NCBI GenBank assembly: GCA_025698895.1
Contig: JAILWO010000002.1
Coordinates: 62,001-126,000 of the forward strand
Source: Rhizobiaceae bacterium
Lineage (GTDB): Bacteria; Pseudomonadota; Alphaproteobacteria; Rhizobiales; Rhizobiaceae
Length of the DNA: 64,000 bases
Direction: 5' to 3'
Positions 1 to 64,000 of the stretch are shown one piece after another (within the stretch, counting starts at the first letter, position 1; every line of letters starts with the position of its first letter). Made by a program: the position numbers and the translations under genes. The notes under the pieces are model-generated. The model was not told the origin of the DNA. It did no database searches and saw nothing but the letters and a program-made list of their open reading frames with translations.

Positions 1-416
1 TGCAACTCGGCGTCATCAAGGAGGACGAGGCGATCCGGCTTCCTGCCCGCACGCGCGACTTCGTGGTCCGGCATGGCGGCCCGGTCGACCGCAGCCGCGG
101 CTTCGTGCTCCATTCGGACGACTACCGGGTGGAGTCGTCGCTGCCGATTTCCGATGACACCTGCCTGACGGCCACCGTCGACATCCTGCGAGCCATCTCG
201 ACTGGAAAGGGCCCCAGCCGCGCGCTGATGGCGCTGGGCTATGCGGGATGGGGGCCGGGTCAGCTCGAGCAGGAGATCGCCCAGAACGGATGGCTGACCT
301 GTCCGGCGACGCCCGAATATCTGTTCGACGACGATATCGAGCACAAATACGATCGCATCATGGAAGCGATGGGTGTCAGCCTCGCCCATCTGAGCCACGC
401 GGCGGGCCACGCCTGA
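1..416 (+). CDS. YqgE/AlgH family protein (5' truncated)
   Basis: Only the C-terminal part (about 137 residues) is in the window; the reading frame is open from base 3 with no start codon inside, so the gene begins upstream. The tail has the YqgE (DUF179) pattern: RGFVLHS, then a [24 protein letters not shown] segment (seen here as [19 protein letters not shown]), then NGWL. YqgE proteins are small cytoplasmic proteins of unproven biochemical role, about 185-200 residues in rhizobia. The gene converges on the minus-strand EAL gene with a 3 bp gap. Confidence 0.9.
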
Positions 417-419
417 GCA

Positions 420-3308
420 TTATTCCGCGGCCGCTGCCGGTGCCTGCGTCTTGAGGAGCTTCACGGCTGCTTCGGCCGTCATCGGCGCGCCATAGGCGAA
501 GCTCTGGACGAACTCGCACCCCAATTCGCGCAGCATGGCGGCGTCGCTTTCGTCGCTGACGCCCTCGGCCACCACCGACAGGCCGAGTTCATGCGCGAGC
601 TTCACGATCGCGCCGATGAGGACCGCGCGCTTCGGCGAGCGGTCGTCGAGGAAGCTGCGGTCGATCTTGATCGTGTCGAAGGGGAAGCGCGTGAGATAGG
701 AGAGGGACGAGTGTCCCGCGCCGAAATCGTCCAGGGAGAGGCCGATGCCGAGTTCACCGAGTTGCGAAAGCACATGCGTCGACTGCTCGGGATTGTGCAT
801 GATCATGGATTCGGTGAGTTCGAGCCGGAAGCAGCGCGGTTCGATCTGCGCGCGTGCCACGACCGAGCGCACATCGGCCGTCAGGTCGCGCCGCAGCAAC
901 TGGCGGCTGGACAGGTTGACCGAGACCGAGATGTCGTGGGCGCCGGTCTGCTTTTGCCAGTTCGCCAGATCCTCGGCCGCGCGCGTCATCGCGAACTGGC
1001 CAAGCGCGATGATGAAGCCGCAGCTTTCGGCGATCGGAATGAACTCCGACGGACCGATCGAGCCCCGGCGGGGATGATCCCATCGCATCAGCGCCTCGAA
1101 GCCGGCGATGGAACGGTCTTCCAGCCGCAGGATCGGCTGGTAGGCCATGCTGATCTCGCCGCGTTCCGCGGCCCGGCGCAGGTCCGACTCGAACTGAAGC
1201 CTGTCGGCTCCCGCCGCGCGGAAGGCCGGTCGGTAGGGCTCGATCCGGTCGCCGCCGAAGCGCTTGGCCTGGTGCATGGCCAGTTCGGCGTTCTTGATCA
1301 TCTCGTCCGCCGTATTCTGTTCCGGCGTCCATGTGATGAGACCGACCGAGGCCGTCAGTACGATCTCGCGCTTGGCGAAGGTGATCGGCTGGCGGATTGC
1401 CTTGGCGATGGCGTCGGCCATGGCCGCGATCCGCGCCGGGTCCTGCTCCGACAGGAGCATGATAGCGAACTGATCACCGGAAAAGCGCGCAAGCTGGTCG
1501 ATCGGCTTGACCAGACGGTGCAGGCGTCGCGCCACCGTCAGCAGGAACGTATCTCCGGCCGAGATGCCCAGGCCCTCATTGACCTGGTTGAAGCGGTCGA
1601 TGTCGATGACGAGCACGGTCGGCTTCAGCTTCTCGTCGGCGCGCGCGATCGCGATCACGCCGTCGAGCCGGTTGAGGAAAAGCTGGCGGCTGGGCAGGCC
1701 GGTCAGATTGTCATGGACGGCGTCGTGCAGGAGCCGTTCCTCGGACTTCTTCTCCTCGGTCACGTCGACCATCGTGCCGACGCAGCGGATGATCTCGCCG
1801 TCGGAACCGATCACCGGACGCGCCCGCAGCGCGAACCAGTGATAGTGGCCGTCCGCGCCGCGCAGGCGGAAGCTCAGCACGATGCGGCCGCGGCGCCTTT
1901 CAAGCACGGCGTCGAGCGTGGTGCGGAACGTGTCGCGGTCGTCCGCGTGGAGCAACGGGAGCCAGGTCCTTGCCGGTCCGTGCAGCGCGTTCGCGCCCTG
2001 GCCCAGCAGAACACCGATATCGGGTCGCGACACGATCCTGTCGCGCGGCACGTCCCAGTCCCAGACGACGTCGCCCGCGCCGGTGACCGCCAGCGCCTGG
2101 CGCTCCATGTCGGAAAACAGGCCTTGCTGCAGCCCGCCGGCCGCGAAGGCATGCTGCATCACCGTGAAGCCGATCAAAAGCAGGATCAGGACCAGCCCCC
2201 CGCCGAGCGCCGGCTGCACGATGTCGTTGTCCAGCCTGCCGGTTGCCGCCATCCACGCGCCGACGAGCCAGACCAGGATCATCGCCCAGCTTGGCACAAG
2301 CATGATGGCGCGGTCATAGCCGCGCAGGCCCAGCCACAGGATGAGGCCAAGGCCCGTCACCGCCGTAGCGGCAAACGAGATGCGCGCGATCCCGGCCGCC
2401 AGCGCCGGATCGAACCAGGCGACCAGCGCAAGCACCATCAGGCCGAACACCCATACCAGGGCGCCGTAGCTGAGGTGGTCGTGCCATCTGTTGAGGTTGA
2501 GATAGGCGAACAGGAACACCAGCAGCGTGGCCGCCAGCGCGACCTCCACGCCGGCCCGCCACACCCTCGTGCTGGCGTTGGAGATTTCGATGATCTGGCT
2601 GACGAAGCCGAAATCTATGCAGACATAGGCAAGCACTGCCCAGGCAAGCGCGGCCGTCGCGGGGAACATCGAGGTTCCCTTGACCACGAACAGGATCGTC
2701 AGGAACAGTGCCAGAAGCCCGGCGATGCCGATCACTATGCCGCGGAACAAAGTGTAGGAATTGACCGTGTCCTTGTAGGATTCGGGATCCCACAGATAGA
2801 CTTGCGGAAGGTTGGGCGAGGACAGTTCGGCGACGAAGGTGACGACCGTGCCGGGATTGAGGGTCACCAGGAAAACGTCGGCCTCCATGTTCTGCTGGCG
2901 CTCCAGCGCGAAACCTTCCGAAGGCGTGATCGCGGCAATCCGACGCGAGCCGAGGTCGGGGGTGATGATGCCCGAGCCGACCATGCGGTAGTGCGGAGCC
3001 ACGATCAGCCGGTCGAGCTGGCTGTCGGAATTGTTGGCGAGAGCGAACACGCCCCAGTCGCCAGTCGACCTTTCGTCGACGGCCTCGACCTCGATGCGGC
3101 GCACGATGCCGTCATTGCCGGCCGCGGTGGAAACCTGGAAATTGCCGCCCTGATTTCTGTAGATGTCGACTGCACCGGAGAGATCGAGTGCCACGTCATC
3201 GCGCGAGATCGATATCGGTTCCAGTGCCATGGCGGAAACGGCCATGGCCATGAGTGACAACAGGCCGGCCATCAGCGTGGCGAGGACGTGTCCGTGGGTC
3301 AACTGCAT
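420..3308 (-). CDS. membrane EAL phosphodiesterase with 7TM sensor, PAS and degenerate GGDEF
   Basis: A 962-residue inner-membrane signalling protein. Order: N-terminal signal/anchor (about 1-28), extracytoplasmic domain of 7TMR-DISM type (about 30-175), seven hydrophobic segments (about 185-395), PAS domain (about 400-515), GGDEF (about 530-690) and EAL (about 705-950). The GGDEF motif is replaced by SGDQF at 610-614, so cyclase activity is unlikely. The EAL side keeps EAL (738-740), DDFGAGHSS, KIDRSFL and VAEGV, so it probably hydrolyses c-di-GMP, perhaps with the dead GGDEF as a GTP-binding regulator. It is last in an operon after thrC, the M16 peptidase and the acetyltransferase and overlaps the acetyltransferase by one base. 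Confidence 0.9.
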   Translation of the reverse strand: MQLTHGHVLATLMAGLLSLMAMAVSAMALEPISISRDDVALDLSGAVDIYRNQGGNFQVSTAAGNDGIVRRIEVEAVDERSTGDWGVFALANNSDSQLDRLIVAPHYRMVGSGIITPDLGSRRIAAITPSEGFALERQQNMEADVFLVTLNPGTVVTFVAELSSPNLPQVYLWDPESYKDTVNSYTLFRGIVIGIAGLLALFLTILFVVKGTSMFPATAALAWAVLAYVCIDFGFVSQIIEISNASTRVWRAGVEVALAATLLVFLFAYLNLNRWHDHLSYGALVWVFGLMVLALVAWFDPALAAGIARISFAATAVTGLGLILWLGLRGYDRAIMLVPSWAMILVWLVGAWMAATGRLDNDIVQPALGGGLVLILLLIGFTVMQHAFAAGGLQQGLFSDMERQALAVTGAGDVVWDWDVPRDRIVSRPDIGVLLGQGANALHGPARTWLPLLHADDRDTFRTTLDAVLERRRGRIVLSFRLRGADGHYHWFALRARPVIGSDGEIIRCVGTMVDVTEEKKSEERLLHDAVHDNLTGLPSRQLFLNRLDGVIAIARADEKLKPTVLVIDIDRFNQVNEGLGISAGDTFLLTVARRLHRLVKPIDQLARFSGDQFAIMLLSEQDPARIAAMADAIAKAIRQPITFAKREIVLTASVGLITWTPEQNTADEMIKNAELAMHQAKRFGGDRIEPYRPAFRAAGADRLQFESDLRRAAERGEISMAYQPILRLEDRSIAGFEALMRWDHPRRGSIGPSEFIPIAESCGFIIALGQFAMTRAAEDLANWQKQTGAHDISVSVNLSSRQLLRRDLTADVRSVVARAQIEPRCFRLELTESMIMHNPEQSTHVLSQLGELGIGLSLDDFGAGHSSLSYLTRFPFDTIKIDRSFLDDRSPKRAVLIGAIVKLAHELGLSVVAEGVSDESDAAMLRELGCEFVQSFAYGAPMTAEAAVKLLKTQAPAAAAE

Positions 3309-3943
3309 CAGCCCCGCATGCCGTTCTTGTCCCGTCGCTCCTTCTCGATGAGAGCATACAGGTAGTGATCCTGCCAGACCCCGTTGATCCGCAGGTATGA
3401 GCGCAGGAGGCCTTCGCGCTGGAATCCGGCTTTTTCAAGCACGCGGACCGATCGGAGGTTCTCGGGAATGCAGGCAGCTTCGATCCGGTGAAGCTTGAGG
3501 CGCTCGAATCCGAACTCGGTTACCAGTTCAAGCGCGGCGCTCATGTGCCCCTTGCCGGCGTGGCGCTCGCCCATCCAGTAGCCGATCTGGCCGTTCTGGG
3601 CCACGCCGCGGCGTATGTTGCCGATAGAGACGCCGCCCATCATGGCGCCGCCGGCCCGGTCGAATATCAGGAACGAAACGCCGGTTCCGTGGGAGAATTC
3701 GCTGCGATAGCGCTTGAGCCTTTCGCGCCAGGCGGGGCGCTCCAGTTCGTCGGGCAGCCATTGCGGCTCCCAGGGTTCGAGAAAGGCGCGGCTGGAGCGC
3801 CTCAGAGCGGCCCATTCACCATGGTCGGAAGTCACAGGCGGCCTGAGCAGGAGCCTTTCGTTCTTGAGAATCGGCAGGTCGCGGTTTCCCGACGAGAGCA
3901 GCGAGAACATCGCCTCGACGCGTCCCGGCGTAAGCGTGATCAC
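3308..3943 (-). CDS. GNAT family N-acetyltransferase, RimJ/RimL-like
   Basis: A 211-residue protein. After LKNERLLLRPP it has the typical RimJ-like order: a GVSIGNIRRG strand, the acetyl-CoA loop around IGYWMGERHAGKGHMSAA, and the NxRSVRVLEKAGFQREG C-terminal motif. These enzymes acetylate protein N-termini or small amines with acetyl-CoA; the substrate here cannot be read. It overlaps the M16 peptidase by 4 bp (ATGA) and the EAL gene by 1 bp, so the three are translationally coupled. Rhizobial genomes often keep an acetyltransferase right after the M16 gene. Confidence 0.92.
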   Translation of the reverse strand: MITLTPGRVEAMFSLLSSGNRDLPILKNERLLLRPPVTSDHGEWAALRRSSRAFLEPWEPQWLPDELERPAWRERLKRYRSEFSHGTGVSFLIFDRAGGAMMGGVSIGNIRRGVAQNGQIGYWMGERHAGKGHMSAALELVTEFGFERLKLHRIEAACIPENLRSVRVLEKAGFQREGLLRSYLRINGVWQDHYLYALIEKERRDKNGMRG

Positions 3944-5238
3944 ACCGCGATCCGGCGCGGCGACGCCGCCTCGACATAGCCCAGTGAGTCACGGATCGTT
4001 TCGAATGGCGAAAGCGTACCGATCGGTCCGATCGCGGCAACGGTCGGTTGCGTGGCGAACAATCGCGCCGAAAGGTCCGTGAGCCGCTCGACTGTGATGT
4101 TGGACAGGCGGTCCATCAGCTCCTCGCGGGTCACCGGCGCGCCGTACAGCATGATCTGCCGCGCGATCTGCGAGGCCCGGCTGCCGGCACTCTCCGCCGA
4201 CATGGCCAGTGCCGCCCGATATTGCGCGCGCGCGCGATCGACCTCGGCCCGGTCTATCCGTTGGCCCGCCTTGCGCAACTCCTCGATGATGACGGGAATG
4301 AGTTGCGGCATGTCCTCCTTGCCGGTGGCGGCGTGAATGCCGAACACGCCCGTATCGGAAAAGCCCCAGTGGAAGGCATAGACCGAATAGCAGAGCCCGC
4401 GCCGCTCGCGCACTTCCTGGAACAGGCGCGACGACATGCCGCCGCCGAGGATCATCGACAGAAGCTGCGAGGCGTAGAAGTCGCGCACGTGATAGGCGCG
4501 CCCTTCGAAGCCGAGAATGACCTGCGCGTCCATCAGCTCACGGAATTCGCGATAGTCGCCGCCGACATAGGATGCATAGCGTGGTATCGGCGATTCGGAA
4601 CGTGCCCGGAAACCGCCGAAATGCCGTTCCGCCAGCTTGACGAAACTGTCGTGATCAACGCTGCCGGCGGCCACGATAACCATGCGTTCGGCCGCATATT
4701 GCCGGTCCATGAAAGCGCGAAGCTGGTCGGAGGTGAATGACTCCACCGTATCGGGCGTGCCCAGGATGGACCGTCCGAGCGTCTGATGGCGGAAGGCCGT
4801 TTCGGTGAACTTGTCGAAAACGATATCGTCCGGCGTGTCGTGGGCGGCGCCGATCTCCTGCAGGATCACATGCTGCTCGCGCCGCAACTCTTCCGGGTCG
4901 AAGATTGAATCCGTCAGGATGTCAGACAAGAGATCCATTGCCAGCGGGATGTCGTCCTTGAGGACGCGCGCATAGAAGGCCGTGGTCTCCACGCTGGTGG
5001 CCGCGTTGATCTCGCCCCCGACATCCTCGATCTGCGAGGCGATGTCATAGGCGCTGCGCGTGCCCGTGCCCTTGAAGGCCATGTGCTCGAGCAGGTGGGC
5101 GATGCCGTGCTCGTCGTCGGTCTCGTTTCTGGAACCGGATTTTATCCAGACTCCGAGCGCGACCGTTTCGATGCCCGGCAGCCTCTCGGTCGCGACCGTC
5201 ATGCCATTGGACAGACGGCTCACCAATACACCCATCAA
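3940..5238 (-). CDS. M16 family zinc metallopeptidase (processing-peptidase-like)
   Basis: A 432-residue protein of the pitrilysin/MPP-beta family. The inverted zinc motif HLLEH is at 48-52, followed by MAFKGT, with the downstream glutamate in a QHVILQEIG segment near 125. A GMSSRLFQEVRERRGLCYSV segment in the second half is the usual glycine-rich substrate-binding region. Length fits the single-chain bacterial M16B type (about 430). Probably a cytoplasmic or periplasmic oligopeptidase; no clear signal peptide is seen. It starts 26 bp after thrC and overlaps the next gene by 4 bp. Confidence 0.95.
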   Translation of the reverse strand: MMGVLVSRLSNGMTVATERLPGIETVALGVWIKSGSRNETDDEHGIAHLLEHMAFKGTGTRSAYDIASQIEDVGGEINAATSVETTAFYARVLKDDIPLAMDLLSDILTDSIFDPEELRREQHVILQEIGAAHDTPDDIVFDKFTETAFRHQTLGRSILGTPDTVESFTSDQLRAFMDRQYAAERMVIVAAGSVDHDSFVKLAERHFGGFRARSESPIPRYASYVGGDYREFRELMDAQVILGFEGRAYHVRDFYASQLLSMILGGGMSSRLFQEVRERRGLCYSVYAFHWGFSDTGVFGIHAATGKEDMPQLIPVIIEELRKAGQRIDRAEVDRARAQYRAALAMSAESAGSRASQIARQIMLYGAPVTREELMDRLSNITVERLTDLSARLFATQPTVAAIGPIGTLSPFETIRDSLGYVEAASPRRIAV

Positions 5239-5264
5239 GCGGGAACTCCCTAGATACGCCTTGC

Positions 5265-6680
5265 CTACGCGTGCGGGGCCGTCGCCCGTGCATGCGTGGC
5301 TACATAGTTTTTCACCATTTTTACGTCCGAGGGAAGGGCGGCGAAGTCTTCGGCCCGTTCCATCAGCTTGCCGAGCCTTTCGGGCATGGCCGGCATCGCG
5401 CCGCAGGCCGCTTCGACCGCCTCGGGGAATTTCGACGGATGGGCGGTCGACAGCACCACCATCGGTGCCTCTGCATCGACCTGCCTGCGCGCGACATGCA
5501 CCGCGACCGCCGTATGCGGATCTATGAGCAGACCGCCCGTGGAGTCCCGGACCGAACGGATCGTGGCCGCCGCCTCGTCCATGGAGGCTCGCCCGGCGGC
5601 GAAATCCTTCCGGATCTCGTTTATCGTGGCGCCGTCGACCTCGAAAGAACCGGATTGAGCCAGTCCCGCCATTGCCGCCCTAACCGATGCGGCGTCGCGT
5701 CCCGAAGCCTCGAACAGAAGCCGCTCGAAATTGGAGGAAACCTGGATGTCCATCGAGGGCGAGGTGGTGGCGATCACGCCGCGCGTTTCGTAGCGGCCGG
5801 TTTCCAGCGTGCGGGCCAGGATATCGTTGTCGTTGGTGGCGATCACCAGTCGGTCGACCGGCAGGCCCATGCACGCGGCCGCGCGACCCGCGAAGACGTC
5901 GCCGAAATTGCCGGTCGGCACGGTGAAGCGCATGGATCGGTCGGGCGCGCCGAGCGAAAGCGCCGAAGAGAAGTAATAGACGATCTGGGCCATGATGCGC
6001 GCCCAGTTGATCGAGTTCACGCCCGACAGGCCGACCTGGTCGCGGAAAGCGTGATCGTTGAACATGGCCTTGATGATTGCCTGGCAGGCATCGAAATCCC
6101 CCTCAATGGCCAGCGCGTGGACGTTTCCGGCGCCCGACGTGGTCATCTGGCGTTGCTGGACGGGCGAGACCCGGCCTTTGGGGAACAGTATGAACAGATC
6201 GGCGCGCTCGCTGCCGGCAAAGGCGTCTATCGCCGCCCCGCCGGTGTCGCCGGAGGTCGCCCCGATGATCGTCGCGCGCTCGCCCCGTTCGGCCAGGACA
6301 TGATCCATGAGCCGCGCGAGCAACTGCATGGCGACGTCCTTGAAGGCCAGGGTCGGCCCGTGAAACAGTTCCAGCATGAACTCGTTCGGTCCGGTCTGGA
6401 CGATCGGGCAGACCGCCTCGTGGCTGAAGGTAGAGTAGGCTTCGCGCACGATACGCTCGAAATCCGCCTGGCCGATTTCGCCTTCGACGAATGGCGTAAG
6501 CACCCGGATCGCGAGATCGGCATATGGCATTCCCCGCATCGACTGAATCTCGGACTTGGAGAAGTTCGGCCATGTCTCGGGCAGATAAAGCCCCCCGTCG
6601 CGTGCCAGGCCGGTCAGCATGGCGTCGCGGAAGCCGAGCGCCGGCGCGTTGCCGCGCGTGCTGATATAGGTTGTGGTCAT
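5265..6680 (-). CDS. thrC: threonine synthase
   Basis: A 471-residue PLP enzyme that converts O-phospho-L-homoserine to L-threonine, the last step of threonine synthesis. The start MTTTYISTRG and the GPTLAFKDVAMQ segment with PLP lysine K114 match the long bacterial/fungal type of threonine synthase (about 460-470 residues). Further marks are ATSGDTGGAA and FPKGRVSPVQQRQM. It is first in a minus-strand operon with the M16 peptidase 26 bp downstream. Confidence 0.98.
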   Translation of the reverse strand: MTTTYISTRGNAPALGFRDAMLTGLARDGGLYLPETWPNFSKSEIQSMRGMPYADLAIRVLTPFVEGEIGQADFERIVREAYSTFSHEAVCPIVQTGPNEFMLELFHGPTLAFKDVAMQLLARLMDHVLAERGERATIIGATSGDTGGAAIDAFAGSERADLFILFPKGRVSPVQQRQMTTSGAGNVHALAIEGDFDACQAIIKAMFNDHAFRDQVGLSGVNSINWARIMAQIVYYFSSALSLGAPDRSMRFTVPTGNFGDVFAGRAAACMGLPVDRLVIATNDNDILARTLETGRYETRGVIATTSPSMDIQVSSNFERLLFEASGRDAASVRAAMAGLAQSGSFEVDGATINEIRKDFAAGRASMDEAAATIRSVRDSTGGLLIDPHTAVAVHVARRQVDAEAPMVVLSTAHPSKFPEAVEAACGAMPAMPERLGKLMERAEDFAALPSDVKMVKNYVATHARATAPHA

Positions 6681-6804
6681 GGTCGTTCCTGAAGATGGAT
6701 GCGCAGTCGGCGGGCGCTCATGCGAGAAAAATGCGGTTGCCCAGTCGCGTTCGTCGAACGGCGTTGTTATAGAACGGCCGTTTCACGACGGGAAAGTGCC
6801 GTTC

Positions 6805-7398
6805 ATGAAGTTTTATGCGTCAGGTTTTCGATCTTCCCTCCGGGCGGCGGCCCTCCTCGCTCTCACGGTTGTGGGGGGATGTCAGTCCGGTGGCGGGGTG
6901 GGAAGCGCGTTAGGCCTTGGCGGCGGAGAATCCAGCGGTGCCGAAGCGGCGGACCGGATCTCGGCGATGGAGGTCCGCGGCTATTGCCCGCGTGTTCAGC
7001 TCCCCGGTACCCAGGCCGTGCTCAACCGGTACGAGCGCAATGGCGACGGCGATCCCGAGAAACTGCAGCAGCAGATTTCCGTCAGCGACGTGACGCGATC
7101 CTGCAGCTTCGCCGGCGGCCAGATCGGCATCACCGTCGCCCTGGCCGGCCGCATCGTCAGGGGACCGGCCGCGCAGGGCGCGGCGGCGGCATCCGTGCCG
7201 ATCAAGATCGAGGTCATCAACACCTCGGGCGAGGTCCTCTATTCGCGGATCCACCAGCACCAGGTCGACCTGTCCGGCGCCGGTGCGACCCAGTTCGTCT
7301 TCACCGATCCGGCGATCGTCATTCCCCAGCTCACCGAAGCCAATGTCCGCATCTTCGCGGGCCTGGACGTTCCGCCGCCGAAGGAACTGCCCCTGTAG
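6805..7398 (+). CDS. conserved hypothetical lipoprotein
   Basis: A 197-residue protein. It begins MKFYASGFRSSL, a hydrophobic segment and then VVGGC, a lipobox-like cleavage site (Cys near 26), followed by a Gly/Ser-rich linker; it is therefore probably an exported lipoprotein. The mature part is mostly beta-strand-like and has two further Cys (VRGYCPRVQ, TRSCSF). The ATG at 6805 was chosen because it sits directly before the signal peptide; an in-frame ATG at 6673 would add 44 residues that spoil the signal and overlap thrC. Function not recognised. Confidence 0.75.
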   Translation: MKFYASGFRSSLRAAALLALTVVGGCQSGGGVGSALGLGGGESSGAEAADRISAMEVRGYCPRVQLPGTQAVLNRYERNGDGDPEKLQQQISVSDVTRSCSFAGGQIGITVALAGRIVRGPAAQGAAAASVPIKIEVINTSGEVLYSRIHQHQVDLSGAGATQFVFTDPAIVIPQLTEANVRIFAGLDVPPPKELPL

Positions 7399-7440
7399 CG
7401 CGCCGCGCGAACAAAATGCTCCAGCCGGCCGTCGGCAGGC

Positions 7441-9367
<1,927 letters not shown>

Positions 9368-9395
9368 CGAACCGGTTGTCCCGGCTCCGCCCGCT

Positions 9396-10937
9396 TCAGC
9401 CGGCGTCGGCGCCGAGAAGGTCGCCGCGGATCAGGACCCGGATCTCGTCATCCTCCACCAGGAATTCGTAGCCGGCCAGCATCGCGTCGAGCCCGCCGAA
9501 GCGGCGCAGGTATCCGGTCCAGTATTCCTGATCCCTCGACACGATGACGATGTCGGGGCGCGCCCTTTCGAACTCGGCGCGCTTGTCGTCGATATAGTCG
9601 TCGGCGATGGCACGGTAGCGGGCGGCCTCGGCCTCGTCGCCGCGATCGGTGGCCTCAACCGACAGCAGCAGCGCCGAAACGCCGAGCCAGTCGCAGACGT
9701 GGAGCGATGCCCAGCGGCCGTCAATCATGCGCACGAGAGGAAATGCCTTGCTGAGACTGTTGGAGATGATCGTGACCGATGGTCTTTCCAGGGAGGAGCG
9801 TATCGTTTCCACGATGTGGGACGACGGCTTGTGCGTCGGCCACAAGGGCGACATGCATCCGATCACGACCAGGATCGCGATCCAGCGCCATGTCGTATCC
9901 AGAGGACGGGCCACTCGACTGGCAAGCACCAGTGTCGCCAACGCGATGATGGCCAGGGTCATTGCCGGATAGGCGTGATACGGCCAGCCCTTCGCCATGA
10001 TGATGACGGGAACCACCGAGCCCAGCGAGGCCAGCAGGGGCACGGCGACCGAGGCCGGAACCGGTCCGGATGGTCGTGCTTTCCAAAGCACGACCAGAAG
10101 GATGGCATACATGAGCCCGTAGGGCACCAGGACGCCGTAATAGGTTCTTACGGGCGCGTATACGTCGACCATCATGGGATAGATGCGGTCGAGAAATTCA
10201 GGATGTGACGTGAGAACCGCAGCGAGGTAGATCACCGAAATGCCGGCGATCGTCCAGTATTCGGGGGCCAAGAGCGGCCTAAGACTACGACCGCGCCAGG
10301 CCGCCAGCAGCGCCGGCAACAGGATCGCCAGCCCGAAATACGGCTTCACGAGAAACAGCACGCTGCCCATGAGGCCGGCTGTCACCGACATGAAGGAGCC
10401 GGGCGGTTTTGGCAGCTCTGGCGAGGCGCGCCAGATCTGCAGGGCGAGCAGCGGAAGCAGAAGGATAAGGCCGATATGCTCTCGCTCGCTGAAGGCGTTG
10501 CCAGGCAGCAGGACCAGCAGGGCCAGCACGAGCGGTGTAAGCCGTCTCATGGCCGATGCCTCGGCCAATCCCGAGCGATGCTGTATCAGGCCCGCGAACG
10601 CGACCGATACCGCAGCGGCGCAATAGACCATCACATGAACGACGAGTTCCGGGGCGACACCGATGCGAAGAGCGAGCGTCACCGCCGGTAGGTAGAGCCA
10701 GACCGAGAAGGGCGGATTGGTCTCGAAGAGGTCGATGTAGAGCCGTTCGCCGGACAGCATGGCTTCGCCGACATGGATGAGCCAGCTCGTGTCCGGAATG
10801 GTTCCCCAGCGAAGCTGCAACAGTGGCGCCAGAAGAAGGACCAGGCAGCTCAGCAGGAGCGGCCTGGAGAAAAGCCATGAGGCATCGAGCCTGAATCCCG
10901 AACCGGGAGTGGCGCTGGTGGTGTCGACGACGCTCAT
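9396..10937 (-). CDS. polytopic membrane glycosyltransferase-like protein (GtrC position)
   Basis: A 513-residue membrane protein with about 11-12 hydrophobic segments and a soluble C-terminal tail (about 390-513). The first extracytoplasmic loop carries IPDTSWLIHVGEAMLSGE and LFETNPPFSVW, which resembles the acidic catalytic loop of GT-C lipid-linked-sugar transferases. It is the last gene of a four-gene operon and overlaps gtrA by 4 bp, the place where O-antigen modification operons carry the serotype-specific transferase. The acceptor (lipopolysaccharide, protein or lipid) cannot be told from sequence. Confidence 0.7.
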   Translation of the reverse strand: MSVVDTTSATPGSGFRLDASWLFSRPLLLSCLVLLLAPLLQLRWGTIPDTSWLIHVGEAMLSGERLYIDLFETNPPFSVWLYLPAVTLALRIGVAPELVVHVMVYCAAAVSVAFAGLIQHRSGLAEASAMRRLTPLVLALLVLLPGNAFSEREHIGLILLLPLLALQIWRASPELPKPPGSFMSVTAGLMGSVLFLVKPYFGLAILLPALLAAWRGRSLRPLLAPEYWTIAGISVIYLAAVLTSHPEFLDRIYPMMVDVYAPVRTYYGVLVPYGLMYAILLVVLWKARPSGPVPASVAVPLLASLGSVVPVIIMAKGWPYHAYPAMTLAIIALATLVLASRVARPLDTTWRWIAILVVIGCMSPLWPTHKPSSHIVETIRSSLERPSVTIISNSLSKAFPLVRMIDGRWASLHVCDWLGVSALLLSVEATDRGDEAEAARYRAIADDYIDDKRAEFERARPDIVIVSRDQEYWTGYLRRFGGLDAMLAGYEFLVEDDEIRVLIRGDLLGADAG

Positions 10938-11353
10938 GACGAAGCCGCCTCATTGGCCGGCAGCGCCGTGGCGAACACGAACCGGTCCAGCACGACATAG
11001 TTGACCGCCGGCACCAGAAGGCAGGTCGCCGCGACCGCCACCACCGCGGGCGCGCCGAATAGGTCGCACATGATGAGCGGGATGAGACCAGCGAGGCCGA
11101 GGCCCAGCAGGCCGGACAGCAGAAATCGCGGTCCTTCGATCGCGTGGCGCCCGTCGGATCGGAATGTCGCGTATTTGTGACCCGCATAGGAGACGATAGC
11201 GGCAAGCAGGTAGGCGCATACCGACGCGGCGGTCACCCCCAATCCGGTCGCCGCCATTGCCGAGGCGAAACCGGCATAGGCAGCAGTCGCGGCCAGCCCG
11301 ACCACCGCGAAGCGACGGAGCCGGCCGTTGCGGTGCATCAGGTCGATCGGCAT
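10934..11353 (-). CDS. GtrA family membrane protein (polyprenyl-sugar flippase)
   Basis: A 139-residue protein with four hydrophobic segments and the GtrA pattern: RFAVVGLAATAAYAGF at the start, AYLLAAIVSYAGHKYATF in the middle and a basic loop between. GtrA proteins are thought to flip undecaprenyl-phosphate-linked sugar across the inner membrane after GtrB makes it. It lies 9 bp after the methyltransferase and overlaps the polytopic protein by 4 bp (ATGA). Confidence 0.9.
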   Translation of the reverse strand: MPIDLMHRNGRLRRFAVVGLAATAAYAGFASAMAATGLGVTAASVCAYLLAAIVSYAGHKYATFRSDGRHAIEGPRFLLSGLLGLGLAGLIPLIMCDLFGAPAVVAVAATCLLVPAVNYVVLDRFVFATALPANEAASS

Positions 11354-11362
11354 CGCCGCGCG

Positions 11363-12133
11363 TCAGGCCGCAAGCTGTTCTATCGAGGCAACGGTGTCGG
11401 TCGCGCGCGTGCGCGACAGCACCGCCAGCAGCGATACGCCCATCGGCAGGTCGATGGCGGGCAGCACATGGCGCTCCGCGGCGTAGATCGCGTGCATCAG
11501 CGAATTGAGCGGGGCGGGTGGGAGGTCGGACCCCGCCGATGCCCCGTCGCTGCGAAGGCGGTCGGCCAGCCGGGCGATCGCGGCGGCCGGAAACAGGGCG
11601 GAGTTGGTATAGGTCAGGCGCTCCACCCGCAGCCCCGCCGCTTCGGCGAGCGCGGCAAGTCCCCGGCGCGAGTAGCGACGGAAATGATGGAGATCGACGT
11701 CATGCCGGCTCCACAGCCATTGATGTGCCGGGACGGTGAGGACGAGTCGGCCGCGATCGTCGAGAAGATCCCGGATGACCTCCAGCGACGCGAAATCCTG
11801 CTCGACATGTTCGAGTACGTCGAACAGGCATATCAGGTCGAACCTGGCGTCGCCGAGGGGAAGCCCGTCCGGCAGGTGACCGGAAAGGAAGGGGACGCCG
11901 GTCTTGGCGTTGCCGATCGCCCGCGCGGTCTCGCTCATCTCGACGGCGGTCACCTCTCCGAAGCGGGACAGCATCGCGATGTTGCCGCCCGTCCCGGCCC
12001 CGATCTCGAGGATGCGAGCGCGCTCCGGCAGATCGAGTGCGGCGATCACCGAACCGGCGATCGCGCGCCGGCCGCGATACCACCAGTGTCGGTCCTCTGT
12101 CTCGGCCATCTGGTGATAGGCTGACGGTTCCAT
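11363..12133 (-). CDS. class I SAM-dependent methyltransferase
   Basis: A 256-residue protein. The start is MEPSAYHQMAETEDRHWWYR and SAM motif I is RILEIGAGTGGN, followed by LICLFDVLEHVEQD, the post-I/motif II region of small-molecule methyltransferases. The open frame extends far upstream, but the real start is the ATG at 12133, whose A is shared with the stop of the glycosyltransferase (TGATG), so the two are coupled. Sitting between a GtrB-like enzyme and GtrA, it probably methylates the lipid-linked sugar or a related glycan; this is inferred from position only. Confidence 0.88.
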   Translation of the reverse strand: MEPSAYHQMAETEDRHWWYRGRRAIAGSVIAALDLPERARILEIGAGTGGNIAMLSRFGEVTAVEMSETARAIGNAKTGVPFLSGHLPDGLPLGDARFDLICLFDVLEHVEQDFASLEVIRDLLDDRGRLVLTVPAHQWLWSRHDVDLHHFRRYSRRGLAALAEAAGLRVERLTYTNSALFPAAAIARLADRLRSDGASAGSDLPPAPLNSLMHAIYAAERHVLPAIDLPMGVSLLAVLSRTRATDTVASIEQLAA

Positions 12134-13137
12134 CACCCGGCCTCGTAGGTGCGGCGCACGATATAGATCGGCCGCTGCTTGATCTCGGAATAGACCCGGC
12201 CGAGATACTGGCCCAGTATGCCGATGCCGAGGATCTGGATGCCGCCCAGAAACAGCACGCTGGCAAGGAGCGAGGTATAGCCGGGGACGTCGATGCCGAG
12301 GATCAGCGTCTTCGTCACGATGACGATGCCGTAGAGGAAGGAAAGCAGCGAGACGCCGGCGCCGACATAGGACCAGATCTCGAGCGGGACCGTGGAGAAG
12401 CTCGTTATGCCTTCGAGCGCCAGGTTCCACAGCCGCCAGGGCGAGAAGCGCGACGCGCCGGCGCAGCGCTGCTCGCGCGTATATTCCACCGTGGCGGAGC
12501 GGAATCCCACCCAGGCGAACAGGCCCTTCATGAAACGGCGGCGTTCGGGCAGTTGCGCCAGCGCGTCGATGACCGCGCGGTCGATGAGACGGAAATCGCC
12601 GACGTCCTCCGGCACCGGGCTGGAGGCGATCATGTTGTGCAGCCTGTAGAACCAGGAGGCCGAGGCGTGCTTGAAATAGGTGTCGCTGGAGCGGTCGGTG
12701 CGCTTGGCGAGCACGACCTCGTAGCCCTGGCGCCACCGCTCGACGAGCAGCGGGATGACCGAAGGCGGATCCTGCAGGTCGACGTCGATCGGGATCGCGG
12801 CATCGGCCGTGCAGGCGTCCAGCCCGGCCGTCAGCGCCGCCTCCTTGCCGAAATTGCGCGACAGGTCGACGATCCGGATGCGGGGATCGCGCGCCTGGGC
12901 GTCGAGCAGCCGCAGCAGCGTGCCGTCGGTGCTGCCGTCATTGACGAAGATGAACTCGAACGCGATGCCGTCCTGCGCGAGCGGGTCGACATGCCTGCGC
13001 GTCGTTTCCAGGAACGCGTCGACGCCGTCCTGCTCGTTGTGGACGGGCACGATCAGCGACACCGATGCCGGCCCGGATCGCGGCACCGCCGCGACCGCTC
13101 CGGCCGACGCGTCGCGCAACACGAACGGCGCGTTCAT
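12133..13137 (-). CDS. glycosyltransferase family 2, GtrB/DPM1-like
   Basis: A 334-residue protein. The GT-A fold begins at VSLIVPVHNEQDGVDAFL, has the metal-binding region PIDVDLQDPP and the FRLIDRAVIDAL segment, and ends with two transmembrane helices (about 235-300) and YSEIKQRPIYIVRRTY. This matches bactoprenol-phosphate glucosyltransferases (GtrB/ArnC class), which charge undecaprenyl phosphate with a sugar on the cytoplasmic face. It is first in the four-gene cassette and shares one base with the methyltransferase gene. Confidence 0.93.
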   Translation of the reverse strand: MNAPFVLRDASAGAVAAVPRSGPASVSLIVPVHNEQDGVDAFLETTRRHVDPLAQDGIAFEFIFVNDGSTDGTLLRLLDAQARDPRIRIVDLSRNFGKEAALTAGLDACTADAAIPIDVDLQDPPSVIPLLVERWRQGYEVVLAKRTDRSSDTYFKHASASWFYRLHNMIASSPVPEDVGDFRLIDRAVIDALAQLPERRRFMKGLFAWVGFRSATVEYTREQRCAGASRFSPWRLWNLALEGITSFSTVPLEIWSYVGAGVSLLSFLYGIVIVTKTLILGIDVPGYTSLLASVLFLGGIQILGIGILGQYLGRVYSEIKQRPIYIVRRTYEAG

Positions 13138-13255
13138 GGTTGTGTTGCCTTTCCCTAAGCCCGGATCGGCGGACCTTACGGAAGGGCGGTTAAGGTGGGT
13201 TTAAGCCGTTCGGCGGCATTTGCCGGGGGCCCGAGGCGTCCTTCAGGTCCGTCCG

Positions 13256-13867
13256 CTACGCGTCGATGCCGCGCGCGCGCAGGTCCTGCCGCAGCGTGCG
13301 TGCGTCGCTGAACAGGACCGCGTCCCAGCCGGCCGCCTTCGCGCCGTCCACGTTTTTGGGGCTGTCGTCGATAAACAGGCTGGCCGAGGCCTCCAGCCCG
13401 AAATCGCGCGCGTGCCGGTCAAAGATGGCGCGGTCGGGCTTGATCAGTCCGATCTCACCGGACACCGTGACGCCGCGCGGCCTTTCGAGGAAGGGATAGA
13501 TCGAGCGGGCTTGCCTGAAGGTATCGGCGGCGAAATTGGTCAGCATGGTCACGTCATGGCCGTTCTCGATCAGGCCGAGCATGATCGAGACCGGCTCGTC
13601 ATAGGCGTGCGGCACCATCTCGTGCCAGTGCCGGCGGAAGGCACGGATATTGTCGGCCTCGTCGGGGAAATCCGCGATCAGCAGCGCCTCGGCGTCCGGC
13701 CAGCTTCGCCCGCGATCCTGCTCGAGGTTCCATTCATGGGTGCAGACAGTCTCGAAGAACCACCGGCGCCTTTGCGCGTCGGGGATCAGCCGGCTGAACG
13801 GGATGTCGGGATCGTAGTGGATCAGCACCTTGCCGATGTCGAACACGATATGGCGGATTTCTCTCAT
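13256..13867 (-). CDS. HAD-family hydrolase (YihX/epoxide-hydrolase-N-like)
   Basis: A 203-residue protein. It has motif I IVFDIGKVLIHYD, in which the first Asp is the expected nucleophile, motif II in VTMLTNFAADTF, and motif III/IV GLIKPDRAIFD then LFIDDSPKNVDGAKAAGW. These put it in the HAD group that includes glucose-1-phosphate phosphatase YihX. The open frame extends to 14311, but the ATG at 13867 overlaps the mutY stop by 4 bp (ATGA) and gives the usual length. It is coupled to mutY. Confidence 0.92.
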   Translation of the reverse strand: MREIRHIVFDIGKVLIHYDPDIPFSRLIPDAQRRRWFFETVCTHEWNLEQDRGRSWPDAEALLIADFPDEADNIRAFRRHWHEMVPHAYDEPVSIMLGLIENGHDVTMLTNFAADTFRQARSIYPFLERPRGVTVSGEIGLIKPDRAIFDRHARDFGLEASASLFIDDSPKNVDGAKAAGWDAVLFSDARTLRQDLRARGIDA

Positions 13868-14967
13868 GCGGGATGTTTCCGTTGGCCTTTGTGCGGGATT
13901 GCGTCGAGCGCGGCTTCCACCGCCTTTCTCATGACGGTGGGCAGCGCCTCGCGGCGAAACTCGGTCGACCACCACCAGCCCGGCGGCGGTTCCAGATCGA
14001 CATGGTCGGCGCGATAGACGGAAAGGTCGAGTTCGAAATGGGTGAAGACGTGGCGGACCCGGCCGCGAAACCGCCAGCCGGCGGGGAAGGGGGCGTCGTC
14101 CGCGTCGGTGCCGCCATCCTGCCTGGCCGACCATTGGGTGCCGGGCGGTTCGGCCATGCCGGCCAGCAGGCCCTTGTCCGGCCTCTTGCGCAACAGAACG
14201 GCGCCGTCGGCGCGCAGCGCGACGAAGGCCGCGCCCTCGCGCCGGGGCTTGTCCGGCTTGACCGCCTTCACCGGCAGGCGCTCCGGATCGCCCATGCGGA
14301 CCGCCAGGCAAGGCTCGCGCAGCGGGCAGAGCGCACAGGCGGGGCGCCTGGGCGTGCAGATCGTGGCGCCCAGATCCATCATGGCCTGCGCGAAATCGCC
14401 CGGACGGCCGGCCGGCACCATCGCCTCCACGAGCGCGCGGATGCGCCGCTTCGCCTCCGGCAGCGGCGTCTCAATGGCGTGAAGCCTGGCGACCACACGC
14501 TCGACATTACCGTCGACCACCGCCGAAGAACGCCCGAAGGCGATCGCCGCGATCGCGGCCGCCGTATAGGCGCCGATGCCCGGCAGGCCGCGCAACCCGT
14601 CCTCGGTGTCGGGGAACCTGCCCCCGTGACCGGCAAGCACCGTTTCCGCACAGGCCTTGAGGTTGCGGGCGCGCGAATAGTAGCCGAGGCCGGCCCAGGC
14701 CTTCATCACCGCGTCAGTCTCGGCAGCGGCAAGGGCCCCGACATCGGGCCACAGCTCGACGAACCGGGCGAAATAGGGCTTCACGGCCGCGACCGTCGTC
14801 TGCTGGAGCATGATCTCGGACAGCCAGACGCGATAGGGATCGGGCCGCTCGCCGCGCGCGATCCGTCCCGGCGGCACCCGCCAGGGCAGGTCGCGATGGT
14901 GCCGGTCGTACCAGGCGAGAAGCGCGGGCGCGATCAGGTCCGGTGCTGGTCCGGGGCTCGTCGGCAT
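13864..14967 (-). CDS. mutY: A/G-specific adenine DNA glycosylase
   Basis: A 367-residue repair enzyme that removes adenine mispaired with 8-oxoguanine. It shows HRDLPWR near the start, catalytic Glu in WLSEIMLQQTTV, the helix-hairpin-helix LPGIGAYTAAAIAAIAF, catalytic Asp in VVDGNVERV, and the [4Fe-4S] set C-x6-C-x2-C-x5-C (CTPRRPACALCPLREPC). The C-terminal NUDIX-like domain that reads 8-oxoG follows (about 230-350). It is divergent from the DciA-like gene and overlaps the HAD gene by 4 bp. Confidence 0.97.
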   Translation of the reverse strand: MPTSPGPAPDLIAPALLAWYDRHHRDLPWRVPPGRIARGERPDPYRVWLSEIMLQQTTVAAVKPYFARFVELWPDVGALAAAETDAVMKAWAGLGYYSRARNLKACAETVLAGHGGRFPDTEDGLRGLPGIGAYTAAAIAAIAFGRSSAVVDGNVERVVARLHAIETPLPEAKRRIRALVEAMVPAGRPGDFAQAMMDLGATICTPRRPACALCPLREPCLAVRMGDPERLPVKAVKPDKPRREGAAFVALRADGAVLLRKRPDKGLLAGMAEPPGTQWSARQDGGTDADDAPFPAGWRFRGRVRHVFTHFELDLSVYRADHVDLEPPPGWWWSTEFRREALPTVMRKAVEAALDAIPHKGQRKHPA

Positions 14968-15015
14968 GGGGCGGATGATCTATATTCGCCGTTTGGACAG
15001 GGACGGGAACAGGTG

Positions 15016-15519
15016 ATGGCAGGGAAAGGCTTTCGCGGCAATGCGGCGCCGGTGGGCGACTTCGCCGCACAGGTGCTCGATCCGATCCTGCGCCGCCGCG
15101 CGGGCATGTCGGTCGCGCTCGTCCAGTCCTGGGAGGAGATCGCCGGGCCGCGCCTTGCCGCGTCGTCCAGGCCCGAACGGATTTCCTGGCCGCGCAGGGC
15201 GTCCGACGAGGAACCGTTCGAGCCGGCGACGCTCGTCGTTGCCTGCCAGGGGCTCGCCGCGCTGCATCTCCAGCACGAGACAGGTGAACTCATAGCGCGC
15301 GTCAACGCCTTCCTCGGCTATCCGGCCATCGGCCGGGTGCGGATCGTGCAGAAGCCGGTGGAGCCCGCCGGACCCGTGCATGTCGCGCCGCCGACGGCGA
15401 CCGAGGAGGAGACGCGGCGGGTCGCCGAGACCGTCGCCGATGTCGAGGATGAAGGCCTGCGCGAGGCCCTGGCGCGGCTGGGGCGATCGGTGATGGCCGA
15501 AAAGCGGCGCAGGCGCTGA
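15016..15519 (+). CDS. DUF721 / DciA-family protein
   Basis: A 167-residue protein. The N-terminal DUF721 region carries FAAQVLDPILRRRAGMS and LVQSWEEIAGPRLA, followed by LVVACQGLAALHLQHET and a charged C-terminal tail. DciA proteins act as loaders of the replicative helicase DnaB in bacteria without DnaC; rhizobial members lie next to mutY and a DsbA-like gene as here. The start at 15016 is the first ATG that gives this N-terminus; a GTG one codon upstream is possible. Confidence 0.85.
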   Translation: MAGKGFRGNAAPVGDFAAQVLDPILRRRAGMSVALVQSWEEIAGPRLAASSRPERISWPRRASDEEPFEPATLVVACQGLAALHLQHETGELIARVNAFLGYPAIGRVRIVQKPVEPAGPVHVAPPTATEEETRRVAETVADVEDEGLREALARLGRSVMAEKRRRR

Positions 15520-15677
15520 ACGCCATCGCGCAACTGTGAACATCGCCCTGGGCGGCCATGATTGGCATCGCGGGCGCCTTGCCTTATTTCGCGCGGGTTC
15601 AGGTCCTTAGAGAATTGGGCAAACTGGCAATTTCGCGGTCGAGGCCGCATTCTTTCAGGCAACCGGCAGGTGATTCG

Positions 15678-16382
15678 ATGATTGAGACCATGACCCGCAG
15701 AAAGGCGCTCGCCCTGATGGGAGCGCTGTCGGCCTCGGCGCTGGCGCTGTCGGCGTGCAGCGAAGACAAGGCCGAGGCGCAGACCGCGTCCGGCCAGGCC
15801 ACGTCCTCGAGCACGGCGGCCGCGCCCCGGCCGAGCGGCACGGTCGACATGGACAAACTGCTCGCCGAAGGCGCGCTGCCCGAGAAGGTGCTGGGTCAGG
15901 CGGACGCGCCCGTCACCATCGTGGAATACGCCTCGATGACCTGCGGCCATTGCGGCAATTTCCACAACAACACGCTGCCGACGATCAAGGAGAAGTATAT
16001 CGATACGGGCAAGGCGCGGCTCATCATGCGCGAGTTCCCGTTCGACCCGCGCGCCGAGGCGGGCTTCATGCTGGCGCGCTGCGCCGACGACAAATATTTC
16101 GCCATGATCGAGGTGCTGTTCAAGCAGCAGTCCAACTGGGTTTCGGTCGAGAATGCGCAGCAAGCGCTGCTCAACATCGCGAAACTCGCCGGCTTTACAC
16201 AGGAAAGCTTCGAGGCCTGCTTGACGGACCAGAAGCTGCTGGATGATGTCAGGGCGGTGCGCAGCCGTGGCGCGAACGACTTCGATGTCGATTCGACGCC
16301 GACCTTCTTCATCAACGGCAACAAATATACGGGGGCGCTGTCGGTTGACGAAATGTCGGCCATCATCGACGGCCTGGTCTGA
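15678..16382 (+). CDS. DsbA-family thiol:disulfide lipoprotein
   Basis: A 234-residue exported thioredoxin-fold protein. The N-terminus has MTRRKALALMG, then the lipobox LSAC with Cys27, so it is probably anchored as a lipoprotein and then follows a Ser/Ala/Thr-rich linker. The thioredoxin domain starts near 70 (LGQADAPVTIVEYASMTCGHC) with active site C89-G-H-C92, and the cis-proline region is DVDSTPTFFINGNK. It probably oxidises or isomerises periplasmic disulfides. The ATG at 15678 is favoured over 15558 because it gives a proper signal peptide. It lies 75 bp before smc. Confidence 0.93.
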   Translation: MIETMTRRKALALMGALSASALALSACSEDKAEAQTASGQATSSSTAAAPRPSGTVDMDKLLAEGALPEKVLGQADAPVTIVEYASMTCGHCGNFHNNTLPTIKEKYIDTGKARLIMREFPFDPRAEAGFMLARCADDKYFAMIEVLFKQQSNWVSVENAQQALLNIAKLAGFTQESFEACLTDQKLLDDVRAVRSRGANDFDVDSTPTFFINGNKYTGALSVDEMSAIIDGLV

Positions 16383-16457
16383 CCGGCCCATGTGGCCGGG
16401 ATGCCGCCGCGCGTCCGCGCGGCCGGCGTCCATCATGCATAGTCGCGGCGGGCGCTG

Positions 16458-19400
16458 ATGCGGTTCCAACGCCTTCGCCTCCTCGGGTTCAAATCCTTCG
16501 TCGAGTCCTCCGAATTCGTCATCGAGGCCGGGCTGACCGGCGTCGTGGGGCCGAATGGCTGCGGCAAGTCGAACCTGGTGGAAGCGCTCCGCTGGGTGAT
16601 GGGCGAGAATTCCTACAAGAACATGCGCGCGTCCGGCATGGACGACGTCATCTTCTCGGGGTCCGCCACGCGCCCGTCGCGCAATACCGCCGAGGTCACG
16701 CTTTTCCTCGACAATTCGGATCGCACCGCGCCGGCCGCTTTCAACGACCAGGATGAGCTGCAGGTATCGCGCCGCATCGAACGCGAGGCCGGCTCCATCT
16801 ACCGCATCAATGGCCGGGAAGCACGCGCCCGCGACGTGCAGCTTCTGTTCGCCGACCAGTCCACCGGCGCCCGCTCGCCCTCCATGGTGGGGCAGGGCCG
16901 CATCGGCGAACTGATCCAGGCTAAGCCGCAGGCGCGCCGGGCGTTGCTGGAGGAGGCGGCGGGCATTTCCGGTCTTCACACCCGCCGCCACGAGGCGGAA
17001 CTGCGCCTGCGGGCGGCCGAGCAGAATCTCGAACGGCTCGACGACGTGACCGGCGAACTCGAAAGCCAGATCGAGAATCTGAGGCGCCAGGCGCGCCAGG
17101 CGATCCGCTTCCGCAACATCTCGGCCGACATCCGCAAGGCGGAAGCGACGCTGTTTCATCTGCGCTGGGTGCACGCCAAGACCCAGGAGGCCGAAGCGCA
17201 GTCGGCGCTCAACCAGGCGACGTCGGCCGTCGCGGACGCCGCCGCCCATCAGATGGAAGCGGCGAAGGCCCAGGCCGTCGGCCAGCACAGGCTGCCGGAA
17301 CTGCGCGAGACGGAAGCGAAGGCGGCAGCCGCCCTCCAGCGGCTGTCGATCGCCCGGGGCGAACTGGACGCCGAAGCCGAACGCATCGCCGCCCGCCGCG
17401 CAGACCTCGAAAAGCGCAAGGCCCAGCTTGCCTCGGATATGTCGCGCGAGGAGCAACTGCTTCGCGACAACGCCGAAATACTGGAGCGGCTGGCCGCCGA
17501 GGAACATTCGCTCAAGGCCGAGGAAGAAGGTGCCGACGCGCGCGAGGCCGAATTGCGCACCGCCTTCGAGGAAGCGGCCGACGACCTCGCACGCGGCGAG
17601 GCGCTCCTGTCCCGCCTGACCAACGAGCGCGCCGAGGCGGCGGCCGCGCTCGCGCAGATCGAGCGCGCTACACAGGACGCCCGGCAACGGCTTTCCCGCG
17701 CCGAACAGCAACTCGCAGACATCGTCCGCCAGCAGCGGGAGCTCGACGCCCGCCTTTCGGCGCTGCCGGATCCGGCCGAAAAGCAGGCGCAGGTAGAGGT
17801 CGCAGAGGCCGCGTTGACTGCCGCCGAAACCGAGGCCGTTGAGGCCGAAAAGGCATCGGCCGAGGCGCGGCAGGCGGAAGCCGCCACGCGCCTGCCCCTC
17901 CAGGACGCGCGCGCGGCCCTGCAGCGCATCGAAACGGAAGCGCGCACCCTGGCCAAGGTCCTGGGCGCGGGCACGCCCGACCTGTTTCCCGCCGTGCTGG
18001 AGCAGGTCACGGTCGAACGGGGCTTCGAGACGGCGCTCGGGGCAGCACTTGGAGAGGACCTCGACGCGCCGCTGGATCGCACCGCGCCCGCGCACTGGGG
18101 CGATTCATCCATCCAGCCGGGCGATCCGGCCCTGCCGGACGGCGCCCGGCCGCTGATCGAACTGGTACGCGCGCCGCGCGAACTGGCGCGGCGCCTGTCG
18201 CAGATCGGCCTGGTCGCCGAGGACGATGGTCCACGCCTTCAGCCTCTCCTGAGACCCGGCCAGCGGCTGGTGAGCGAGACGGGCGCGTTGTGGCGCTGGG
18301 ACGGCTTCACCGCCAGCGCCGACGCGCCGACGCCGGCAGCGCAGCGGCTGGCGCAGAAGAACCGGCTGGCCGAGCTGGACGCCGAGGCCGGGCAGGCGCG
18401 CGAGAGCCTGGCCAGGGCCGAACGATCCCAGGCCGAGGCCGAGGCGGCGGCGCGCGGTGCCGCCGAAGCCGAACGGATCGGACGCGAGACGTGGCGTGCC
18501 GCGCAGAAGAAGCTCGGCGAAGCGCGCGAAGCCCTCTCGGCGGCCGAAAAGGCCGCTGGCGACCTCGTGGCGCGAAGGGCGGCGCTGGAAGAGGCCCATG
18601 CGCGGCTGGAGGAAAGCCGGCGCGAGGCCGTCGACGCCAAGGAAGCGGCCGATCTCGCCGCGCGTGACGCGCCGGACCTGGCCGAACAGGACAGGACGAT
18701 CGAGGCGGCGACGGCCGAAGTCGCCGGCGGACGCGGTCGCCTTGCCGAGGCCCGGGCGGCCCATGACGGGCTCAAGCGCGAGACCGAGGCGCGCCGCCGC
18801 CGGCTCGAGGCGATCGCCGGCGAAGCGCGAAGCTGGGTGGCGCGGGCGGGGAATGCCGAAAGCCAGATGGCGTCGCTCAGGGAGAGGCGCGCCGAGATCG
18901 AGGCCGATCTGGCGTCGCTGGCCGATGCACCCGGCGAGATCGAAGCCAGGCGCCGCGCGCTGTTGTCGGAACTGTCGAAGGCCGACGCCGCGCGGCGGGA
19001 CGCGGCCGACGCGCTGCAGAAGGCCGAAAACGAACAGGCGGACCTCGATAAGGCCGCGACCGATGCGATCCAGGCGCTGGCCGGCTCGCGCGAGGCGCGC
19101 GCCCGGGCCGAGGAGCGGCTGACCGCGGCGGCCGACCGCCGCGCCGATGTCGAGGCGCGCATCCGCGACACGATCGGCGTCGAGCCGCATCTGGCGATCG
19201 GCAATGCCGGGCTCAAGCCGGACGACGACCTGCCGGAGGCGGGCGATGTCGAGCGCCGGCTGGAGCGCCTGCGCATCGAGCGCGAGCGGCTCGGGGCGGT
19301 CAATCTGCGCGCCGAGGACGAACAGCGCGAACTCTCGGAGCGGCTGGAGACGATCGTGGCCGAGCGCGATGACGTCATCGAGGCGATCAAGCGTCTGCGC

Positions 19401-19916
19401 CAGGCGATCCAGAACCTCAACCGGGAAGGGCGCGAGCGGCTCGTCGCGGCGTTCGAGGTCGTCAACCGCGAGTTCCAGCGCCTGTTCACGCGTCTTTTCG
19501 GCGGCGGCACCGCCGAGCTTCAGCTGATCGAGTCCGACGATCCGCTGGAAGCCGGCCTGGAGATCCTGGCGCGCCCGCCCGGCAAGAAGCCGCAAACCAT
19601 GACGCTCCTGTCCGGCGGCGAGCAGGCGCTGACCGCCATGGCGCTGATCTTCGCCGTCTTCCTGACCAACCCGGCGCCGATCTGCGTTCTCGACGAGGTC
19701 GACGCGCCGCTGGACGATCACAATGTCGAGCGCTTCTGCAACCTGATGGACGAGATGGCGGCCTCCACCCGGACGCGTTTCATCCTCATCACGCACAATC
19801 CCATCACCATGGCGCGCATGAACCGCCTCTATGGCGTGACGATGGCCGAGCAGGGCGTGAGCCAGCTCGTATCGGTCGATCTGGAGACGGCCGAGCAGTT
19901 GCGGGAGGCAAGCTGA
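16458..19916 (+). CDS. smc: chromosome segregation ATPase SMC
   Basis: A 1152-residue condensin subunit that compacts and separates chromosomes with ScpAB. Head pieces: MRFQRLRLLGFKSFVE and Walker A GPNGCGKSN near the N-terminus; signature LLSGGEQALTAMAL and Walker B CVLDEVDAPLDD at the C-terminus. Two long coiled coils (about 165-480 and 640-960), very rich in Ala, Glu and Arg, surround the hinge (about 500-620). Length is normal for rhizobia. Because of the biased codons, several long antisense frames are open across it; these are shadows. Confidence 0.98.
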   Translation: MRFQRLRLLGFKSFVESSEFVIEAGLTGVVGPNGCGKSNLVEALRWVMGENSYKNMRASGMDDVIFSGSATRPSRNTAEVTLFLDNSDRTAPAAFNDQDELQVSRRIEREAGSIYRINGREARARDVQLLFADQSTGARSPSMVGQGRIGELIQAKPQARRALLEEAAGISGLHTRRHEAELRLRAAEQNLERLDDVTGELESQIENLRRQARQAIRFRNISADIRKAEATLFHLRWVHAKTQEAEAQSALNQATSAVADAAAHQMEAAKAQAVGQHRLPELRETEAKAAAALQRLSIARGELDAEAERIAARRADLEKRKAQLASDMSREEQLLRDNAEILERLAAEEHSLKAEEEGADAREAELRTAFEEAADDLARGEALLSRLTNERAEAAAALAQIERATQDARQRLSRAEQQLADIVRQQRELDARLSALPDPAEKQAQVEVAEAALTAAETEAVEAEKASAEARQAEAATRLPLQDARAALQRIETEARTLAKVLGAGTPDLFPAVLEQVTVERGFETALGAALGEDLDAPLDRTAPAHWGDSSIQPGDPALPDGARPLIELVRAPRELARRLSQIGLVAEDDGPRLQPLLRPGQRLVSETGALWRWDGFTASADAPTPAAQRLAQKNRLAELDAEAGQARESLARAERSQAEAEAAARGAAEAERIGRETWRAAQKKLGEAREALSAAEKAAGDLVARRAALEEAHARLEESRREAVDAKEAADLAARDAPDLAEQDRTIEAATAEVAGGRGRLAEARAAHDGLKRETEARRRRLEAIAGEARSWVARAGNAESQMASLRERRAEIEADLASLADAPGEIEARRRALLSELSKADAARRDAADALQKAENEQADLDKAATDAIQALAGSREARARAEERLTAAADRRADVEARIRDTIGVEPHLAIGNAGLKPDDDLPEAGDVERRLERLRIERERLGAVNLRAEDEQRELSERLETIVAERDDVIEAIKRLRQAIQNLNREGRERLVAAFEVVNREFQRLFTRLFGGGTAELQLIESDDPLEAGLEILARPPGKKPQTMTLLSGGEQALTAMALIFAVFLTNPAPICVLDEVDAPLDDHNVERFCNLMDEMAASTRTRFILITHNPITMARMNRLYGVTMAEQGVSQLVSVDLETAEQLREAS

Positions 19917-20296
19917 TCGACACCGCCGCCCGTCTTGCCGGCATTTCGGCCGCGCTGAAGGCGCTTCACCGCGCCCTGATCCGTTCCGAGACCGGCGACG
20001 ATCCCGATCTCGAGGGTCCGTATTCGAAACTGTTCGCGCTTGCCAACGATCCGCGCCTGGCCTGGATGGGCGTGCTGTCGCGCCTCATCGTGGAGATCGA
20101 CGAGACGCTCGAGGCCGATGAGCCGCCCGACGCCGCGACGACGGAAGCGCTGGCAGGGCGCGCCGGTGCGCTGATCTCGGACGGCGCGGCGGAGCCGGAG
20201 GTCGACCAGTTCCGGCTCAAGCGCATGATCGCCATCCAGCGCGAGCCGGAGGTCGGCCTTGCCACCGGCAGGCTGCGCGCGGCGCTGGCCGGATAG
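19913..20296 (+). CDS. conserved hypothetical protein with apparent CTG start, overlapping smc
   Basis: The frame encodes about 127 residues beginning (M)IDTAARLAGISAALKALHRA and ending RLRAALAG. No ATG, GTG or TTG exists between the smc stop region and residue 52. The CTG at 19913 overlaps the smc stop (CTGA) and has GGGAGG 5 bp upstream, the arrangement expected of a coupled start. The protein is helical and acidic with no recognised domain; small helical proteins of this kind follow smc in rhizobia. A start at the internal ATG 20066 would leave only 76 residues and cut into the pattern. Confidence 0.65.
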   Translation: MIDTAARLAGISAALKALHRALIRSETGDDPDLEGPYSKLFALANDPRLAWMGVLSRLIVEIDETLEADEPPDAATTEALAGRAGALISDGAAEPEVDQFRLKRMIAIQREPEVGLATGRLRAALAG

Positions 20297-20323
20297 GGCC
20301 GGCCCGGCACCGGTATCAATAGC

Positions 20324-20446
20324 GACCTCGCCGCCGCCTCCTACGCCCGCCCGTACCCACCATCCGACCGGAATGGCTCCCGGATATGCCCGCCTCGCTC
20401 CGCTCGCCGATCATTTCGGGATGACGCGCGGACAGGGCCGCCGCGC
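20324..20446. repeat. palindromic intergenic repeat, copy 1
   Basis: This copy shares with positions 26834-26923 and 27074-27182 a core of about 70 bp that contains ATGGCTCCCGGATAT and ends in TTCGGGATGACGCG. The core forms a long interrupted dyad (TCCCGGA ... TCCGGGA in the other copies). This copy is the most diverged, with about six changes in the core. It also shares the left flank (GACCTCGCCGCCGCC, CTACGCCCGCCCGTACC) with copy 3. It resembles the extragenic palindromic elements common in rhizobial intergenic DNA. Confidence 0.8.
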
Positions 20447-20447
20447 C

Positions 20448-20497
20448 GTTCAGAAACTGCGACCGTCGACCGGTTCAGAAACTTCGGCCGTCGACCG
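20448..20497. repeat. 25-bp tandem duplication at a gene end
   Basis: Two adjacent 25-bp units (20448-20472 and 20473-20497) differ at two positions. Each begins GTTCAGAAACT and ends CCGTCGACCG. On the minus strand the right unit encodes the last residues of the GFA-family gene (VDGRSF and stop); the left unit is a second copy of that gene end, directly after the true stop. Confidence 0.85.
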
Positions 20498-20831
20498 GCA
20501 CCCGCTTCACGGCTTCGAGGTCGATGCCTTCGACGCAGCGGAGATTGACGGCCACCATCTCGCGGCCGTCCGGACCCTTGCCCATGCTGAACGGCGCACA
20601 GCCGCAGTCCGGGCAGAAATGGTGATTGATGACATGCCTGTTGAACCGGTAGGCGGGCAGGTCTTCCGGCGGAGACCGGAAGGTCACGGTCTCGCGGGGA
20701 AGGAAGACCAGCAGGTAGCCCTTCCGGCTGCAATGCGAACAGTTGCATTCATTGGCCTGTGAGAGATCGCCGTCCAGTTCCAGCGCGACCTTTCCGCAGT
20801 GACAGCTCGCCTTGTGCATCTTCCATTCCAT
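20475..20831 (-). CDS. GFA-family zinc protein (glutathione-dependent formaldehyde-activating/CENP-V fold)
   Basis: A 118-residue protein. The zinc ligands are arranged as in the GFA fold: CHCGKV near the N-terminus, then CNCSHCSRKG, and later HFCPDCGCAPFSMG. Family members bind zinc; a few have been proposed to help glutathione add to formaldehyde, but most have unknown roles. The frame has ATGs at 20831 and 20819, neither with a clear ribosome site, so the first four residues are uncertain. Its 3' end lies in the 25-bp tandem duplication. Confidence 0.9.
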   Translation of the reverse strand: MEWKMHKASCHCGKVALELDGDLSQANECNCSHCSRKGYLLVFLPRETVTFRSPPEDLPAYRFNRHVINHHFCPDCGCAPFSMGKGPDGREMVAVNLRCVEGIDLEAVKRVPVDGRSF

Positions 20832-20866
20832 TCATTCATCGCTTGGGCCGTTGGTGGCGGCGGGCC

Positions 20867-21211
20867 TCATTCGCCCCAGACCGCCATCTCGTTGCCGGCC
20901 GGATCGAGGAAGTGGAACCGCCGTCCGCCGGGGAATTCGAAGATCGGCCGCACGATCGTCACGCCCGAACCTTCCACTGCCGCGAAAGTCTCGTCCAGCG
21001 TCCGCGAGTAGAGCACCGGCAGCGGCTTGGCGCCGGCCTCGGTGCCGTCGGCCTGGAAGCCGCCTTCCAGCCCCTCGTCGAAGGCCGAATAGGTCGGGCC
21101 GTAATCGGTGAAGCTCCAGCCGAACACCGAGGCATAGAAAGCCTTGGCGGCATCGAGCCGGCCGCCGGTGGCGGGCAGTTCCAGATAGTCGAGCTTGCCG
21201 GTTTCGCGCAT
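20867..21211 (-). CDS. VOC (glyoxalase/bleomycin-resistance fold) protein
   Basis: A 114-residue single VOC module. It starts MRETGKLDYLELPATGG and has AKAFYASVFGWSFTDYGPTY and FLDPAGNEMAVW, the second-half motif whose Glu is a usual metal ligand. Such small VOC proteins may be metal-dependent isomerases, lyases or binding proteins; nothing here fixes a substrate. It is 35 bp upstream of the GFA gene on the same strand, so the two are probably one transcription unit. Confidence 0.9.
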   Translation of the reverse strand: MRETGKLDYLELPATGGRLDAAKAFYASVFGWSFTDYGPTYSAFDEGLEGGFQADGTEAGAKPLPVLYSRTLDETFAAVEGSGVTIVRPIFEFPGGRRFHFLDPAGNEMAVWGE

Positions 21212-21301
21212 CGTCGCGTCTCCCGAGATGATGTTCCTGATATGTTCTAGTCCAGGAGGTACGCGGGCGCAAGCCCCGCGAGGCCGACCGACGGGGTTAG
21301 T

Positions 21302-22474
21302 TCAGGGTTTCACCCAGGCCCCGTTTTTCGCGGAGGATTTCACGCAGGCTTCCACGAAGGCCACGCCCTCGACGCCGTCGTGGACGGTGGGGAACATCAC
21401 GTCCTTCGGCAGCTTGCCCCCCTTCCTGCGTGCGGCGCGGATGGCGCGGGCCGCCTCGGCATAGATGTTGGCGAAGCCTTCGAGATAGCCTTCAGGATGG
21501 CCGGAGGGCACGCGGCTGACGCGGCCGGCCGCCGATCCGGCTCCCGCGCCGCCGCGCGTGATCAGCCGCTTGGGCTGGCCGAAGGGCGTGAACCACAGAT
21601 GGTTGGGCTGTTCCTGCTCCCATTCCAGCCCGCCCTTGGTCCCGTAGATCCTGAGCTTCAGCGCGTTTTCGTTGCCCGGCGCGACCTGGCTGGCCCACAG
21701 CATGCCTTTCGCTCCGCCTTTGAAACGCATCATCACATGGGCGTTGTCGTCCAGCCTGCGGCCCGGCACGAAGGCGGTCAGATCGGCCGCGAGGCTGTCC
21801 AGCTCCAGCCCGCTCACGAAGCGCAGCAGATTATAGGCATGAGTGCCGATATCGCCGGTCGCGCCGCCCGTGCCCGACTGGGCGGGGTCGGTCCGCCAGG
21901 AGGCCTGTTTCTGGCCGCTGGATTCGAGGTCGGTCGTCAGCCAGTCCTGCGGATATTCGGCCTGGACGACGCGGATCTCGCCGAGCTCGCCCCTGGCCAC
22001 CATCTCGCGCGCCTGGCGCACCATCGGATAGCCCGTGTAGTTGTGGGTCAGCACGAACAGGCAGCCGGACTTTTCGGCCGCCGCCGCCAGCTTCTTCGCA
22101 TCGGCCAGCGTCGAGGTCAGCGGCTTGTCGCAGATCACATGGATGCCGGCGTCGAGGAAGGCCTTGGCGGCCTTGTAGTGGACGTGGTTGGGCGTGACGA
22201 TCGCGACCACCTCGATGCCGTCGGCGCGCCCGGCCTCGGCCTTCGCCATCTCGGCGAAACTGCCATAGGAGCGGTCGGGATCGAGACCGATCTCGGCCGC
22301 CGAGGCCTTCGCCCGCTCCGGGTCCGACGACAGCGCGCCGGCGACGAGCTGGAACTCGCCGTCGAGCCGCGCCGCGATGCGGTGGACCCCGCCGATGAAG
22401 GCGCCCTGTCCGCCGCCCACCATGCCAAGCCGGATCGGGCCGGAACCGGATTCGATCTTGCGTCCGCTGACCAT
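21302..22474 (-). CDS. Gfo/Idh/MocA family NAD(P)-dependent oxidoreductase
   Basis: A 390-residue dehydrogenase. The Rossmann motif is [18 protein letters not shown], then [21 protein letters not shown] and the EKP-equivalent VICDKPLTS whose Lys is catalytic. The [16 protein letters not shown] segment carries the second catalytic region (Asp and His) in the C-terminal domain. These enzymes oxidise or reduce a sugar or inositol hydroxyl. The start at 22474 has GGAG 7 bp upstream. It is downstream of a TIM-barrel epimerase gene, probably in one operon, separated by a hairpin repeat. Confidence 0.93.
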
Positions 22475-22487
22475 TGCTTGCTCCTTC

Positions 22488-22562
22488 GTCGCAAGGCAGT
22501 CGGCAATCGGCAGGCCGGCGGTCGGCTCAAGCTCTCCGACCGCCGACCTGCCGACTTGCGAC
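22488..22562. repeat. intergenic hairpin repeat
   Basis: The outer arms GTCGCAAG (22488-22495) and CTTGCGAC (22555-22562) are exact complements. The inner arms GGCAGGCCGGCGGTCGG and CCGACCGCCGACCTGCC pair with one G-T wobble around a loop of about 10 bases. It lies between two same-strand genes and could stabilise the upstream message or attenuate transcription between them. Confidence 0.75.
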
Positions 22563-22569
22563 TCCCTCG

Positions 22570-23628
22570 TTATTCGATCCCCATCATTTTCCTCAGCGCC
22601 GCCTTGTCGGTCGTGCCGCCGGCGAAATCGTCGAAGGCCTTCTCCGTCACCCGGATGATGTGGTGCTCGATGAAGGGCGCGCCCTCGGCCGCGCCGTCCT
22701 CCGGATGCTTCAGGCAGCACTCCCATTCCAGCACCGCCCAGGAATCGTAGCCATAAGTGGTGAGTTTCGAGAAGATGCCGGAGAAGTCGACCTGCCCGTC
22801 GCCCAGCGAGCGGAAGCGGCCGGCCCTGTTCACCCAGCCCTGATAGCCGGAATAGACGCCCTGCCTGCCATCCGGATTGAACTCGGCGTCCTTGACGTGA
22901 AAGGCCTTGATGCGCTCGTGATAGATGTCGATGAAGGCCAGATAGTCGAGCTGCTGCAGCAGGAAATGCGACGGGTCGTAATTGATATTGGCGCGGCCGT
23001 GCCCGCCGACCGCGTCCACGAACATCTCGAAGGTCGCGCCGTCGAAGACGTCCTCGCCGGGATGGATCTCGTAGCCGATATCGACGCCGTTCTCCTCATA
23101 GACGTCGAGGATCGGCTTCCAGCGCCGGCCGAGCTCGGCGAACGCCTCCTCGATCAGGCCGGCCGGCCGCTGCGGCCAGGGATAGAGATAGGGGAAGGCG
23201 AGCGCGCCGGTGAACGAGACCGAGCAGTCGAGGCCCATATGGCGCGAAGCCTTCGCCGCCATCTTGACCTGGTCTACCGCCCATTCCTGACGGGCCTTCG
23301 GGTTGTTGTGGACCTCGGCTGGGGCGAAGCCGTCGAACTGGCTGTCATAGGCTGGATGGACCGCGACGAGCTGGCCCTGCAGATGGGTCGACAGTTCGGT
23401 CACCTCGACCCCGCCCTCGGCGCAGACGCCCTTCACCTCGTCGCAATAGTCCTTCGAGCCTGCCGCCTTCTTCAGGTCGAACAGCCTGGCGTCCCAGGTC
23501 GGGATCTGCACGCCCTTGTAACCCAGGTCGCCCGCCCATTTCGCAATCGCCGGCAGCGAGTTGAACGGTGCGGCGTCGCCCGCGAACTGGGCCAGGAAGA
23601 TTCCGGGCCCCTTCATCGTCTTCGGCAT
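22570..23628 (-). CDS. TIM-barrel sugar (phosphate) isomerase/epimerase
   Basis: A 352-residue protein of the AP-endonuclease-2-like (xylose-isomerase-like) TIM-barrel family. The metal ligands are spread through the barrel as expected: VTELSTHLQG, DIGYEIHPGEDVF (Glu), NINYDPSHFLLQ (Asp/His), IKAFHVKDAEFN (His) and YDSWAVLEWECC (Glu). It likely uses a divalent metal to isomerise, epimerise or dehydrate a sugar derivative. GGGAGG lies 7 bp before the ATG. It is first of a two-gene operon with the Gfo/Idh gene and divergent from a second epimerase operon. Confidence 0.92.
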   Translation of the reverse strand: MPKTMKGPGIFLAQFAGDAAPFNSLPAIAKWAGDLGYKGVQIPTWDARLFDLKKAAGSKDYCDEVKGVCAEGGVEVTELSTHLQGQLVAVHPAYDSQFDGFAPAEVHNNPKARQEWAVDQVKMAAKASRHMGLDCSVSFTGALAFPYLYPWPQRPAGLIEEAFAELGRRWKPILDVYEENGVDIGYEIHPGEDVFDGATFEMFVDAVGGHGRANINYDPSHFLLQQLDYLAFIDIYHERIKAFHVKDAEFNPDGRQGVYSGYQGWVNRAGRFRSLGDGQVDFSGIFSKLTTYGYDSWAVLEWECCLKHPEDGAAEGAPFIEHHIIRVTEKAFDDFAGGTTDKAALRKMMGIE

Positions 23629-23695
23629 GATTGTCCTCCCGGTTCGTCGAGGCAAAGCATGGCTGAGCGCGCGCGCCGACGCCACCCTCCTTCTT

Positions 23696-23708
23696 CTGGT
23701 AATACCAG
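23696..23708. promoter_or_regulatory. predicted FadR-type operator, left site
   Basis: CTGGTAATACCAG is a perfect palindrome that fits the FadR-subfamily GntR consensus TNGTNNNACNA at 23697-23707. It lies about 68 bp upstream of the leftward epimerase start. The probable binder is the FadR-type regulator encoded at 26105. Confidence 0.65.
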
Positions 23709-23875
23709 CAATGGCGCAAGCGTCAAGGCGTCGACGGGACAAGCGGTCGCGCGTTCGCCGATCTCGCTAGGGCCGTAACCCCCTATAAGGCAAGGATAAA
23801 AAGGGATAGAGAGGCGACGGGGCCGATTCTGTTGCGGGGCTTCGCCAAATGGTCTAGAACGCAGCAAGGGCCTAA

Positions 23876-23888
23876 TTGGTCTAACCAG
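23876..23888. promoter_or_regulatory. predicted FadR-type operator, right site
   Basis: TTGGTCTAACCAG contains TGGTCTAACCA (23877-23887), which also fits TNGTNNNACNA. It is about 80 bp upstream of the rightward epimerase start, so the two matching sites flank the two divergent promoters. A half-site (ATGGTCTAGAAC) lies about 30 bp further left. Confidence 0.65.
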
Positions 23889-23966
23889 TTTGCGCGAAGG
23901 CCGGTTGCCGGTCTTTCTAGGGGGCCGCGCGGCGGATGCCGCCAATCATCGTGGAGGAGCCGGAAA

Positions 23967-24854
23967 ATGCATTTGTCGACACACAACTGGATGCGCGCCG
24001 AACCGCTCGCGGTGACGCTCAAGCGCATCAAGCAGTTCGGCTACGAATCGATCGAGATTTCCGGCGAACCCGAGCAGTATGACGTGAAGGAGACCCGCGC
24101 GCTCCTGAAGGAGCACGGCATACGCTGCTGGGGCGCGGTCACGCTGATGCTCGGCGAGCGCAATCTCGCCGCCAAGGACCAGGGCCAGCGCGAGCGGTCG
24201 GTCCAGTATGTCAAGGACGTGCTCACCATGGTGAGCGAACTCGACGGCGAGATCATCACCCTCGTGCCCGCGACCGTGGGCAAGGTCGTCCCCGACGGCA
24301 CCGAGGAGGAGGAGTGGAACTGGGTGGTCGACGCCACCCGCGAATGCTTCTCCCACGCCAAAAAGGTCGGCGTGCGGGTCGCGGTCGAGCCCCTCAACCG
24401 CTTCGAGACCTACCTGTTCAATCGCGGCGAGCAGGCGCTGGCGCTGGCCGACGCGGTGTCGCCCGAATGCGGCGTCTGCCTCGACGCCTACCACATCCAC
24501 ATGGAGGAGTTCGACGTCGAGGAGGCGATCCGCAAGGCCGGCAAGCGGCTGTTCGATTTCCACGTCGCCGACAACAACCGTTTCGCGGCGGGCCTCGGCA
24601 CGATCGACTGGAAGAAGCTCGTCGGTCTCCTCAAGGATATCGGCTATGACGGCGCCCTGACGAACGAATTCGTCGCGCCCGTCGACCGCACGCCGGCCAA
24701 CCGCTATCCGGACATGGTCGAGCGCAATCCCGTCGACATCTCGCCCGAACAGCTCAAATTCATCCAGGATCACGGCTCCAGCGTTCTCACCGAGAAGTTC
24801 TACACCGACCAGATGCGCATCACGGCCGAAACGCTGCTGCCGCTGATCAAGTAG
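23967..24854 (+). CDS. TIM-barrel sugar (phosphate) isomerase/epimerase
   Basis: A 295-residue protein of the same superfamily as the gene at 22570 but only distantly alike. Key segments are GYESIEISGEPEQYD, GVRVAVEPLNRFETYLFN (Glu), GVCLDAYHIHMEEFD (Asp/His), LFDFHVADNNRFAAGLG (His) and ALTNEFVAP (Glu), which supply the metal site. It is similar in layout to D-psicose/tagatose 3-epimerase-like proteins. GGAGGAG lies 7 bp upstream of the ATG. It is first in an operon with an enolase-superfamily dehydratase and a FadR-type regulator. Confidence 0.92.
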   Translation: MHLSTHNWMRAEPLAVTLKRIKQFGYESIEISGEPEQYDVKETRALLKEHGIRCWGAVTLMLGERNLAAKDQGQRERSVQYVKDVLTMVSELDGEIITLVPATVGKVVPDGTEEEEWNWVVDATRECFSHAKKVGVRVAVEPLNRFETYLFNRGEQALALADAVSPECGVCLDAYHIHMEEFDVEEAIRKAGKRLFDFHVADNNRFAAGLGTIDWKKLVGLLKDIGYDGALTNEFVAPVDRTPANRYPDMVERNPVDISPEQLKFIQDHGSSVLTEKFYTDQMRITAETLLPLIK

Positions 24855-24899
24855 CGGGGCCGGCGGCGCGGCCTGCCGCGTCGCGTCGGGGGAAGCCAG

Positions 24900-26108
24900 A
24901 TGCGCATCGACAGAGTAGAGGCGTGGTGGATCAGGATACCGATCGAGCCCGATCGCCAGCACAGGAGCGATTTCGGGCAGATCGCGACCTTCGACGCGGC
25001 GATCGTGCGGGTCGACACCGACACCGGGCTCACCGGCTGGGGCGAGGCCAAGAACGCCGCCGGCAGCGCCGGGGAATACGCCTCGCTCGTCCACATGATC
25101 AATGACGAGATCGGCCCGAGGCTGGTGGGGCTCGACCCGCGCCAGCCGGGCACGGTCTGGGAAATGCTCTACAATGGCGAGCGCGCGGCGCTGGCCTCGC
25201 GAGCGGGCCACGCCATGCCGCGCCTGGCCAGGCGCGGCCACACCGTGGCCGCCATCGGCGCCATCGACATCGCGCTGTGGGACATACTGGGCAAATCGCT
25301 GCGGACGCCGGTGTGGCGGCTGCTCGGCGGGCGCAAGGCCGACAGGTTGCCGGCCTATGCCTCTGGAGGCTGGGCGCCCGTCGACGGGATCGGCGCGCAG
25401 CTGGTCTCCTATGTCGAGAAAGGCGGCTTTCGCGCCGTCAAGATGCGGGTCGGCGCCATGGACGGTGCGGCGCATGTGTCGGCCGAGCGTGTTCGCGCCG
25501 CGCGCGCCGCGCTGGGCGCCGGCATCGACATTATGGTCGACGCGCATGGCACCTACACGGTCGCCGAGGCGAAGCGCTTCGCCGCGATGGTGGCCGATTG
25601 CGACGTGGCCTGGTTCGAGGAGCCGGTGATCGCGGACGACAAGGCCGGCATGGCCGAACTGCGCGCCGCGATCCCTATTCCCGTCGCGACCGGAGAATCG
25701 GAGGCCACGCGTTTCGCTTTCCGGGATCTGGCCATGCTGCGCGCGGCCGACATCTTTCAGCCCGATCCCGCCTTTTGCGGCGGCATTTCGGAAGCGGTCA
25801 AGATCGCCAACATCGCCTCGGCATTCAATCTGAGATTCGCCCCACATCTGTGGGCCGGCGCGCCATGCTTCTTCGCCGGCCTGCATCTCAATGCCGCAAT
25901 GGCGTCGAGCTTCGTCATTGAATATTCGCTGGGCGCGAACCCGATGATCCATGATCTGGTGGAAGAAACCGTTGAGGCGCGCGACGGCATGATAGACGTG
26001 CCGGACGGTCCGGGTCTCGGCTTCACCATCAGGGAGGATTTTCTGGCCGCGCACAGGGTCGATACGGGCCGCGAGGCGGTAGGGGAGGGGGTGTCGAGGC
26101 AGCCATGA
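24900..26108 (+). CDS. mandelate racemase/muconate lactonizing (enolase superfamily) enzyme, probable sugar-acid dehydratase
   Basis: A 402-residue protein. The capping domain starts MRIDRVEAWWIRIPI. The barrel shows K-x-R (AVKMRVG, in place of the usual K-x-K), metal ligands in IMVDAHGTY (Asp), WFEEPV (Glu) and ATGESEATR (Glu), and the general acid/base His in RFAPHLWAG. This is the MR-subgroup layout, whose members usually dehydrate sugar acids such as galactarate, gluconate or fuconate. It overlaps the regulator gene by 4 bp (ATGA), so enzyme and regulator are made together. Confidence 0.9.
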   Translation: MRIDRVEAWWIRIPIEPDRQHRSDFGQIATFDAAIVRVDTDTGLTGWGEAKNAAGSAGEYASLVHMINDEIGPRLVGLDPRQPGTVWEMLYNGERAALASRAGHAMPRLARRGHTVAAIGAIDIALWDILGKSLRTPVWRLLGGRKADRLPAYASGGWAPVDGIGAQLVSYVEKGGFRAVKMRVGAMDGAAHVSAERVRAARAALGAGIDIMVDAHGTYTVAEAKRFAAMVADCDVAWFEEPVIADDKAGMAELRAAIPIPVATGESEATRFAFRDLAMLRAADIFQPDPAFCGGISEAVKIANIASAFNLRFAPHLWAGAPCFFAGLHLNAAMASSFVIEYSLGANPMIHDLVEETVEARDGMIDVPDGPGLGFTIREDFLAAHRVDTGREAVGEGVSRQP

Positions 26109-26827
26109 CGCAAAAAGACCTGCTCAGCGAGCTTGCCGCCTATCTGATCGCCGGCACCGATCCGGCGAGCGGCCGCACACCGTCCGAACGGGAACTGGCG
26201 GAGCACTTCTCGGTCAGCCGTGGCCAGGTGCGCGAGGCGCTGGCGATCCTGGAATCGATGCGCATCCTGGAGCGGCGGGCCAAGTCCGGCATCTATCTGA
26301 CCACCCGCCAGGCCAGCGTTGAGGCGATGGCGCTCTTTGCCAAGGCGGGCGTGCCGCTCGACCCCGTGCAGATCTACGAGGCGGTGGAACTGAGGAAGAT
26401 CCACGAGATCAAGGCCGCCGAACTCGCCTGCCAGCGAGCGACCGAGGAAAATTTCGCCGCCCTGCGCGAAGTGCTGTCCCGCTCGGAGGAACGCATCGCC
26501 GCCGGCGAGGCCTTGTCGAAGGAGGATCGCGATTTCCATCTGGAGATCGTGCGCGCCACCAAGAACAGCATCTTCCATCGCGTGTGCTCGGTCTATTACG
26601 TGATGGGCGAGGGGCGGCTGCCGATCTATTTCGCCGATCCCGAACGCAGCCGCAAAAGCCATGCCGAGCACCTCCAGATCTACGATGCGCTGGTTCGCCG
26701 CGACGGCAATCTCGCCCAGGCCCTGATGAGCGCGCATCTGCAGGGCGCCGAAAGCTACTGGAAGGGCATCCTCGAGCAGGAAGGGCAGGACGATCCGGGC
26801 GAGGATGCGCAAACGGTGAAGGCCTGA
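26105..26827 (+). CDS. FadR/GntR-family transcriptional regulator
   Basis: A 240-residue regulator. The winged helix at 15-75 reads RTPSERELAEHFSVSRGQVREALAILES, followed by the FCD ligand domain (about 90-225) with the helix pairs ELRKIHEIKAAELA and DRDFHLEIVRATKN, which normally supplies metal/ligand-binding His and Asp residues. As the last gene of the operon it probably represses both divergent operons through the two TNGTNNNACNA palindromes near 23.7 and 23.9 kb, and is released by a pathway sugar acid. Confidence 0.93.
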   Translation: MTQKDLLSELAAYLIAGTDPASGRTPSERELAEHFSVSRGQVREALAILESMRILERRAKSGIYLTTRQASVEAMALFAKAGVPLDPVQIYEAVELRKIHEIKAAELACQRATEENFAALREVLSRSEERIAAGEALSKEDRDFHLEIVRATKNSIFHRVCSVYYVMGEGRLPIYFADPERSRKSHAEHLQIYDALVRRDGNLAQALMSAHLQGAESYWKGILEQEGQDDPGEDAQTVKA

Positions 26828-26833
26828 CCCCGG

Positions 26834-26923
26834 TCCCGCCGACCGACCGAATGGCTCCCGGATATACCCGCCTCGCTGCGCTCGCCGATCATTCCGGGAT
26901 GACGCGTGGACAGGGCCGCCGCC
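26834..26923. repeat. palindromic intergenic repeat, copy 2
   Basis: The core of about 70 bp is identical to copy 3 (27074-27182) except for one base near its end (GACGCGTGGA against GACGCGCGGA). The dyad TCCCGGA ... TCCGGGA spans the middle. It continues into GACAGGGCCGCCGC, which copy 1 also has and copy 3 lacks. Confidence 0.85.
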
Positions 26924-27073
26924 TTTCCGTCCCGGCCATGCCGCCTTTCCGTTCCAGCCGGCCGCCCGGCAAGCCGCTGCACCCGCGGCCGTCATCCCGA
27001 GCAGCTGGATACGTCATCCCGGCCGCTGCCAAGCGGCCGCAGGTCGCGAGGCGAGAGCCGGGACCCAGGCCGT
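26924..27073. other. intergenic DNA with a second repeat type
   Basis: No gene is seen in the 474 bp between the FadR-type regulator and the next gene. Besides copies 2 and 3 of the palindromic repeat it holds GTCATCCCGAGCAGC and CGTCATCCCGGCCGC, then GGCGAGAGCCGGGACCCAGG, the form of another dispersed rhizobial intergenic element (CATCCCGG ... CCGGGA). Confidence 0.6.
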
Positions 27074-27182
27074 GACCTCGCCGCCGCCCCCTACGCCCGC
27101 CCGTACCCGCCGACCGACCGAATGGCTCCCGGATATACCCGCCTCGCTGCGCTCGCCGATCATTCCGGGATGACGCGCGGAT
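27074..27182. repeat. palindromic intergenic repeat, copy 3
   Basis: It shares the core with copies 1 and 2 and the left flank (GACCTCGCCGCCGCC, CTACGCCCGCCCGTACC) with copy 1. The three copies thus combine modules in different ways: left flank plus core plus right flank (copy 1), core plus right flank (copy 2), left flank plus core (copy 3). Confidence 0.85.
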
Positions 27183-27301
27183 GGGGGTTCCGCGCCCTTG
27201 GCCCAACCTCTGCCGATTTGACATTGCCTGGTTTCCCGGCCGACATCGGACCGCCGATTTCCATCCGGGCAGCAATCCGCCAGCACCCCAGGTCGTCACT
27301 C

Positions 27302-28288
27302 ATGCCGGTCGTCTACTCCACCCATGTGCTTCATCCGGCCGCGAGCGCCCTCCTGGAGCCTCATGCCACTCTCAAGGTCGCCTCGGCGCTTGATTTCGAG
27401 ACGCTGACGGCCGAAAGCGCCGACGCCGACATCGTCATCGTGCGTTCCAACCTTCCCGAGGCGATGTTCGATGCCGCAAGGCCGCTCAGGGCCGCGATCC
27501 GGCACGGGGCGGGGCTCGACATGGTGCCGATGGAGGCGGCGACCGCGGCCGGCGTCATCGTCGCCAACGTGCCCGGCGTCAATGCACGCACCGTCGCCGA
27601 GCATGTGCTGTTCGCCGCCATGGCCCTGCTGCGGAACTTCCGTGTCGTCGACCGCGACCTTCGGCAAAAGGGCTGGAACCCCGGACGGGCCCATGTCGTG
27701 CACGGACACGAACTGGCCGGCCGCACCGTCGGCATCGTCGGCATGGGCGACATCGGGCGGCAGGTGGCCAGGATCGCCAGGGACGGCTTCGACCTGGAGG
27801 TGCTGGCCGTCGCGCGGCCTTCCTCGCGCCCGCCGGAGGATATAGCGGCGCTGCCGCTCGAGGAGGTAGCCGGCCGGGCCGACATCCTGGTCCTGTCATG
27901 CCCGCTGACGGCTGAAACACGGGGCATGGTCGATGCCGCCCTGATCGCGCGCATGAAGCAAAGCGCGATCCTGATCAATGTCTCGCGCGGCGCCGTCATC
28001 GACGATCCTGCCCTGATCGGAGCGCTGCGCGAGGGCCGCATCGCAGGTGCGGCGCTAGACGTGTTCGCCGAGCAGCCGCTGCCGGCCGATCATCCCTATC
28101 TCGGTTTCGACAATGTGCTCGTCACGCCGCATATGGCCGGCATCAGCGAGGAAAGCATGATGCGCATGGGCGTCGGCGCGGCCGAGGAAACGCTTCGCGT
28201 GCTGGACGGTCTATGGCCCAGGAACTGGCGCAATCCGGACGTGGAGGCGCGCTTTACCGCGCGCTTCGGGCCGATGTCGAATGCTTGA
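27302..28288 (+). CDS. D-isomer-specific 2-hydroxyacid dehydrogenase
   Basis: A 328-residue NAD(P)-dependent enzyme. The nucleotide site is VGIVGMGDIGRQVARIA, and the three catalytic residues sit in NVSRGAVIDD (Arg), ALDVFAEQPLP (Glu) and VTPHMAG (His), the layout of phosphoglycerate/hydroxypyruvate dehydrogenases. It lacks the extra C-terminal ACT domain of long SerA. It follows the sugar-acid operon after the repeat-rich gap, and could reduce a 2-keto product of that pathway; this is only a neighbour inference. Confidence 0.93.
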   Translation: MPVVYSTHVLHPAASALLEPHATLKVASALDFETLTAESADADIVIVRSNLPEAMFDAARPLRAAIRHGAGLDMVPMEAATAAGVIVANVPGVNARTVAEHVLFAAMALLRNFRVVDRDLRQKGWNPGRAHVVHGHELAGRTVGIVGMGDIGRQVARIARDGFDLEVLAVARPSSRPPEDIAALPLEEVAGRADILVLSCPLTAETRGMVDAALIARMKQSAILINVSRGAVIDDPALIGALREGRIAGAALDVFAEQPLPADHPYLGFDNVLVTPHMAGISEESMMRMGVGAAEETLRVLDGLWPRNWRNPDVEARFTARFGPMSNA

Positions 28289-28315
28289 CCGGCGAGGGAG
28301 CCGGCCCGGCCCGGC

Positions 28316-28582
28316 CTAGCGGCTGACGCCGACTAGCAGCGGGTTGACCCGAAGCCTGCGCGTGCGGGTTTCGCGTTCGCTGCGCAGATACGGAAGGGCT
28401 GCCGTGGCGCGGGCATCCTCCGACAGGAGGCGAAGATACTCCGCATAGGCTTCGCTTTCGGACAGGTTCGCGACCTGCAGGCCGGCGCGGACGTCACGGT
28501 CGGCGGTGTCCGGCTGGTCTCCCCAGGCGCCGGAGAACGCAAGCGCTCCGGCGATGAAGACGGCACTGGAGACAATGGCCAT
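28316..28582 (-). CDS. small exported hypothetical protein
   Basis: An 88-residue protein starting MAIVSSAVFIAGALAFSGAWG, a signal peptide or membrane anchor, followed by a charged part with AYAEYLRLLSEDARATAAL. The ATG at 28582 has AGGAG 7 bp upstream and opens directly into the hydrophobic segment; a longer start at 28621 adds 13 residues with no ribosome site. No family recognised. Confidence 0.65.
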   Translation of the reverse strand: MAIVSSAVFIAGALAFSGAWGDQPDTADRDVRAGLQVANLSESEAYAEYLRLLSEDARATAALPYLRSERETRTRRLRVNPLLVGVSR

Positions 28583-28778
28583 GGTCCCTACTCCTTTTGT
28601 CCCGCCGCTTATATTAGCCATTCATAGTCCTATGATTGTGAGGGCACAAGGTTGGCGCGGGGTTAACAGGGGCGCGCGCCGTTGCTCGAACATCCGGCGC
28701 GCCCAGGGAAACGGCCTCGGGCGCGGCCGGGGCCGCGGGTTTCCGGCGCTGGCAGGCGCCGCAGACCCTGGCAGGGAG

Positions 28779-29522
28779 CTATCCGTTGAGGCGGGCGAAC
28801 GACTCCTCGTAGCGGCCCTCGCGTTCGGCGAAACGCAGGAAGTGCACGCGCTCGACGAGGATTTCATCGGCATCGGCGTCCTTCTCGAGCAGGGCCATGG
28901 TTTCGGAAATATAGTCCGAAAGCGGCATCGCGTTGGGGTCGCTCGCCTGCTGTGGACCCGTCAGTTCGGTCTGGACATAGGGCGGTGCCAGTTCGATCAC
29001 CTGCACCGGTGTCCCGCGCATCTGCGCCCGCAGCGACTGGCTGTAGGAATGAATGGCGGCCTTGGTCGCGCAATAGGTTGGAAAGGCGGCCCGCGGCAGG
29101 AACGCCAGCCCCGACGAAACCGTCAGCACGGCCGCGGCCGGCCTCGACATCAGGTGAGGCAGCAGCGCGCTCGTCAGGCGGATCGGCCCGAGCAGATTGG
29201 TGGTGATTGTCGCTTCCGCCGTGGCCGTGGTGCCGTCCTCGACCGTCTCGGCGCGCATGATGCCGGCATTGTTGACGAGGACGTTGAGGGCGGGGAAGTC
29301 CTGCACAATTAGCCTGGAGAAGGCGCTGATCGCGTCGGGGTCGTCGACGTCGAGCTGACGGGCATGGATGCCGGGATTGGCTTTCTCGACTTGCCTGAGC
29401 CTGTCCCGGTTGCGGCCGGTGACGATGACGTCGTTGCCCTTGGCCAGAAAGGCTTCGGCCAGCGCGCGCCCGATGCCGCTGCCGCCGCCGGTGATGAGGA
29501 TCGTGTTGCCGGTGATTTTCAT
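28779..29522 (-). CDS. short-chain dehydrogenase/reductase (DltE-like)
   Basis: A 247-residue SDR. The cofactor motif is ITGGGSGIGRALAEAF (TGxxxGIG), then VNNAGIM, the catalytic Ser in VLTVSSGLAFLP and the YxxxK in YCATKAAIHSYS. The whole resembles DltE-type oxidoreductases of broad substrate range. It is divergent from an AraC-type regulator, about 160 bp away, a common regulator-target layout. Confidence 0.93.
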   Translation of the reverse strand: MKITGNTILITGGGSGIGRALAEAFLAKGNDVIVTGRNRDRLRQVEKANPGIHARQLDVDDPDAISAFSRLIVQDFPALNVLVNNAGIMRAETVEDGTTATAEATITTNLLGPIRLTSALLPHLMSRPAAAVLTVSSGLAFLPRAAFPTYCATKAAIHSYSQSLRAQMRGTPVQVIELAPPYVQTELTGPQQASDPNAMPLSDYISETMALLEKDADADEILVERVHFLRFAEREGRYEESFARLNG

Positions 29523-29685
29523 CTCGGTCTCCTTCGGTGTGGAGCCGCAGAACTAGCGCCGCCCGCTTTTCAATGCCTGCCGCATCCTCGAAAGAACCTG
29601 CCTGTTTCTCCAAACCTCATGCCCGCGCTATTGTGAAAATAGCCGATGCTGGCGCTATTGAATGCCTGTTTCTGTAGAGGAACCG

Positions 29686-30585
29686 ATGATGCTCGACGAC
29701 CTCTCCCGCAGGGTGCTCGCCTATGCCGACAGCCGGAACGTTGGCGACGAACCGAGCGCGACGGACGTTCCGCGCTTGAACGTGTCGCGCCAGAGAATGC
29801 CCACGGAACTGGCCCCGGTCCTTTACGAGCCCATCTTCTGCCTGGTCTTGCAGGGCGCGAAACAGGCGCTTCAGGGGCGGCGCGTGGTCGATTTCCGCGA
29901 GGGGCACTCGGTGATCGTCGGCATCGATCTTCCCACGGAGGCTCGCGTCGTCGAAGCGTCGCACGAGCAGCCCTACATCGCCTTGGCGCTCAAGCTCGAC
30001 ATGGGCCTCGTTCGGGAACTGTCGACCGAACCGGGCGCGGATGGCGATTTCGGTCCGGACGGCGCCGCGATATCGGCGGCGGAGGCGGACGAGGCGATCA
30101 TCGACGCAATGGGGCGGCTTTTCGCGCTCGTTGAAAAGCCGGCGGCGCTGCCGGTCCTGCACCCGCTCTTGATGCGCGAGATCCACTATTGGCTGCTTTG
30201 CGCCAGCCACGGTTCGCTGCTGCGCGCCCTGGCGCGGGCCGGCAGCCATGCGTCGAGAATTGCCGAGGCCATCGCCATCATACGCGGGAATTTTGAACGG
30301 CCGCTTGTCGTGGCCGATCTCGCGGCCTCGGTGGGCATGAGCGTTTCCGCCTTCCATTTCCACTTCAAGGCCATCACCGGCACGACGCCGCTGCAATACC
30401 AGAAACGCCTGCGGCTGATCGAGGCAAGCCGGCTCATCCGGTCCGGGCGGCAGTCGGTCTCAAGCGCGGCGTTCAGCGTCGGCTACCAGAGCCCGACGCA
30501 GTTCTCGCGGGAATACGCCCGCACCTTCGGGCTGCCGCCGCTCAGGCACACGCGCGTGCCTGCACCCGTCTCAGCCCCGGATTAG
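29686..30585 (+). CDS. AraC-family transcriptional regulator
   Basis: A 299-residue regulator with an N-terminal AraC_N (AraC-type ligand) domain (about 30-175; LYEPIFCLVLQGAKQALQG) and a C-terminal pair of helix-turn-helix motifs: VADLAASVGMSVSAFHFHFK and SAAFSVGYQSPTQFSREYAR. AGAGG lies 5 bp before the ATG at 29686; an in-frame ATG at 29662 and another at 29689 also exist. It probably controls the divergent SDR gene. Confidence 0.92.
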   Translation: MMLDDLSRRVLAYADSRNVGDEPSATDVPRLNVSRQRMPTELAPVLYEPIFCLVLQGAKQALQGRRVVDFREGHSVIVGIDLPTEARVVEASHEQPYIALALKLDMGLVRELSTEPGADGDFGPDGAAISAAEADEAIIDAMGRLFALVEKPAALPVLHPLLMREIHYWLLCASHGSLLRALARAGSHASRIAEAIAIIRGNFERPLVVADLAASVGMSVSAFHFHFKAITGTTPLQYQKRLRLIEASRLIRSGRQSVSSAAFSVGYQSPTQFSREYARTFGLPPLRHTRVPAPVSAPD

Positions 30586-30737
30586 GACAATCGGGCGTTG
30601 AGGTAACAGGACGTCGCGACAGCTGAACGGTAGCTTGTCGCTCAATCTGCCCAACCGCGGCAGCGCCGGGGACGCCCGCCCTGGAACTTCGGGTGCCTCG
30701 GGATCGTTTTTTCAGCAAAGAGATTTTGGTGAACCAC

Positions 30738-31196
30738 ATGGCTGTGCAAGCAAAGCCGCGTCTTGTCGGCGTCAATCACGTTGCCCTCGAGGTAGGCGAT
30801 ATCGAGGAGGCTTTGGCATTCTATGGCAGCATCTTCGATTTCGAACTGCGCGGCGGTGACTTCAAGCCCGGCCGGAGTGTCGCATTCATCGATATGGGCG
30901 ATCAATTCATCGCTCTCAGTGAGGGCCGCTCCCAAAAACCCGACGATCACCGGCATTTTGGCCTGGTTGTCGATGATCGTTCACGCGTGCGCGAACTCGC
31001 GGAAGAGGCTGGCGCAAAGGTGCTGGACGGTCCGACACTCGATTTTCTCGATCCGTGGGGCAATCGCGTGCAGGTCGTCGAATACAAGGACATCCAGTTC
31101 TCGAAGACGGATGCCGTGCTGCAAGCCATGAATTTGGAACTGGATAAGACCCAGGAAGCCCGCGAAGAACTGCGCGCGAAAGGCATCGGTTCCTGA
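30738..31196 (+). CDS. VOC (glyoxalase-fold) protein
   Basis: A 152-residue single-module VOC protein. It begins VGVNHVALEVGDIEEALAFY, where the His is the usual first metal ligand, then HFGLVVDD and FLDPWGNRVQVVEY with the final Glu ligand. A short helical tail (about 120-152) follows the core. It stands alone between the AraC gene and a membrane protein; the ribosome site is weak. No substrate can be inferred. Confidence 0.9.
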   Translation: MAVQAKPRLVGVNHVALEVGDIEEALAFYGSIFDFELRGGDFKPGRSVAFIDMGDQFIALSEGRSQKPDDHRHFGLVVDDRSRVRELAEEAGAKVLDGPTLDFLDPWGNRVQVVEYKDIQFSKTDAVLQAMNLELDKTQEAREELRAKGIGS

Positions 31197-31329
31197 TGTG
31201 AGACGCGCAAGCAGGCGGTCGGCACTGGAAGGCATTCAAAGTTGATCGGCTGGTGAATCGATCGACCCCGGACGCCGCTCCTTTTCAACCGCACGACAGG
31301 CGGCGCCAGATGGCAAGGAAGGCTGTGTT

Positions 31330-31842
31330 TTGGTCGACGGGGCGCGAATTACGTCCGATACCGACACATCGCTCGCGCCAGACTTCTACGAGTGGACGCT
31401 GGCCGTTGCCGCCGCCGCTCTTTTCCTGCTCGTCCTCATGGCACTGGTGCGCGGGATCGAGAATTGGCGAGCCATCGAGCCGTTGGTCTGGATTCATATT
31501 GCGACGGTCATGCTGCCGCTTGCCATCACGCCGATACAACTCCTGCGTCGCCGCGGCGACGGCGCGCACCGCGCGCTCGGGCGGATCTGGGCCCTGTCCC
31601 TGTTCATGACGGCCATGATTTCCTTCGGGATACGCGACATCAATGACGGCGGGCTCAGCTACATCCATATTTTCTCGGTCGTCACCGTCATCACCGTGCC
31701 ACTGCTCGTCCTTGCCGCGCGCAGGCACAGGATCGCCCGGCATCGCAACTCTGTGCGCTGGCTCGTCACCGGCGCGTTGCTGGCGGCCGGCTACTTCACC
31801 CTGATTCCGGGCCGGATGCTGGGAGGCTGGCTCTGGGGCTGA
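31330..31842 (+). CDS. DUF2306-like membrane protein
   Basis: A 170-residue protein with four hydrophobic segments (about 21-41, 51-70, 85-100 and 115-130) and a fifth near the C-terminus. The RRRGDGAHRALGRIWALSLF loop is characteristic of the DUF2306 type. The start appears to be TTG at 31330, preceded by AAGGAAGG; no in-frame ATG lies upstream of the first helix. Function unknown. Confidence 0.7.
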   Translation: MVDGARITSDTDTSLAPDFYEWTLAVAAAALFLLVLMALVRGIENWRAIEPLVWIHIATVMLPLAITPIQLLRRRGDGAHRALGRIWALSLFMTAMISFGIRDINDGGLSYIHIFSVVTVITVPLLVLAARRHRIARHRNSVRWLVTGALLAAGYFTLIPGRMLGGWLWG

Positions 31843-31955
31843 GAGCCGAGCCAGGGATACGTCTTGTGGCAGGCCGGCGCGGAATGGTGTCCCCGTCGCG
31901 CCGCCTGAAGCTTCCGATCAACACGCACGGCGATCCGCCGGAACGGTCGGCGCGA

Positions 31956-32438
31956 TCAGTCGGCCCCGTCCTCGGCCTCGATCCGGTCGTTGACGAGAAG
32001 GACCGAGTAGAGTCCGGCCGCGCCGGTTTTGTTGCCGGAGGCGGCGTCGGCGGCGAACAAGGTGGTTCCATCGGCGGCGCGCCAGCAAAGCATCCGCTTG
32101 CCATAGGGCGATCGGCAGTCCTCCCCGGGACCGTCGAAACCGAGCTCTCGGGCGACCTGCCTCGCATAGTCCTCGCGGGGAAGCGGCGAGGCTTCCCATC
32201 GGGCGATGTAGTGGGCGCGGTCCTTGGGCGAGAGGGTGGCTGTGATGGTCGTGGTGCCGCGCGTGCAGGTGACGTAGGGGTTGCCATAGAGATCGTCACA
32301 GCGGTCCTTGAGGTTCTGCCTGATCTCGGCGATGCCCATGCCCGGACGGATGCCGAGACGGTCGTCCGCCGACGCCGGCAAGGCCGCCAACTGGATGACT
32401 GAGGCGCTCAGAAGAGCGGCGACGAGGCGCATCGGCAT
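31956..32438 (-). CDS. exported hypothetical protein
   Basis: A 160-residue protein starting MPMRLVAALLSASVIQLAALPASA, a clear signal peptide with an ASA cleavage site. The mature part has three to four Cys (KDRCDDLYG, VTCTRG, EDCRSPYGKRMLCW), probably two disulfides. GGAGG is 5 bp upstream of the chosen ATG. It is likely a small periplasmic protein; no family recognised. Confidence 0.78.
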   Translation of the reverse strand: MPMRLVAALLSASVIQLAALPASADDRLGIRPGMGIAEIRQNLKDRCDDLYGNPYVTCTRGTTTITATLSPKDRAHYIARWEASPLPREDYARQVARELGFDGPGEDCRSPYGKRMLCWRAADGTTLFAADAASGNKTGAAGLYSVLLVNDRIEAEDGAD

Positions 32439-32539
32439 GAAGACCTCCACAATTCTCGGGCGGGAGCCGCAGCTTAGCGCGGAAACCAGCCAATGTCACA
32501 ATCGGGGCCGCGTGTTTTCGCCGTCGCGGTGACCGATCG

Positions 32540-32671
32540 ATGGATCTCCATTCCGGGCTTGACGAGCTGTTCATCCTCCTGCTGGCCCTGGTCGTCATGC
32601 TCGAACCGCGCATCTCCGACGCCGGCATCATCGACGTGACGAAATTCGAGAAGGTGGATCTGTTCGTGTGA
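32540..32671 (+). CDS. possible small hydrophobic ORF (43 codons)
   Basis: An open frame that starts ATGGATCTCC and encodes MDLHSGLDELFILLLALVVM followed by a polar tail. GGTGA lies about 7 bp upstream. It looks like a single membrane helix, but the ORF overlaps nothing that confirms it and could be chance in high-GC DNA. Confidence 0.25.
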   Translation: MDLHSGLDELFILLLALVVMLEPRISDAGIIDVTKFEKVDLFV

Positions 32672-32681
32672 GTGGGAAGGT

Positions 32682-33584
32682 TCAGGAGAAGGGCAGGCCT
32701 CTCACCTGATCCTTGAGCCATTCCACCGCCGGATCGCCTTCGGTCCCGGCCGGCCACGCCATCGCGACCGAAAAGCCGGTCAGCGCGAGCGGCGGGGTAA
32801 AAAGCCTCAAGCCGTATTCGCCAGCGAAACGCCGCGCCACGCGGCGCGCGATCGTCATGACCAGATCGGTCTCGGCGACAATGGCCGGCGCGGCCAGGAA
32901 ATGCGGTACGGTGACCGCGATCTGCCTCACCCGTCCGAGCCGGGCAAGCGCTGTGTCGACAGGGCCGCTTGTTCCCGCCTTCGGCGCGATCAGCACATGG
33001 CCTTCAACCAGGAACTCGTCCAGCGTTGGCGTGGCCGAGAGGCGCGGGTGGTCGCGCCGGGCAATCGCCACATAGTCCTCGTGAAAGAGCGTCTCACTGT
33101 TGCGCGCCGCCTGAAGCGACCAGGCGTCGCGGATCGCCAGGTCGTGATCACCCTGGGACAGATGTCTGGCGAAATCCCCCTCCAGCGGCAGGATTTCCAC
33201 CGTCACGCCCGGCGCGCCGCCACGCAAGCCGGCGATCAGCGGGGCGAGAACGGCAAATGCCGCGTAATCATTGGCCGCGATGCGGAAGCGGCGTTCCGAC
33301 CTTGCCGGATCGAACTGCCGCGCCGGATTCAGCGTCTCCTCGATTTCTTCCATCAGCCGGTGCACCCTGGGTCGCAAATCCAAGGCAAGGCGGGTCAACA
33401 CCATTGCCCGGCCGTTGCGCACCATGAGCGGGTCGTCCAGCGCCTCGCGCAGCCGCGAAAGGGCGGCGCTGGTGGCCGGTTGGCTGAGATTGAGCGCTCG
33501 CGCGGCCGCCGACACCTGGCCTTCCGACAGGAGCGCGTCGAGCGCTCGCAAGAGATTGAGGTCGAAGGATCGGATATTCGTCAT
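32682..33584 (-). CDS. LysR-family transcriptional regulator
   Basis: A 300-residue regulator. The N-terminal helix-turn-helix reads FDLNLLRALDALLSEGQVS, then AARALNLSQPATSAALSRLR, and the ligand-binding domain begins near 90 (RRFRIAANDYAAFAVLAPL), the NodD/NahR-like group. It is divergent from the alpha/beta hydrolase gene across 95 bp, the usual layout for a LysR protein and its target. Confidence 0.94.
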   Translation of the reverse strand: MTNIRSFDLNLLRALDALLSEGQVSAAARALNLSQPATSAALSRLREALDDPLMVRNGRAMVLTRLALDLRPRVHRLMEEIEETLNPARQFDPARSERRFRIAANDYAAFAVLAPLIAGLRGGAPGVTVEILPLEGDFARHLSQGDHDLAIRDAWSLQAARNSETLFHEDYVAIARRDHPRLSATPTLDEFLVEGHVLIAPKAGTSGPVDTALARLGRVRQIAVTVPHFLAAPAIVAETDLVMTIARRVARRFAGEYGLRLFTPPLALTGFSVAMAWPAGTEGDPAVEWLKDQVRGLPFS

Positions 33585-33599
33585 ATGTATGGATCATAT
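33583..33599. promoter_or_regulatory. possible LysR operator
   Basis: ATATG-N7-CATAT is an exact dyad that overlaps the lysR start codon and contains the T-N11-A pattern expected of LysR-type sites (TATGTATGGATCATA). It would suit autorepression; the match is short. Confidence 0.4.
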
Positions 33600-33679
33600 A
33601 GCAAATATCGATTTGAAGAATAGACGGATGGTTCCCAGTTTCCTGCTGCATCATTTCACGCAGCAGCCAGGAGAAGACG

Positions 33680-34558
33680 ATGCGCGAGGAACGATTCAGC
33701 TTTCAAAGCCGAGGAGAGCCGATGGTGGGCACGCTCTACCGGCCCGATGGCGAGGCCCATGGCGCCGTGGTGACGACCGGGCCGCTGACTTCGGTGAAGG
33801 AACAGGCGTCGGGTGCCTATGCGCGCGCTCTTGCGGAGCGGGGCTACGCGGCGCTGGCCTTCGATCATCGCGGTTTCGGCCAGAGCGGCGGGCTGCCGCG
33901 GCAGTTCGAGACGCCCCAGGGCAAGGCGGCCGATATCGCCGAGGCGATCACGGCGCTGTCGCAGGATGAGCGGACGGCTGGTCTGCGCGCTTTCGCGGTC
34001 GGCATATGCGCGGGCGGCGGCTACATGGCACAGGCCGTGGCGAATGACTGGCGGGTACGCGGTTTCGCCGGGGTGGCGGGCGTCTATCCGAACGCGGACC
34101 AGACGCGCTCATGGATGGGCGACGGCTACCAGAGGGCGATAGACAGAGCGCGGGCGGCGGAGAAAAGATGGCGCGAAACCGGCTATGTGGAGACGATTCC
34201 GGCAGTGGCGCCCGACAATGGCGATGTCGCGATGCCGCTCACCGAAGCCTATGAATTTTACGGCACGCAGCGCGGCACGGTACCCAACTATGTCAACGGA
34301 TTCGCCGTGCAGTCGCGCGCCTATACGCTGCCCTTCGATGTGCAGCGTATCGCCGGCGACATCAGGGCGCCGACGATCGTGGTTCATTCGGAAAAGGCGC
34401 TGGCGCCCTCGCTCGCCCATCGCTTCTTCGACGCGCTGACGGTGGAGAAGGAAGAGCTTTGGCTGCAATCGCAGGGCCAGATCGACTTCTACGACGACGC
34501 GGAGCTGATTGGTCCGGCTGCTGACGCGATCGACAATTTCTTCCGCCGCCTGCCTTGA
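33680..34558 (+). CDS. alpha/beta hydrolase with Cys nucleophile motif
   Basis: A 292-residue alpha/beta-hydrolase. The N-terminal strand region is VGTLYRPDGEAHGAVV and the oxyanion/helix segment YAALAFDHRGFGQSGG. The nucleophile elbow reads GICAGGGY, where Cys replaces Ser as in dienelactone hydrolases. Candidate Asp is in VVHSEKALAPSLAHRFFD. It could be a hydrolase of esters or lactones, controlled by the divergent LysR protein. Confidence 0.88.
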   Translation: MREERFSFQSRGEPMVGTLYRPDGEAHGAVVTTGPLTSVKEQASGAYARALAERGYAALAFDHRGFGQSGGLPRQFETPQGKAADIAEAITALSQDERTAGLRAFAVGICAGGGYMAQAVANDWRVRGFAGVAGVYPNADQTRSWMGDGYQRAIDRARAAEKRWRETGYVETIPAVAPDNGDVAMPLTEAYEFYGTQRGTVPNYVNGFAVQSRAYTLPFDVQRIAGDIRAPTIVVHSEKALAPSLAHRFFDALTVEKEELWLQSQGQIDFYDDAELIGPAADAIDNFFRRLP

Positions 34559-34797
34559 GCCGCGATGAAGCTGCCGCCCGTCGGCTACCTGCCCAGCCAA
34601 GACCGAATACGGGATCGGCATCTCCTGTGTGCTATCGAGCGTGGGCTGGCGGCGGTTGTCCGCGTTTGCAACAGGGATGGTGGCGGAGGGTTCGCGACCA
34701 AGTGCGAACTCGCCGCCCAGCGGGCGAGGCTGTCCACCGGCCGGCCAGCCCCCGTCGGAGCCGTGAGCGAAGCGAACTGGCGTGAAAATATGAAAAA

Positions 34798-34887
<90 letters not shown>

Positions 34888-35114
34888 GTCCGCGTCCCGG
34901 TCGCTCCCGATCCGCCAGCCGAAAGGGCCGAGGGACGGGGCGCGATCGCGCGCCGGGGCCCGTCTAGTCGATTGGCCGGCGAATGCCAAGCCGAAACCGG
35001 CCCGTGAACCGTCACGGGACAAAATGAAGCGACACCGGACAGAGCGGCGGATTGCGCGCGGGACGCTTCAAGCCTATCTCTGGCGGGACAAAACAGCGTA
35101 TCGCAAGGTCGGTC

Positions 35115-35435
35115 ATGATCCGGTTCCTGTTCAGGCTGCTGGCTACGGTCGCGCTGGCGGTGGCCGTGGTCATGGCGGTGCTCGACGCGACGCGCTCGAT
35201 CGCCACGTCCACGGTCAGCCTGACGGCGCTGGCCGAAAGCTGGCAGGCCGCGTCTCCGCAAACGCTGGAGGGCTTGCGCCAGACGGTGGTGGAGACGGCC
35301 GGCGAACCGGCCTGGCGGGCGATCGAGGCGTCGGTCCTGTCGCTGCCGGGCTTCGTCGCCTTCGCCGTGCTTGCCCTTTTGCTCTACGCGATCGGCCATC
35401 GGCCGCAACGGCGGGCAAGGCCGGCCCTGCGCTGA
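35115..35435 (+). CDS. hypothetical membrane protein
   Basis: A 106-residue protein with two hydrophobic helices, [20 protein letters not shown] at the N-terminus and [16 protein letters not shown] near the C-terminus, joined by about 55 soluble residues ([20 protein letters not shown]). It precedes msrA by 20 bp and may be cotranscribed with it. No family recognised. Confidence 0.7.
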
Positions 35436-35455
35436 CGCTCCCGAAAGGAAACGCC

Positions 35456-36136
35456 ATGTTCTTCCTGTCCGACATGCTCAACAAGAAGCTGAAGCTTCCC
35501 GGTCCCGGCGAGGCGCTGCCAGGCCGCGAGGCGCCGCTGCCGACCGCCACGCATCATGCGGTCAACGGCCGGCCGCTCAAGGGGCCCTTTCCCGAGGGGC
35601 TGGAGGTCGCCTATTTCGGCATGGGCTGCTTCTGGGGCGCGGAGCGCCTGTTCTGGCAAACGCCGGGCGTATGGGTCACGGCCGTCGGCTACCAGGGCGG
35701 CGTCACGCCCAATCCCACCTATCAGGAGACCTGCACCGGCATGACCGGGCACGCCGAGACAGTGATGGTCGTTTACGATCCGAACCAGGTGTCCTTCGCC
35801 GAACTGCTGCGCATCTTCTGGGAAAGCCACGATCCCACCCAGGGCATGCGTCAGGGCAACGATGTCGGCACCACCTATCGCTCGACGATCTACACCACGA
35901 CGCCCGAACAGCTTTCGGCCGCGCTCGCCTCGCGCGAGGCCTATGGCGAGGCGCTGAAAAAGAAGGGGTTCTCCAGGATCACGACCGAGATCGCCGAGGC
36001 GCCCGTCTTCTATTACGCCGAGGACTACCACCAGCAATATCTGGACAAGAACCCCGGCGGCTACTGCGCCCTGCGCGGCACCGGCGTCGACTGCGCGGTG
36101 GCTCGCCTCAGGGCATCGCCCGGTAGGCCAGGGTGA
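35456..36136 (+). CDS. msrA: peptide-methionine (S)-S-oxide reductase
   Basis: A 226-residue repair enzyme that reduces methionine S-sulfoxide. The active site is GMGCFWGAE with Cys58, and later [18 protein letters not shown], the typical MsrA C-terminal recognition segment with a resolving Cys. The ATG at 35456 has AAAGGAA 6 bp upstream and gives the longer alphaproteobacterial form (about 210-225), which has a 45-residue N-terminal extension. Its end overlaps the minus-strand DUF1772 gene by about 29 bp. Confidence 0.97.
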
Positions 36137-36599
36137 AAGCCAGCGCGGCGGCGAGGCAGGCGACCGTGCGGACATGGTTCCACATCGTCCAGCGGTCGAG
36201 ATAGACGGTCCAGTAGTCGGCGGCCGCGGGCGAGGCGGGATCCATGCCCGCCAGGGCCTCGTTCATCGGCACGTTGGCCGCGACCGTGACGCCGAACATG
36301 CCGGCCACGATCAGCACCGCGCCGCACAGGATCCACAACGCGCCGGGCTGGGCCGTTCCGAAGAGCGCGGTCGCCGCCAGGATCGCCGAAATGAGCGGCA
36401 CGCCGAAGAACGCGAGGAAGAAGAGGGGGTTCTGGACCACCACATTGATCGCCTGCATGGCCGCCACGCCCGAGGGGGCGTCGATGCGGCCGAGACCGGC
36501 CATCACCGTGTTGGAGAAGGCGAAGAAGAAACCGCCGAGCAGACCCGAACCGATCGCGGCAAGCAGAACCGCCCAGGACATGGCCTGTCCCATGGTCAT
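36108..36599 (-). CDS. DUF1772-like membrane protein
   Basis: A 163-residue protein with four hydrophobic segments: [54 protein letters not shown] and a final one near the C-terminus. NVPMNEAL and [17 protein letters not shown] are the DUF1772/anthrone-oxygenase pattern. The ATG at 36599 overlaps the stop of the NmrA-like gene by 4 bp (ATGA), so the two genes are one transcript with the TetR regulator divergent. Confidence 0.85.
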
Positions 36600-37423
36600 G
36601 CTCCCCACACGCCCGACGCGGCCGCGTCGCGGGCATAGTCGCAAAAGTCGCGCGGCTTACGTCCGAGTGCCCGGCTGACGCCGTCGGCTACGCTCTCGTT
36701 GCGGCCGTCGAGAACCTCGCGCGCCAGATAGACGAGCAACTGAATGTAGTGCTCCGGCACGTCGGCCTCCTTCAGGGCGGCAACGTAGTCTTCCACGGTG
36801 ACAGGCACGTAACGGATGTCACGCCCGGCTGCCTTGCCGATTTCACCGACCGCCTCGGCGAAGGTCATCAGCCGTGGTCCGGTGACGTCGTAAATCTTGC
36901 CGGCATGGCCCTGCTGCGTGAGTGCCATTGTCACCACGTCGGCGATATCCTCGGCATCGACGAAGGGTTCGGTGACGCCATCGGCGGGAAAGGCCACCTC
37001 GCCGGCCAGGACGCCGTCGAGAAAGAAGCTCTCGCTGAAGTTCTGCATGAACCAGGCCGCCCGCACCACGGTCCATTCCGCGCCAGAACCGATCAGCGCC
37101 TGCTCGGCGCGCTCGGCGTCTTCCTCCCCGCGGCCCGACAGGAACACGAGACGGCGACAGCCGCGATCCACCGCCAGACGGACGAAGGCGTCGATGTCGT
37201 CGACCCCGCCCGGCACCGTCACGTCGGGATAGTAGGTGATATAGGCGGCCTGGGCGCCGTCCACCGCGGCGGCCCAGCTGTCGCGATCCTTCCAGTCGAA
37301 GACTCGCGTGGCGGACCTCGAGCCTATCCGGAAGGGGCGGCCGAGCGCTTCCAGCCTCCGGGCCACGCGACTGCCTGTCTTGCCGCCGCCGCCGATGAGC
37401 AGAATGGGCCGGTGGATGGTCAT
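36596..37423 (-). CDS. NmrA-like NAD(P)-binding protein
   Basis: A 275-residue atypical SDR. The cofactor motif is ILLIGGGGKTGSRVARRLEALG, followed by VFLSGRGEEDAERAEQ and AEWTVVRAAWFMQNF, a typical NmrA/quinone-oxidoreductase-2 (QorB) pattern without the Tyr-x3-Lys pair. Substrate unknown; many act as redox sensors or NAD(P)H:quinone reductases. The frame runs far upstream but the ATG at 37423 has GGAG about 10 bp before it. Regulated by the divergent TetR through the tandem palindromes. Confidence 0.9.
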   Translation of the reverse strand: MTIHRPILLIGGGGKTGSRVARRLEALGRPFRIGSRSATRVFDWKDRDSWAAAVDGAQAAYITYYPDVTVPGGVDDIDAFVRLAVDRGCRRLVFLSGRGEEDAERAEQALIGSGAEWTVVRAAWFMQNFSESFFLDGVLAGEVAFPADGVTEPFVDAEDIADVVTMALTQQGHAGKIYDVTGPRLMTFAEAVGEIGKAAGRDIRYVPVTVEDYVAALKEADVPEHYIQLLVYLAREVLDGRNESVADGVSRALGRKPRDFCDYARDAAASGVWGA

Positions 37424-37444
37424 GACGCATATCTCCGTTGTTGA

Positions 37445-37465
37445 AATATGAGAAACCCTCATATT
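37445..37465. promoter_or_regulatory. TetR operator, site 1
   Basis: AATATGAG-N5-CTCATATT is a perfect 8+8 dyad centred 33 bp upstream of the NmrA-like start. Site 2 (37470-37490) is a degenerate copy. Confidence 0.75.
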
Positions 37466-37469
37466 GAAA

Positions 37470-37490
37470 AATGTGATAAACTCTCGTATT
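37470..37490. promoter_or_regulatory. TetR operator, site 2 (degenerate)
   Basis: This 21-bp site matches site 1 at 17 of 21 positions (AATGTGATAAAC, then TCTCGTATT) and is centred 25 bp to its right. It lies 36 bp upstream of the tetR start. Confidence 0.65.
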
Positions 37491-37525
37491 ATGGCTGTCA
37501 AGAAAAACATGAGGAATTTTCGCAT

Positions 37526-38164
37526 ATGGTCGAAGGCATGACCGACGCGGTCGAAGCGCCGTCCGCCGGGGCGGGCAAGAGGCCGGTCCAGCAGCGAAGC
37601 CGGGAGCGGGTGGAAAGGATGCTTGCGGCCGCCACCGAACTGATCGCGGCCAAGGGCAGCGACGCGCTGAAAATGAGCGAGGTCGCCGAGCGTGCCGGCG
37701 TGCCGATCGGCTCGCTCTACCAGTTCTTCCCCGACAAGGGCGCGATCATCCACCGGCTTGCCGAACGTTGCGCGGAGGAAAGCCGGGATTGCATCGCGAC
37801 GGGACTGGCCGACGTGCGCGACGTTGCCGGGTTCGAGCGCGCCTTTCGCGACCTCTACGATCTCTACTATCGCATCTTCCTGGCCCAGCCCGCGCGGCGC
37901 GACATCTGGTTCGCCGTGCAGGCCGACAAGGCGCTGCGGGCGATGGAGATAGCCGAGAGCCGCTACAACGGAGCCGTTCTCGCGGGGGTGCTGAAGCGGC
38001 TGCGGCCGGACGCCGACGAGAAGGCGCTCGAGGCGTCGGCCTTTCTCGTGATGAGCCTGGGGGAGGCGACGGTGCGGCTCGCGGTCTCGGTGGAACGCGC
38101 CGAGGGCGAGCGGCTGATGGAAGGTTACAAGCGCATGGCGGTCAGGGAACTGCTCGGCGCCTGA
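37526..38164 (+). CDS. TetR-family transcriptional regulator
   Basis: A 212-residue repressor. The helix-turn-helix at about 30-75 reads MLAAATELIAAKGSDALKMS then VAERAGVPIGSLYQFFPDKG. The remainder is a TetR_C ligand domain (about 90-205). It is divergent from the NmrA/DUF1772 pair with two tandem operators between. The start at 37526 has GAGG 12 bp upstream; an ATG four codons later (37538) is an alternative. Confidence 0.92.
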   Translation: MVEGMTDAVEAPSAGAGKRPVQQRSRERVERMLAAATELIAAKGSDALKMSEVAERAGVPIGSLYQFFPDKGAIIHRLAERCAEESRDCIATGLADVRDVAGFERAFRDLYDLYYRIFLAQPARRDIWFAVQADKALRAMEIAESRYNGAVLAGVLKRLRPDADEKALEASAFLVMSLGEATVRLAVSVERAEGERLMEGYKRMAVRELLGA

Positions 38165-38171
38165 ACCGCGA

Positions 38172-38810
38172 TCAGGCGGCGGCTTCCAGTCTCGCCAGAT
38201 CCGCGCCGCGGATCGCGTCCAGATTGCGGGTGATCTTGTCGGCCGGCCAGTTCCACCAGGCGATGGCCAGAAGCCGCTCAATGGTCGCCCTGGTGAAACG
38301 CATCTTCACCACCTGCGCGGCGTTGCCCGCCACGATCGCGAAGGGCGGCACGTCATGCGTCACCACCGAGCGGGCCGCCACGATCGCGCCATCGCCGATC
38401 GTCACGCCCGGCATGATGACGGCTTCCATGCCGATCCACACATCATTGCCGACCACCGTGTCGCCGCGCACCTCGTCGCGCCATGTCTGCTCGTCGAAGC
38501 CGCGCTCCCAGCCATGACCGAAAATGTTGAACGGATAGGTGGAGAAGCCGCTCATGACGTGATTGGCGCCGTTCATGATGAAGCGGGCGCCCTCCGCGAT
38601 CGCGGTGAAGCGGCCGATGATCAGCCTGTCGCCGATGAACGGGTAGTGATGCAGCACGCATTTTTCGTAGAACTGGTCCGGCCCGTCGGGGTCGTCGTAA
38701 TAGGTGTATTCACCGATCTCGACATTCGGCGCATCCACCAGCGGCTTCAGGAATCCGACCCGCCTGTGCAGGTCGATCGGGTGCTTGATCTCGGGTTTGG
38801 GTCCGTGCAT
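38172..38810 (-). CDS. Vat-like hexapeptide acetyltransferase
   Basis: A 212-residue left-handed beta-helix acetyltransferase. It has IGDRLIIGRFTAIAEGARF, GVTIGDGAIVAARSVVTHDV and the NHVMSGFSTYPF segment with the catalytic His, matching the XAT group (chloramphenicol/streptogramin acetyltransferases). Chromosomal members may act on antibiotics or on unknown sugars; resistance is not proven. GGAGG is 10 bp before the ATG at 38810; an upstream in-frame start at 38876 is less likely. It lies downstream of yidC after a terminator hairpin. Confidence 0.9.
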   Translation of the reverse strand: MHGPKPEIKHPIDLHRRVGFLKPLVDAPNVEIGEYTYYDDPDGPDQFYEKCVLHHYPFIGDRLIIGRFTAIAEGARFIMNGANHVMSGFSTYPFNIFGHGWERGFDEQTWRDEVRGDTVVGNDVWIGMEAVIMPGVTIGDGAIVAARSVVTHDVPPFAIVAGNAAQVVKMRFTRATIERLLAIAWWNWPADKITRNLDAIRGADLARLEAAA

Positions 38811-38879
38811 CCGGGCCTCCCTCCTTGAACGAGCGCGTCGGCCTTGCCGAATTATCGCACTCATCCGGCTTATCAAGCA

Positions 38880-38903
38880 AAAGCCCCGCCGGAGCGGGGC
38901 TTT
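38880..38903 (-). terminator. intrinsic terminator downstream of yidC
   Basis: AAAGCCCCGC-CGGA-GCGGGGCTTT: a perfect 10-bp stem with a 4-base loop, 16 bp after the yidC stop. On the minus strand the stem ends in TTTTGCTTG, a short U-run. It would end the rpmH-rnpA-yidC transcript. Confidence 0.8.
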
Positions 38904-38918
38904 GTCGGGAACGGCAGC

Positions 38919-40727
38919 CTATTCGGCCGGCTGGCTCGGCTTCTTCTTGAACATACCGACCAGATTGTCCCAGAGCTCGATCTTGGCCCCCTGGCGCTTC
39001 ATGATCACGCCCTGCTGGATGATCGACAGGAAGTTGTTCCAGGCCCAGTAGATCACCAGACCGGCCGGGAAGGTCGCCAGCATGAAGGTGAAGACGACCG
39101 GCATCCAGGTGAAGATCATCGCCTGGGTCGGGTCGGGCGGCGTCGGGTTCATGCGCATCTGCAGGAACATGGTGATGCCCATGATCAGCGGCCACACGCC
39201 GATCATGAGGAAGGACGGCACGTCCCAGGGCAGCAGCCCGAACAGGTTGAACAGCGAGGTTGGATCGGGCGCGGCGAGATCCTGGATCCAGCCGAAGAAG
39301 GGCGCGTGCCGCATCTCGATCGTGACGTAGAGCACCTTGTAGAGCGCGAAGAACACGGGAATCTGAAGCAGGATCGGCCAGCAGCCGGCGATCGGGTTGA
39401 TCTTCTCCTTCTTGTAGAGCTCCATCATCGCCTGCTGCATCTTCATCTTGTCGTCGCCATACTTCTCCTTGATCTCGAGCATGGCGGGCTGGACCTTCTT
39501 CATGTTCGCCATGGAGACGTAGCTCTTGTTGGCGAGCGGGAAGAAGACCAGCTTGACGACGACCGTCGTGGCCAGAATGGCGAGGCCGAAATTGCCGAGC
39601 ATCCTGAACAGCCAGTCGATGAGATAGAACATCGGCTTGGTGATGAAGTAGAACCAGCCCCAGTCGACCAGAAGGTCGAACTGGCGGATCTGGAGGTTCG
39701 CCTCGTAGGAATCGATCAGCCGGGTTTCCTTGGCACCGGCGAAGACCCGCGTCTCCACCGTTGCCTCGCCTCCGGCCGGCACCGAGATCGGATCCGAGAC
39801 GTAGTCGGACTGATAGTTGTCGCCATTGGTGTCGCTGTAGGTGTAGCCCGGCTGGAACGGCGTCGCCGTCGGCGGAACCAGCGCCACGGCCCAGTATTTG
39901 TCGGTGATGCCGAGCCAGCCGTCATTCGACTTGCCCGGCGCGATGCGGCGGTCCTCCTGCAGCTCGGAATAGTCGATCTCGCGCAGGCCTTCCTCGCCCG
40001 TCACGCCGATCAGGCCCTCGTGCAGCACGTAGATGCCCTGTATGTCGGGCGTTCCGAAACGGGCCGTGCGGCCATAGGATGTCAGCGAGACGGGATCATC
40101 CGAACCGTTGGTCACCTCGTCGGAAACCGAGAACATGTAATTTTCGTCGACGGTGATCGTGCGGTTGAACGTCAGTCCGCGATCATTCGTGAAGCTTAGC
40201 GTCACCGGGCTTGCGGGCGTCAGCACCGGCTCGCCTTCGACCGACCACACGGTGTCGGGACCCGGCACCTGGCCGGTCTGGTCGCTGGCGACATAGCCGA
40301 TTTCGGCGAAGAAGGCGCCTTCCCGTCCTGCCGGGCTCAGCAGTTCGACATTCGGCGAATCGCGCTTGACCGTGACCCGGTAGTCCTTCAGCACGAGGTC
40401 GTCGAGCCGCGCGCCGCGCAAATTGATCGAGCCCGCCAGCCGCGGCGTGTCGATGCGGATGCGCGGCGTTGCCGCCAGCGTCGTCGACCGCCCCGCTCCC
40501 GGCGCCGCGGCCGGCTGGCCGGGCACGCCCGGAGCATTGCCGGCCGGTCGTTCCCCGCTTGCCTGGGGCTGTTGGCCGGCGGGTTGCTCCGCCGCCTGCT
40601 GTTCGGCTTCGATGCGCGCGGCCTCGCGCTGCGCTTCGATGCGCGGGTTCATGTAGAGAACCTGCCACAGCGTCAGGATCGCGACCGACAGCGCGATGGT
40701 GATGAAGAAATTGCGGTTGTTTTCCAT
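38919..40727 (-). CDS. yidC: membrane protein insertase YidC
   Basis: A 602-residue inner-membrane insertase. The first helix (MENNRNFFITIALSVAILTL), a long periplasmic domain (about 60-360) and the five-helix insertase core (about 365-585) are all present. The core marks are NFGLAILATTVVVKLVFFPL and GCWPILLQIPVFFALYKVLY. It helps SecYEG substrates and inserts small membrane proteins by itself. A Pro/Gly/Gln-rich linker at 40-80 is typical of rhizobia. It is 7 bp after rnpA, in the usual rpmH-rnpA-yidC order. Confidence 0.98.
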   Translation of the reverse strand: MENNRNFFITIALSVAILTLWQVLYMNPRIEAQREAARIEAEQQAAEQPAGQQPQASGERPAGNAPGVPGQPAAAPGAGRSTTLAATPRIRIDTPRLAGSINLRGARLDDLVLKDYRVTVKRDSPNVELLSPAGREGAFFAEIGYVASDQTGQVPGPDTVWSVEGEPVLTPASPVTLSFTNDRGLTFNRTITVDENYMFSVSDEVTNGSDDPVSLTSYGRTARFGTPDIQGIYVLHEGLIGVTGEEGLREIDYSELQEDRRIAPGKSNDGWLGITDKYWAVALVPPTATPFQPGYTYSDTNGDNYQSDYVSDPISVPAGGEATVETRVFAGAKETRLIDSYEANLQIRQFDLLVDWGWFYFITKPMFYLIDWLFRMLGNFGLAILATTVVVKLVFFPLANKSYVSMANMKKVQPAMLEIKEKYGDDKMKMQQAMMELYKKEKINPIAGCWPILLQIPVFFALYKVLYVTIEMRHAPFFGWIQDLAAPDPTSLFNLFGLLPWDVPSFLMIGVWPLIMGITMFLQMRMNPTPPDPTQAMIFTWMPVVFTFMLATFPAGLVIYWAWNNFLSIIQQGVIMKRQGAKIELWDNLVGMFKKKPSQPAE

Positions 40728-40734
40728 CCCGAAC

Positions 40735-41094
40735 CTAGGTGGTGCTGCGGAGTCTGCGGGAGAGTTCCGCCTTCAGGGCGTCGAAGGGCGCGGACAGGAT
40801 CTCGGGCCGCCCGACGATGACATAGTCGTTGCCGCTTCGCATGTCACCTGCGGCATGAACGCGGATGGCCTCGCGAATGCGTCTGCGAACGCGGTTTCGC
40901 TCCACCGCGTTGCCCGTCTTTTTCGTGACGGTGATGCCGAAACGCGGCGGATCGTCGTCGCCGCGCTCCAGCACTTCCAGCAGGAAAAGCGGGCCACGGC
41001 GCTTCTTGCCGGCGCGCACGGCCAGATATTGGGCGCGACGCGTCAGGCGGCCGGCCCGGGCCGCCGCATGGCGATATGGTCTGTCCGGTGTCAA
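40735..41094 (-). CDS. rnpA: ribonuclease P protein component
   Basis: A 119-residue RNase P protein that helps the catalytic RNA mature the 5' ends of tRNAs. The RNR signature is seen as [18 protein letters not shown], with [20 protein letters not shown] before it and YVIVGRPEI later. There is no ATG: TTG at 41094 with GAGG 5 bp upstream is the best start and gives (M)[16 protein letters not shown]. An in-frame ATG at 41202 would lie inside rpmH. It is 28 bp after rpmH. Confidence 0.93.
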
Positions 41095-41122
41095 AAGCCT
41101 CGCCCGCCGCGCAGCGGCGCGA

Positions 41123-41257
41123 TCAGGCCGACAGGCGCTTGCGGCCCCGGTTGCGACGCGCGGCGATGACCGTGCGGCCGCCCTTGGTGGCCATGCGCGC
41201 ACGGAAGCCGTGGCGGCGCTTGCGAACGAGCTTGGAGGGTTGATAGGTGCGCTTCAT
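41123..41257 (-). CDS. rpmH: 50S ribosomal protein L34
   Basis: A 44-residue protein with the full L34 sequence pattern: [20 protein letters not shown], then RMATKGGR and [11 protein letters not shown]. The ATG at 41257 gives the exact family length; the frame is open further upstream but that part is not L34. Confidence 0.98.
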
Positions 41258-41540
41258 TTGTTTGATACCGCGGTGTGCGGCCCTTCTTGGATCTGTCTCT
41301 TGCGGAACAGGAGCGTCTTTGCCGGGCGCGGGGCGGTGCCTATCGAGCCGCGGGGCGCAACAATGCATCCGCCGGACTGACGGCCCGAGCGTGCGCGGCT
41401 CATAGGGGCAAGCGGCCGCGAAGTCAACCGCGTCACCTGCCATCACGGCCCGGTGACGCGCCCGTCTTCGCCCGTCAAGACTCGGTGAGAAGTGCCGCGA
41501 TGCGCTTGCGGCGCGACGGCCCGCGCGTCATCTGACCGTC

Positions 41541-41648
41541 ATGTTTAAACCAAGGACCACGCAAGACAGCCCGGCCTCGAGCGCCGCGCTTGTCGACGCC
41601 GCCCCGATCGCGCGCTACGACTATGACCGGACACTGAACGATGTCTGA
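41541..41648 (+). CDS. possible 35-codon leader ORF overlapping the TVP38 gene
   Basis: This ORF encodes MFKPRTTQDSPASSAALVDA and ends ARYDYDRTLNDV. Its stop overlaps the next gene's start by 8 bp (ATGTCTGA), which would allow translational coupling. There is no clear ribosome site. The gap between rpmH and this ORF (41258-41540) holds no gene and should contain the rpmH promoter. Confidence 0.3.
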   Translation: MFKPRTTQDSPASSAALVDAAPIARYDYDRTLNDV

Positions 41649-42414
41649 CCGGACCGCCGGGCCGGCGATGGGGGAGGCGATGGAGGAGTGTCGGCCGCGC
41701 CGGCCGATCTGGCTGCGCTACCTGCCGATCGCGGTCGTCGCGGCGGGCCTTGCGCTGGGCTACGCGATGGGCTGGCACCGCTTCCTCACGCTCGATTATC
41801 TGGTGGAAAGCCGCGAAACGCTGACGGCTGCCCGGCTGGAGCATCCCGTTCTTTCGGCCGCCGCCTTCTTCGCGGCCTATGTCGCGGCCGTCGCCTTTTC
41901 CTTTCCCGCCGCGTCGGTGCTGACGATCTTCGGCGGCTTTCTGTTCGGGTGGCTGGCGGCCGGCATCATGGTCGCCTTCGCGGCCACGCTCGGCGCCACC
42001 ATTCTTTTCCTGGCCGCGAGGTCGGCCTGCGGCGATGCGCTGAAATCCAGGGCGGGCAGCAAGCTTGCCCGCATCTCCGACGGTTTCAAAAAGGACGCCT
42101 TCACCTACCTGCTGATCCTGCGTCTGGCGCCAGTCTTTCCCTTCTTCCTGGTCAACATCGCGCCGGCTTTCGCCAATGTGCGGCTTTCCACCTATGTGGG
42201 AGCGACCTTTCTGGGCATCCTGCCGGGCGTCTTCGCCTATGCCTATCTGGGCCATGGCATAGACAGCGTCATCGCCGCCGCGCACGCGGCCGGGTCGGAT
42301 CTCTCGATCGGCGACCTCGTCACGCCGAAAATCACCATTGCCTTCGCGGCGCTCGCGCTTGTCGCGGCGATACCGCTCGTCATAAAGCGGATGTCCCGTC
42401 GCGCCCGGCGCTGA
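41641..42414 (+). CDS. TVP38/TMEM64 (VTT/DedA-like) membrane protein
   Basis: A 257-residue protein with about six hydrophobic segments. The VTT core reads FSFPAASVLTIFGGFLFGW and later LRLAPVFPFFLVNIAPAF, with the conserved G-F-F-G and R-x-x-P-x-x-P motifs recognisable. VTT proteins are thought to move or scramble lipids. The gene lies 38 bp before a flavin disulfide reductase, a pairing found (sometimes as a fusion) in many proteobacteria. Confidence 0.92.
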   Translation: MSDRTAGPAMGEAMEECRPRRPIWLRYLPIAVVAAGLALGYAMGWHRFLTLDYLVESRETLTAARLEHPVLSAAAFFAAYVAAVAFSFPAASVLTIFGGFLFGWLAAGIMVAFAATLGATILFLAARSACGDALKSRAGSKLARISDGFKKDAFTYLLILRLAPVFPFFLVNIAPAFANVRLSTYVGATFLGILPGVFAYAYLGHGIDSVIAAAHAAGSDLSIGDLVTPKITIAFAALALVAAIPLVIKRMSRRARR

Positions 42415-42452
42415 CCGGATCAAGCATTCACGTCCCCGGGGGAGGTCGCGCC

Positions 42453-43880
42453 ATGCCCATCCGTCTCACGCCAGACATCTGCGTCATCGGCGCGGGCTCC
42501 GGCGGGCTGAGCGTCGCCGCGGCGGCGGCGGCCTTCGGTGTCGAGGTGGTGCTGATCGAGAAGGGAAAGATGGGCGGCGACTGCCTCAACTATGGCTGCG
42601 TGCCGTCGAAGGCGCTGATCGCCGCCGCCAGGCACGCCCACGCCATGCGCCACGGCTCGCAATTCGGCATCGCTGATGAGGAGCCGCAGATCGCCTTCCG
42701 GCAGGTCAACCGGCATGTGCGCAAGGTGATCGAGGCGATCGCCCCCAACGACTCTGTCGAGCGCTTCACCGCCATGGGCGTGCGCGTCATCCAGGAGCAC
42801 GCCCGCTTCGTCGACCGGCGCACCGTGCTGGCCGGCGACCATGAGATCAGGGCGCGCCGGTTCGTCGTCGCGACGGGCTCCTCGCCTCTGGTGCCGCCCA
42901 TCGAGGGGCTCGACGGCGTCGATCATCTCACCAACGAGACGCTGTTTGACCTGACCGCGCTGCCGCGCCGCCTCGTCATCATCGGCGGCGGGCCGATCGG
43001 CCTTGAGATGGCGCAGGCGCATCGCAGGCTCGGTTCCGAAGTGACCGTGGTCGAGGCGATGACGGCGATGGGCAAGGACGATCCCGAACTCGCGGCATTC
43101 GTTTTGCGGCGGCTGCGCGAGGAAGGCGTGGTCATCCGCGAGCAGACGAAGGTGGTGCGGGTCGAGCGGCGCGGACGCTCCGGCGTGCGCGTCCATGTCG
43201 AGGGCGAAGGCGGCGCGGATACGATCGACGGCTCGCATCTGCTCGTGGCCGCCGGCCGGTCCGCCAATGTGCGCGATCTCGGCCTCGACAAGGCCGGGAT
43301 CGACTTCGATCGCAAGGGCGTGAAGGTGACGGACAGGCTGCGTACCACCAACAGGCGCGTCTATGCGATCGGCGACGCGGCCGGCGGCCTGCAGTTCACC
43401 CATGTGGCGGGCTATCACGCGGGACTGGTCGTGCGTGCCATGCTCTTTCGTCTCCCGGCGCGGGAAAACCGGCGCGTCATCCCCTGGGCGACCTTCACCG
43501 ACCCCGAACTCGCCACCATCGGCCTGTCCGAGGACGAGGCGCGCAAGAAGCACGGGCGCGTCTCGATCCTGCGATGGCCCTATGCGGAGAACGATAGGGC
43601 CCAGGCCGAGCGCAAGACCGAGGGCCTGATCAAGATCGTTACCGACCGCAAGGGCCGCATCCTCGGCGCCGGCATCGTGGGCGCGAACGCGGCCGAGATG
43701 ATCAATCTGTGGGCGCTCGCCGTCGCCAAGAACATGACGGTCCGCGATGTGACGGGCTATGTCGCCCCCTATCCGACCATGACCGAAATTGGCAAACGCG
43801 CCGCGATCACCTATTTTGCACCCATGGCGCGCAAACCGGGCGTGCGCCGGTTGATCCGCTTCCTGCGACTGTTCGGGTAG
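42453..43880 (+). CDS. FAD-dependent disulfide oxidoreductase (mercuric-reductase/DLD-like)
   Basis: A 475-residue class I flavin disulfide reductase. Pieces: FAD site VIGAGSGGLSVAAAA, redox pair C44-LNYG-C49 in GGDCLNYGCVPSK, NAD(P)H site VIIGGGPIGLEMAQAHRRLG and second FAD site RRVYAIGDAAGG. The C-terminal His-x4-Glu pair of lipoamide dehydrogenase is here YPTMTE, so the catalytic His is missing; this is characteristic of the mercuric-reductase-like group that pairs with TVP38 genes. There is no N-terminal mercury-binding HMA domain. Substrate unknown. GGGGGAGG lies upstream of the ATG. Confidence 0.9.
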   Translation: MPIRLTPDICVIGAGSGGLSVAAAAAAFGVEVVLIEKGKMGGDCLNYGCVPSKALIAAARHAHAMRHGSQFGIADEEPQIAFRQVNRHVRKVIEAIAPNDSVERFTAMGVRVIQEHARFVDRRTVLAGDHEIRARRFVVATGSSPLVPPIEGLDGVDHLTNETLFDLTALPRRLVIIGGGPIGLEMAQAHRRLGSEVTVVEAMTAMGKDDPELAAFVLRRLREEGVVIREQTKVVRVERRGRSGVRVHVEGEGGADTIDGSHLLVAAGRSANVRDLGLDKAGIDFDRKGVKVTDRLRTTNRRVYAIGDAAGGLQFTHVAGYHAGLVVRAMLFRLPARENRRVIPWATFTDPELATIGLSEDEARKKHGRVSILRWPYAENDRAQAERKTEGLIKIVTDRKGRILGAGIVGANAAEMINLWALAVAKNMTVRDVTGYVAPYPTMTEIGKRAAITYFAPMARKPGVRRLIRFLRLFG

Positions 43881-43903
43881 CGGCGACGACGGGAAGGGGC
43901 CGG

Positions 43904-45388
43904 ATGGCCGAGGGACAGGTGACGGGCCAGGTCGACTGCGCGGCGGACGTGGCCGTCCCCGTGCGACGCAGGCTGTCGACCAAGCTGCTGTTGCTGACCG
44001 TCCTGTTCGTGATGATCGCCGAAGTGCTGATCTTTCCGCCGTCGGTCGCCAATTACCGGCTGACCTGGCTGGAGCAAAGGCTCGAATCGGCGGCCGCCGT
44101 CTCGATCGTTCTTCTGGAAACCGATCCCGAGGCGATCGCCGAGGACACGCAGGACGACCTCCTGTCCACCACCGGGGTGATGGCCATCGCTGTGCGCGAC
44201 GACGGCGTCTCCCGGCTGATGTTCGGCGACGCCATGCCCGATGTGGTCGACGAGCATGTCGATCTGGCCAATACCGGTCCGCTCGAGGCCATCGAACGCG
44301 CCGCCGCGACGCTCTTCACGGGCGGCGACAAGGTGCTGCGCGTTTTCGGACCGGTCGGCGACGGCACGACCGAATTCGAGATCATCATTCGCGATGACCG
44401 GCTGCGCAAGGCGATGCTGGTCTATTCCCGCAACATCGCGCTCCTGTCGCTGCTGATCTCGATCATCACCGCGGCCCTGGTCTTCGGCGCGATCAACCAG
44501 TTGATGATCCGCCCGATCCGCAAGCTGCGCACCTCGATGCTGTGGTTCGCCGAGGAGCCGTCCGATCCGGCGCGCGTCATCCGGCCGCAGCCCCGCGACG
44601 ACGAGCTGGGCGTGGCCCAGCGCGAGCTGGCTTCCATGCAGAGCCAGTTGCAGCGCACGCTGGCCGAGCAGAAGCATCTGGCCGATCTCGGCCTTGCCGT
44701 GTCCAAGATCAATCACGACCTTCGCAACATTCTCGCCTCCGCCCAGTTGATCTCCGACCGGCTCGGGCAGGTGAGGGATCCCTCCGTCCAGGCCTTCGCG
44801 CCGAAACTGGTGCGCACGCTCGACCGCGCCGTTGGCTACACCGAAAGCGTGCTCGCCTATGGCCGGGCGCAGGAGCCGCCGCCTTCCCGCCGGCGCATCA
44901 GGCTGCGCCAGCTGATCGACGACGTGCACGGCCTGCTCGGCGTCGATCCCGAGGCCGGCATCGAACTCGTCAACGCGGTCGACCACGCGCTCGAGGTCGA
45001 TGCCGATTCGGAGCAGCTTTTCCGCGTGCTCTCCAATCTGTGCCGCAACGCCGTCCAGGCCATGTCGGCCGAGCGCGACGCCACCGTCGTGCGCAGGCTG
45101 AGCATCGAGGCCGCCCGGGAAGGATCCGTCAGCCACATAGACGTGATCGACACGGGGCCGGGCCTGCCGCAGAAGGCGCGCGAGAACCTGTTTTCGGCCT
45201 TTCGCGGCGCGGCACGCAGCGGCGGCACGGGCCTCGGCCTTGCCATCGCCTTCGAGTTGGTGCGCGCGCATGGCGGATCGATCGACCTTGTCGAAAGCCA
45301 GGGCGGGCGCACGGTGTTTCGCGTGTCGATCCCCGACCAGCCCGTCGTGCTGGAGGAGGCGCGCTCGGCGTTGCGCCAGCCGGCCTGA
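43904..45388 (+). CDS. orphan sensor histidine kinase
   Basis: A 494-residue membrane kinase. Two transmembrane helices (about 25-47 and 178-200) surround a periplasmic domain of about 130 residues. Then come HAMP-like helices, the dimer/phosphoacceptor region KINHDLRNIL with His271, and the ATPase domain (NLCRNAVQAM; DTGPGLP; GGTGLGLAIA). No response-regulator gene is next to it. It is 23 bp after the flavin reductase, so the three genes (TVP38, reductase, kinase) look like one operon; the signal is unknown. Confidence 0.92.
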   Translation: MAEGQVTGQVDCAADVAVPVRRRLSTKLLLLTVLFVMIAEVLIFPPSVANYRLTWLEQRLESAAAVSIVLLETDPEAIAEDTQDDLLSTTGVMAIAVRDDGVSRLMFGDAMPDVVDEHVDLANTGPLEAIERAAATLFTGGDKVLRVFGPVGDGTTEFEIIIRDDRLRKAMLVYSRNIALLSLLISIITAALVFGAINQLMIRPIRKLRTSMLWFAEEPSDPARVIRPQPRDDELGVAQRELASMQSQLQRTLAEQKHLADLGLAVSKINHDLRNILASAQLISDRLGQVRDPSVQAFAPKLVRTLDRAVGYTESVLAYGRAQEPPPSRRRIRLRQLIDDVHGLLGVDPEAGIELVNAVDHALEVDADSEQLFRVLSNLCRNAVQAMSAERDATVVRRLSIEAAREGSVSHIDVIDTGPGLPQKARENLFSAFRGAARSGGTGLGLAIAFELVRAHGGSIDLVESQGGRTVFRVSIPDQPVVLEEARSALRQPA

Positions 45389-45595
45389 CCCAGACCGGCG
45401 CGGGCTGCCGGCGTCAGCGACGACATGACGGCGTCGCCAGAAGGCTGATCCGGACCGCATGTGGCGGGGAAAGCTGATCCTCGCATGTTCGTCCGGCAAC
45501 GGCTTGCATTGCCGGTCCGCTGTCTATAGGGAGACGCACACGAAACGGACCGCTTGCGCTTGGCGCTCGCGGCGACTATGTGTCCGCTTCGCAGC

Positions 45596-45672
45596 GCGCC
45601 CGTAGCTCAGCTGGATAGAGCACCAGACTACGAATCTGGGGGTCAGGAGTTCGAATCTCTTCGGGCGCGCCA
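45596..45672 (+). tRNA. tRNA-Arg (anticodon ACG)
   Basis: The acceptor halves GCGCCCG (45596-45602) and CGGGCGC (45662-45668) pair exactly, with discriminator G and encoded CCA at 45669-45672. The D-arm AGCTCAGCTGGATAGAGC, anticodon loop CTACGAA (anticodon ACG) and T-loop GTTCGAATC are regular. The accessory arsenic region begins directly 3' of it. Confidence 0.97.
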
Positions 45673-46337
45673 ACAATCTCAAACACTTTGCCGAGACGCA
45701 CCGTTTCAAATTGGCAAACTGAAACGGTTTTTGAAACGGTTTTGCACTATCGGATAGATCCGAGCGGTTGGGAGGTCTGCAGCGAAGGATCGACGCTTCG
45801 GTTGAGCACGGTCGCATAGATAGCACGCGGTGTTCGCTGTTAGCCGTCGACTCATAGCGACCGCTCCTTCCGCGACAGTTATCCGGCAGCTTCGCGCCCC
45901 CATGTCAGCCGTTCTGGGCGACTTGATCGCGGCCTAAAAGCCGACCTTCCCGGCGACCGCTGACAGACATGGATGCACCGAACGCCGACCGCCGTTCTCC
46001 TGCGCCGATCCGGTCGCCGACGGCGCATGCGCCTCCGTTGTGCTGGACGAGCTCCGTGCGATAGTCGCCTCACGGAAAATCGGCCATCCTGAGCGGCAGA
46101 ACCAGCGCTTTGGCGGCCGCAGAGCGAGCAATCACTTCAGCCCGCGCCGATCGCATTGCCGTCCGCCACCCCGCGGGGCTGACAAATCCCCATGGGTCCC
46201 CAACATTCACCGGCGCATGATCCGGAAGCCGGCGGCATGATCGCGTCCGGCCAGCCCGCCCGGTGTAAGGAGGTCGCAATCCGGCCGCTCCTGCGCTAAC
46301 CTGCCCGCCGCGCCGATCGGCGCAAGGGAGGAAACAG
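45673..46337. other. gene-free left flank of the arsenic region
   Basis: No gene is supported in these 665 bp. Just after tRNA-Arg lie tandem 12-bp units TGAAACGGTTTT (45720-45731 and 45732-45743) and an inverted copy, CCGTTTCA at 45701-45708. At 45887-45914 starts a 28-bp sequence (CAGCTTCGCGCCCCC...) that recurs at 62197-62224 with three changes. The aioX ribosome site GGGAGGAAAC (46327-46336) ends it. Confidence 0.7.
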
Positions 46338-47228
46338 ATGGACGGGGCGATCCATCGAAGGCGGGAAGGTTTGACCCGCCGTGAATTCACGTCGGGAGTG
46401 GCTGCGACGGCGCTGGCGGCCTTTTCTCCCGCGGCGAGCGGCGCGCAGGAGGATGCCTTCCGGTTCGGCCTGACCCCCGTCTTCCTGACCAGCGACCTGG
46501 AGCTCCTCGGTCACCTCCGCGCCTACCTTACCGCCCGGGTCGGCGGCCCGGTCGAGCTCGTGACGCGGCGCACCTATCAGGAGATCACTGCCCTGCTCGT
46601 TTCGGGCCAGGTCCACTCGGCCTGGATATGCGGCTATCCCTACGTCCAGTTCCGCGACCGCCTCGATCTCGTCGCGACCCCGTCTTGGCACGGCAAGCCG
46701 CTCTACCAGTCCTACCTGATCGCGGCGGCCGACCGGAGGGCCGAAGGCTGGGAGAACCTGCGCGGCGACATCCACGCCTTCTCCGACCCCGACTCCAATT
46801 CCGGCTATCTCGTGACACGCACGCTGCTCGCCGAGAACCGGATGATGCCGGACCAGTTCTTCTCCCGCCACTTCTTCACCTACGGCCACCGCAACGTGGT
46901 CCGGGCCGTCGCCTCGCGATTGGCGCAGTCGGGCAGCGTGGACGGCTACGTCTGGGAGGTGATGAAGGAGACGGAGCCTGATCTCGTCGCCCAGACGCGG
47001 ATCGTCAGGCGCTCGGAGTGGCTCGGCTTTCCTCCGGTCGCGGCACCAAGATCGCTGAGCGGGGACCCGAGGGTCGCCCGTTTCAAGGATGCCCTCGTCT
47101 CTATGGCGGAGCATCCGGATGGACGAAGCGTCCTCGGCCTCCTGAGGCTGGACGGCTTCGTTCCGACCGAGCCTTCGCTGTTCGACGCGATCGCGGCGAA
47201 GGTCGAGACCGTGAGGCGGTTCGGATGA
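46338..47228 (+). CDS. aioX: periplasmic arsenite-binding protein AioX
   Basis: A 296-residue PhnD/TctC-like substrate-binding protein. The start carries a Tat-type signal (LTRREFTSGVAATALAAF). The mature part has the family's EITALLVSGQVHSAWICGYPY, with the single cysteine of the whole protein (Cys98), DSNSGYLVTRTLLAE and the SGSVDGYVWE segment. AioX binds arsenite and passes the signal to AioS; a Cys of AioX was shown to matter in Agrobacterium tumefaciens (Cys108 there, as recalled), and this lone Cys is the obvious counterpart. It overlaps aioS by 4 bp (ATGA). Confidence 0.95.
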   Translation: MDGAIHRRREGLTRREFTSGVAATALAAFSPAASGAQEDAFRFGLTPVFLTSDLELLGHLRAYLTARVGGPVELVTRRTYQEITALLVSGQVHSAWICGYPYVQFRDRLDLVATPSWHGKPLYQSYLIAAADRRAEGWENLRGDIHAFSDPDSNSGYLVTRTLLAENRMMPDQFFSRHFFTYGHRNVVRAVASRLAQSGSVDGYVWEVMKETEPDLVAQTRIVRRSEWLGFPPVAAPRSLSGDPRVARFKDALVSMAEHPDGRSVLGLLRLDGFVPTEPSLFDAIAAKVETVRRFG

Positions 47229-48671
47229 AGCTGGGGCACCGGATATGGTCGATGCCAATTTCGTACCGGGCGCCGGTGATCGTGGCGCTGCTGATGGTCG
47301 CCGTCAGCGCGGCGATTTCGGAGCGGGTGCTCGACCGCCTGTCTCGGACCCAGGAACGTTTCCTCGACGGCCTGGCGGAAACGTATCTGGACGGCCTCTC
47401 CTCCGCCGTCATTCCAGCAGTGCTGCGCGGAGACGTGTGGGAAGTGTTCGACGCGCTCGACCGCTCCGCAACGTCATACGGTGCGCTCGCCCCGCTCGAG
47501 ACTGTCGTGACCGGCGCGGACGGACGGGTGCTTGCGGCTAGCGATCCGGGCAGAATATCGGCCTACTCCGAACTCCCGGCCGCATACGCCGACCGCTATG
47601 GCCCGGGCATGGTCACCATCGACGAAGCTTCCGAGTCCGGCTTCGCGCGCCGCGAGCTGGTCTATCAGGGGCTGCCGATCGGGACCATCCACGCCGCCTT
47701 CGACGTGTCCCACCTGTTCGCCGAACGCCGCGAAATCCTGCTCACGCTGCTGGTCACCAACGGCGTCCTGGCGGCGCTGTTCTCGCTGGGAGGCTTCCTG
47801 CTCGTGCGGCGGATGACCGGGCCTATGCGCGTCCTCGAAAGCCACATGCGGGCGGCCGCGAGCGGCGCAGCCGAGCCGATCTCGCCCGCCGAGTTCCCGT
47901 CCCGCGACCGGGAGGTCGCCAGCCTCTTTCGCGGCTACAACGCGCTCGTCCACGCGGAGCGGGAGCGGGCAGACTTGGCGATGCGGCTCGCGGAAGAAGA
48001 AAAGGTGGCAAGCCTCGGACGGCTGGCCTCCGGCATGGCGCACGAGATCAACAACCCGCTGGGCGGCCTGTTCAACGCCATCGACACGCTGAAGAAGCAC
48101 GGTACCACGCCCGGCGTGCGCGACACCTCGATCAGCCTGATCGAGCGCGGCCTGGCGGGCATCCGGGACGTGGTCGAGGCGGCGCTGGCGACGTATCGCC
48201 CCGAGCGCTCCAGGCGGCCCCTTGGCCTGCACGACTTCGAAGACGTGCGGCTCCTCCTCAAGCCGGAGCTGCGGCGCAAGCGCCAAAAGCTCGACTGGGA
48301 CGTCGCCTGGACGGATACCGGACCGACGCTCCCCGACGGCGGCCCGGTGCGGCAGGCGCTGCTCAACCTGCTTTTGAACGCCAGCGCCGTCACGCCGGAA
48401 GGTGGCACGCTCGCCTTCAGGGCAGGCCATACCGACCGCCTCGTCACGATCGAGATAGAGGATCAGGGACCCGGAATGCCGCGCGAAGTCTTGGGCATCC
48501 TGACCGAGGCCGATCCCGGCCCGGCGGTGCGCGCCGGCCACGGCCTCGGACTCTGGATGGTGCGCCGCACGATTGACGAACTCGGCGGAACCGTGAAGAT
48601 CGCGCAAAAGAATGACGGCGGGACGATGGTGACGTTGATCCTGCCTCTCGCGCGGGAGGGCGCCAGCTCCC

Positions 48672-48682
<11 letters not shown>
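47225..48682 (+). CDS. aioS: arsenite-responsive sensor histidine kinase AioS
   Basis: A 485-residue membrane kinase. Transmembrane helices at about 17-35 and 178-200 frame a periplasmic sensor domain of about 140 residues. A HAMP region follows, then the phosphoacceptor motif GMAHEINNPLGG with His273, and the ATPase domain (LNLLLNASAV, EDQGPGMP, GHGLGLWMV). AioS probably receives the AioX-arsenite signal and phosphorylates AioR. The ATG at 47225 overlaps the aioX stop and the end overlaps aioR by 11 bp. Confidence 0.95.
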
Positions 48683-50015
<1,333 letters not shown>

Positions 50016-50031
50016 ACCTTCGGCGGCGCAG

Positions 50032-50053
50032 CATGTCCGGATTTCCGAACATG
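50032..50053. promoter_or_regulatory. predicted AioR upstream activator site B
   Basis: A near-perfect 22-bp palindrome: CATGTCCGGA on the left and TCCGAACATG on the right around a central TT, with one mismatched pair. It is centred about 63 bp upstream of the -24 element, the distance usual for NtrC-class activators. Confidence 0.7.
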
Positions 50054-50104
50054 TCGATGATCCGGCGGCGTCTGCGATCCTAGAAAACCGCCGTTCGCGC
50101 TGTC

Positions 50105-50120
50105 TGGCACGAGGCTTGCT
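50105..50120 (+). promoter_or_regulatory. sigma-54 (-24/-12) promoter of aioBA
   Basis: TGGCAC-GAGGC-TTGCT matches the sigma-54 consensus TGGCAC-N5-TTGCW exactly, including the GG and GC pairs. Transcription should start near 50131, about 30 bp before the aioB start. The upstream activator is AioR. Confidence 0.93.
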
Positions 50121-50161
50121 GATCTTCCCGCGATGTCATCGCACCATCATGGGAGGAAAGC

Positions 50162-50686
50162 ATGTCAAGATGCGAACGACTGGTCGACGTCGGCCGCCGC
50201 CAGTTCCTGAGGGGAAGCGCCTTCGCCGCTGCCGGGGCGGCAACGGCGGTCGCGCTTCCGGCAGCACCCGCCAAGGCCCAGGCCGCCATGGCCCGGGTGG
50301 AATATCCCTCGAACCGGCTCGCCAACGTCGCCGACCTCGCGGTCAACGAGCCCTTGGATGTCGCCTATCCCGACGAGAACGCGCCGGGCGTGCTCCTGAA
50401 GCTCGGCAAGGCGGTCGAGGGCGGCGCAGGCCCTGACGGCGATATCGTTGGCTTCTCCACGATCTGCCCGCACAAGGGCTTTCCGCTCATGTATAGCGCC
50501 GATGACCGTACGCTGAACTGCCCCGGACACTATTCCCGCTTCGACTGCGAGGCCGGAGGGCAGCAGATCTGGGGCCAGGCGACCCAGAACCTTCCGCAAT
50601 ACGCGCTGCGCGTCGACGAGAACGGCGACATCTACGCCGAAGGCGTGGACGAGCTGCTCTACGGCCGGCTTTCCAACGTGCTCTGA
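50162..50686 (+). CDS. aioB: arsenite oxidase small (Rieske) subunit AioB
   Basis: A 174-residue Rieske [2Fe-2S] protein. The Tat signal is GRRQFLRGSAFAAAGAATAV, so the folded AioBA complex is exported together. The cluster ligands are C102-P-H104 and C120-PG-H123. The two cysteines that form the disulfide near the cluster in Alcaligenes faecalis are F107 and G122 here, the same as the disulfide-free Rhizobium NT-26 type. AioB takes electrons from the molybdenum subunit and passes them to cytochrome c. It is 11 bp before aioA. Confidence 0.97.
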   Translation: MSRCERLVDVGRRQFLRGSAFAAAGAATAVALPAAPAKAQAAMARVEYPSNRLANVADLAVNEPLDVAYPDENAPGVLLKLGKAVEGGAGPDGDIVGFSTICPHKGFPLMYSADDRTLNCPGHYSRFDCEAGGQQIWGQATQNLPQYALRVDENGDIYAEGVDELLYGRLSNVL

Positions 50687-50697
50687 GGGAGGAAGAA

Positions 50698-53376
50698 ATG
50701 GCTTACAAGAGACAGATTGACCGCCTTCCGATCATCCCGGCCGACGCCAAGCGCCACAACGTCGTCTGCCACTACTGCATCGTCGGCTGCGGCTATCACG
50801 CCTACAGCTGGCCCGTGAACAAGCAGGGCGGGACGGAGCCGTCGGCCAATGCCTTCGGAGTGAACCTCGCCGAGCAGCAGCCCGCCGAGACGGAGGCGTG
50901 GTACTCGCCGTCGATGTACAACATCGTCAAGCAGGACGGGAAGGACGTCCACATCGTGATCAAGCCCGACAAGGACTGCGTGGTGAACTCAGGCCTTGGC
51001 TCGATCCGCGGCGCGCGCATCGCCGAGATGAGCTATTCTCGGGCGCGACAGACCCAACAGCAGCGCCTGACCGATCCGCTGGTGTGGCGCTATGGCCAGT
51101 TGCAGCCGACGAGCTGGGATGACGCGCTCGATCTCGTGGCTCGGGTCACCGCCCGGATAGTCGCGGAGAAGGGCGAGGACGCGCTCTTCGTCTCCGCTTT
51201 TGACCATGGCGGCGCGGGTGGTGGCTACGAAAACACCTGGGCCACCGGAAAGCTCTATTTCGGGGCGATGAAGGTCAAGAACATCCGAATCCACAACCGC
51301 CCGGCCTACAACTCCGAGGTCCACGCCACCCGCGACATGGGCGTGGGCGAGCTCAACAACTGCTACGAGGACGCCGAGCTTGCCGACACGATCATGGTCG
51401 TCGGCGCGAACCCGCTCGAGACCCAGACCAACTACTTCCTCAACCACTGGATCCCGAACCTGCGCGGGACCTCGCTCGAAAAGAAGCAGCAGGAGCTCTC
51501 CGGCGAACCGCACGCGCCCGCACGCGTCATCATCGTCGATCCGCGGCGGACTGTGACCGTTGCGGCCTGCGAGGCGGAGTCTGGCAAGGAGAATGTGCTG
51601 CACCTGCAGATCAAGTCCGGCACCGACCTCGCGCTCTTCAACGCTCTCTTCACCGAGATCTCGGAGAAGGGCTGGGTAGACCAGGCCTTCATCGACGCGA
51701 GCACCACGAGCGAGGCAGGCGCGGGCGACCTGAACGATCCGGCTCATCCGGGACTGCTCAGCAGCTTCGCCGCCGCGCGCGAGGCCAACCGCATGTCGGT
51801 CGAGGAGGCGGCGGAGATCACGGGCCTTTCGCCGGACGACATCCGCAAGGCTGCCAGCTGGATCGCCGAGCCCAAGGAGGGAGCGGCGCGCCGCCGCACC
51901 ATGTTCGCTTACGAGAAGGGCCTGATCTGGGGAAACGACAACTACCGCACCAACGGCGCGCTGGTGAACATCGCGCTTGCGACCGGTAATGTCGGGCGTC
52001 CCGGCGGCGGAGTGGTGCGCCTCGGCGGCCACCAGGAAGGCTATTCGCGCCCTGGCGACGCCCATGTCGGGCGTCCCGCGGCCTACGTCGACAAGCTCCT
52101 GATCGAGGGCCGGGGCGGCGTGCATCACATCTGGGGCTGCGACCACTACAAGACCACGCTGAACGCCGCCGAGTTCAAGCGCGTCTACAAGCAGCGCACC
52201 GATAAGGTGAAGGACGCTATCAACGCGGTGCCCTACGGCGATCGCGAGGCCATGGTCGACGCTATCGTCGGGGCGATAAACGACGGCGGTCTCTTCGCCG
52301 TCGATGTCGACATCGTTCCGACGAAGATCGGCGAGGCCTGCCATGTGATCCTGCCCGCGGCGACATCGGGCGAGATGAACCTCACCTCGATGAACGGCGA
52401 GCGGCGCATGCGGCTCACCGAACGCTACATGGACCCGCCGGGACAGGCGATGCCTGACTGCCTGATCGCCGCAAGGATCGCCAACCATCTCCAGCGCGTC
52501 TTCAACGAGATGGGAAAACCGGACATCGCCGCCAACTTCGACGGGTTCGATTGGCAGACGGAAGAAGACGCATTCATGGACGGCTACCATCAGAACGAGA
52601 AGGGCGGCGAGTACGTCACCTATGCCCGCCTACGCGTGATGGGGACCAACGGCTTCCAGGAGCCGGCGGTCGGCATAGAGGGCGGTCCGACGGCCGAAGG
52701 CAGCTCGCAGGGCGAGACGACGACGGGTCAACAGCCCGGCATGATCGTGCAAGGCCCCGCCGTCGAGGGGGCGCGCGGCAAGGAACCGGTCCAGCAGGCT
52801 GAACCCGGCTCGGCAGCGGCGCCGGTTGCCGATTCCGGATCCGAACGCATCATCGGCACCAAGCGCCTCTACGCGGACGGAAAATTCAACACGGAGGACG
52901 GCAAGGCCCGTTTCCTGCAATCGCCTTGGCGTGGACTGCAGGCGCCCGGGAAGGAAGAGCAGCAGGCCAGCTACCAATTCCTCATCAACAACGGCCGGGC
53001 CAACCACGTCTGGCAGTCTGCGTATCTCGACGTGGAGAACGACCTGGTGATGGACCGCTGGCCGTACCCGTTCATCGAGATGCATCCCGACGACATGGCC
53101 AAGGTCGGCGTGAAGGAGGGCGACCTTGTGGAAGTCTACAACGATGCGGGATCGACGCAGGCAATGGTCTATCCGACCCCGTCAGCCCGGCCTGGCGAGA
53201 CCTTCATGCTGTTCGCCTATCCGACGGGCGTACAGGGCAACGTGGTGAATGCCGGGACGAACGAGCTGATCATCCCGAACTACAAGCAGACCTGGGGTAA
53301 CATCCGCAAGATCGCGGACGCGCCCGAGGGCGTGCGGCACCTGTCGTTCAAGTCGCAGGAATATAGCGCCGTCTGA
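50698..53376 (+). CDS. aioA: arsenite oxidase large (molybdopterin) subunit AioA
   Basis: An 892-residue DMSO-reductase-family subunit that oxidises arsenite to arsenate. The [3Fe-4S] ligands are C24-x2-C27-x3-C31 (CHYCIVGC), followed by molybdopterin-binding segments such as GANPLETQTNYF and VDPRRTVTVAACEAE. It has no signal peptide and rides on the AioB Tat signal. It is about 50 residues longer than the characterised enzymes (about 825-845, as recalled); the extra length is a Gly/Gln/Glu/Pro-rich stretch at about 662-716, between MGTNGFQEPAVGIE and GTKRLYADGKF. All else looks intact. Confidence 0.97.
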   Translation: MAYKRQIDRLPIIPADAKRHNVVCHYCIVGCGYHAYSWPVNKQGGTEPSANAFGVNLAEQQPAETEAWYSPSMYNIVKQDGKDVHIVIKPDKDCVVNSGLGSIRGARIAEMSYSRARQTQQQRLTDPLVWRYGQLQPTSWDDALDLVARVTARIVAEKGEDALFVSAFDHGGAGGGYENTWATGKLYFGAMKVKNIRIHNRPAYNSEVHATRDMGVGELNNCYEDAELADTIMVVGANPLETQTNYFLNHWIPNLRGTSLEKKQQELSGEPHAPARVIIVDPRRTVTVAACEAESGKENVLHLQIKSGTDLALFNALFTEISEKGWVDQAFIDASTTSEAGAGDLNDPAHPGLLSSFAAAREANRMSVEEAAEITGLSPDDIRKAASWIAEPKEGAARRRTMFAYEKGLIWGNDNYRTNGALVNIALATGNVGRPGGGVVRLGGHQEGYSRPGDAHVGRPAAYVDKLLIEGRGGVHHIWGCDHYKTTLNAAEFKRVYKQRTDKVKDAINAVPYGDREAMVDAIVGAINDGGLFAVDVDIVPTKIGEACHVILPAATSGEMNLTSMNGERRMRLTERYMDPPGQAMPDCLIAARIANHLQRVFNEMGKPDIAANFDGFDWQTEEDAFMDGYHQNEKGGEYVTYARLRVMGTNGFQEPAVGIEGGPTAEGSSQGETTTGQQPGMIVQGPAVEGARGKEPVQQAEPGSAAAPVADSGSERIIGTKRLYADGKFNTEDGKARFLQSPWRGLQAPGKEEQQASYQFLINNGRANHVWQSAYLDVENDLVMDRWPYPFIEMHPDDMAKVGVKEGDLVEVYNDAGSTQAMVYPTPSARPGETFMLFAYPTGVQGNVVNAGTNELIIPNYKQTWGNIRKIADAPEGVRHLSFKSQEYSAV

Positions 53377-53434
53377 CCATCGGCGACGTCGCCGCGGCCC
53401 CGCGCCGCGGCGGCCTTTCCATTTCGCCATCAAC

Positions 53435-53830
53435 ATGGAGCAATCGAAATTGCGAACCGGGCATTCCCTTCTTATCGCGTTCCTCGTCCTGCTTCCGGCG
53501 GGCCGCGCAGCGGCCCAGGACATCGATTCGGGCAAGAAGCTCTTCGCCCGATGCGCCGCCTGCCATAATGCCGAGACCACGGCCAACAAGGTCGGCCCGC
53601 ACCTGAATGGAGTCATCGGCCGGGCTGCCGCGGCCGTGGAAGGCTTCAACTACTCCCCGGCCATGAAGCAGGCGGCCGCCGGCGGGCTTGTCTGGGACGA
53701 CGCGGCCCTCCACGAATACCTGGCCAATCCCAAGGCCAAGGTTCCGGGGACGAAGATGGTGTTCCCGGGGCTGAAGAAGGAAAAGGAGATCGACGACCTC
53801 CTCGCCTACCTGGCCAGCGTCTCGGGGTAA
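53435..53830 (+). CDS. periplasmic c-type cytochrome of the aio operon
   Basis: A 131-residue class I cytochrome c. A signal peptide (LLIAFLVLLPAGRAAAQ) is followed by the heme site C40-AA-C43-H44 and, near 105, GTKMVFPG with the axial Met. It resembles the c552 found after aioA in rhizobia and probably carries electrons from AioB to a terminal oxidase. It is 58 bp after aioA and 4 bp before moeA. Confidence 0.94.
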   Translation: MEQSKLRTGHSLLIAFLVLLPAGRAAAQDIDSGKKLFARCAACHNAETTANKVGPHLNGVIGRAAAAVEGFNYSPAMKQAAAGGLVWDDAALHEYLANPKAKVPGTKMVFPGLKKEKEIDDLLAYLASVSG

Positions 53831-53834
53831 GCCG

Positions 53835-55112
53835 ATGGTTGCCCGTCCATCGCCATCGAGCGAATCCTGCTCCGCGGGACAGGCCGCGGAGGTCATTCCC
53901 GTCGACATCGCCGCTGCCAAGGCGGTCGCGATCGCCAGGCCCGTCCGGGAAACCGAGCGCCTCCCGCTGCTGGGCGCCGCCGGACGGGTCCTCGCCACGG
54001 ATATCGGTTCTCAGATGGATCTGCCGCCCTTCGACAGCTCCGCGATGGACGGCTATGCGGTCCGCCTCGCGGCTTTTGCCGGAAAGGGACCGTGGCGGTT
54101 CCGCGTCACGGGCCGGATGCGGGCCGGAGACCCAGACACGTGCGCATGGGAGGGCGACGCCGCTGCCGTCCGCATCTTCACGGGCGCTCCGGTGCCTGGA
54201 GGATTCGATGCGGTCCTGATGCAGGAGCGCTGCGAGCGGTCCGGCGACGGGATTTTGATCGCCGAGCGTCCCCGAGCCTGGGAGAACATCCGGCGGGCCG
54301 GCGAGTACGTCCGCATCGGCGACAGGTTGCTCGCCGAAGGAGAAGCGCTCGCCCCGCAGAAGCTAGCACTCCTGGCCGGGTCGGGCGTCGCTGACGTCGA
54401 AGTCCTCAGGAAGGTCCGCGTGGGTCTGCTCTCCACCGGGTCGGAACTGCGCGATCCGGGGCAGTCCCTCGCCTCGGGCCAGATATACAACTCCAACCGA
54501 GTGCTCCTGCGGGCCATGCTCGCAGGATTCGCCTGGGCCGAGGTCCTGGATTTCGGGATCGTCCCGGACCACCGGGACGCGCTCGCTGAGGCTATCGGCG
54601 CGTCCTCGGGCCGATGCGACGTTCTCGTCACCACCGGCGGGGTATCCGCAGGCGACGAAGACCATGTCGTCGCGGCGGCCCGAAGCAACGGCGCCTCGCT
54701 AGAGGTCCTGAAGGTCGCGATGCGCCCCGGCAAGCCGTTGAAGGTCGGGGTCGTCGGCGGAACCCTGTTCGCGGGCCTGCCCGGCAACCCCAACGCGACG
54801 CTCGTCACGTTCCGCCAGATCGCCCTTCCGGCAATCAGGGCGACGGCGGGACTGCGCGATGTCCACCCGGCCTGGTTTCCGGCGGCCGCAGGATTCAGCT
54901 ATGCCAAGAAGCGCGGCCGGACCGAGTTCGTGCCCGTGCGCGTCGCGGGCAGGGATGGCTCCGGCGCGCCGGTGCTGGAGATGCTCGGCCGCGGCTCCTC
55001 GGCGAACCTCGGCGCGATGGCGCAAGCCGAGGGAATCGCTCTCCTCCCGCCCGAAGCAGACATGATAGAAGAAGGCATGCCGCTCCGTTTCGAGCCGTTC
55101 TGTCACTGCTGA
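53835..55112 (+). CDS. moeA: molybdopterin molybdenumtransferase MoeA
   Basis: A 425-residue enzyme that inserts molybdate into adenylated molybdopterin. It has DLPPFDSSAMDGYAVR near residue 60, a FTGAPVPGGFDAVLMQE segment, VLVTTGGVSAGDEDHV and LFAGLPGNPNATLVTF, all MoeA domain III marks. Placing moeA in the operon ensures cofactor supply for AioA; many rhizobial aio operons have the same gene. Note the acidic DD/ED residues expected for molybdate binding (GDEDH) are present. Confidence 0.96.
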   Translation: MVARPSPSSESCSAGQAAEVIPVDIAAAKAVAIARPVRETERLPLLGAAGRVLATDIGSQMDLPPFDSSAMDGYAVRLAAFAGKGPWRFRVTGRMRAGDPDTCAWEGDAAAVRIFTGAPVPGGFDAVLMQERCERSGDGILIAERPRAWENIRRAGEYVRIGDRLLAEGEALAPQKLALLAGSGVADVEVLRKVRVGLLSTGSELRDPGQSLASGQIYNSNRVLLRAMLAGFAWAEVLDFGIVPDHRDALAEAIGASSGRCDVLVTTGGVSAGDEDHVVAAARSNGASLEVLKVAMRPGKPLKVGVVGGTLFAGLPGNPNATLVTFRQIALPAIRATAGLRDVHPAWFPAAAGFSYAKKRGRTEFVPVRVAGRDGSGAPVLEMLGRGSSANLGAMAQAEGIALLPPEADMIEEGMPLRFEPFCHC

Positions 55113-55122
55113 GGAGTCCCGC

Positions 55123-55713
55123 ATGCCAGATGGCGAACGCCCGGCGATCGAGGCCATCCTGCGCCGCCGATCAGTCGCGCCGCGCAGGCTTGTCGCGCCG
55201 GGCCCCGACGGGAACGGGATCAGGCTGATGGTACAGGCCGCGGTCGCCGCGCCCGACCATGGCAGGCTCCGGCCCTGGCGCTTCGTCCTCATTCCGGACA
55301 ACCGGCGGAATACGCTCGCCGAAGCATTCGCGGCAGCCGCCAGGGAGCTTGATCCCGACGCGTCAGCCGAGACGGTCGAGCGCGAAGCCGAGAAGGCGCG
55401 GCACGGCCCCGTCCTGCTGGCGGTCATCGTGCGCATAGTCGCGGATCACCCGGTGGCTCCCGCGAGCGAGCAATGGGCCTCGGCAGGAGCCGCAGTCCAG
55501 AACATGTTGCTCGCCGCCGAAGACCTTGGTTTCCGGGCCATGATCGTCAGCGGACGCAAGGTGACGGCGACCGCTCTGAGGAAGGCCTTCGGCCTGGAAA
55601 ATGACGAGCATCTCCTCGGGTTCGTCGCCGTCGGCACGCCGCCTGCCGAGCCTGCCCCGATCGCGAGACCGGAAGCGGACGAACGCCTTTCGATCTGGAG
55701 AGCTTCTTCATAG
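55123..55713 (+). CDS. nitroreductase-family protein at the end of the aio operon
   Basis: A 196-residue FMN-type nitroreductase fold: IEAILRRRSVAPRRL at the start (FMN phosphate-binding Arg-Arg-Ser), AVAAPDHGRLRPWRFV, AVQNMLLAAEDLGFRAMIVSG and a C-terminal LLGFVAVGTPP. It follows moeA by 10 bp and ends the aio run before the ars promoter. A nitroreductase is not a standard aio gene; it may serve in FMN-dependent redox or in folate/flavin turnover. Function not established. Confidence 0.85.
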   Translation: MPDGERPAIEAILRRRSVAPRRLVAPGPDGNGIRLMVQAAVAAPDHGRLRPWRFVLIPDNRRNTLAEAFAAAARELDPDASAETVEREAEKARHGPVLLAVIVRIVADHPVAPASEQWASAGAAVQNMLLAAEDLGFRAMIVSGRKVTATALRKAFGLENDEHLLGFVAVGTPPAEPAPIARPEADERLSIWRASS

Positions 55714-55729
55714 CCGATCGCATTCCCGG

Positions 55730-55763
55730 TTGCGCGCGATCCTTGGCATTGCTATATCGCGCG
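55730..55763 (+). promoter_or_regulatory. predicted promoter and dyad upstream of arsR1
   Basis: TTGCGC (55730-55735) and TATATC (55753-55758) have 17-bp spacing. CGCGCGAT (55733-55740) and ATCGCGCG (55756-55763) are exact inverted repeats that cover both elements, so an ArsR protein bound there would block RNA polymerase. Confidence 0.55.
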
Positions 55764-55785
55764 AAACATCTGGATTTTTGGATAC

Positions 55786-56118
55786 ATGGAAAAGACTTCC
55801 GCTTTAGCCGCCCTCGCGGCGCTTGGCCAGGACACCAGGCTGGAGATATTCCGGCTTCTTGTGCGCGCCGGGGCCGACGGCGTGCCCGCCGGCGAGATCG
55901 CAACCCGGCTGGGCGCCATCCAGAACACCACATCCGCCCACCTCAAGGTCCTCAGCCACGCGGGCCTGGTCCGCGCGGAGCGCGACGGGCGCATCATCCG
56001 CTACTTCGCCGACATGACGGGATTCCGCGACCTCCTCGCCTTCCTCATGGAAGACTGCTGCAACGGGTCTCCGGAACTCTGTCAGCCGGTGATCGAAGCA
56101 GTCACCTGTGGTTGCTGA
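55786..56118 (+). CDS. arsR: ArsR-family As(III)-responsive repressor (first copy)
   Basis: A 110-residue winged-helix repressor. The recognition region is IATRLGAIQNTTSAHLKVLSH. There is no CVC motif in the usual place; instead the cysteines are in the C-terminal tail (C91, C92, C99, C108, C110: EDCCNGSPELC ... TCGC), as in the Acidithiobacillus/Agrobacterium-type ArsR that bind As(III) there. It is first in an operon with arsC and acr3. Confidence 0.95.
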   Translation: MEKTSALAALAALGQDTRLEIFRLLVRAGADGVPAGEIATRLGAIQNTTSAHLKVLSHAGLVRAERDGRIIRYFADMTGFRDLLAFLMEDCCNGSPELCQPVIEAVTCGC

Positions 56119-56129
56119 ACGAGACCACT

Positions 56130-56639
56130 ATGGAACACCGGCCTTATAACGTCCTCTTCCTCTGCACGGGCAATTCGGCCCGCTCCATTCTTGCGGAGGC
56201 CATCCTGAATCGCGTGGGAGCCGGCCGCTTCAAGGCTTTTTCAGCCGGGTCGCAGCCGAAGGGTGAGGTGCATCCGTTCGCGCTCCAGCTCCTCAAGACG
56301 ATGAACTTCAATACCGACTTCGCCCGTTCGAAGAGCTGGGAGGAGTTCGCTGGGGCCGGCGCGCCCGTCATGGATTTCGTATTCACCGTCTGCGACAACG
56401 CGGCCAAGGAGTCCTGCCCGGTCTGGCCCGGCCAGCCGATGACAGCGCATTGGGGCGTTCCTGATCCTGCGGCCGCCGAGGGTACGGAAGCGGAGCGGCA
56501 CCTGGCCTTCGCGGAAGCCTACCGCATGCTCTCCAACCGCATCTCGATCTTCACCAGCCTACCGATGCGCTCCCTCGACCGCCTCGCCCTCCAAAGGCGG
56601 CTCGACGACATCGGGCGCGACTACGATAAGGCAGGCTGA
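56130..56639 (+). CDS. arsC: thioredoxin-coupled arsenate reductase (LMW phosphatase type)
   Basis: A 169-residue protein of the low-molecular-weight phosphatase fold. The P-loop is C12-TGNSAR-S, and the redox relay pair is C88 and C96 (VCDNAAKESCPVWPG), as in Staphylococcus aureus pI258 ArsC. It reduces arsenate to arsenite with electrons from thioredoxin. The start is the ATG at 56130, 11 bp after arsR; an open frame reaching far upstream lies in the arsR gene. The arsenite made is removed by Acr3. Confidence 0.96.
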   Translation: MEHRPYNVLFLCTGNSARSILAEAILNRVGAGRFKAFSAGSQPKGEVHPFALQLLKTMNFNTDFARSKSWEEFAGAGAPVMDFVFTVCDNAAKESCPVWPGQPMTAHWGVPDPAAAEGTEAERHLAFAEAYRMLSNRISIFTSLPMRSLDRLALQRRLDDIGRDYDKAG

Positions 56640-56682
56640 AGGTAAGCCCAATCGCCCGGGACCTGACTGAAGGATTCGCAAA

Positions 56683-57747
56683 TTGTCTGTCTTCGAACGC
56701 TACCTGACGCTTTGGGTGTTCCTGTGCATCGTCGCAGGCGTCGCCCTCGGGCTCGTAATGCCCGGCTTCTTCCAAGCCGTCGGCGGCTTAGAGGTCGCGG
56801 AGGTCAACCTCCCCGTCGCCGTCCTGATCTGGATCATGATCATCCCCATGCTGGTGAAGATCGACTTCGCGGCGCTCGGCAAGGTCCGCGAGCATTGGCG
56901 CGGTATCGGCGTGACGGTGTTCATCAACTGGGCGGTCAAGCCATTTTCGATGGCGCTGCTCGCCTGGGTATTCATCGGCTGGCTGTTCCGCGACCTGCTG
57001 CCGTCGGAACAGATCGACTCCTACATCGCCGGGCTGATCATCCTGGCCGCCGCGCCCTGCACCGCCATGGTCTTCGTCTGGAGCCACCTGACAAGGGGCG
57101 AGCCGCACTTCACGCTCTCGCAGGTGGCGCTCAACGACGCGATCATGATCGTCGCCTTCGCGCCGATCGTCGGCCTGCTGCTGGGACTGTCGGCGATCAT
57201 CGTTCCCTGGGATACGCTGCTCCTGTCGGTGGCGCTCTACATCCTCGTTCCGGTGGCGATCGCCCAGTTCGTTCGCAGGTCCGTCCTCGCCTATGGCGGA
57301 ACGGCGGCGCTCGAGCGGCTGCTGAAGGTGCTGCAACCCGCCTCGATCATGGCGCTGCTGCTGACGCTGGTGCTCCTGTTCGGCTTCCAGGGCGAGCAGA
57401 TCGTCGCGCAGCCCTTTGTCATCCTGCTGCTGGCGGTGCCGATCCTGATCCAGGTCTACCTCAACTCCGGCCTCGCCTACCTGCTCAACCGCGCGACGGG
57501 AGAGGCGCATTGCGTGGCAGGCCCTTCCGCCCTGATCGGCGCGAGCAACTTCTTCGAGCTGGCGGTCGCGACCGCGATCAGCCTCTTCGGCTTCGACTCC
57601 GGGGCAGCCCTTGCCACGGTCGTCGGCGTGCTCGTCGAGGTTCCGGTCATGCTGTCCGTGGTCTGGATCGTGAACCGCTCGAAGGGCTGGTACGAGAGCG
57701 CTCCAGCCGTCGGCCGCCTCGAGCAATCGCAGGAAGCGCGCGGCTAG
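56683..57747 (+). CDS. acr3: Acr3 family arsenite efflux permease
   Basis: A 354-residue protein with ten hydrophobic helices. The conserved helix-4 Cys is C126 in LAAAPCTAMVFVWS, which is essential in studied Acr3 proteins, and the helix-9 region GASNFFELAVATAISLFG is intact. It exports As(III) and is the main efflux pump of the cluster. The start is TTG at 56683, with GAAGGA 7 bp upstream; no ATG is close. Confidence 0.96.
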   Translation: MSVFERYLTLWVFLCIVAGVALGLVMPGFFQAVGGLEVAEVNLPVAVLIWIMIIPMLVKIDFAALGKVREHWRGIGVTVFINWAVKPFSMALLAWVFIGWLFRDLLPSEQIDSYIAGLIILAAAPCTAMVFVWSHLTRGEPHFTLSQVALNDAIMIVAFAPIVGLLLGLSAIIVPWDTLLLSVALYILVPVAIAQFVRRSVLAYGGTAALERLLKVLQPASIMALLLTLVLLFGFQGEQIVAQPFVILLLAVPILIQVYLNSGLAYLLNRATGEAHCVAGPSALIGASNFFELAVATAISLFGFDSGAALATVVGVLVEVPVMLSVVWIVNRSKGWYESAPAVGRLEQSQEARG

Positions 57748-57776
57748 CCGGGCCTGCGCGTATCGGGAGCGGAACA

Positions 57777-58412
57777 GTGGCAGAGAGGCCGAGTTCAGCC
57801 AGCACCGTCCCTAGTGGCCCAGCGATGGCCGGAGCGGCTGCGGTTTCTCTCCTGGCCGCTGCGGCTACCTCCGAGACGTTTGGCTGGCCACTTCCCGCCG
57901 CTGGGCTTGTGGCGAGCGTCTCCTTCGTAGTTCTCTTCCACCACGTCCTCGGATTGAACCTCGCTGACGGCTGGACGGGCAATTCCCGGCTGGACGTGTT
58001 CAAGCAGCAGATCAACGCCCTTCTCGTTACCTTCTTGATCGTGAAGGCCGCCAGCTTCGTCTGGGACGCCCCCGGCCAGCTGTTCTGCGATCCCGGGGTG
58101 CCCTGGAGGGTCGAACTGTTCCTGCTGGGGGCCTACACCCTTCCCGTTCTATCGGCCCTGGGTCAGGTCCGCGGAAAACCGCGGCACGCGTTTTGGGCAT
58201 ATCTCTGCCTCGTCTGGATCGCGCCCTGGTACGGCTTCTTCAACGGGGCCGTCCTGGCTGGCGCGGGCCTCGCGCTCGAATGTCCCGGCCGGACGTGGAT
58301 GCCCTACGCGGCGGCCTTCGCCGGAGGCATCCCGGCAACTTACATCGGCGTTTGGCTAGGACGATGGACAGGCCGCAGCGAACCGATGCGGTCTCCTTGG
58401 CAAACCCTGTAA
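57777..58412 (+). CDS. unknown membrane protein inside the ars cluster
   Basis: A 211-residue protein with about five hydrophobic segments and short loops: LPAAGLVASVSFVVLFHHVL, INALLVTFLIVKAASFVWDA, WRVELFLLGAYTLPVLSALG, WAYLCLVWIAPWYGFFNGAV and YAAAFAGGIPATYIGVWLGR. Cysteines occur at FCDPGVPW and LECPGR. The start is GTG at 57777 with GGGAGCGG upstream (ATG 57825 is an alternative). It sits between acr3 and a second arsC, so it probably takes part in arsenic handling. No family is recognised. Confidence 0.75.
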   Translation: MAERPSSASTVPSGPAMAGAAAVSLLAAAATSETFGWPLPAAGLVASVSFVVLFHHVLGLNLADGWTGNSRLDVFKQQINALLVTFLIVKAASFVWDAPGQLFCDPGVPWRVELFLLGAYTLPVLSALGQVRGKPRHAFWAYLCLVWIAPWYGFFNGAVLAGAGLALECPGRTWMPYAAAFAGGIPATYIGVWLGRWTGRSEPMRSPWQTL

Positions 58413-58421
58413 GGATCAATC

Positions 58422-58844
58422 ATGACGATCACGATCTACCACAATCCGGACTGCGGCACCTCGCGCAACACGCTAGCGATGATCCGCCAGTCGGGAGAGG
58501 AGCCGGAGGTGATCGAATACCTGAAGACCCCGCCCTCGCGCGAGAAGCTGAAGGAGTTGATCGCCGCGATGGGAACCACGCCCCGCGATCTCCTGCGCAG
58601 GAAGGGCACTCCTTACGAGGAGCTCGGCCTCGACTATCCGAAATGGACCGACGAGGACCTGATCGGCTTCATGCTCGAGCACCCGATCCTGATCAACCGC
58701 CCGATCGTGGTGACCCCGAAAGGGACGAAGCTCTGCAGGCCGTCGGAGACCGTGCTCGACATCCTGCCGAACCCGGACATCGGCCCGTTCACCAAGGACG
58801 ACGGCGAGGTCGTGATCGACGCCTCTGGAAGGCGCGTCAGGTAG
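58422..58844 (+). CDS. arsC2: glutaredoxin-coupled arsenate reductase (R773 type)
   Basis: A 140-residue enzyme of the E. coli R773 family. Catalytic Cys11 is in YHNPDCGTSRNTL, and the Arg-rich sites (RRKGTPYEEL, LINRPIVVTPKG) are intact. It reduces arsenate with glutathione and glutaredoxin. The cluster thus holds both mechanistic types of ArsC. It lies 10 bp after the unknown membrane protein gene. Confidence 0.96.
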   Translation: MTITIYHNPDCGTSRNTLAMIRQSGEEPEVIEYLKTPPSREKLKELIAAMGTTPRDLLRRKGTPYEELGLDYPKWTDEDLIGFMLEHPILINRPIVVTPKGTKLCRPSETVLDILPNPDIGPFTKDDGEVVIDASGRRVR

Positions 58845-58850
58845 ACCAAT

Positions 58851-58870
58851 CCTTCGAATTTCTTCGAAAT
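58851..58870. promoter_or_regulatory. predicted ArsR2 operator, upstream of arsR2
   Basis: Two TTCGAA elements (58853-58858 and 58863-58868), themselves palindromes, lie 10 bp apart: CCTTCGAATTTCTTCGAAAT. A related element is at 59257-59276, on the other side of arsR2 and in the reverse orientation. Confidence 0.6.
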
Positions 58871-58911
58871 ACGGGTTGACGGCTGGGTCGAGCAGGGGTA
58901 ATCGTATTTCC

Positions 58912-59238
58912 ATGAAACTCGAAAAAGCAGCGGCGCAGCTCGAAGCGCTTGGCAACCCGACCCGGCTGAACATCTACCGGATCCTCGTGCGCGCGGGTGG
59001 CGAAGGCCTCCCCGTGGGACGCATCCAAGAGAAGCTCGGCATCCCGGCCTCCACGCTGTCCCATCACTGCAAGCGGCTGATCGAAACGAGCCTCTGCACC
59101 CAGGAGCGGCAGGGAACGACGCTGATCTGCCGCGCCAACTATCCCGGCATGCAGGCGCTGATCGGCTACCTCGCCGACGAGTGCTGCGCCGACGGAAGCT
59201 GCCCGCCCGTGGCCCGCGAGACGGAGCAGGCCATGTAG
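58912..59238 (+). CDS. arsR2: ArsR-family repressor (second copy)
   Basis: A 108-residue winged-helix repressor of the same type as the gene at 55786. Recognition helix IPASTLSHHCKRLIE; the Cys set is C91, C92 and C97 (DECCADGSC) in the C-terminal tail. It is preceded by a dyad of TTCGAA elements, with a partial copy downstream before the flavoprotein gene, so it probably controls both its own gene and the flavoprotein/MFS pair. An in-frame ATG at 58876 would put the operator too close; 58912 is used. Confidence 0.94.
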   Translation: MKLEKAAAQLEALGNPTRLNIYRILVRAGGEGLPVGRIQEKLGIPASTLSHHCKRLIETSLCTQERQGTTLICRANYPGMQALIGYLADECCADGSCPPVARETEQAM

Positions 59239-59256
59239 CGTGTTTTTTTCCTCATT

Positions 59257-59276
59257 ATTTCGAATCTCCTAGAAGG
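59257..59276. promoter_or_regulatory. partial ArsR2 operator upstream of the flavoprotein gene
   Basis: ATTTCGAATCTCCTAGAAGG matches the reverse complement of 58851-58870 at 14 of 20 positions, keeping ATTTCGAA at the left end and GAAGG at the right. It lies 15 bp before the flavoprotein start. Confidence 0.45.
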
Positions 59277-59290
59277 ATGGAAGGTGCAAT

Positions 59291-60736
59291 ATGACAATCG
59301 ATGCAGGACTTCCCGTAGCGGTGATCGGAGCAGGTCCGGTCGGACTGGCGGCAGCCGCCCACCTCGTGAGCCGCGGACTCCGCCCCGTCGTCTTCGAGCG
59401 CGGCGACGCGGTCGGCGCCTCGGTGCGGGACTGGGGCCATGTCCGGGTGTTCTCGCCCTGGCGCTACAACGTCGACGAAGCCGCCCGCGCACTCCTGCAG
59501 CGGGCAGGATGGCGCGCTCCCGACCCGGACCACCTGCCGACCGGCGGAGAGATCGTGCGCGACTACCTGGAGCCGCTCGCGGCGCTTCCGGATATCGCGC
59601 CAAACCTCCTTCTGGGCGCGCGGGTGACTGCGGTCACGCGGCAAGGACTCGACAAGGTGACGTCAGGCAGCCGCGGCGAGCGTCCCTTCTCGGTGCGCTA
59701 CGTGGATCGCGGCGGAGAGGAGCGGAAGCTTTCCGCCCGTGCGGTTATCGACGCCTCCGGCACATGGACCAGCCCGAACCCTCTTGGCGTCGACGGGTTG
59801 CCTGCCATCGGCGAGACCGCGGCGGCCGGGCGCATCGCCTACGGCATCCCGGACGTGACCGGCAACGCCCGGACCGACTATGGCCGGAAGCGAATCCTGG
59901 TGGTCGGCAGCGGGCACTCGGCTATCAACGTCGCGCTCGCGCTTCTCGAACTTCAGGAAGCGGAACCAACGACCCAAGTCTTCTGGGCGCTGCGGAGGAA
60001 CCGGATCGAGAAGCTCCTCGGCGGCGGCCTCAACGACCAGCTGCCTGCGAGAGGCGCGCTCGGGCTCGCAGCCAAGCGGGCGATCGACCAAGGGAGGCTC
60101 GAGATGCTTGCGCCGTTCGCGGTAGAAAGCGTGGCGGTCCGGGGCGACAGCCTAGCCGTGGACGCGCTTCTCGGCGGCAGCCCCTTCTCGCTCGAGGTCG
60201 ACAGGATCGTCGTCGCCACGGGCTTTCGTCCGGACCTCTCTTTCCTGCGGGAGTTGCGCATTGAGCTGGATCCTGCAGTGGAAGCTCCTCCAGCCCTCTC
60301 TCCGCTGATCGATCCGAACCTGCATTCCTGCGGCACCGTCCCGCCGCACGGCATCGACGAACTCGCCCATCCGGAACCGGGGTTCGTGATCGTAGGCTCG
60401 AAATCCTATGGCCGCGCGCCGACGTTCCTGATGGCAACCGGATACGAACAGGTTCGCTCGGTGGTGGCGGAGATCGCCGGCGACCACAAGGCTGCGCGCG
60501 AGGTACATCTCGTGCTTCCCGAGACAGGAGTCTGCAGCGCGGGCCCCATCAGCGGAACGGCGACGGTGTCGGCTTCGGGCGGGTGCTGCGGCGGCCCCGC
60601 TCCGGCCGAGGTGGACGCCTGCTGCGTCGCGGACGCCGAGGCCAAGGCGGAAGGCCAGGCAGGCTGCGGATGCGGCGACCAGTCCGCGGCCCAGCAAACA
60701 GGGCGTCGACGCGCTCCGGCGGAAGTCGAACCGTGA
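59291..60736 (+). CDS. flavin-containing monooxygenase-like flavoprotein (ArsO/AioE-like) with Cys-rich tail
   Basis: A 481-residue FAD/NAD(P)H oxidoreductase (COG2072 class). FAD site VAVIGAGPVGLAAAAHLV, monooxygenase marks FSPWRYN and VIDASGTWTSPNPLG, NAD(P)H site ILVVGSGHSAINVALALL. The last 50 residues contain three Cys pairs or near-pairs: C432-C433, C444-C445 and C459/C461 (GGCCGG, DACCVAD, AGCGCGD), which look like an As(III)- or metal-binding tail. Comparable genes (called ArsO, or AioE in Agrobacterium) occur in ars and aio clusters, with no settled function. It is coupled to the MFS gene by a 4-bp overlap (GTGA). Confidence 0.9.
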   Translation: MTIDAGLPVAVIGAGPVGLAAAAHLVSRGLRPVVFERGDAVGASVRDWGHVRVFSPWRYNVDEAARALLQRAGWRAPDPDHLPTGGEIVRDYLEPLAALPDIAPNLLLGARVTAVTRQGLDKVTSGSRGERPFSVRYVDRGGEERKLSARAVIDASGTWTSPNPLGVDGLPAIGETAAAGRIAYGIPDVTGNARTDYGRKRILVVGSGHSAINVALALLELQEAEPTTQVFWALRRNRIEKLLGGGLNDQLPARGALGLAAKRAIDQGRLEMLAPFAVESVAVRGDSLAVDALLGGSPFSLEVDRIVVATGFRPDLSFLRELRIELDPAVEAPPALSPLIDPNLHSCGTVPPHGIDELAHPEPGFVIVGSKSYGRAPTFLMATGYEQVRSVVAEIAGDHKAAREVHLVLPETGVCSAGPISGTATVSASGGCCGGPAPAEVDACCVADAEAKAEGQAGCGCGDQSAAQQTGRRRAPAEVEP

Positions 60737-61986
60737 CCGCCCGGCATGCTCATGCCCTCGCTATCTGGGCTCTGGGACTGACCCAGATCGTCGGCTACGG
60801 CACGCTCTACTACAGCTTCGCCATACTCGCGCCGGCCATGGCTGCCGAATTCCGGTGGCCGGAGCAGTGGGTTTTCGGGGCCTTGTCGGCCGCGCTCCTG
60901 GCGGGCGGGCTCCTCGCCCCGACCGCTGGCCGTCTGGCGGATCGCTTCGGGGCCGGCCGCGTCATGACCGTCGGGTCGTTCGCGGCAGCGCTTGCGCTGC
61001 TCGCCTGCGGGCTCGCGCCGGAACGCGCCACTTTCGTCCTGGCGCTCGTCTCGATGGAACTGGCGTCCTGCTTCGTCCTTTACAGCACGGCGTTCGTCGC
61101 GATCGTCCAGCTCGGGGGCCGCAACGCCCAGCGCAGCATTACGCACCTGACACTGATCGCAGGCTTCGCCTCGACGCTGTTCTGGCCGCTGACAGCAACG
61201 CTCCATCAGCATCTCGCCTGGCGAGAGGTGTATGTCGTTTTCGCGGGCTTCAACCTTCTGCTGTGCCTTCCGATCCATGCCTGGATCGCAGCCCTTTCGC
61301 GCAGGTCGGGTGCAACCGAGGATACCGCATTGCCGTCAGCGCTTCCCCCGCGGCCCATGCTTTCCGATCCACGGAACCGGTCGCGCGCCTTCCTCCTGCT
61401 GCTGGCAGGGTTCGCCGCCGAAGGATTCGTCCTCTCGGCTATCCTCGTCCACATGGTCCCGCTGACTTCTGCCCTTGGCCTGGGAGCCGCCGGCCTGTTC
61501 ATCGCGAGCCTGTTCGGCCCTGCCCAGGTGGCAAGCCGATTGATCAACATGGTCTTCGGTGGCCGGCTTGCGCAGACGTGGCTTGCCGTCATTGCCGCGG
61601 CATTGCCGGCATCCGGCGTGCTGGTCCTCATCGCAACGACTCCCTGGCTTCCAGGCGCCGTGGCGTTCGCCATCCTGTTCGGGCTCGGCTCGGGCCTCAC
61701 CAGCATCGTCGGCGGCACTCTGCCGCTGGAGCTGTTCGGCCGGGAAAGGTACGGTGCCCGTCTCGGCTGGATAGCCGCTGCCCGGCAGCTCACTTCGGCA
61801 CTCGCGCCCTTCGCGTTGGCGTTGATGATGGCAAGCACCACGATCTCGACGTCGTTATGGGTTCTCGTCACGACGGGCGCGGCAGGACTTGTGGCGTTCT
61901 TCATGATCGCCATGGTCCAGCGGCATGCATTGCAGATGCGACATGACCCCGAATGCATCGGCGAAGCTGAGCTCGGCACCACATGA
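60733..61986 (+). CDS. MFS efflux pump, ArsK-like
   Basis: A 417-residue major-facilitator protein with about 12 hydrophobic helices. It has LADRFGAGRVMTVGSFAAAL, the MFS motif-A loop. It begins with GTG at 60733, overlapping the flavoprotein stop by 4 bp. ArsK of Agrobacterium tumefaciens GW4 is an MFS pump in an ars cluster that exports As(III), Sb(III) and trivalent organoarsenicals; the location and size fit, but identity as ArsK is inferred. Cys residues occur in the helices (LLACGLAPE, ELASCFVLY). Confidence 0.85.
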   Translation: MTARHAHALAIWALGLTQIVGYGTLYYSFAILAPAMAAEFRWPEQWVFGALSAALLAGGLLAPTAGRLADRFGAGRVMTVGSFAAALALLACGLAPERATFVLALVSMELASCFVLYSTAFVAIVQLGGRNAQRSITHLTLIAGFASTLFWPLTATLHQHLAWREVYVVFAGFNLLLCLPIHAWIAALSRRSGATEDTALPSALPPRPMLSDPRNRSRAFLLLLAGFAAEGFVLSAILVHMVPLTSALGLGAAGLFIASLFGPAQVASRLINMVFGGRLAQTWLAVIAAALPASGVLVLIATTPWLPGAVAFAILFGLGSGLTSIVGGTLPLELFGRERYGARLGWIAAARQLTSALAPFALALMMASTTISTSLWVLVTTGAAGLVAFFMIAMVQRHALQMRHDPECIGEAELGTT

Positions 61987-62660
61987 AATTCGTAGGCGAG
62001 GCACGGCACTCCCGGCGACTTTGCGCCGGACGGGAAAGAGTGTGCAGGATCTACCATTGGGCGGCCTCGGGAGGGATGTCCGAGAAGGTTCCAGCTCACG
62101 ACGATGCCCACCGTAACCTGAATGTCCGCCCTAGAAGATCCGTAGCCAGGAGCTGACCGTCTCCCTCCTGGCCCGTTTCAGGCAAAGTTTGCCCGTCAGC
62201 TTCGCGCCCCCTTGTCGGTCGTTCGCCAGCTATCCGGCTGTTACCAAAAGCTGTCACCCAATAAAGAAGAGAACAGCGCGGCGTGTTCTTAGTGGCAACG
62301 CGATCTTCCGATCGGCGCACTGCGTGCCTCGGGTGCAGCCGTCCGATGACGACCGCGTGACTAGCTACACCACGTCGACTAACGTCATCCCGACGATGCG
62401 ACTCATGAGGATATGCTGGGGGCATCTCGAACCTCTGTCAGACCGATGACGCATAACTATTTCTGCCGGTCGAGGGATCGTCGCGCCCTCGTTGCCGCCG
62501 CATGAGTAGATCCGAAGGCCCAAGCCCAAAACGAACTCTCCCGATTAAAAGTGCTTTCCTTTCATCATGTTATTGCACAGTTGGAAGATTTTTGATGGCT
62601 TGAGTTGAAAAATCTTCCAGCAAGGTGCTAACCTGAAAGAAAACAGGAAAGGGACTCCGC
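61987..62660. other. gene-free right flank of the ars cluster
   Basis: No gene is supported in these 674 bp. It contains the 28-bp repeat copy at 62197-62224 that matches 45887-45914, and just before the AAA-ATPase gene a perfect 12-bp inverted repeat at 62582-62593 and 62608-62619. A short AT-rich stretch at 62540-62640 differs from the GC-rich surroundings and probably holds the promoter of the next gene. Confidence 0.7.
62582..62619. promoter_or_regulatory. perfect inverted repeat upstream of ietA
   Basis: TGGAAGATTTTT (62582-62593) and AAAAATCTTCCA (62608-62619) are exact complements with 14 bp between. It could be an operator for the system or an RNA hairpin in the leader; the gene starts 42 bp further right. 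Confidence 0.6.
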
Positions 62661-63782
62661 TTGTCGTCGGCCGAAGGAAAAATCGAGAAGGACCTGGTTC
62701 AGCTGGCGCGCGTCGCGCTGTCGGGCCGTACCCAGGACGTAACGGCGCTGCTGCACCGGTTTGCGAAGAGCTACCGTGATAACGCGCCGGTGGTAGCGAC
62801 CGCCATAGCGGCCCTGCTGCGCGAAGCGCCGACGCGCTCTTCGCCGCTGCGGCGGCAGACGGAGGCCGTGCTGCCGGTGGATGTTGACACGCGCTTCCAT
62901 TTGCTGCGGATCGAGGAGCACCCGCTGTTTGAACATGAGCCGGTCTACGCGCCGGAGGTGAAGGCCACGCTGGAGACGATCGTCGCCGAGCGCCGGGGGA
63001 GTGCGGCGCTCCTCGAAGCGGGACTTGAGCCCAGCCGAACGGTCCTTTTCACGGGGGAGCCGGGCGTCGGGAAGACGCTCGCCGCGCGCTGGCTTGCGCG
63101 GGAACTGAACCGCCCGCTGCTGATTCTCGACCTTGCCGCAGTGATGAGCAGCTATCTCGGCCGAACCGGAACCAACCTGCGCCATGTTCTCGATTATGCG
63201 AAGTCACTGGATTGCGTTCTGCTGCTGGACGAGCTGGACGCGATAGCCAAGCGCCGCGACGACCGCGGCGAGATCGGGGAACTGAAGCGGCTCGTCACCG
63301 TCCTCCTGCAACAGATCGACGACTGGCCGCCGAAGAGCCTTCTCATCGCGGCGACGAACCATGCCGATCTTCTGGACCCGGCGCTCTGGCGGCGGTTCGA
63401 CGTCGAGCTGGAATTTCCCATGCCGGGCCGCGACGCCATCGAGGCCCATCTGCGGGCGGTGCTCGGCCCCGTCAGCGAAGGGGCGGAGGCGTGGTCGCGC
63501 GTCCTCGCGGTCGCGCTGGAGGGGCGATCCTTCAGCGATATCGACCGCGACGTGAAGGCCGTGCGCCGGAAAGCGGCTCTTGCGGGCGAGGCCGTCGATG
63601 GGCATCTGCCCGCGCTTTTGCAGGGCTATGCGGGCACCAAGGCCGCGCGCATAGCCCTCGCCGCGGAGCTTGTCGGCAGCGGTCTTCTCTCGCAGCGCGC
63701 CGCCCATGAACTGACGGGCGTTGCCCGCGAGACAATCAGGGCGCGGACGGTCCGCAGACCGAAGGAGCGTGGCCATGGCTAA
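62661..63782 (+). CDS. ietA: AAA+ ATPase of an IetAS-type defence / toxin-antitoxin pair
   Basis: A 373-residue AAA+ protein. The N-terminal part (1-100) is helical and not recognised; Walker A is GEPGVGKT at 132-139, Walker B VLLLDELDAIA at 186-196, followed by IAATNHADLLDPALWRRFD with the sensor and arginine-finger residues. The C-terminus has a small helix-turn-helix-like tail (SQRAAHELTGVARETIRART). Start is TTG at 62661 with GGAAAGGGA upstream. Its end overlaps the protease gene by 8 bp (ATGGCTAA). This pair matches ietAS (known as a plasmid-stability module in Agrobacterium and as an anti-phage system). Confidence 0.85.
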   Translation: MSSAEGKIEKDLVQLARVALSGRTQDVTALLHRFAKSYRDNAPVVATAIAALLREAPTRSSPLRRQTEAVLPVDVDTRFHLLRIEEHPLFEHEPVYAPEVKATLETIVAERRGSAALLEAGLEPSRTVLFTGEPGVGKTLAARWLARELNRPLLILDLAAVMSSYLGRTGTNLRHVLDYAKSLDCVLLLDELDAIAKRRDDRGEIGELKRLVTVLLQQIDDWPPKSLLIAATNHADLLDPALWRRFDVELEFPMPGRDAIEAHLRAVLGPVSEGAEAWSRVLAVALEGRSFSDIDRDVKAVRRKAALAGEAVDGHLPALLQGYAGTKAARIALAAELVGSGLLSQRAAHELTGVARETIRARTVRRPKERGHG

Positions 63783-64000
63783 GACCAATTTTCTGCTCGG
63801 CAAGGGGGAGCGCCTGACCGAGGACGTTGTCGTCCGGTCCGGCGGCGGCCCCAAGGCGCAGCCCTATACGTTCCAGCAGGCGCGCGCGCGTCTCGCGCCG
63901 ATGCTGGACCGGACGGTCAGTCAGATCAGGGCTCTGCCGCCGGAAGCCTGCCCGCAGGGCAAGGCCGTGGCCGCCGTGACCCTCAATCCCGAATTCATCG
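63775..64000 (+). CDS. ietS: subtilisin-like serine protease of the IetAS pair (3' truncated by window)
   Basis: Only the first 75 codons are in the window. It begins MAKTNFLLGKGERLTEDVVV and continues GGGPKAQPYTFQQARARLAP, the N-terminal region found in proteins partnered with this ATPase; the S8 catalytic triad lies further right and is not seen. The 8-bp overlap with the ATPase gene supports the pairing. The S8 assignment is based on this N-terminus and on the neighbour. Confidence 0.7.
   Translation, partial: MAKTNFLLGKGERLTEDVVVRSGGGPKAQPYTFQQARARLAPMLDRTVSQIRALPPEACPQGKAVAAVTLNPEFI

Follow-up and report, generated by a model that had tools for sequence, protein, structure and literature searches.

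We have analysed a window of 64,000 bases (the whole stretch of DNA to which the positions below refer; contig C2, 62001–126000) from a 4.76-Mb Rhizobiaceae genome in seven contigs, together with a 20-kb stretch (contig 120001–140000) for the 3' side beyond the window. The features that concern us are the following.

45596–45672, forward strand: tRNA-Arg(ACG), left edge of a putative island (ARAGORN).
46338–53376, forward strand: genes for a phosphonate-binding-type protein, a histidine kinase, a sigma-54 response regulator, a Rieske protein and a molybdopterin oxidoreductase (Pfam), which we take to serve arsenite sensing and oxidation and name aio.
62582–62619, no strand: perfect 12-bp inverted repeat with a 14-nt centre (sequence).
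62582–62588, forward strand: left half-site TGGAAGA of the predicted ietA operator (comparison of upstream regions).
62605–62610, forward strand: possible -35 hexamer TTGAAA (placement relative to the right half-site shared in a 21-row set).
62613–62619, forward strand: right half-site TCTTCCA, within the -35/-10 spacer (comparison, promoter placement).
62629–62634, forward strand: possible -10 hexamer TAACCT (sequence and placement; the spacer here is 18 nt).
62661–63782, forward strand: ietA, AAA+ ATPase with a C-terminal helix-turn-helix, Ser344–Arg360 (Pfam, PADLOC, alignments, AlphaFold2).
63775–64000, forward strand: first 226 bases of ietS, an S8 protease gene that ends at contig position 127997.

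The ietA gene opens with TTG and encodes 373 amino acids that match Pfam AAA (PF00004, E=1.6e-31) and have the IetA model as their best PADLOC match (E=3.1e-78). It is a classical AAA+ protein with Walker A and B motifs, in which G132, G135, G137, K138, D190 and E191 are invariant in a 60-row alignment. Among solved structures its best sequence matches, at the head of the best 60 of 267, are Cdc48/p97 ATPases, with a best E of 9.5e-73, and in a Foldseek search with the whole IetA model the best 50 of 1870 matches are AAA+ proteins (p97, FtsH, AFG3L2, PAN, proteasome, Vps4 and others). We considered the p97/Cdc48 likeness as a sign of ubiquitin handling and rejected it as a general AAA+ likeness.

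The second gene, ietS, is complete past the window edge (contig 125775–127997, 740 amino acids) and matches both Pfam Peptidase_S8 (E=7.5e-17) and the PADLOC IetS model (E=7.7e-46). A sequence-only reading of the window had proposed an IetAS-type pair of AAA+ ATPase and subtilisin-like protease overlapping by 8 bp, and had advised looking right of 64000 for an Asp-His-Ser triad. The Pfam and PADLOC matches bear out the pair, ietS does start at 63775, 8 bp inside the end of ietA at 63782, and the extended sequence holds a complete S8 protease with the triad Asp281-His312-Ser498. The three columns are kept as Asp, His and Ser in 105/106, 106/106 and 106/106 of the matched loci covering all three, a count from which neither redundancy among the loci nor further copies of the window gene were removed; the single deviation is Glu in place of Asp.

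The scores of both proteins lie below the NCBIfam anti-phage equivalog cut-offs (IteA 222.6 of 510 bits, IteS 114.6 of 900 bits), so that, given the PADLOC matches, the pair appears to belong to a divergent branch of IetAS. From its sequence, we assign it to the IetAS kind and not demonstrably to the anti-phage equivalogs; our literature search found no phage test of this branch. The same genome carries a second IetA homologue (contig C5:93721–94674), some 61 kb from a sub-threshold Multi_ubiq match on that contig. Elsewhere, on an Agrobacterium plasmid (L062; loci are given by such numbers) and a Komagataeibacter plasmid (L063), IetAS adjoins caspase-family genes, at about 5600–9113.

The inverted repeat before ietA has perfect arms at 62582–62593 and 62608–62619. 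Its 12-bp perfection, as noticed in the sequence-only reading, is confirmed, the gap to the TTG start being 41 nt and not 42 as had been stated. The exact repeat occurs once in the window and in none of 100 shuffles, and TGGAAGA-N20-26-TCTTCCA is found at a single place in the 4.76-Mb genome. The conserved half-sites TGGA(A/C)(G/T)A and their reverse complement precede ietA in many homologues, which lends comparative support to the earlier suggestion that the repeat may be a regulatory site. We first noticed the motif on comparing the DNA 5' of genes for IetA relatives in 23 loci, and in 21 aligned rows the half-sites are separated by 22–24 bases.

A candidate reader of this site is found in IetA itself. 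Residues 344–360 of the window protein, C-terminal to the AAA+ domain, form a predicted helix-turn-helix, SQRAAHELTGVARETIR, and the AlphaFold2 model (the domain was also modelled alone) has helices at 327–339, 345–352 and 356–363, with block means of pLDDT of 87–92 across 321–360. The pattern of a DNA-binding domain in the antitoxin is thus present in alignment and model, while the Pfam and fold matches are not significant: Pfam gave only a sub-threshold HTH_psq match on the IetA C-terminus, and Foldseek with the 65-residue helix-turn-helix model returned nothing significant (best E 2.3), TrpR, DeoR and LCoR being among the non-significant matches listed. Such a C-terminus is not universal in the family, as 60 of 93 representatives pass a loose pattern and length filter.

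For a systematic comparison, 153 loci were reduced to 93 representatives at 85% identity, of which 91 were scored for the motif from -160 to +20 of the ietA start (L102 and L110, with too little upstream DNA, were left out). The paired motif is present in 18/34 representatives whose recognition helix reads [ASV]R[DE]T versus 0/57 of the others. Two more, L060 and L072 (RDT helices), have it overlapping the ietA start; with these counted as having it, 14/34 matching-helix representatives are without the exact motif, and some of them show variants or other repeats. Since the motif had come to light in a subset of the loci, the 19 representatives fetched afterwards were counted apart, and 9/19 of these have it compared to 9/15 of those fetched before (-160 to +20 count). 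Shuffled upstream regions (mononucleotide, not dinucleotide, shuffles) gave one match in 9100, and the insides of ORFs none. Over the 153 loci (1.87 Mb, redundancy included), all selected for carrying ietA, the motif occurs 32 times, 31 of them at an ietA start; these are spread over 28 loci in 20 clusters, all with the [ASV]R[DE]T helix. The half-sites are 30 or 31 bp apart from centre to centre in 18/19 matches, about three DNA turns. Taken alone, the inverted repeat is significant (p≤0.05) in only 19/91 representatives.

Other types of recognition helix accompany other repeats. The distant IetA proteins with SPST helices (L162, L166, L168) have in common an ATTCGAT/ATCGAAT inverted repeat, significant in none of them alone, which from its sequence is a candidate second operator class, and SRPT/SHPT helices (L064, L087, L140) go with TGGTAA-like repeats; among these six loci only the L087 repeat is significant alone (p=0.016). 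Within the main helix group, half-site base 5 tends to be A where helix position 357 is Glu and C where it is Asp (p=0.004; 0.009 if L021 is counted against), and Ala versus Ser at position 355 pairs with G versus T at base 6 in any half-site (0/9 vs 9/11, p=0.0003), all with L062 dropped and counted without phylogeny. L092, which combines Asp with an A half-site, is a clear exception, and the cluster of L021 gives a mixed picture. On a tree from which the helix-turn-helix was left out, the residue/base links fall on two to three independent pairs (supported branches) and are not significant. We regard the covariation as suggestive.

The placement of the repeat relative to the possible promoter is also of interest. 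The best of 66 promoter placements has the right half-site between -35 and -10 (5.1, versus a mean of 3.2 and s.d. of 0.76), with a best shared spacer of 17 across rows; a consensus promoter scan alone found no promoter. Lying within the spacer, the right half-site would be in a position suited to a repressor.

Past the end of ietS, on the opposite strand, an XRE-type gene and an M78 protease gene occupy contig 128001–128931. The M78 protein matches PF06114 and, weakly, a capP model (E=1.1e-8), and the XRE protein has an HTH_3 match under the Pfam cut-off. They are followed at contig 129027–130850, on the forward strand, by a Bub-type operon with a single-repeat Multi_ubiq gene, a DUF6791-ThiF (E2-E1) fusion and DUF6527 (PF14452, E=5e-16; PF20590, E=3.2e-52; PF00899, E=9.2e-11; PF20137, E=1.2e-23), the DUF6791 and DUF6527 genes being taken by us to belong to Bub. 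Two GATTGC-N6-GCAATC palindromes stand between the XRE and Multi_ubiq genes. As the CapH/CapP-like pair and the Bub operon lie beyond the window, they were invisible to the sequence-only reading. Their make-up resembles that of the Bub operons with CapH and CapP in the available text of PMC13373217, which combine Multi_ubiq, E1/E2 and DUF6527 with an adjoining XRE and M78 pair; there, CapW, or CapH together with CapP, is reported to accompany 219 of 544 such operons, and Bub operons are said to have had no phage protection demonstrated so far. Unlike those operons, the one described here adjoins IetAS, and the term IetA is absent from that main text. A scan of viral contigs with the E2-E1 protein found no relative.

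The neighbourhood of IetAS and Bub recurs. Where IetA shares at least 57% identity with the window protein, Bub lies within 6 kb in 6/12 clusters (85% clusters), in nine loci (the window, L015, L016, L017, L020, L021, L054, L055 and L056) and in three arrangements: downstream and co-directional behind the regulator pair, upstream and co-directional, or downstream and facing IetAS. It was not found in eight loci of this set (L018, L019, L077, L078, L092, L093, L094 and L095), whose upstream DNA extends over 1.4 kb in L092 and 5–8.6 kb in the others, and L091 is unplaced because its contig ends in the XRE gene. The Bub parts differ as well, from DUF6791-ThiF with DUF6527 in the window to Multi_ubiq fused to Prok-E2_E in L021 and a separate ThiF in L020 (JAB matches in the latter two are under the Pfam cut-off), and the Bub type changes at least four times on the IetA tree. 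Bub is also found in distant IetA clades, in Mycolicibacterium (L067) and Hymenobacter (L085), and on a Hymenobacter plasmid (L089:7812–14870) a hypothetical gene and an E2-E1-JAB fusion, the only Bub-like gene there, come after IetAS.

Seen over the whole family and from the genome side, the link is rare. Bub genes occur in 8/93 IetA clusters, a count in which many loci span only about 1.5 kb per side, and in 4/49 of those whose flanks reach 4 kb or more on each side; they lie near IetAS in 6/22 of the plasmid regions examined. From the Bub side the link finds no support on plasmids: none of the best 60 of 115 window-type E2-E1 records on plasmids is among 50 IetS-relative records. In 397 order-level genomes, IetA (E≤1e-45) is found in 46 and Multi_ubiq in 33, with both in eight (3.8 expected, p=0.026); in two of the eight they are within 10 kb (one being the window genome), in five on different contigs and in one 1.9 Mb apart. 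The estimate of how often Bub would be near by chance takes no account of clustering in defence islands or of uneven flanks, and we do not use it as proof. Given this rarity, a specific functional coupling of IetAS and Bub is possible, not established.

All these genes appear to share a putative island. The last 46 nt of the tRNA-Arg (contig 107627–107672) are repeated beyond the window at contig 131312–131357 with 42/46 identities, bracketing 23,685 bases from the tRNA end to the end of the right copy (C2:107673–131357). Besides the aio genes, this stretch holds, by Pfam, genes for a MoeA protein, a cytochrome c, an ArsC protein and a transporter of the sodium/bile-acid-symporter family, followed by IetAS and Bub. 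None of the 14 PF00589 matches (tyrosine integrase) of the genome falls inside it, and an empty site was not demonstrated, the right-flank protein being present in 0/25 relatives; the island is therefore only putative, perhaps decayed. The idea that the pair is defence cargo on one mobile element with the arsenic genes thus stands as regards the common putative island with its repeated tRNA end, and is weakened as regards mobility.

With a probability of about 0.7, we read the locus as a divergent IetAS toxin-antitoxin or defence pair in which IetA reads its own operator and represses its own operon. Comparison of sequences speaks for both protein families, the triad, the conserved predicted operator, the helix-turn-helix, the linked variation and the promoter-overlapping position; we infer that IetA binds DNA, that it acts as a repressor and that it inhibits IetS in the present branch, and likewise the trigger. 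IetS would be a subtilisin-type protease restrained by the AAA+ ATPase IetA, whose C-terminal helix-turn-helix would read both half-sites before ietA; bound there, IetA would lie over the -35/-10 spacer and repress transcription of the operon that encodes it. When IetA is lost or engaged, IetS would be freed and the promoter re-opened. The adjoining Bub operon is probably transcribed on its own, controlled by the CapH/CapP-like pair, and would be carried with IetAS as defence or stability cargo. Findings on the known pair of Salmonella genomic island 1 speak against this reading: the accessible text of PMC9927553 reports that sgiAT promoter activity was apparently increased rather than decreased by the presence of SGI1 in two backgrounds, and that of PMC5006074 that no post-segregational killing was seen with sgiAT under its native promoter.

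Binding by IetA is a prediction, and the repeat might instead be bound by another regulator, as inverted repeats are by many, or act as an RNA hairpin. We consider this quite improbable: the motif travels with ietA (31/32 matches, although in loci chosen for ietA), its letters change with the IetA helix, and the CapH-like gene has different palindromes of its own, in two copies. The hairpin would in addition need a right half-site within the transcript, whereas it lies 5' of the predicted -10. A separate matter is what the pair is for. It could serve only island maintenance, as an addiction module giving no phage protection, and the missed NCBIfam anti-phage cut-offs point that way, as does a known pair of such a kind that promotes island maintenance (according to the accessible part of PMC5006074). 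Yet IetA and IetS both match PADLOC models, the neighbourhood is defence-like, and maintenance and defence roles are compatible, so we give the exclusively addictive role a real chance but somewhat less than an even one.

As to the Bub operon, it is fairly probable that IetAS and Bub are mere neighbours in a defence island, the pair being a stand-alone addiction or defence module and the link having no function. This would agree with the low share of IetA clusters with Bub, with its closeness in only two of the eight genomes that have both, and with other IetAS members adjoining caspase-family, CBASS or phage genes. It accounts less readily for the recurrence of Bub in half of the close clusters, in three arrangements and with differing E1/E2 parts, for the repeated changes of Bub type on the IetA tree and for the links in distant clades (L067, L085, L089). 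The bolder reading, by which IetAS and Bub would form one pathway in part of the family, with Bub tagging targets and IetA feeding tagged proteins to IetS in a bacterial equivalent of unfolding and degradation under the guidance of ubiquitin that would start once IetA has left its operator, seems to us a long shot. The repeated pairing nevertheless makes IetAS a candidate partner for that tagging system. If IetA does read its own operator, as we prefer to think, it would be an AAA+ antitoxin in which the control of the toxin is tied to transcription, which is directly testable, and the combinations of helix and half-site may form a natural specificity code.

Compared to IetAS of Agrobacterium pTiC58, the window pair has the same order of AAA+ ATPase and S8 protease and matches the PADLOC IetA and IetS models, but misses the NCBIfam IteA/IteS cut-offs; the branch described here has the C-terminal helix-turn-helix and the conserved predicted operator. 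A literature search of limited reach, in partly accessible sources, found no description of a self-regulating AAA-ATPase antitoxin of this sort, and any novelty holds only within the searchable literature. AAA+/S8 pairs that act as toxin-antitoxin systems are reported, in the available parts of the respective papers, from SGI1 (PMC5006074) and from mycoplasma (PMC8562856). SgiAT of Salmonella genomic island 1 (PMC5006074, PMC9927553) resembles the window pair in joining an AAA+ antitoxin to a subtilisin-type toxin on an integrative element; it differs in that its promoter was studied for SOS control, the accessible text describing no antitoxin-read operator. Mycoplasma TA132/133 (PMC8562856, accessible text) is likewise similar to the window pair, with an AAA-ATPase antitoxin and an S8 toxin in one operon.
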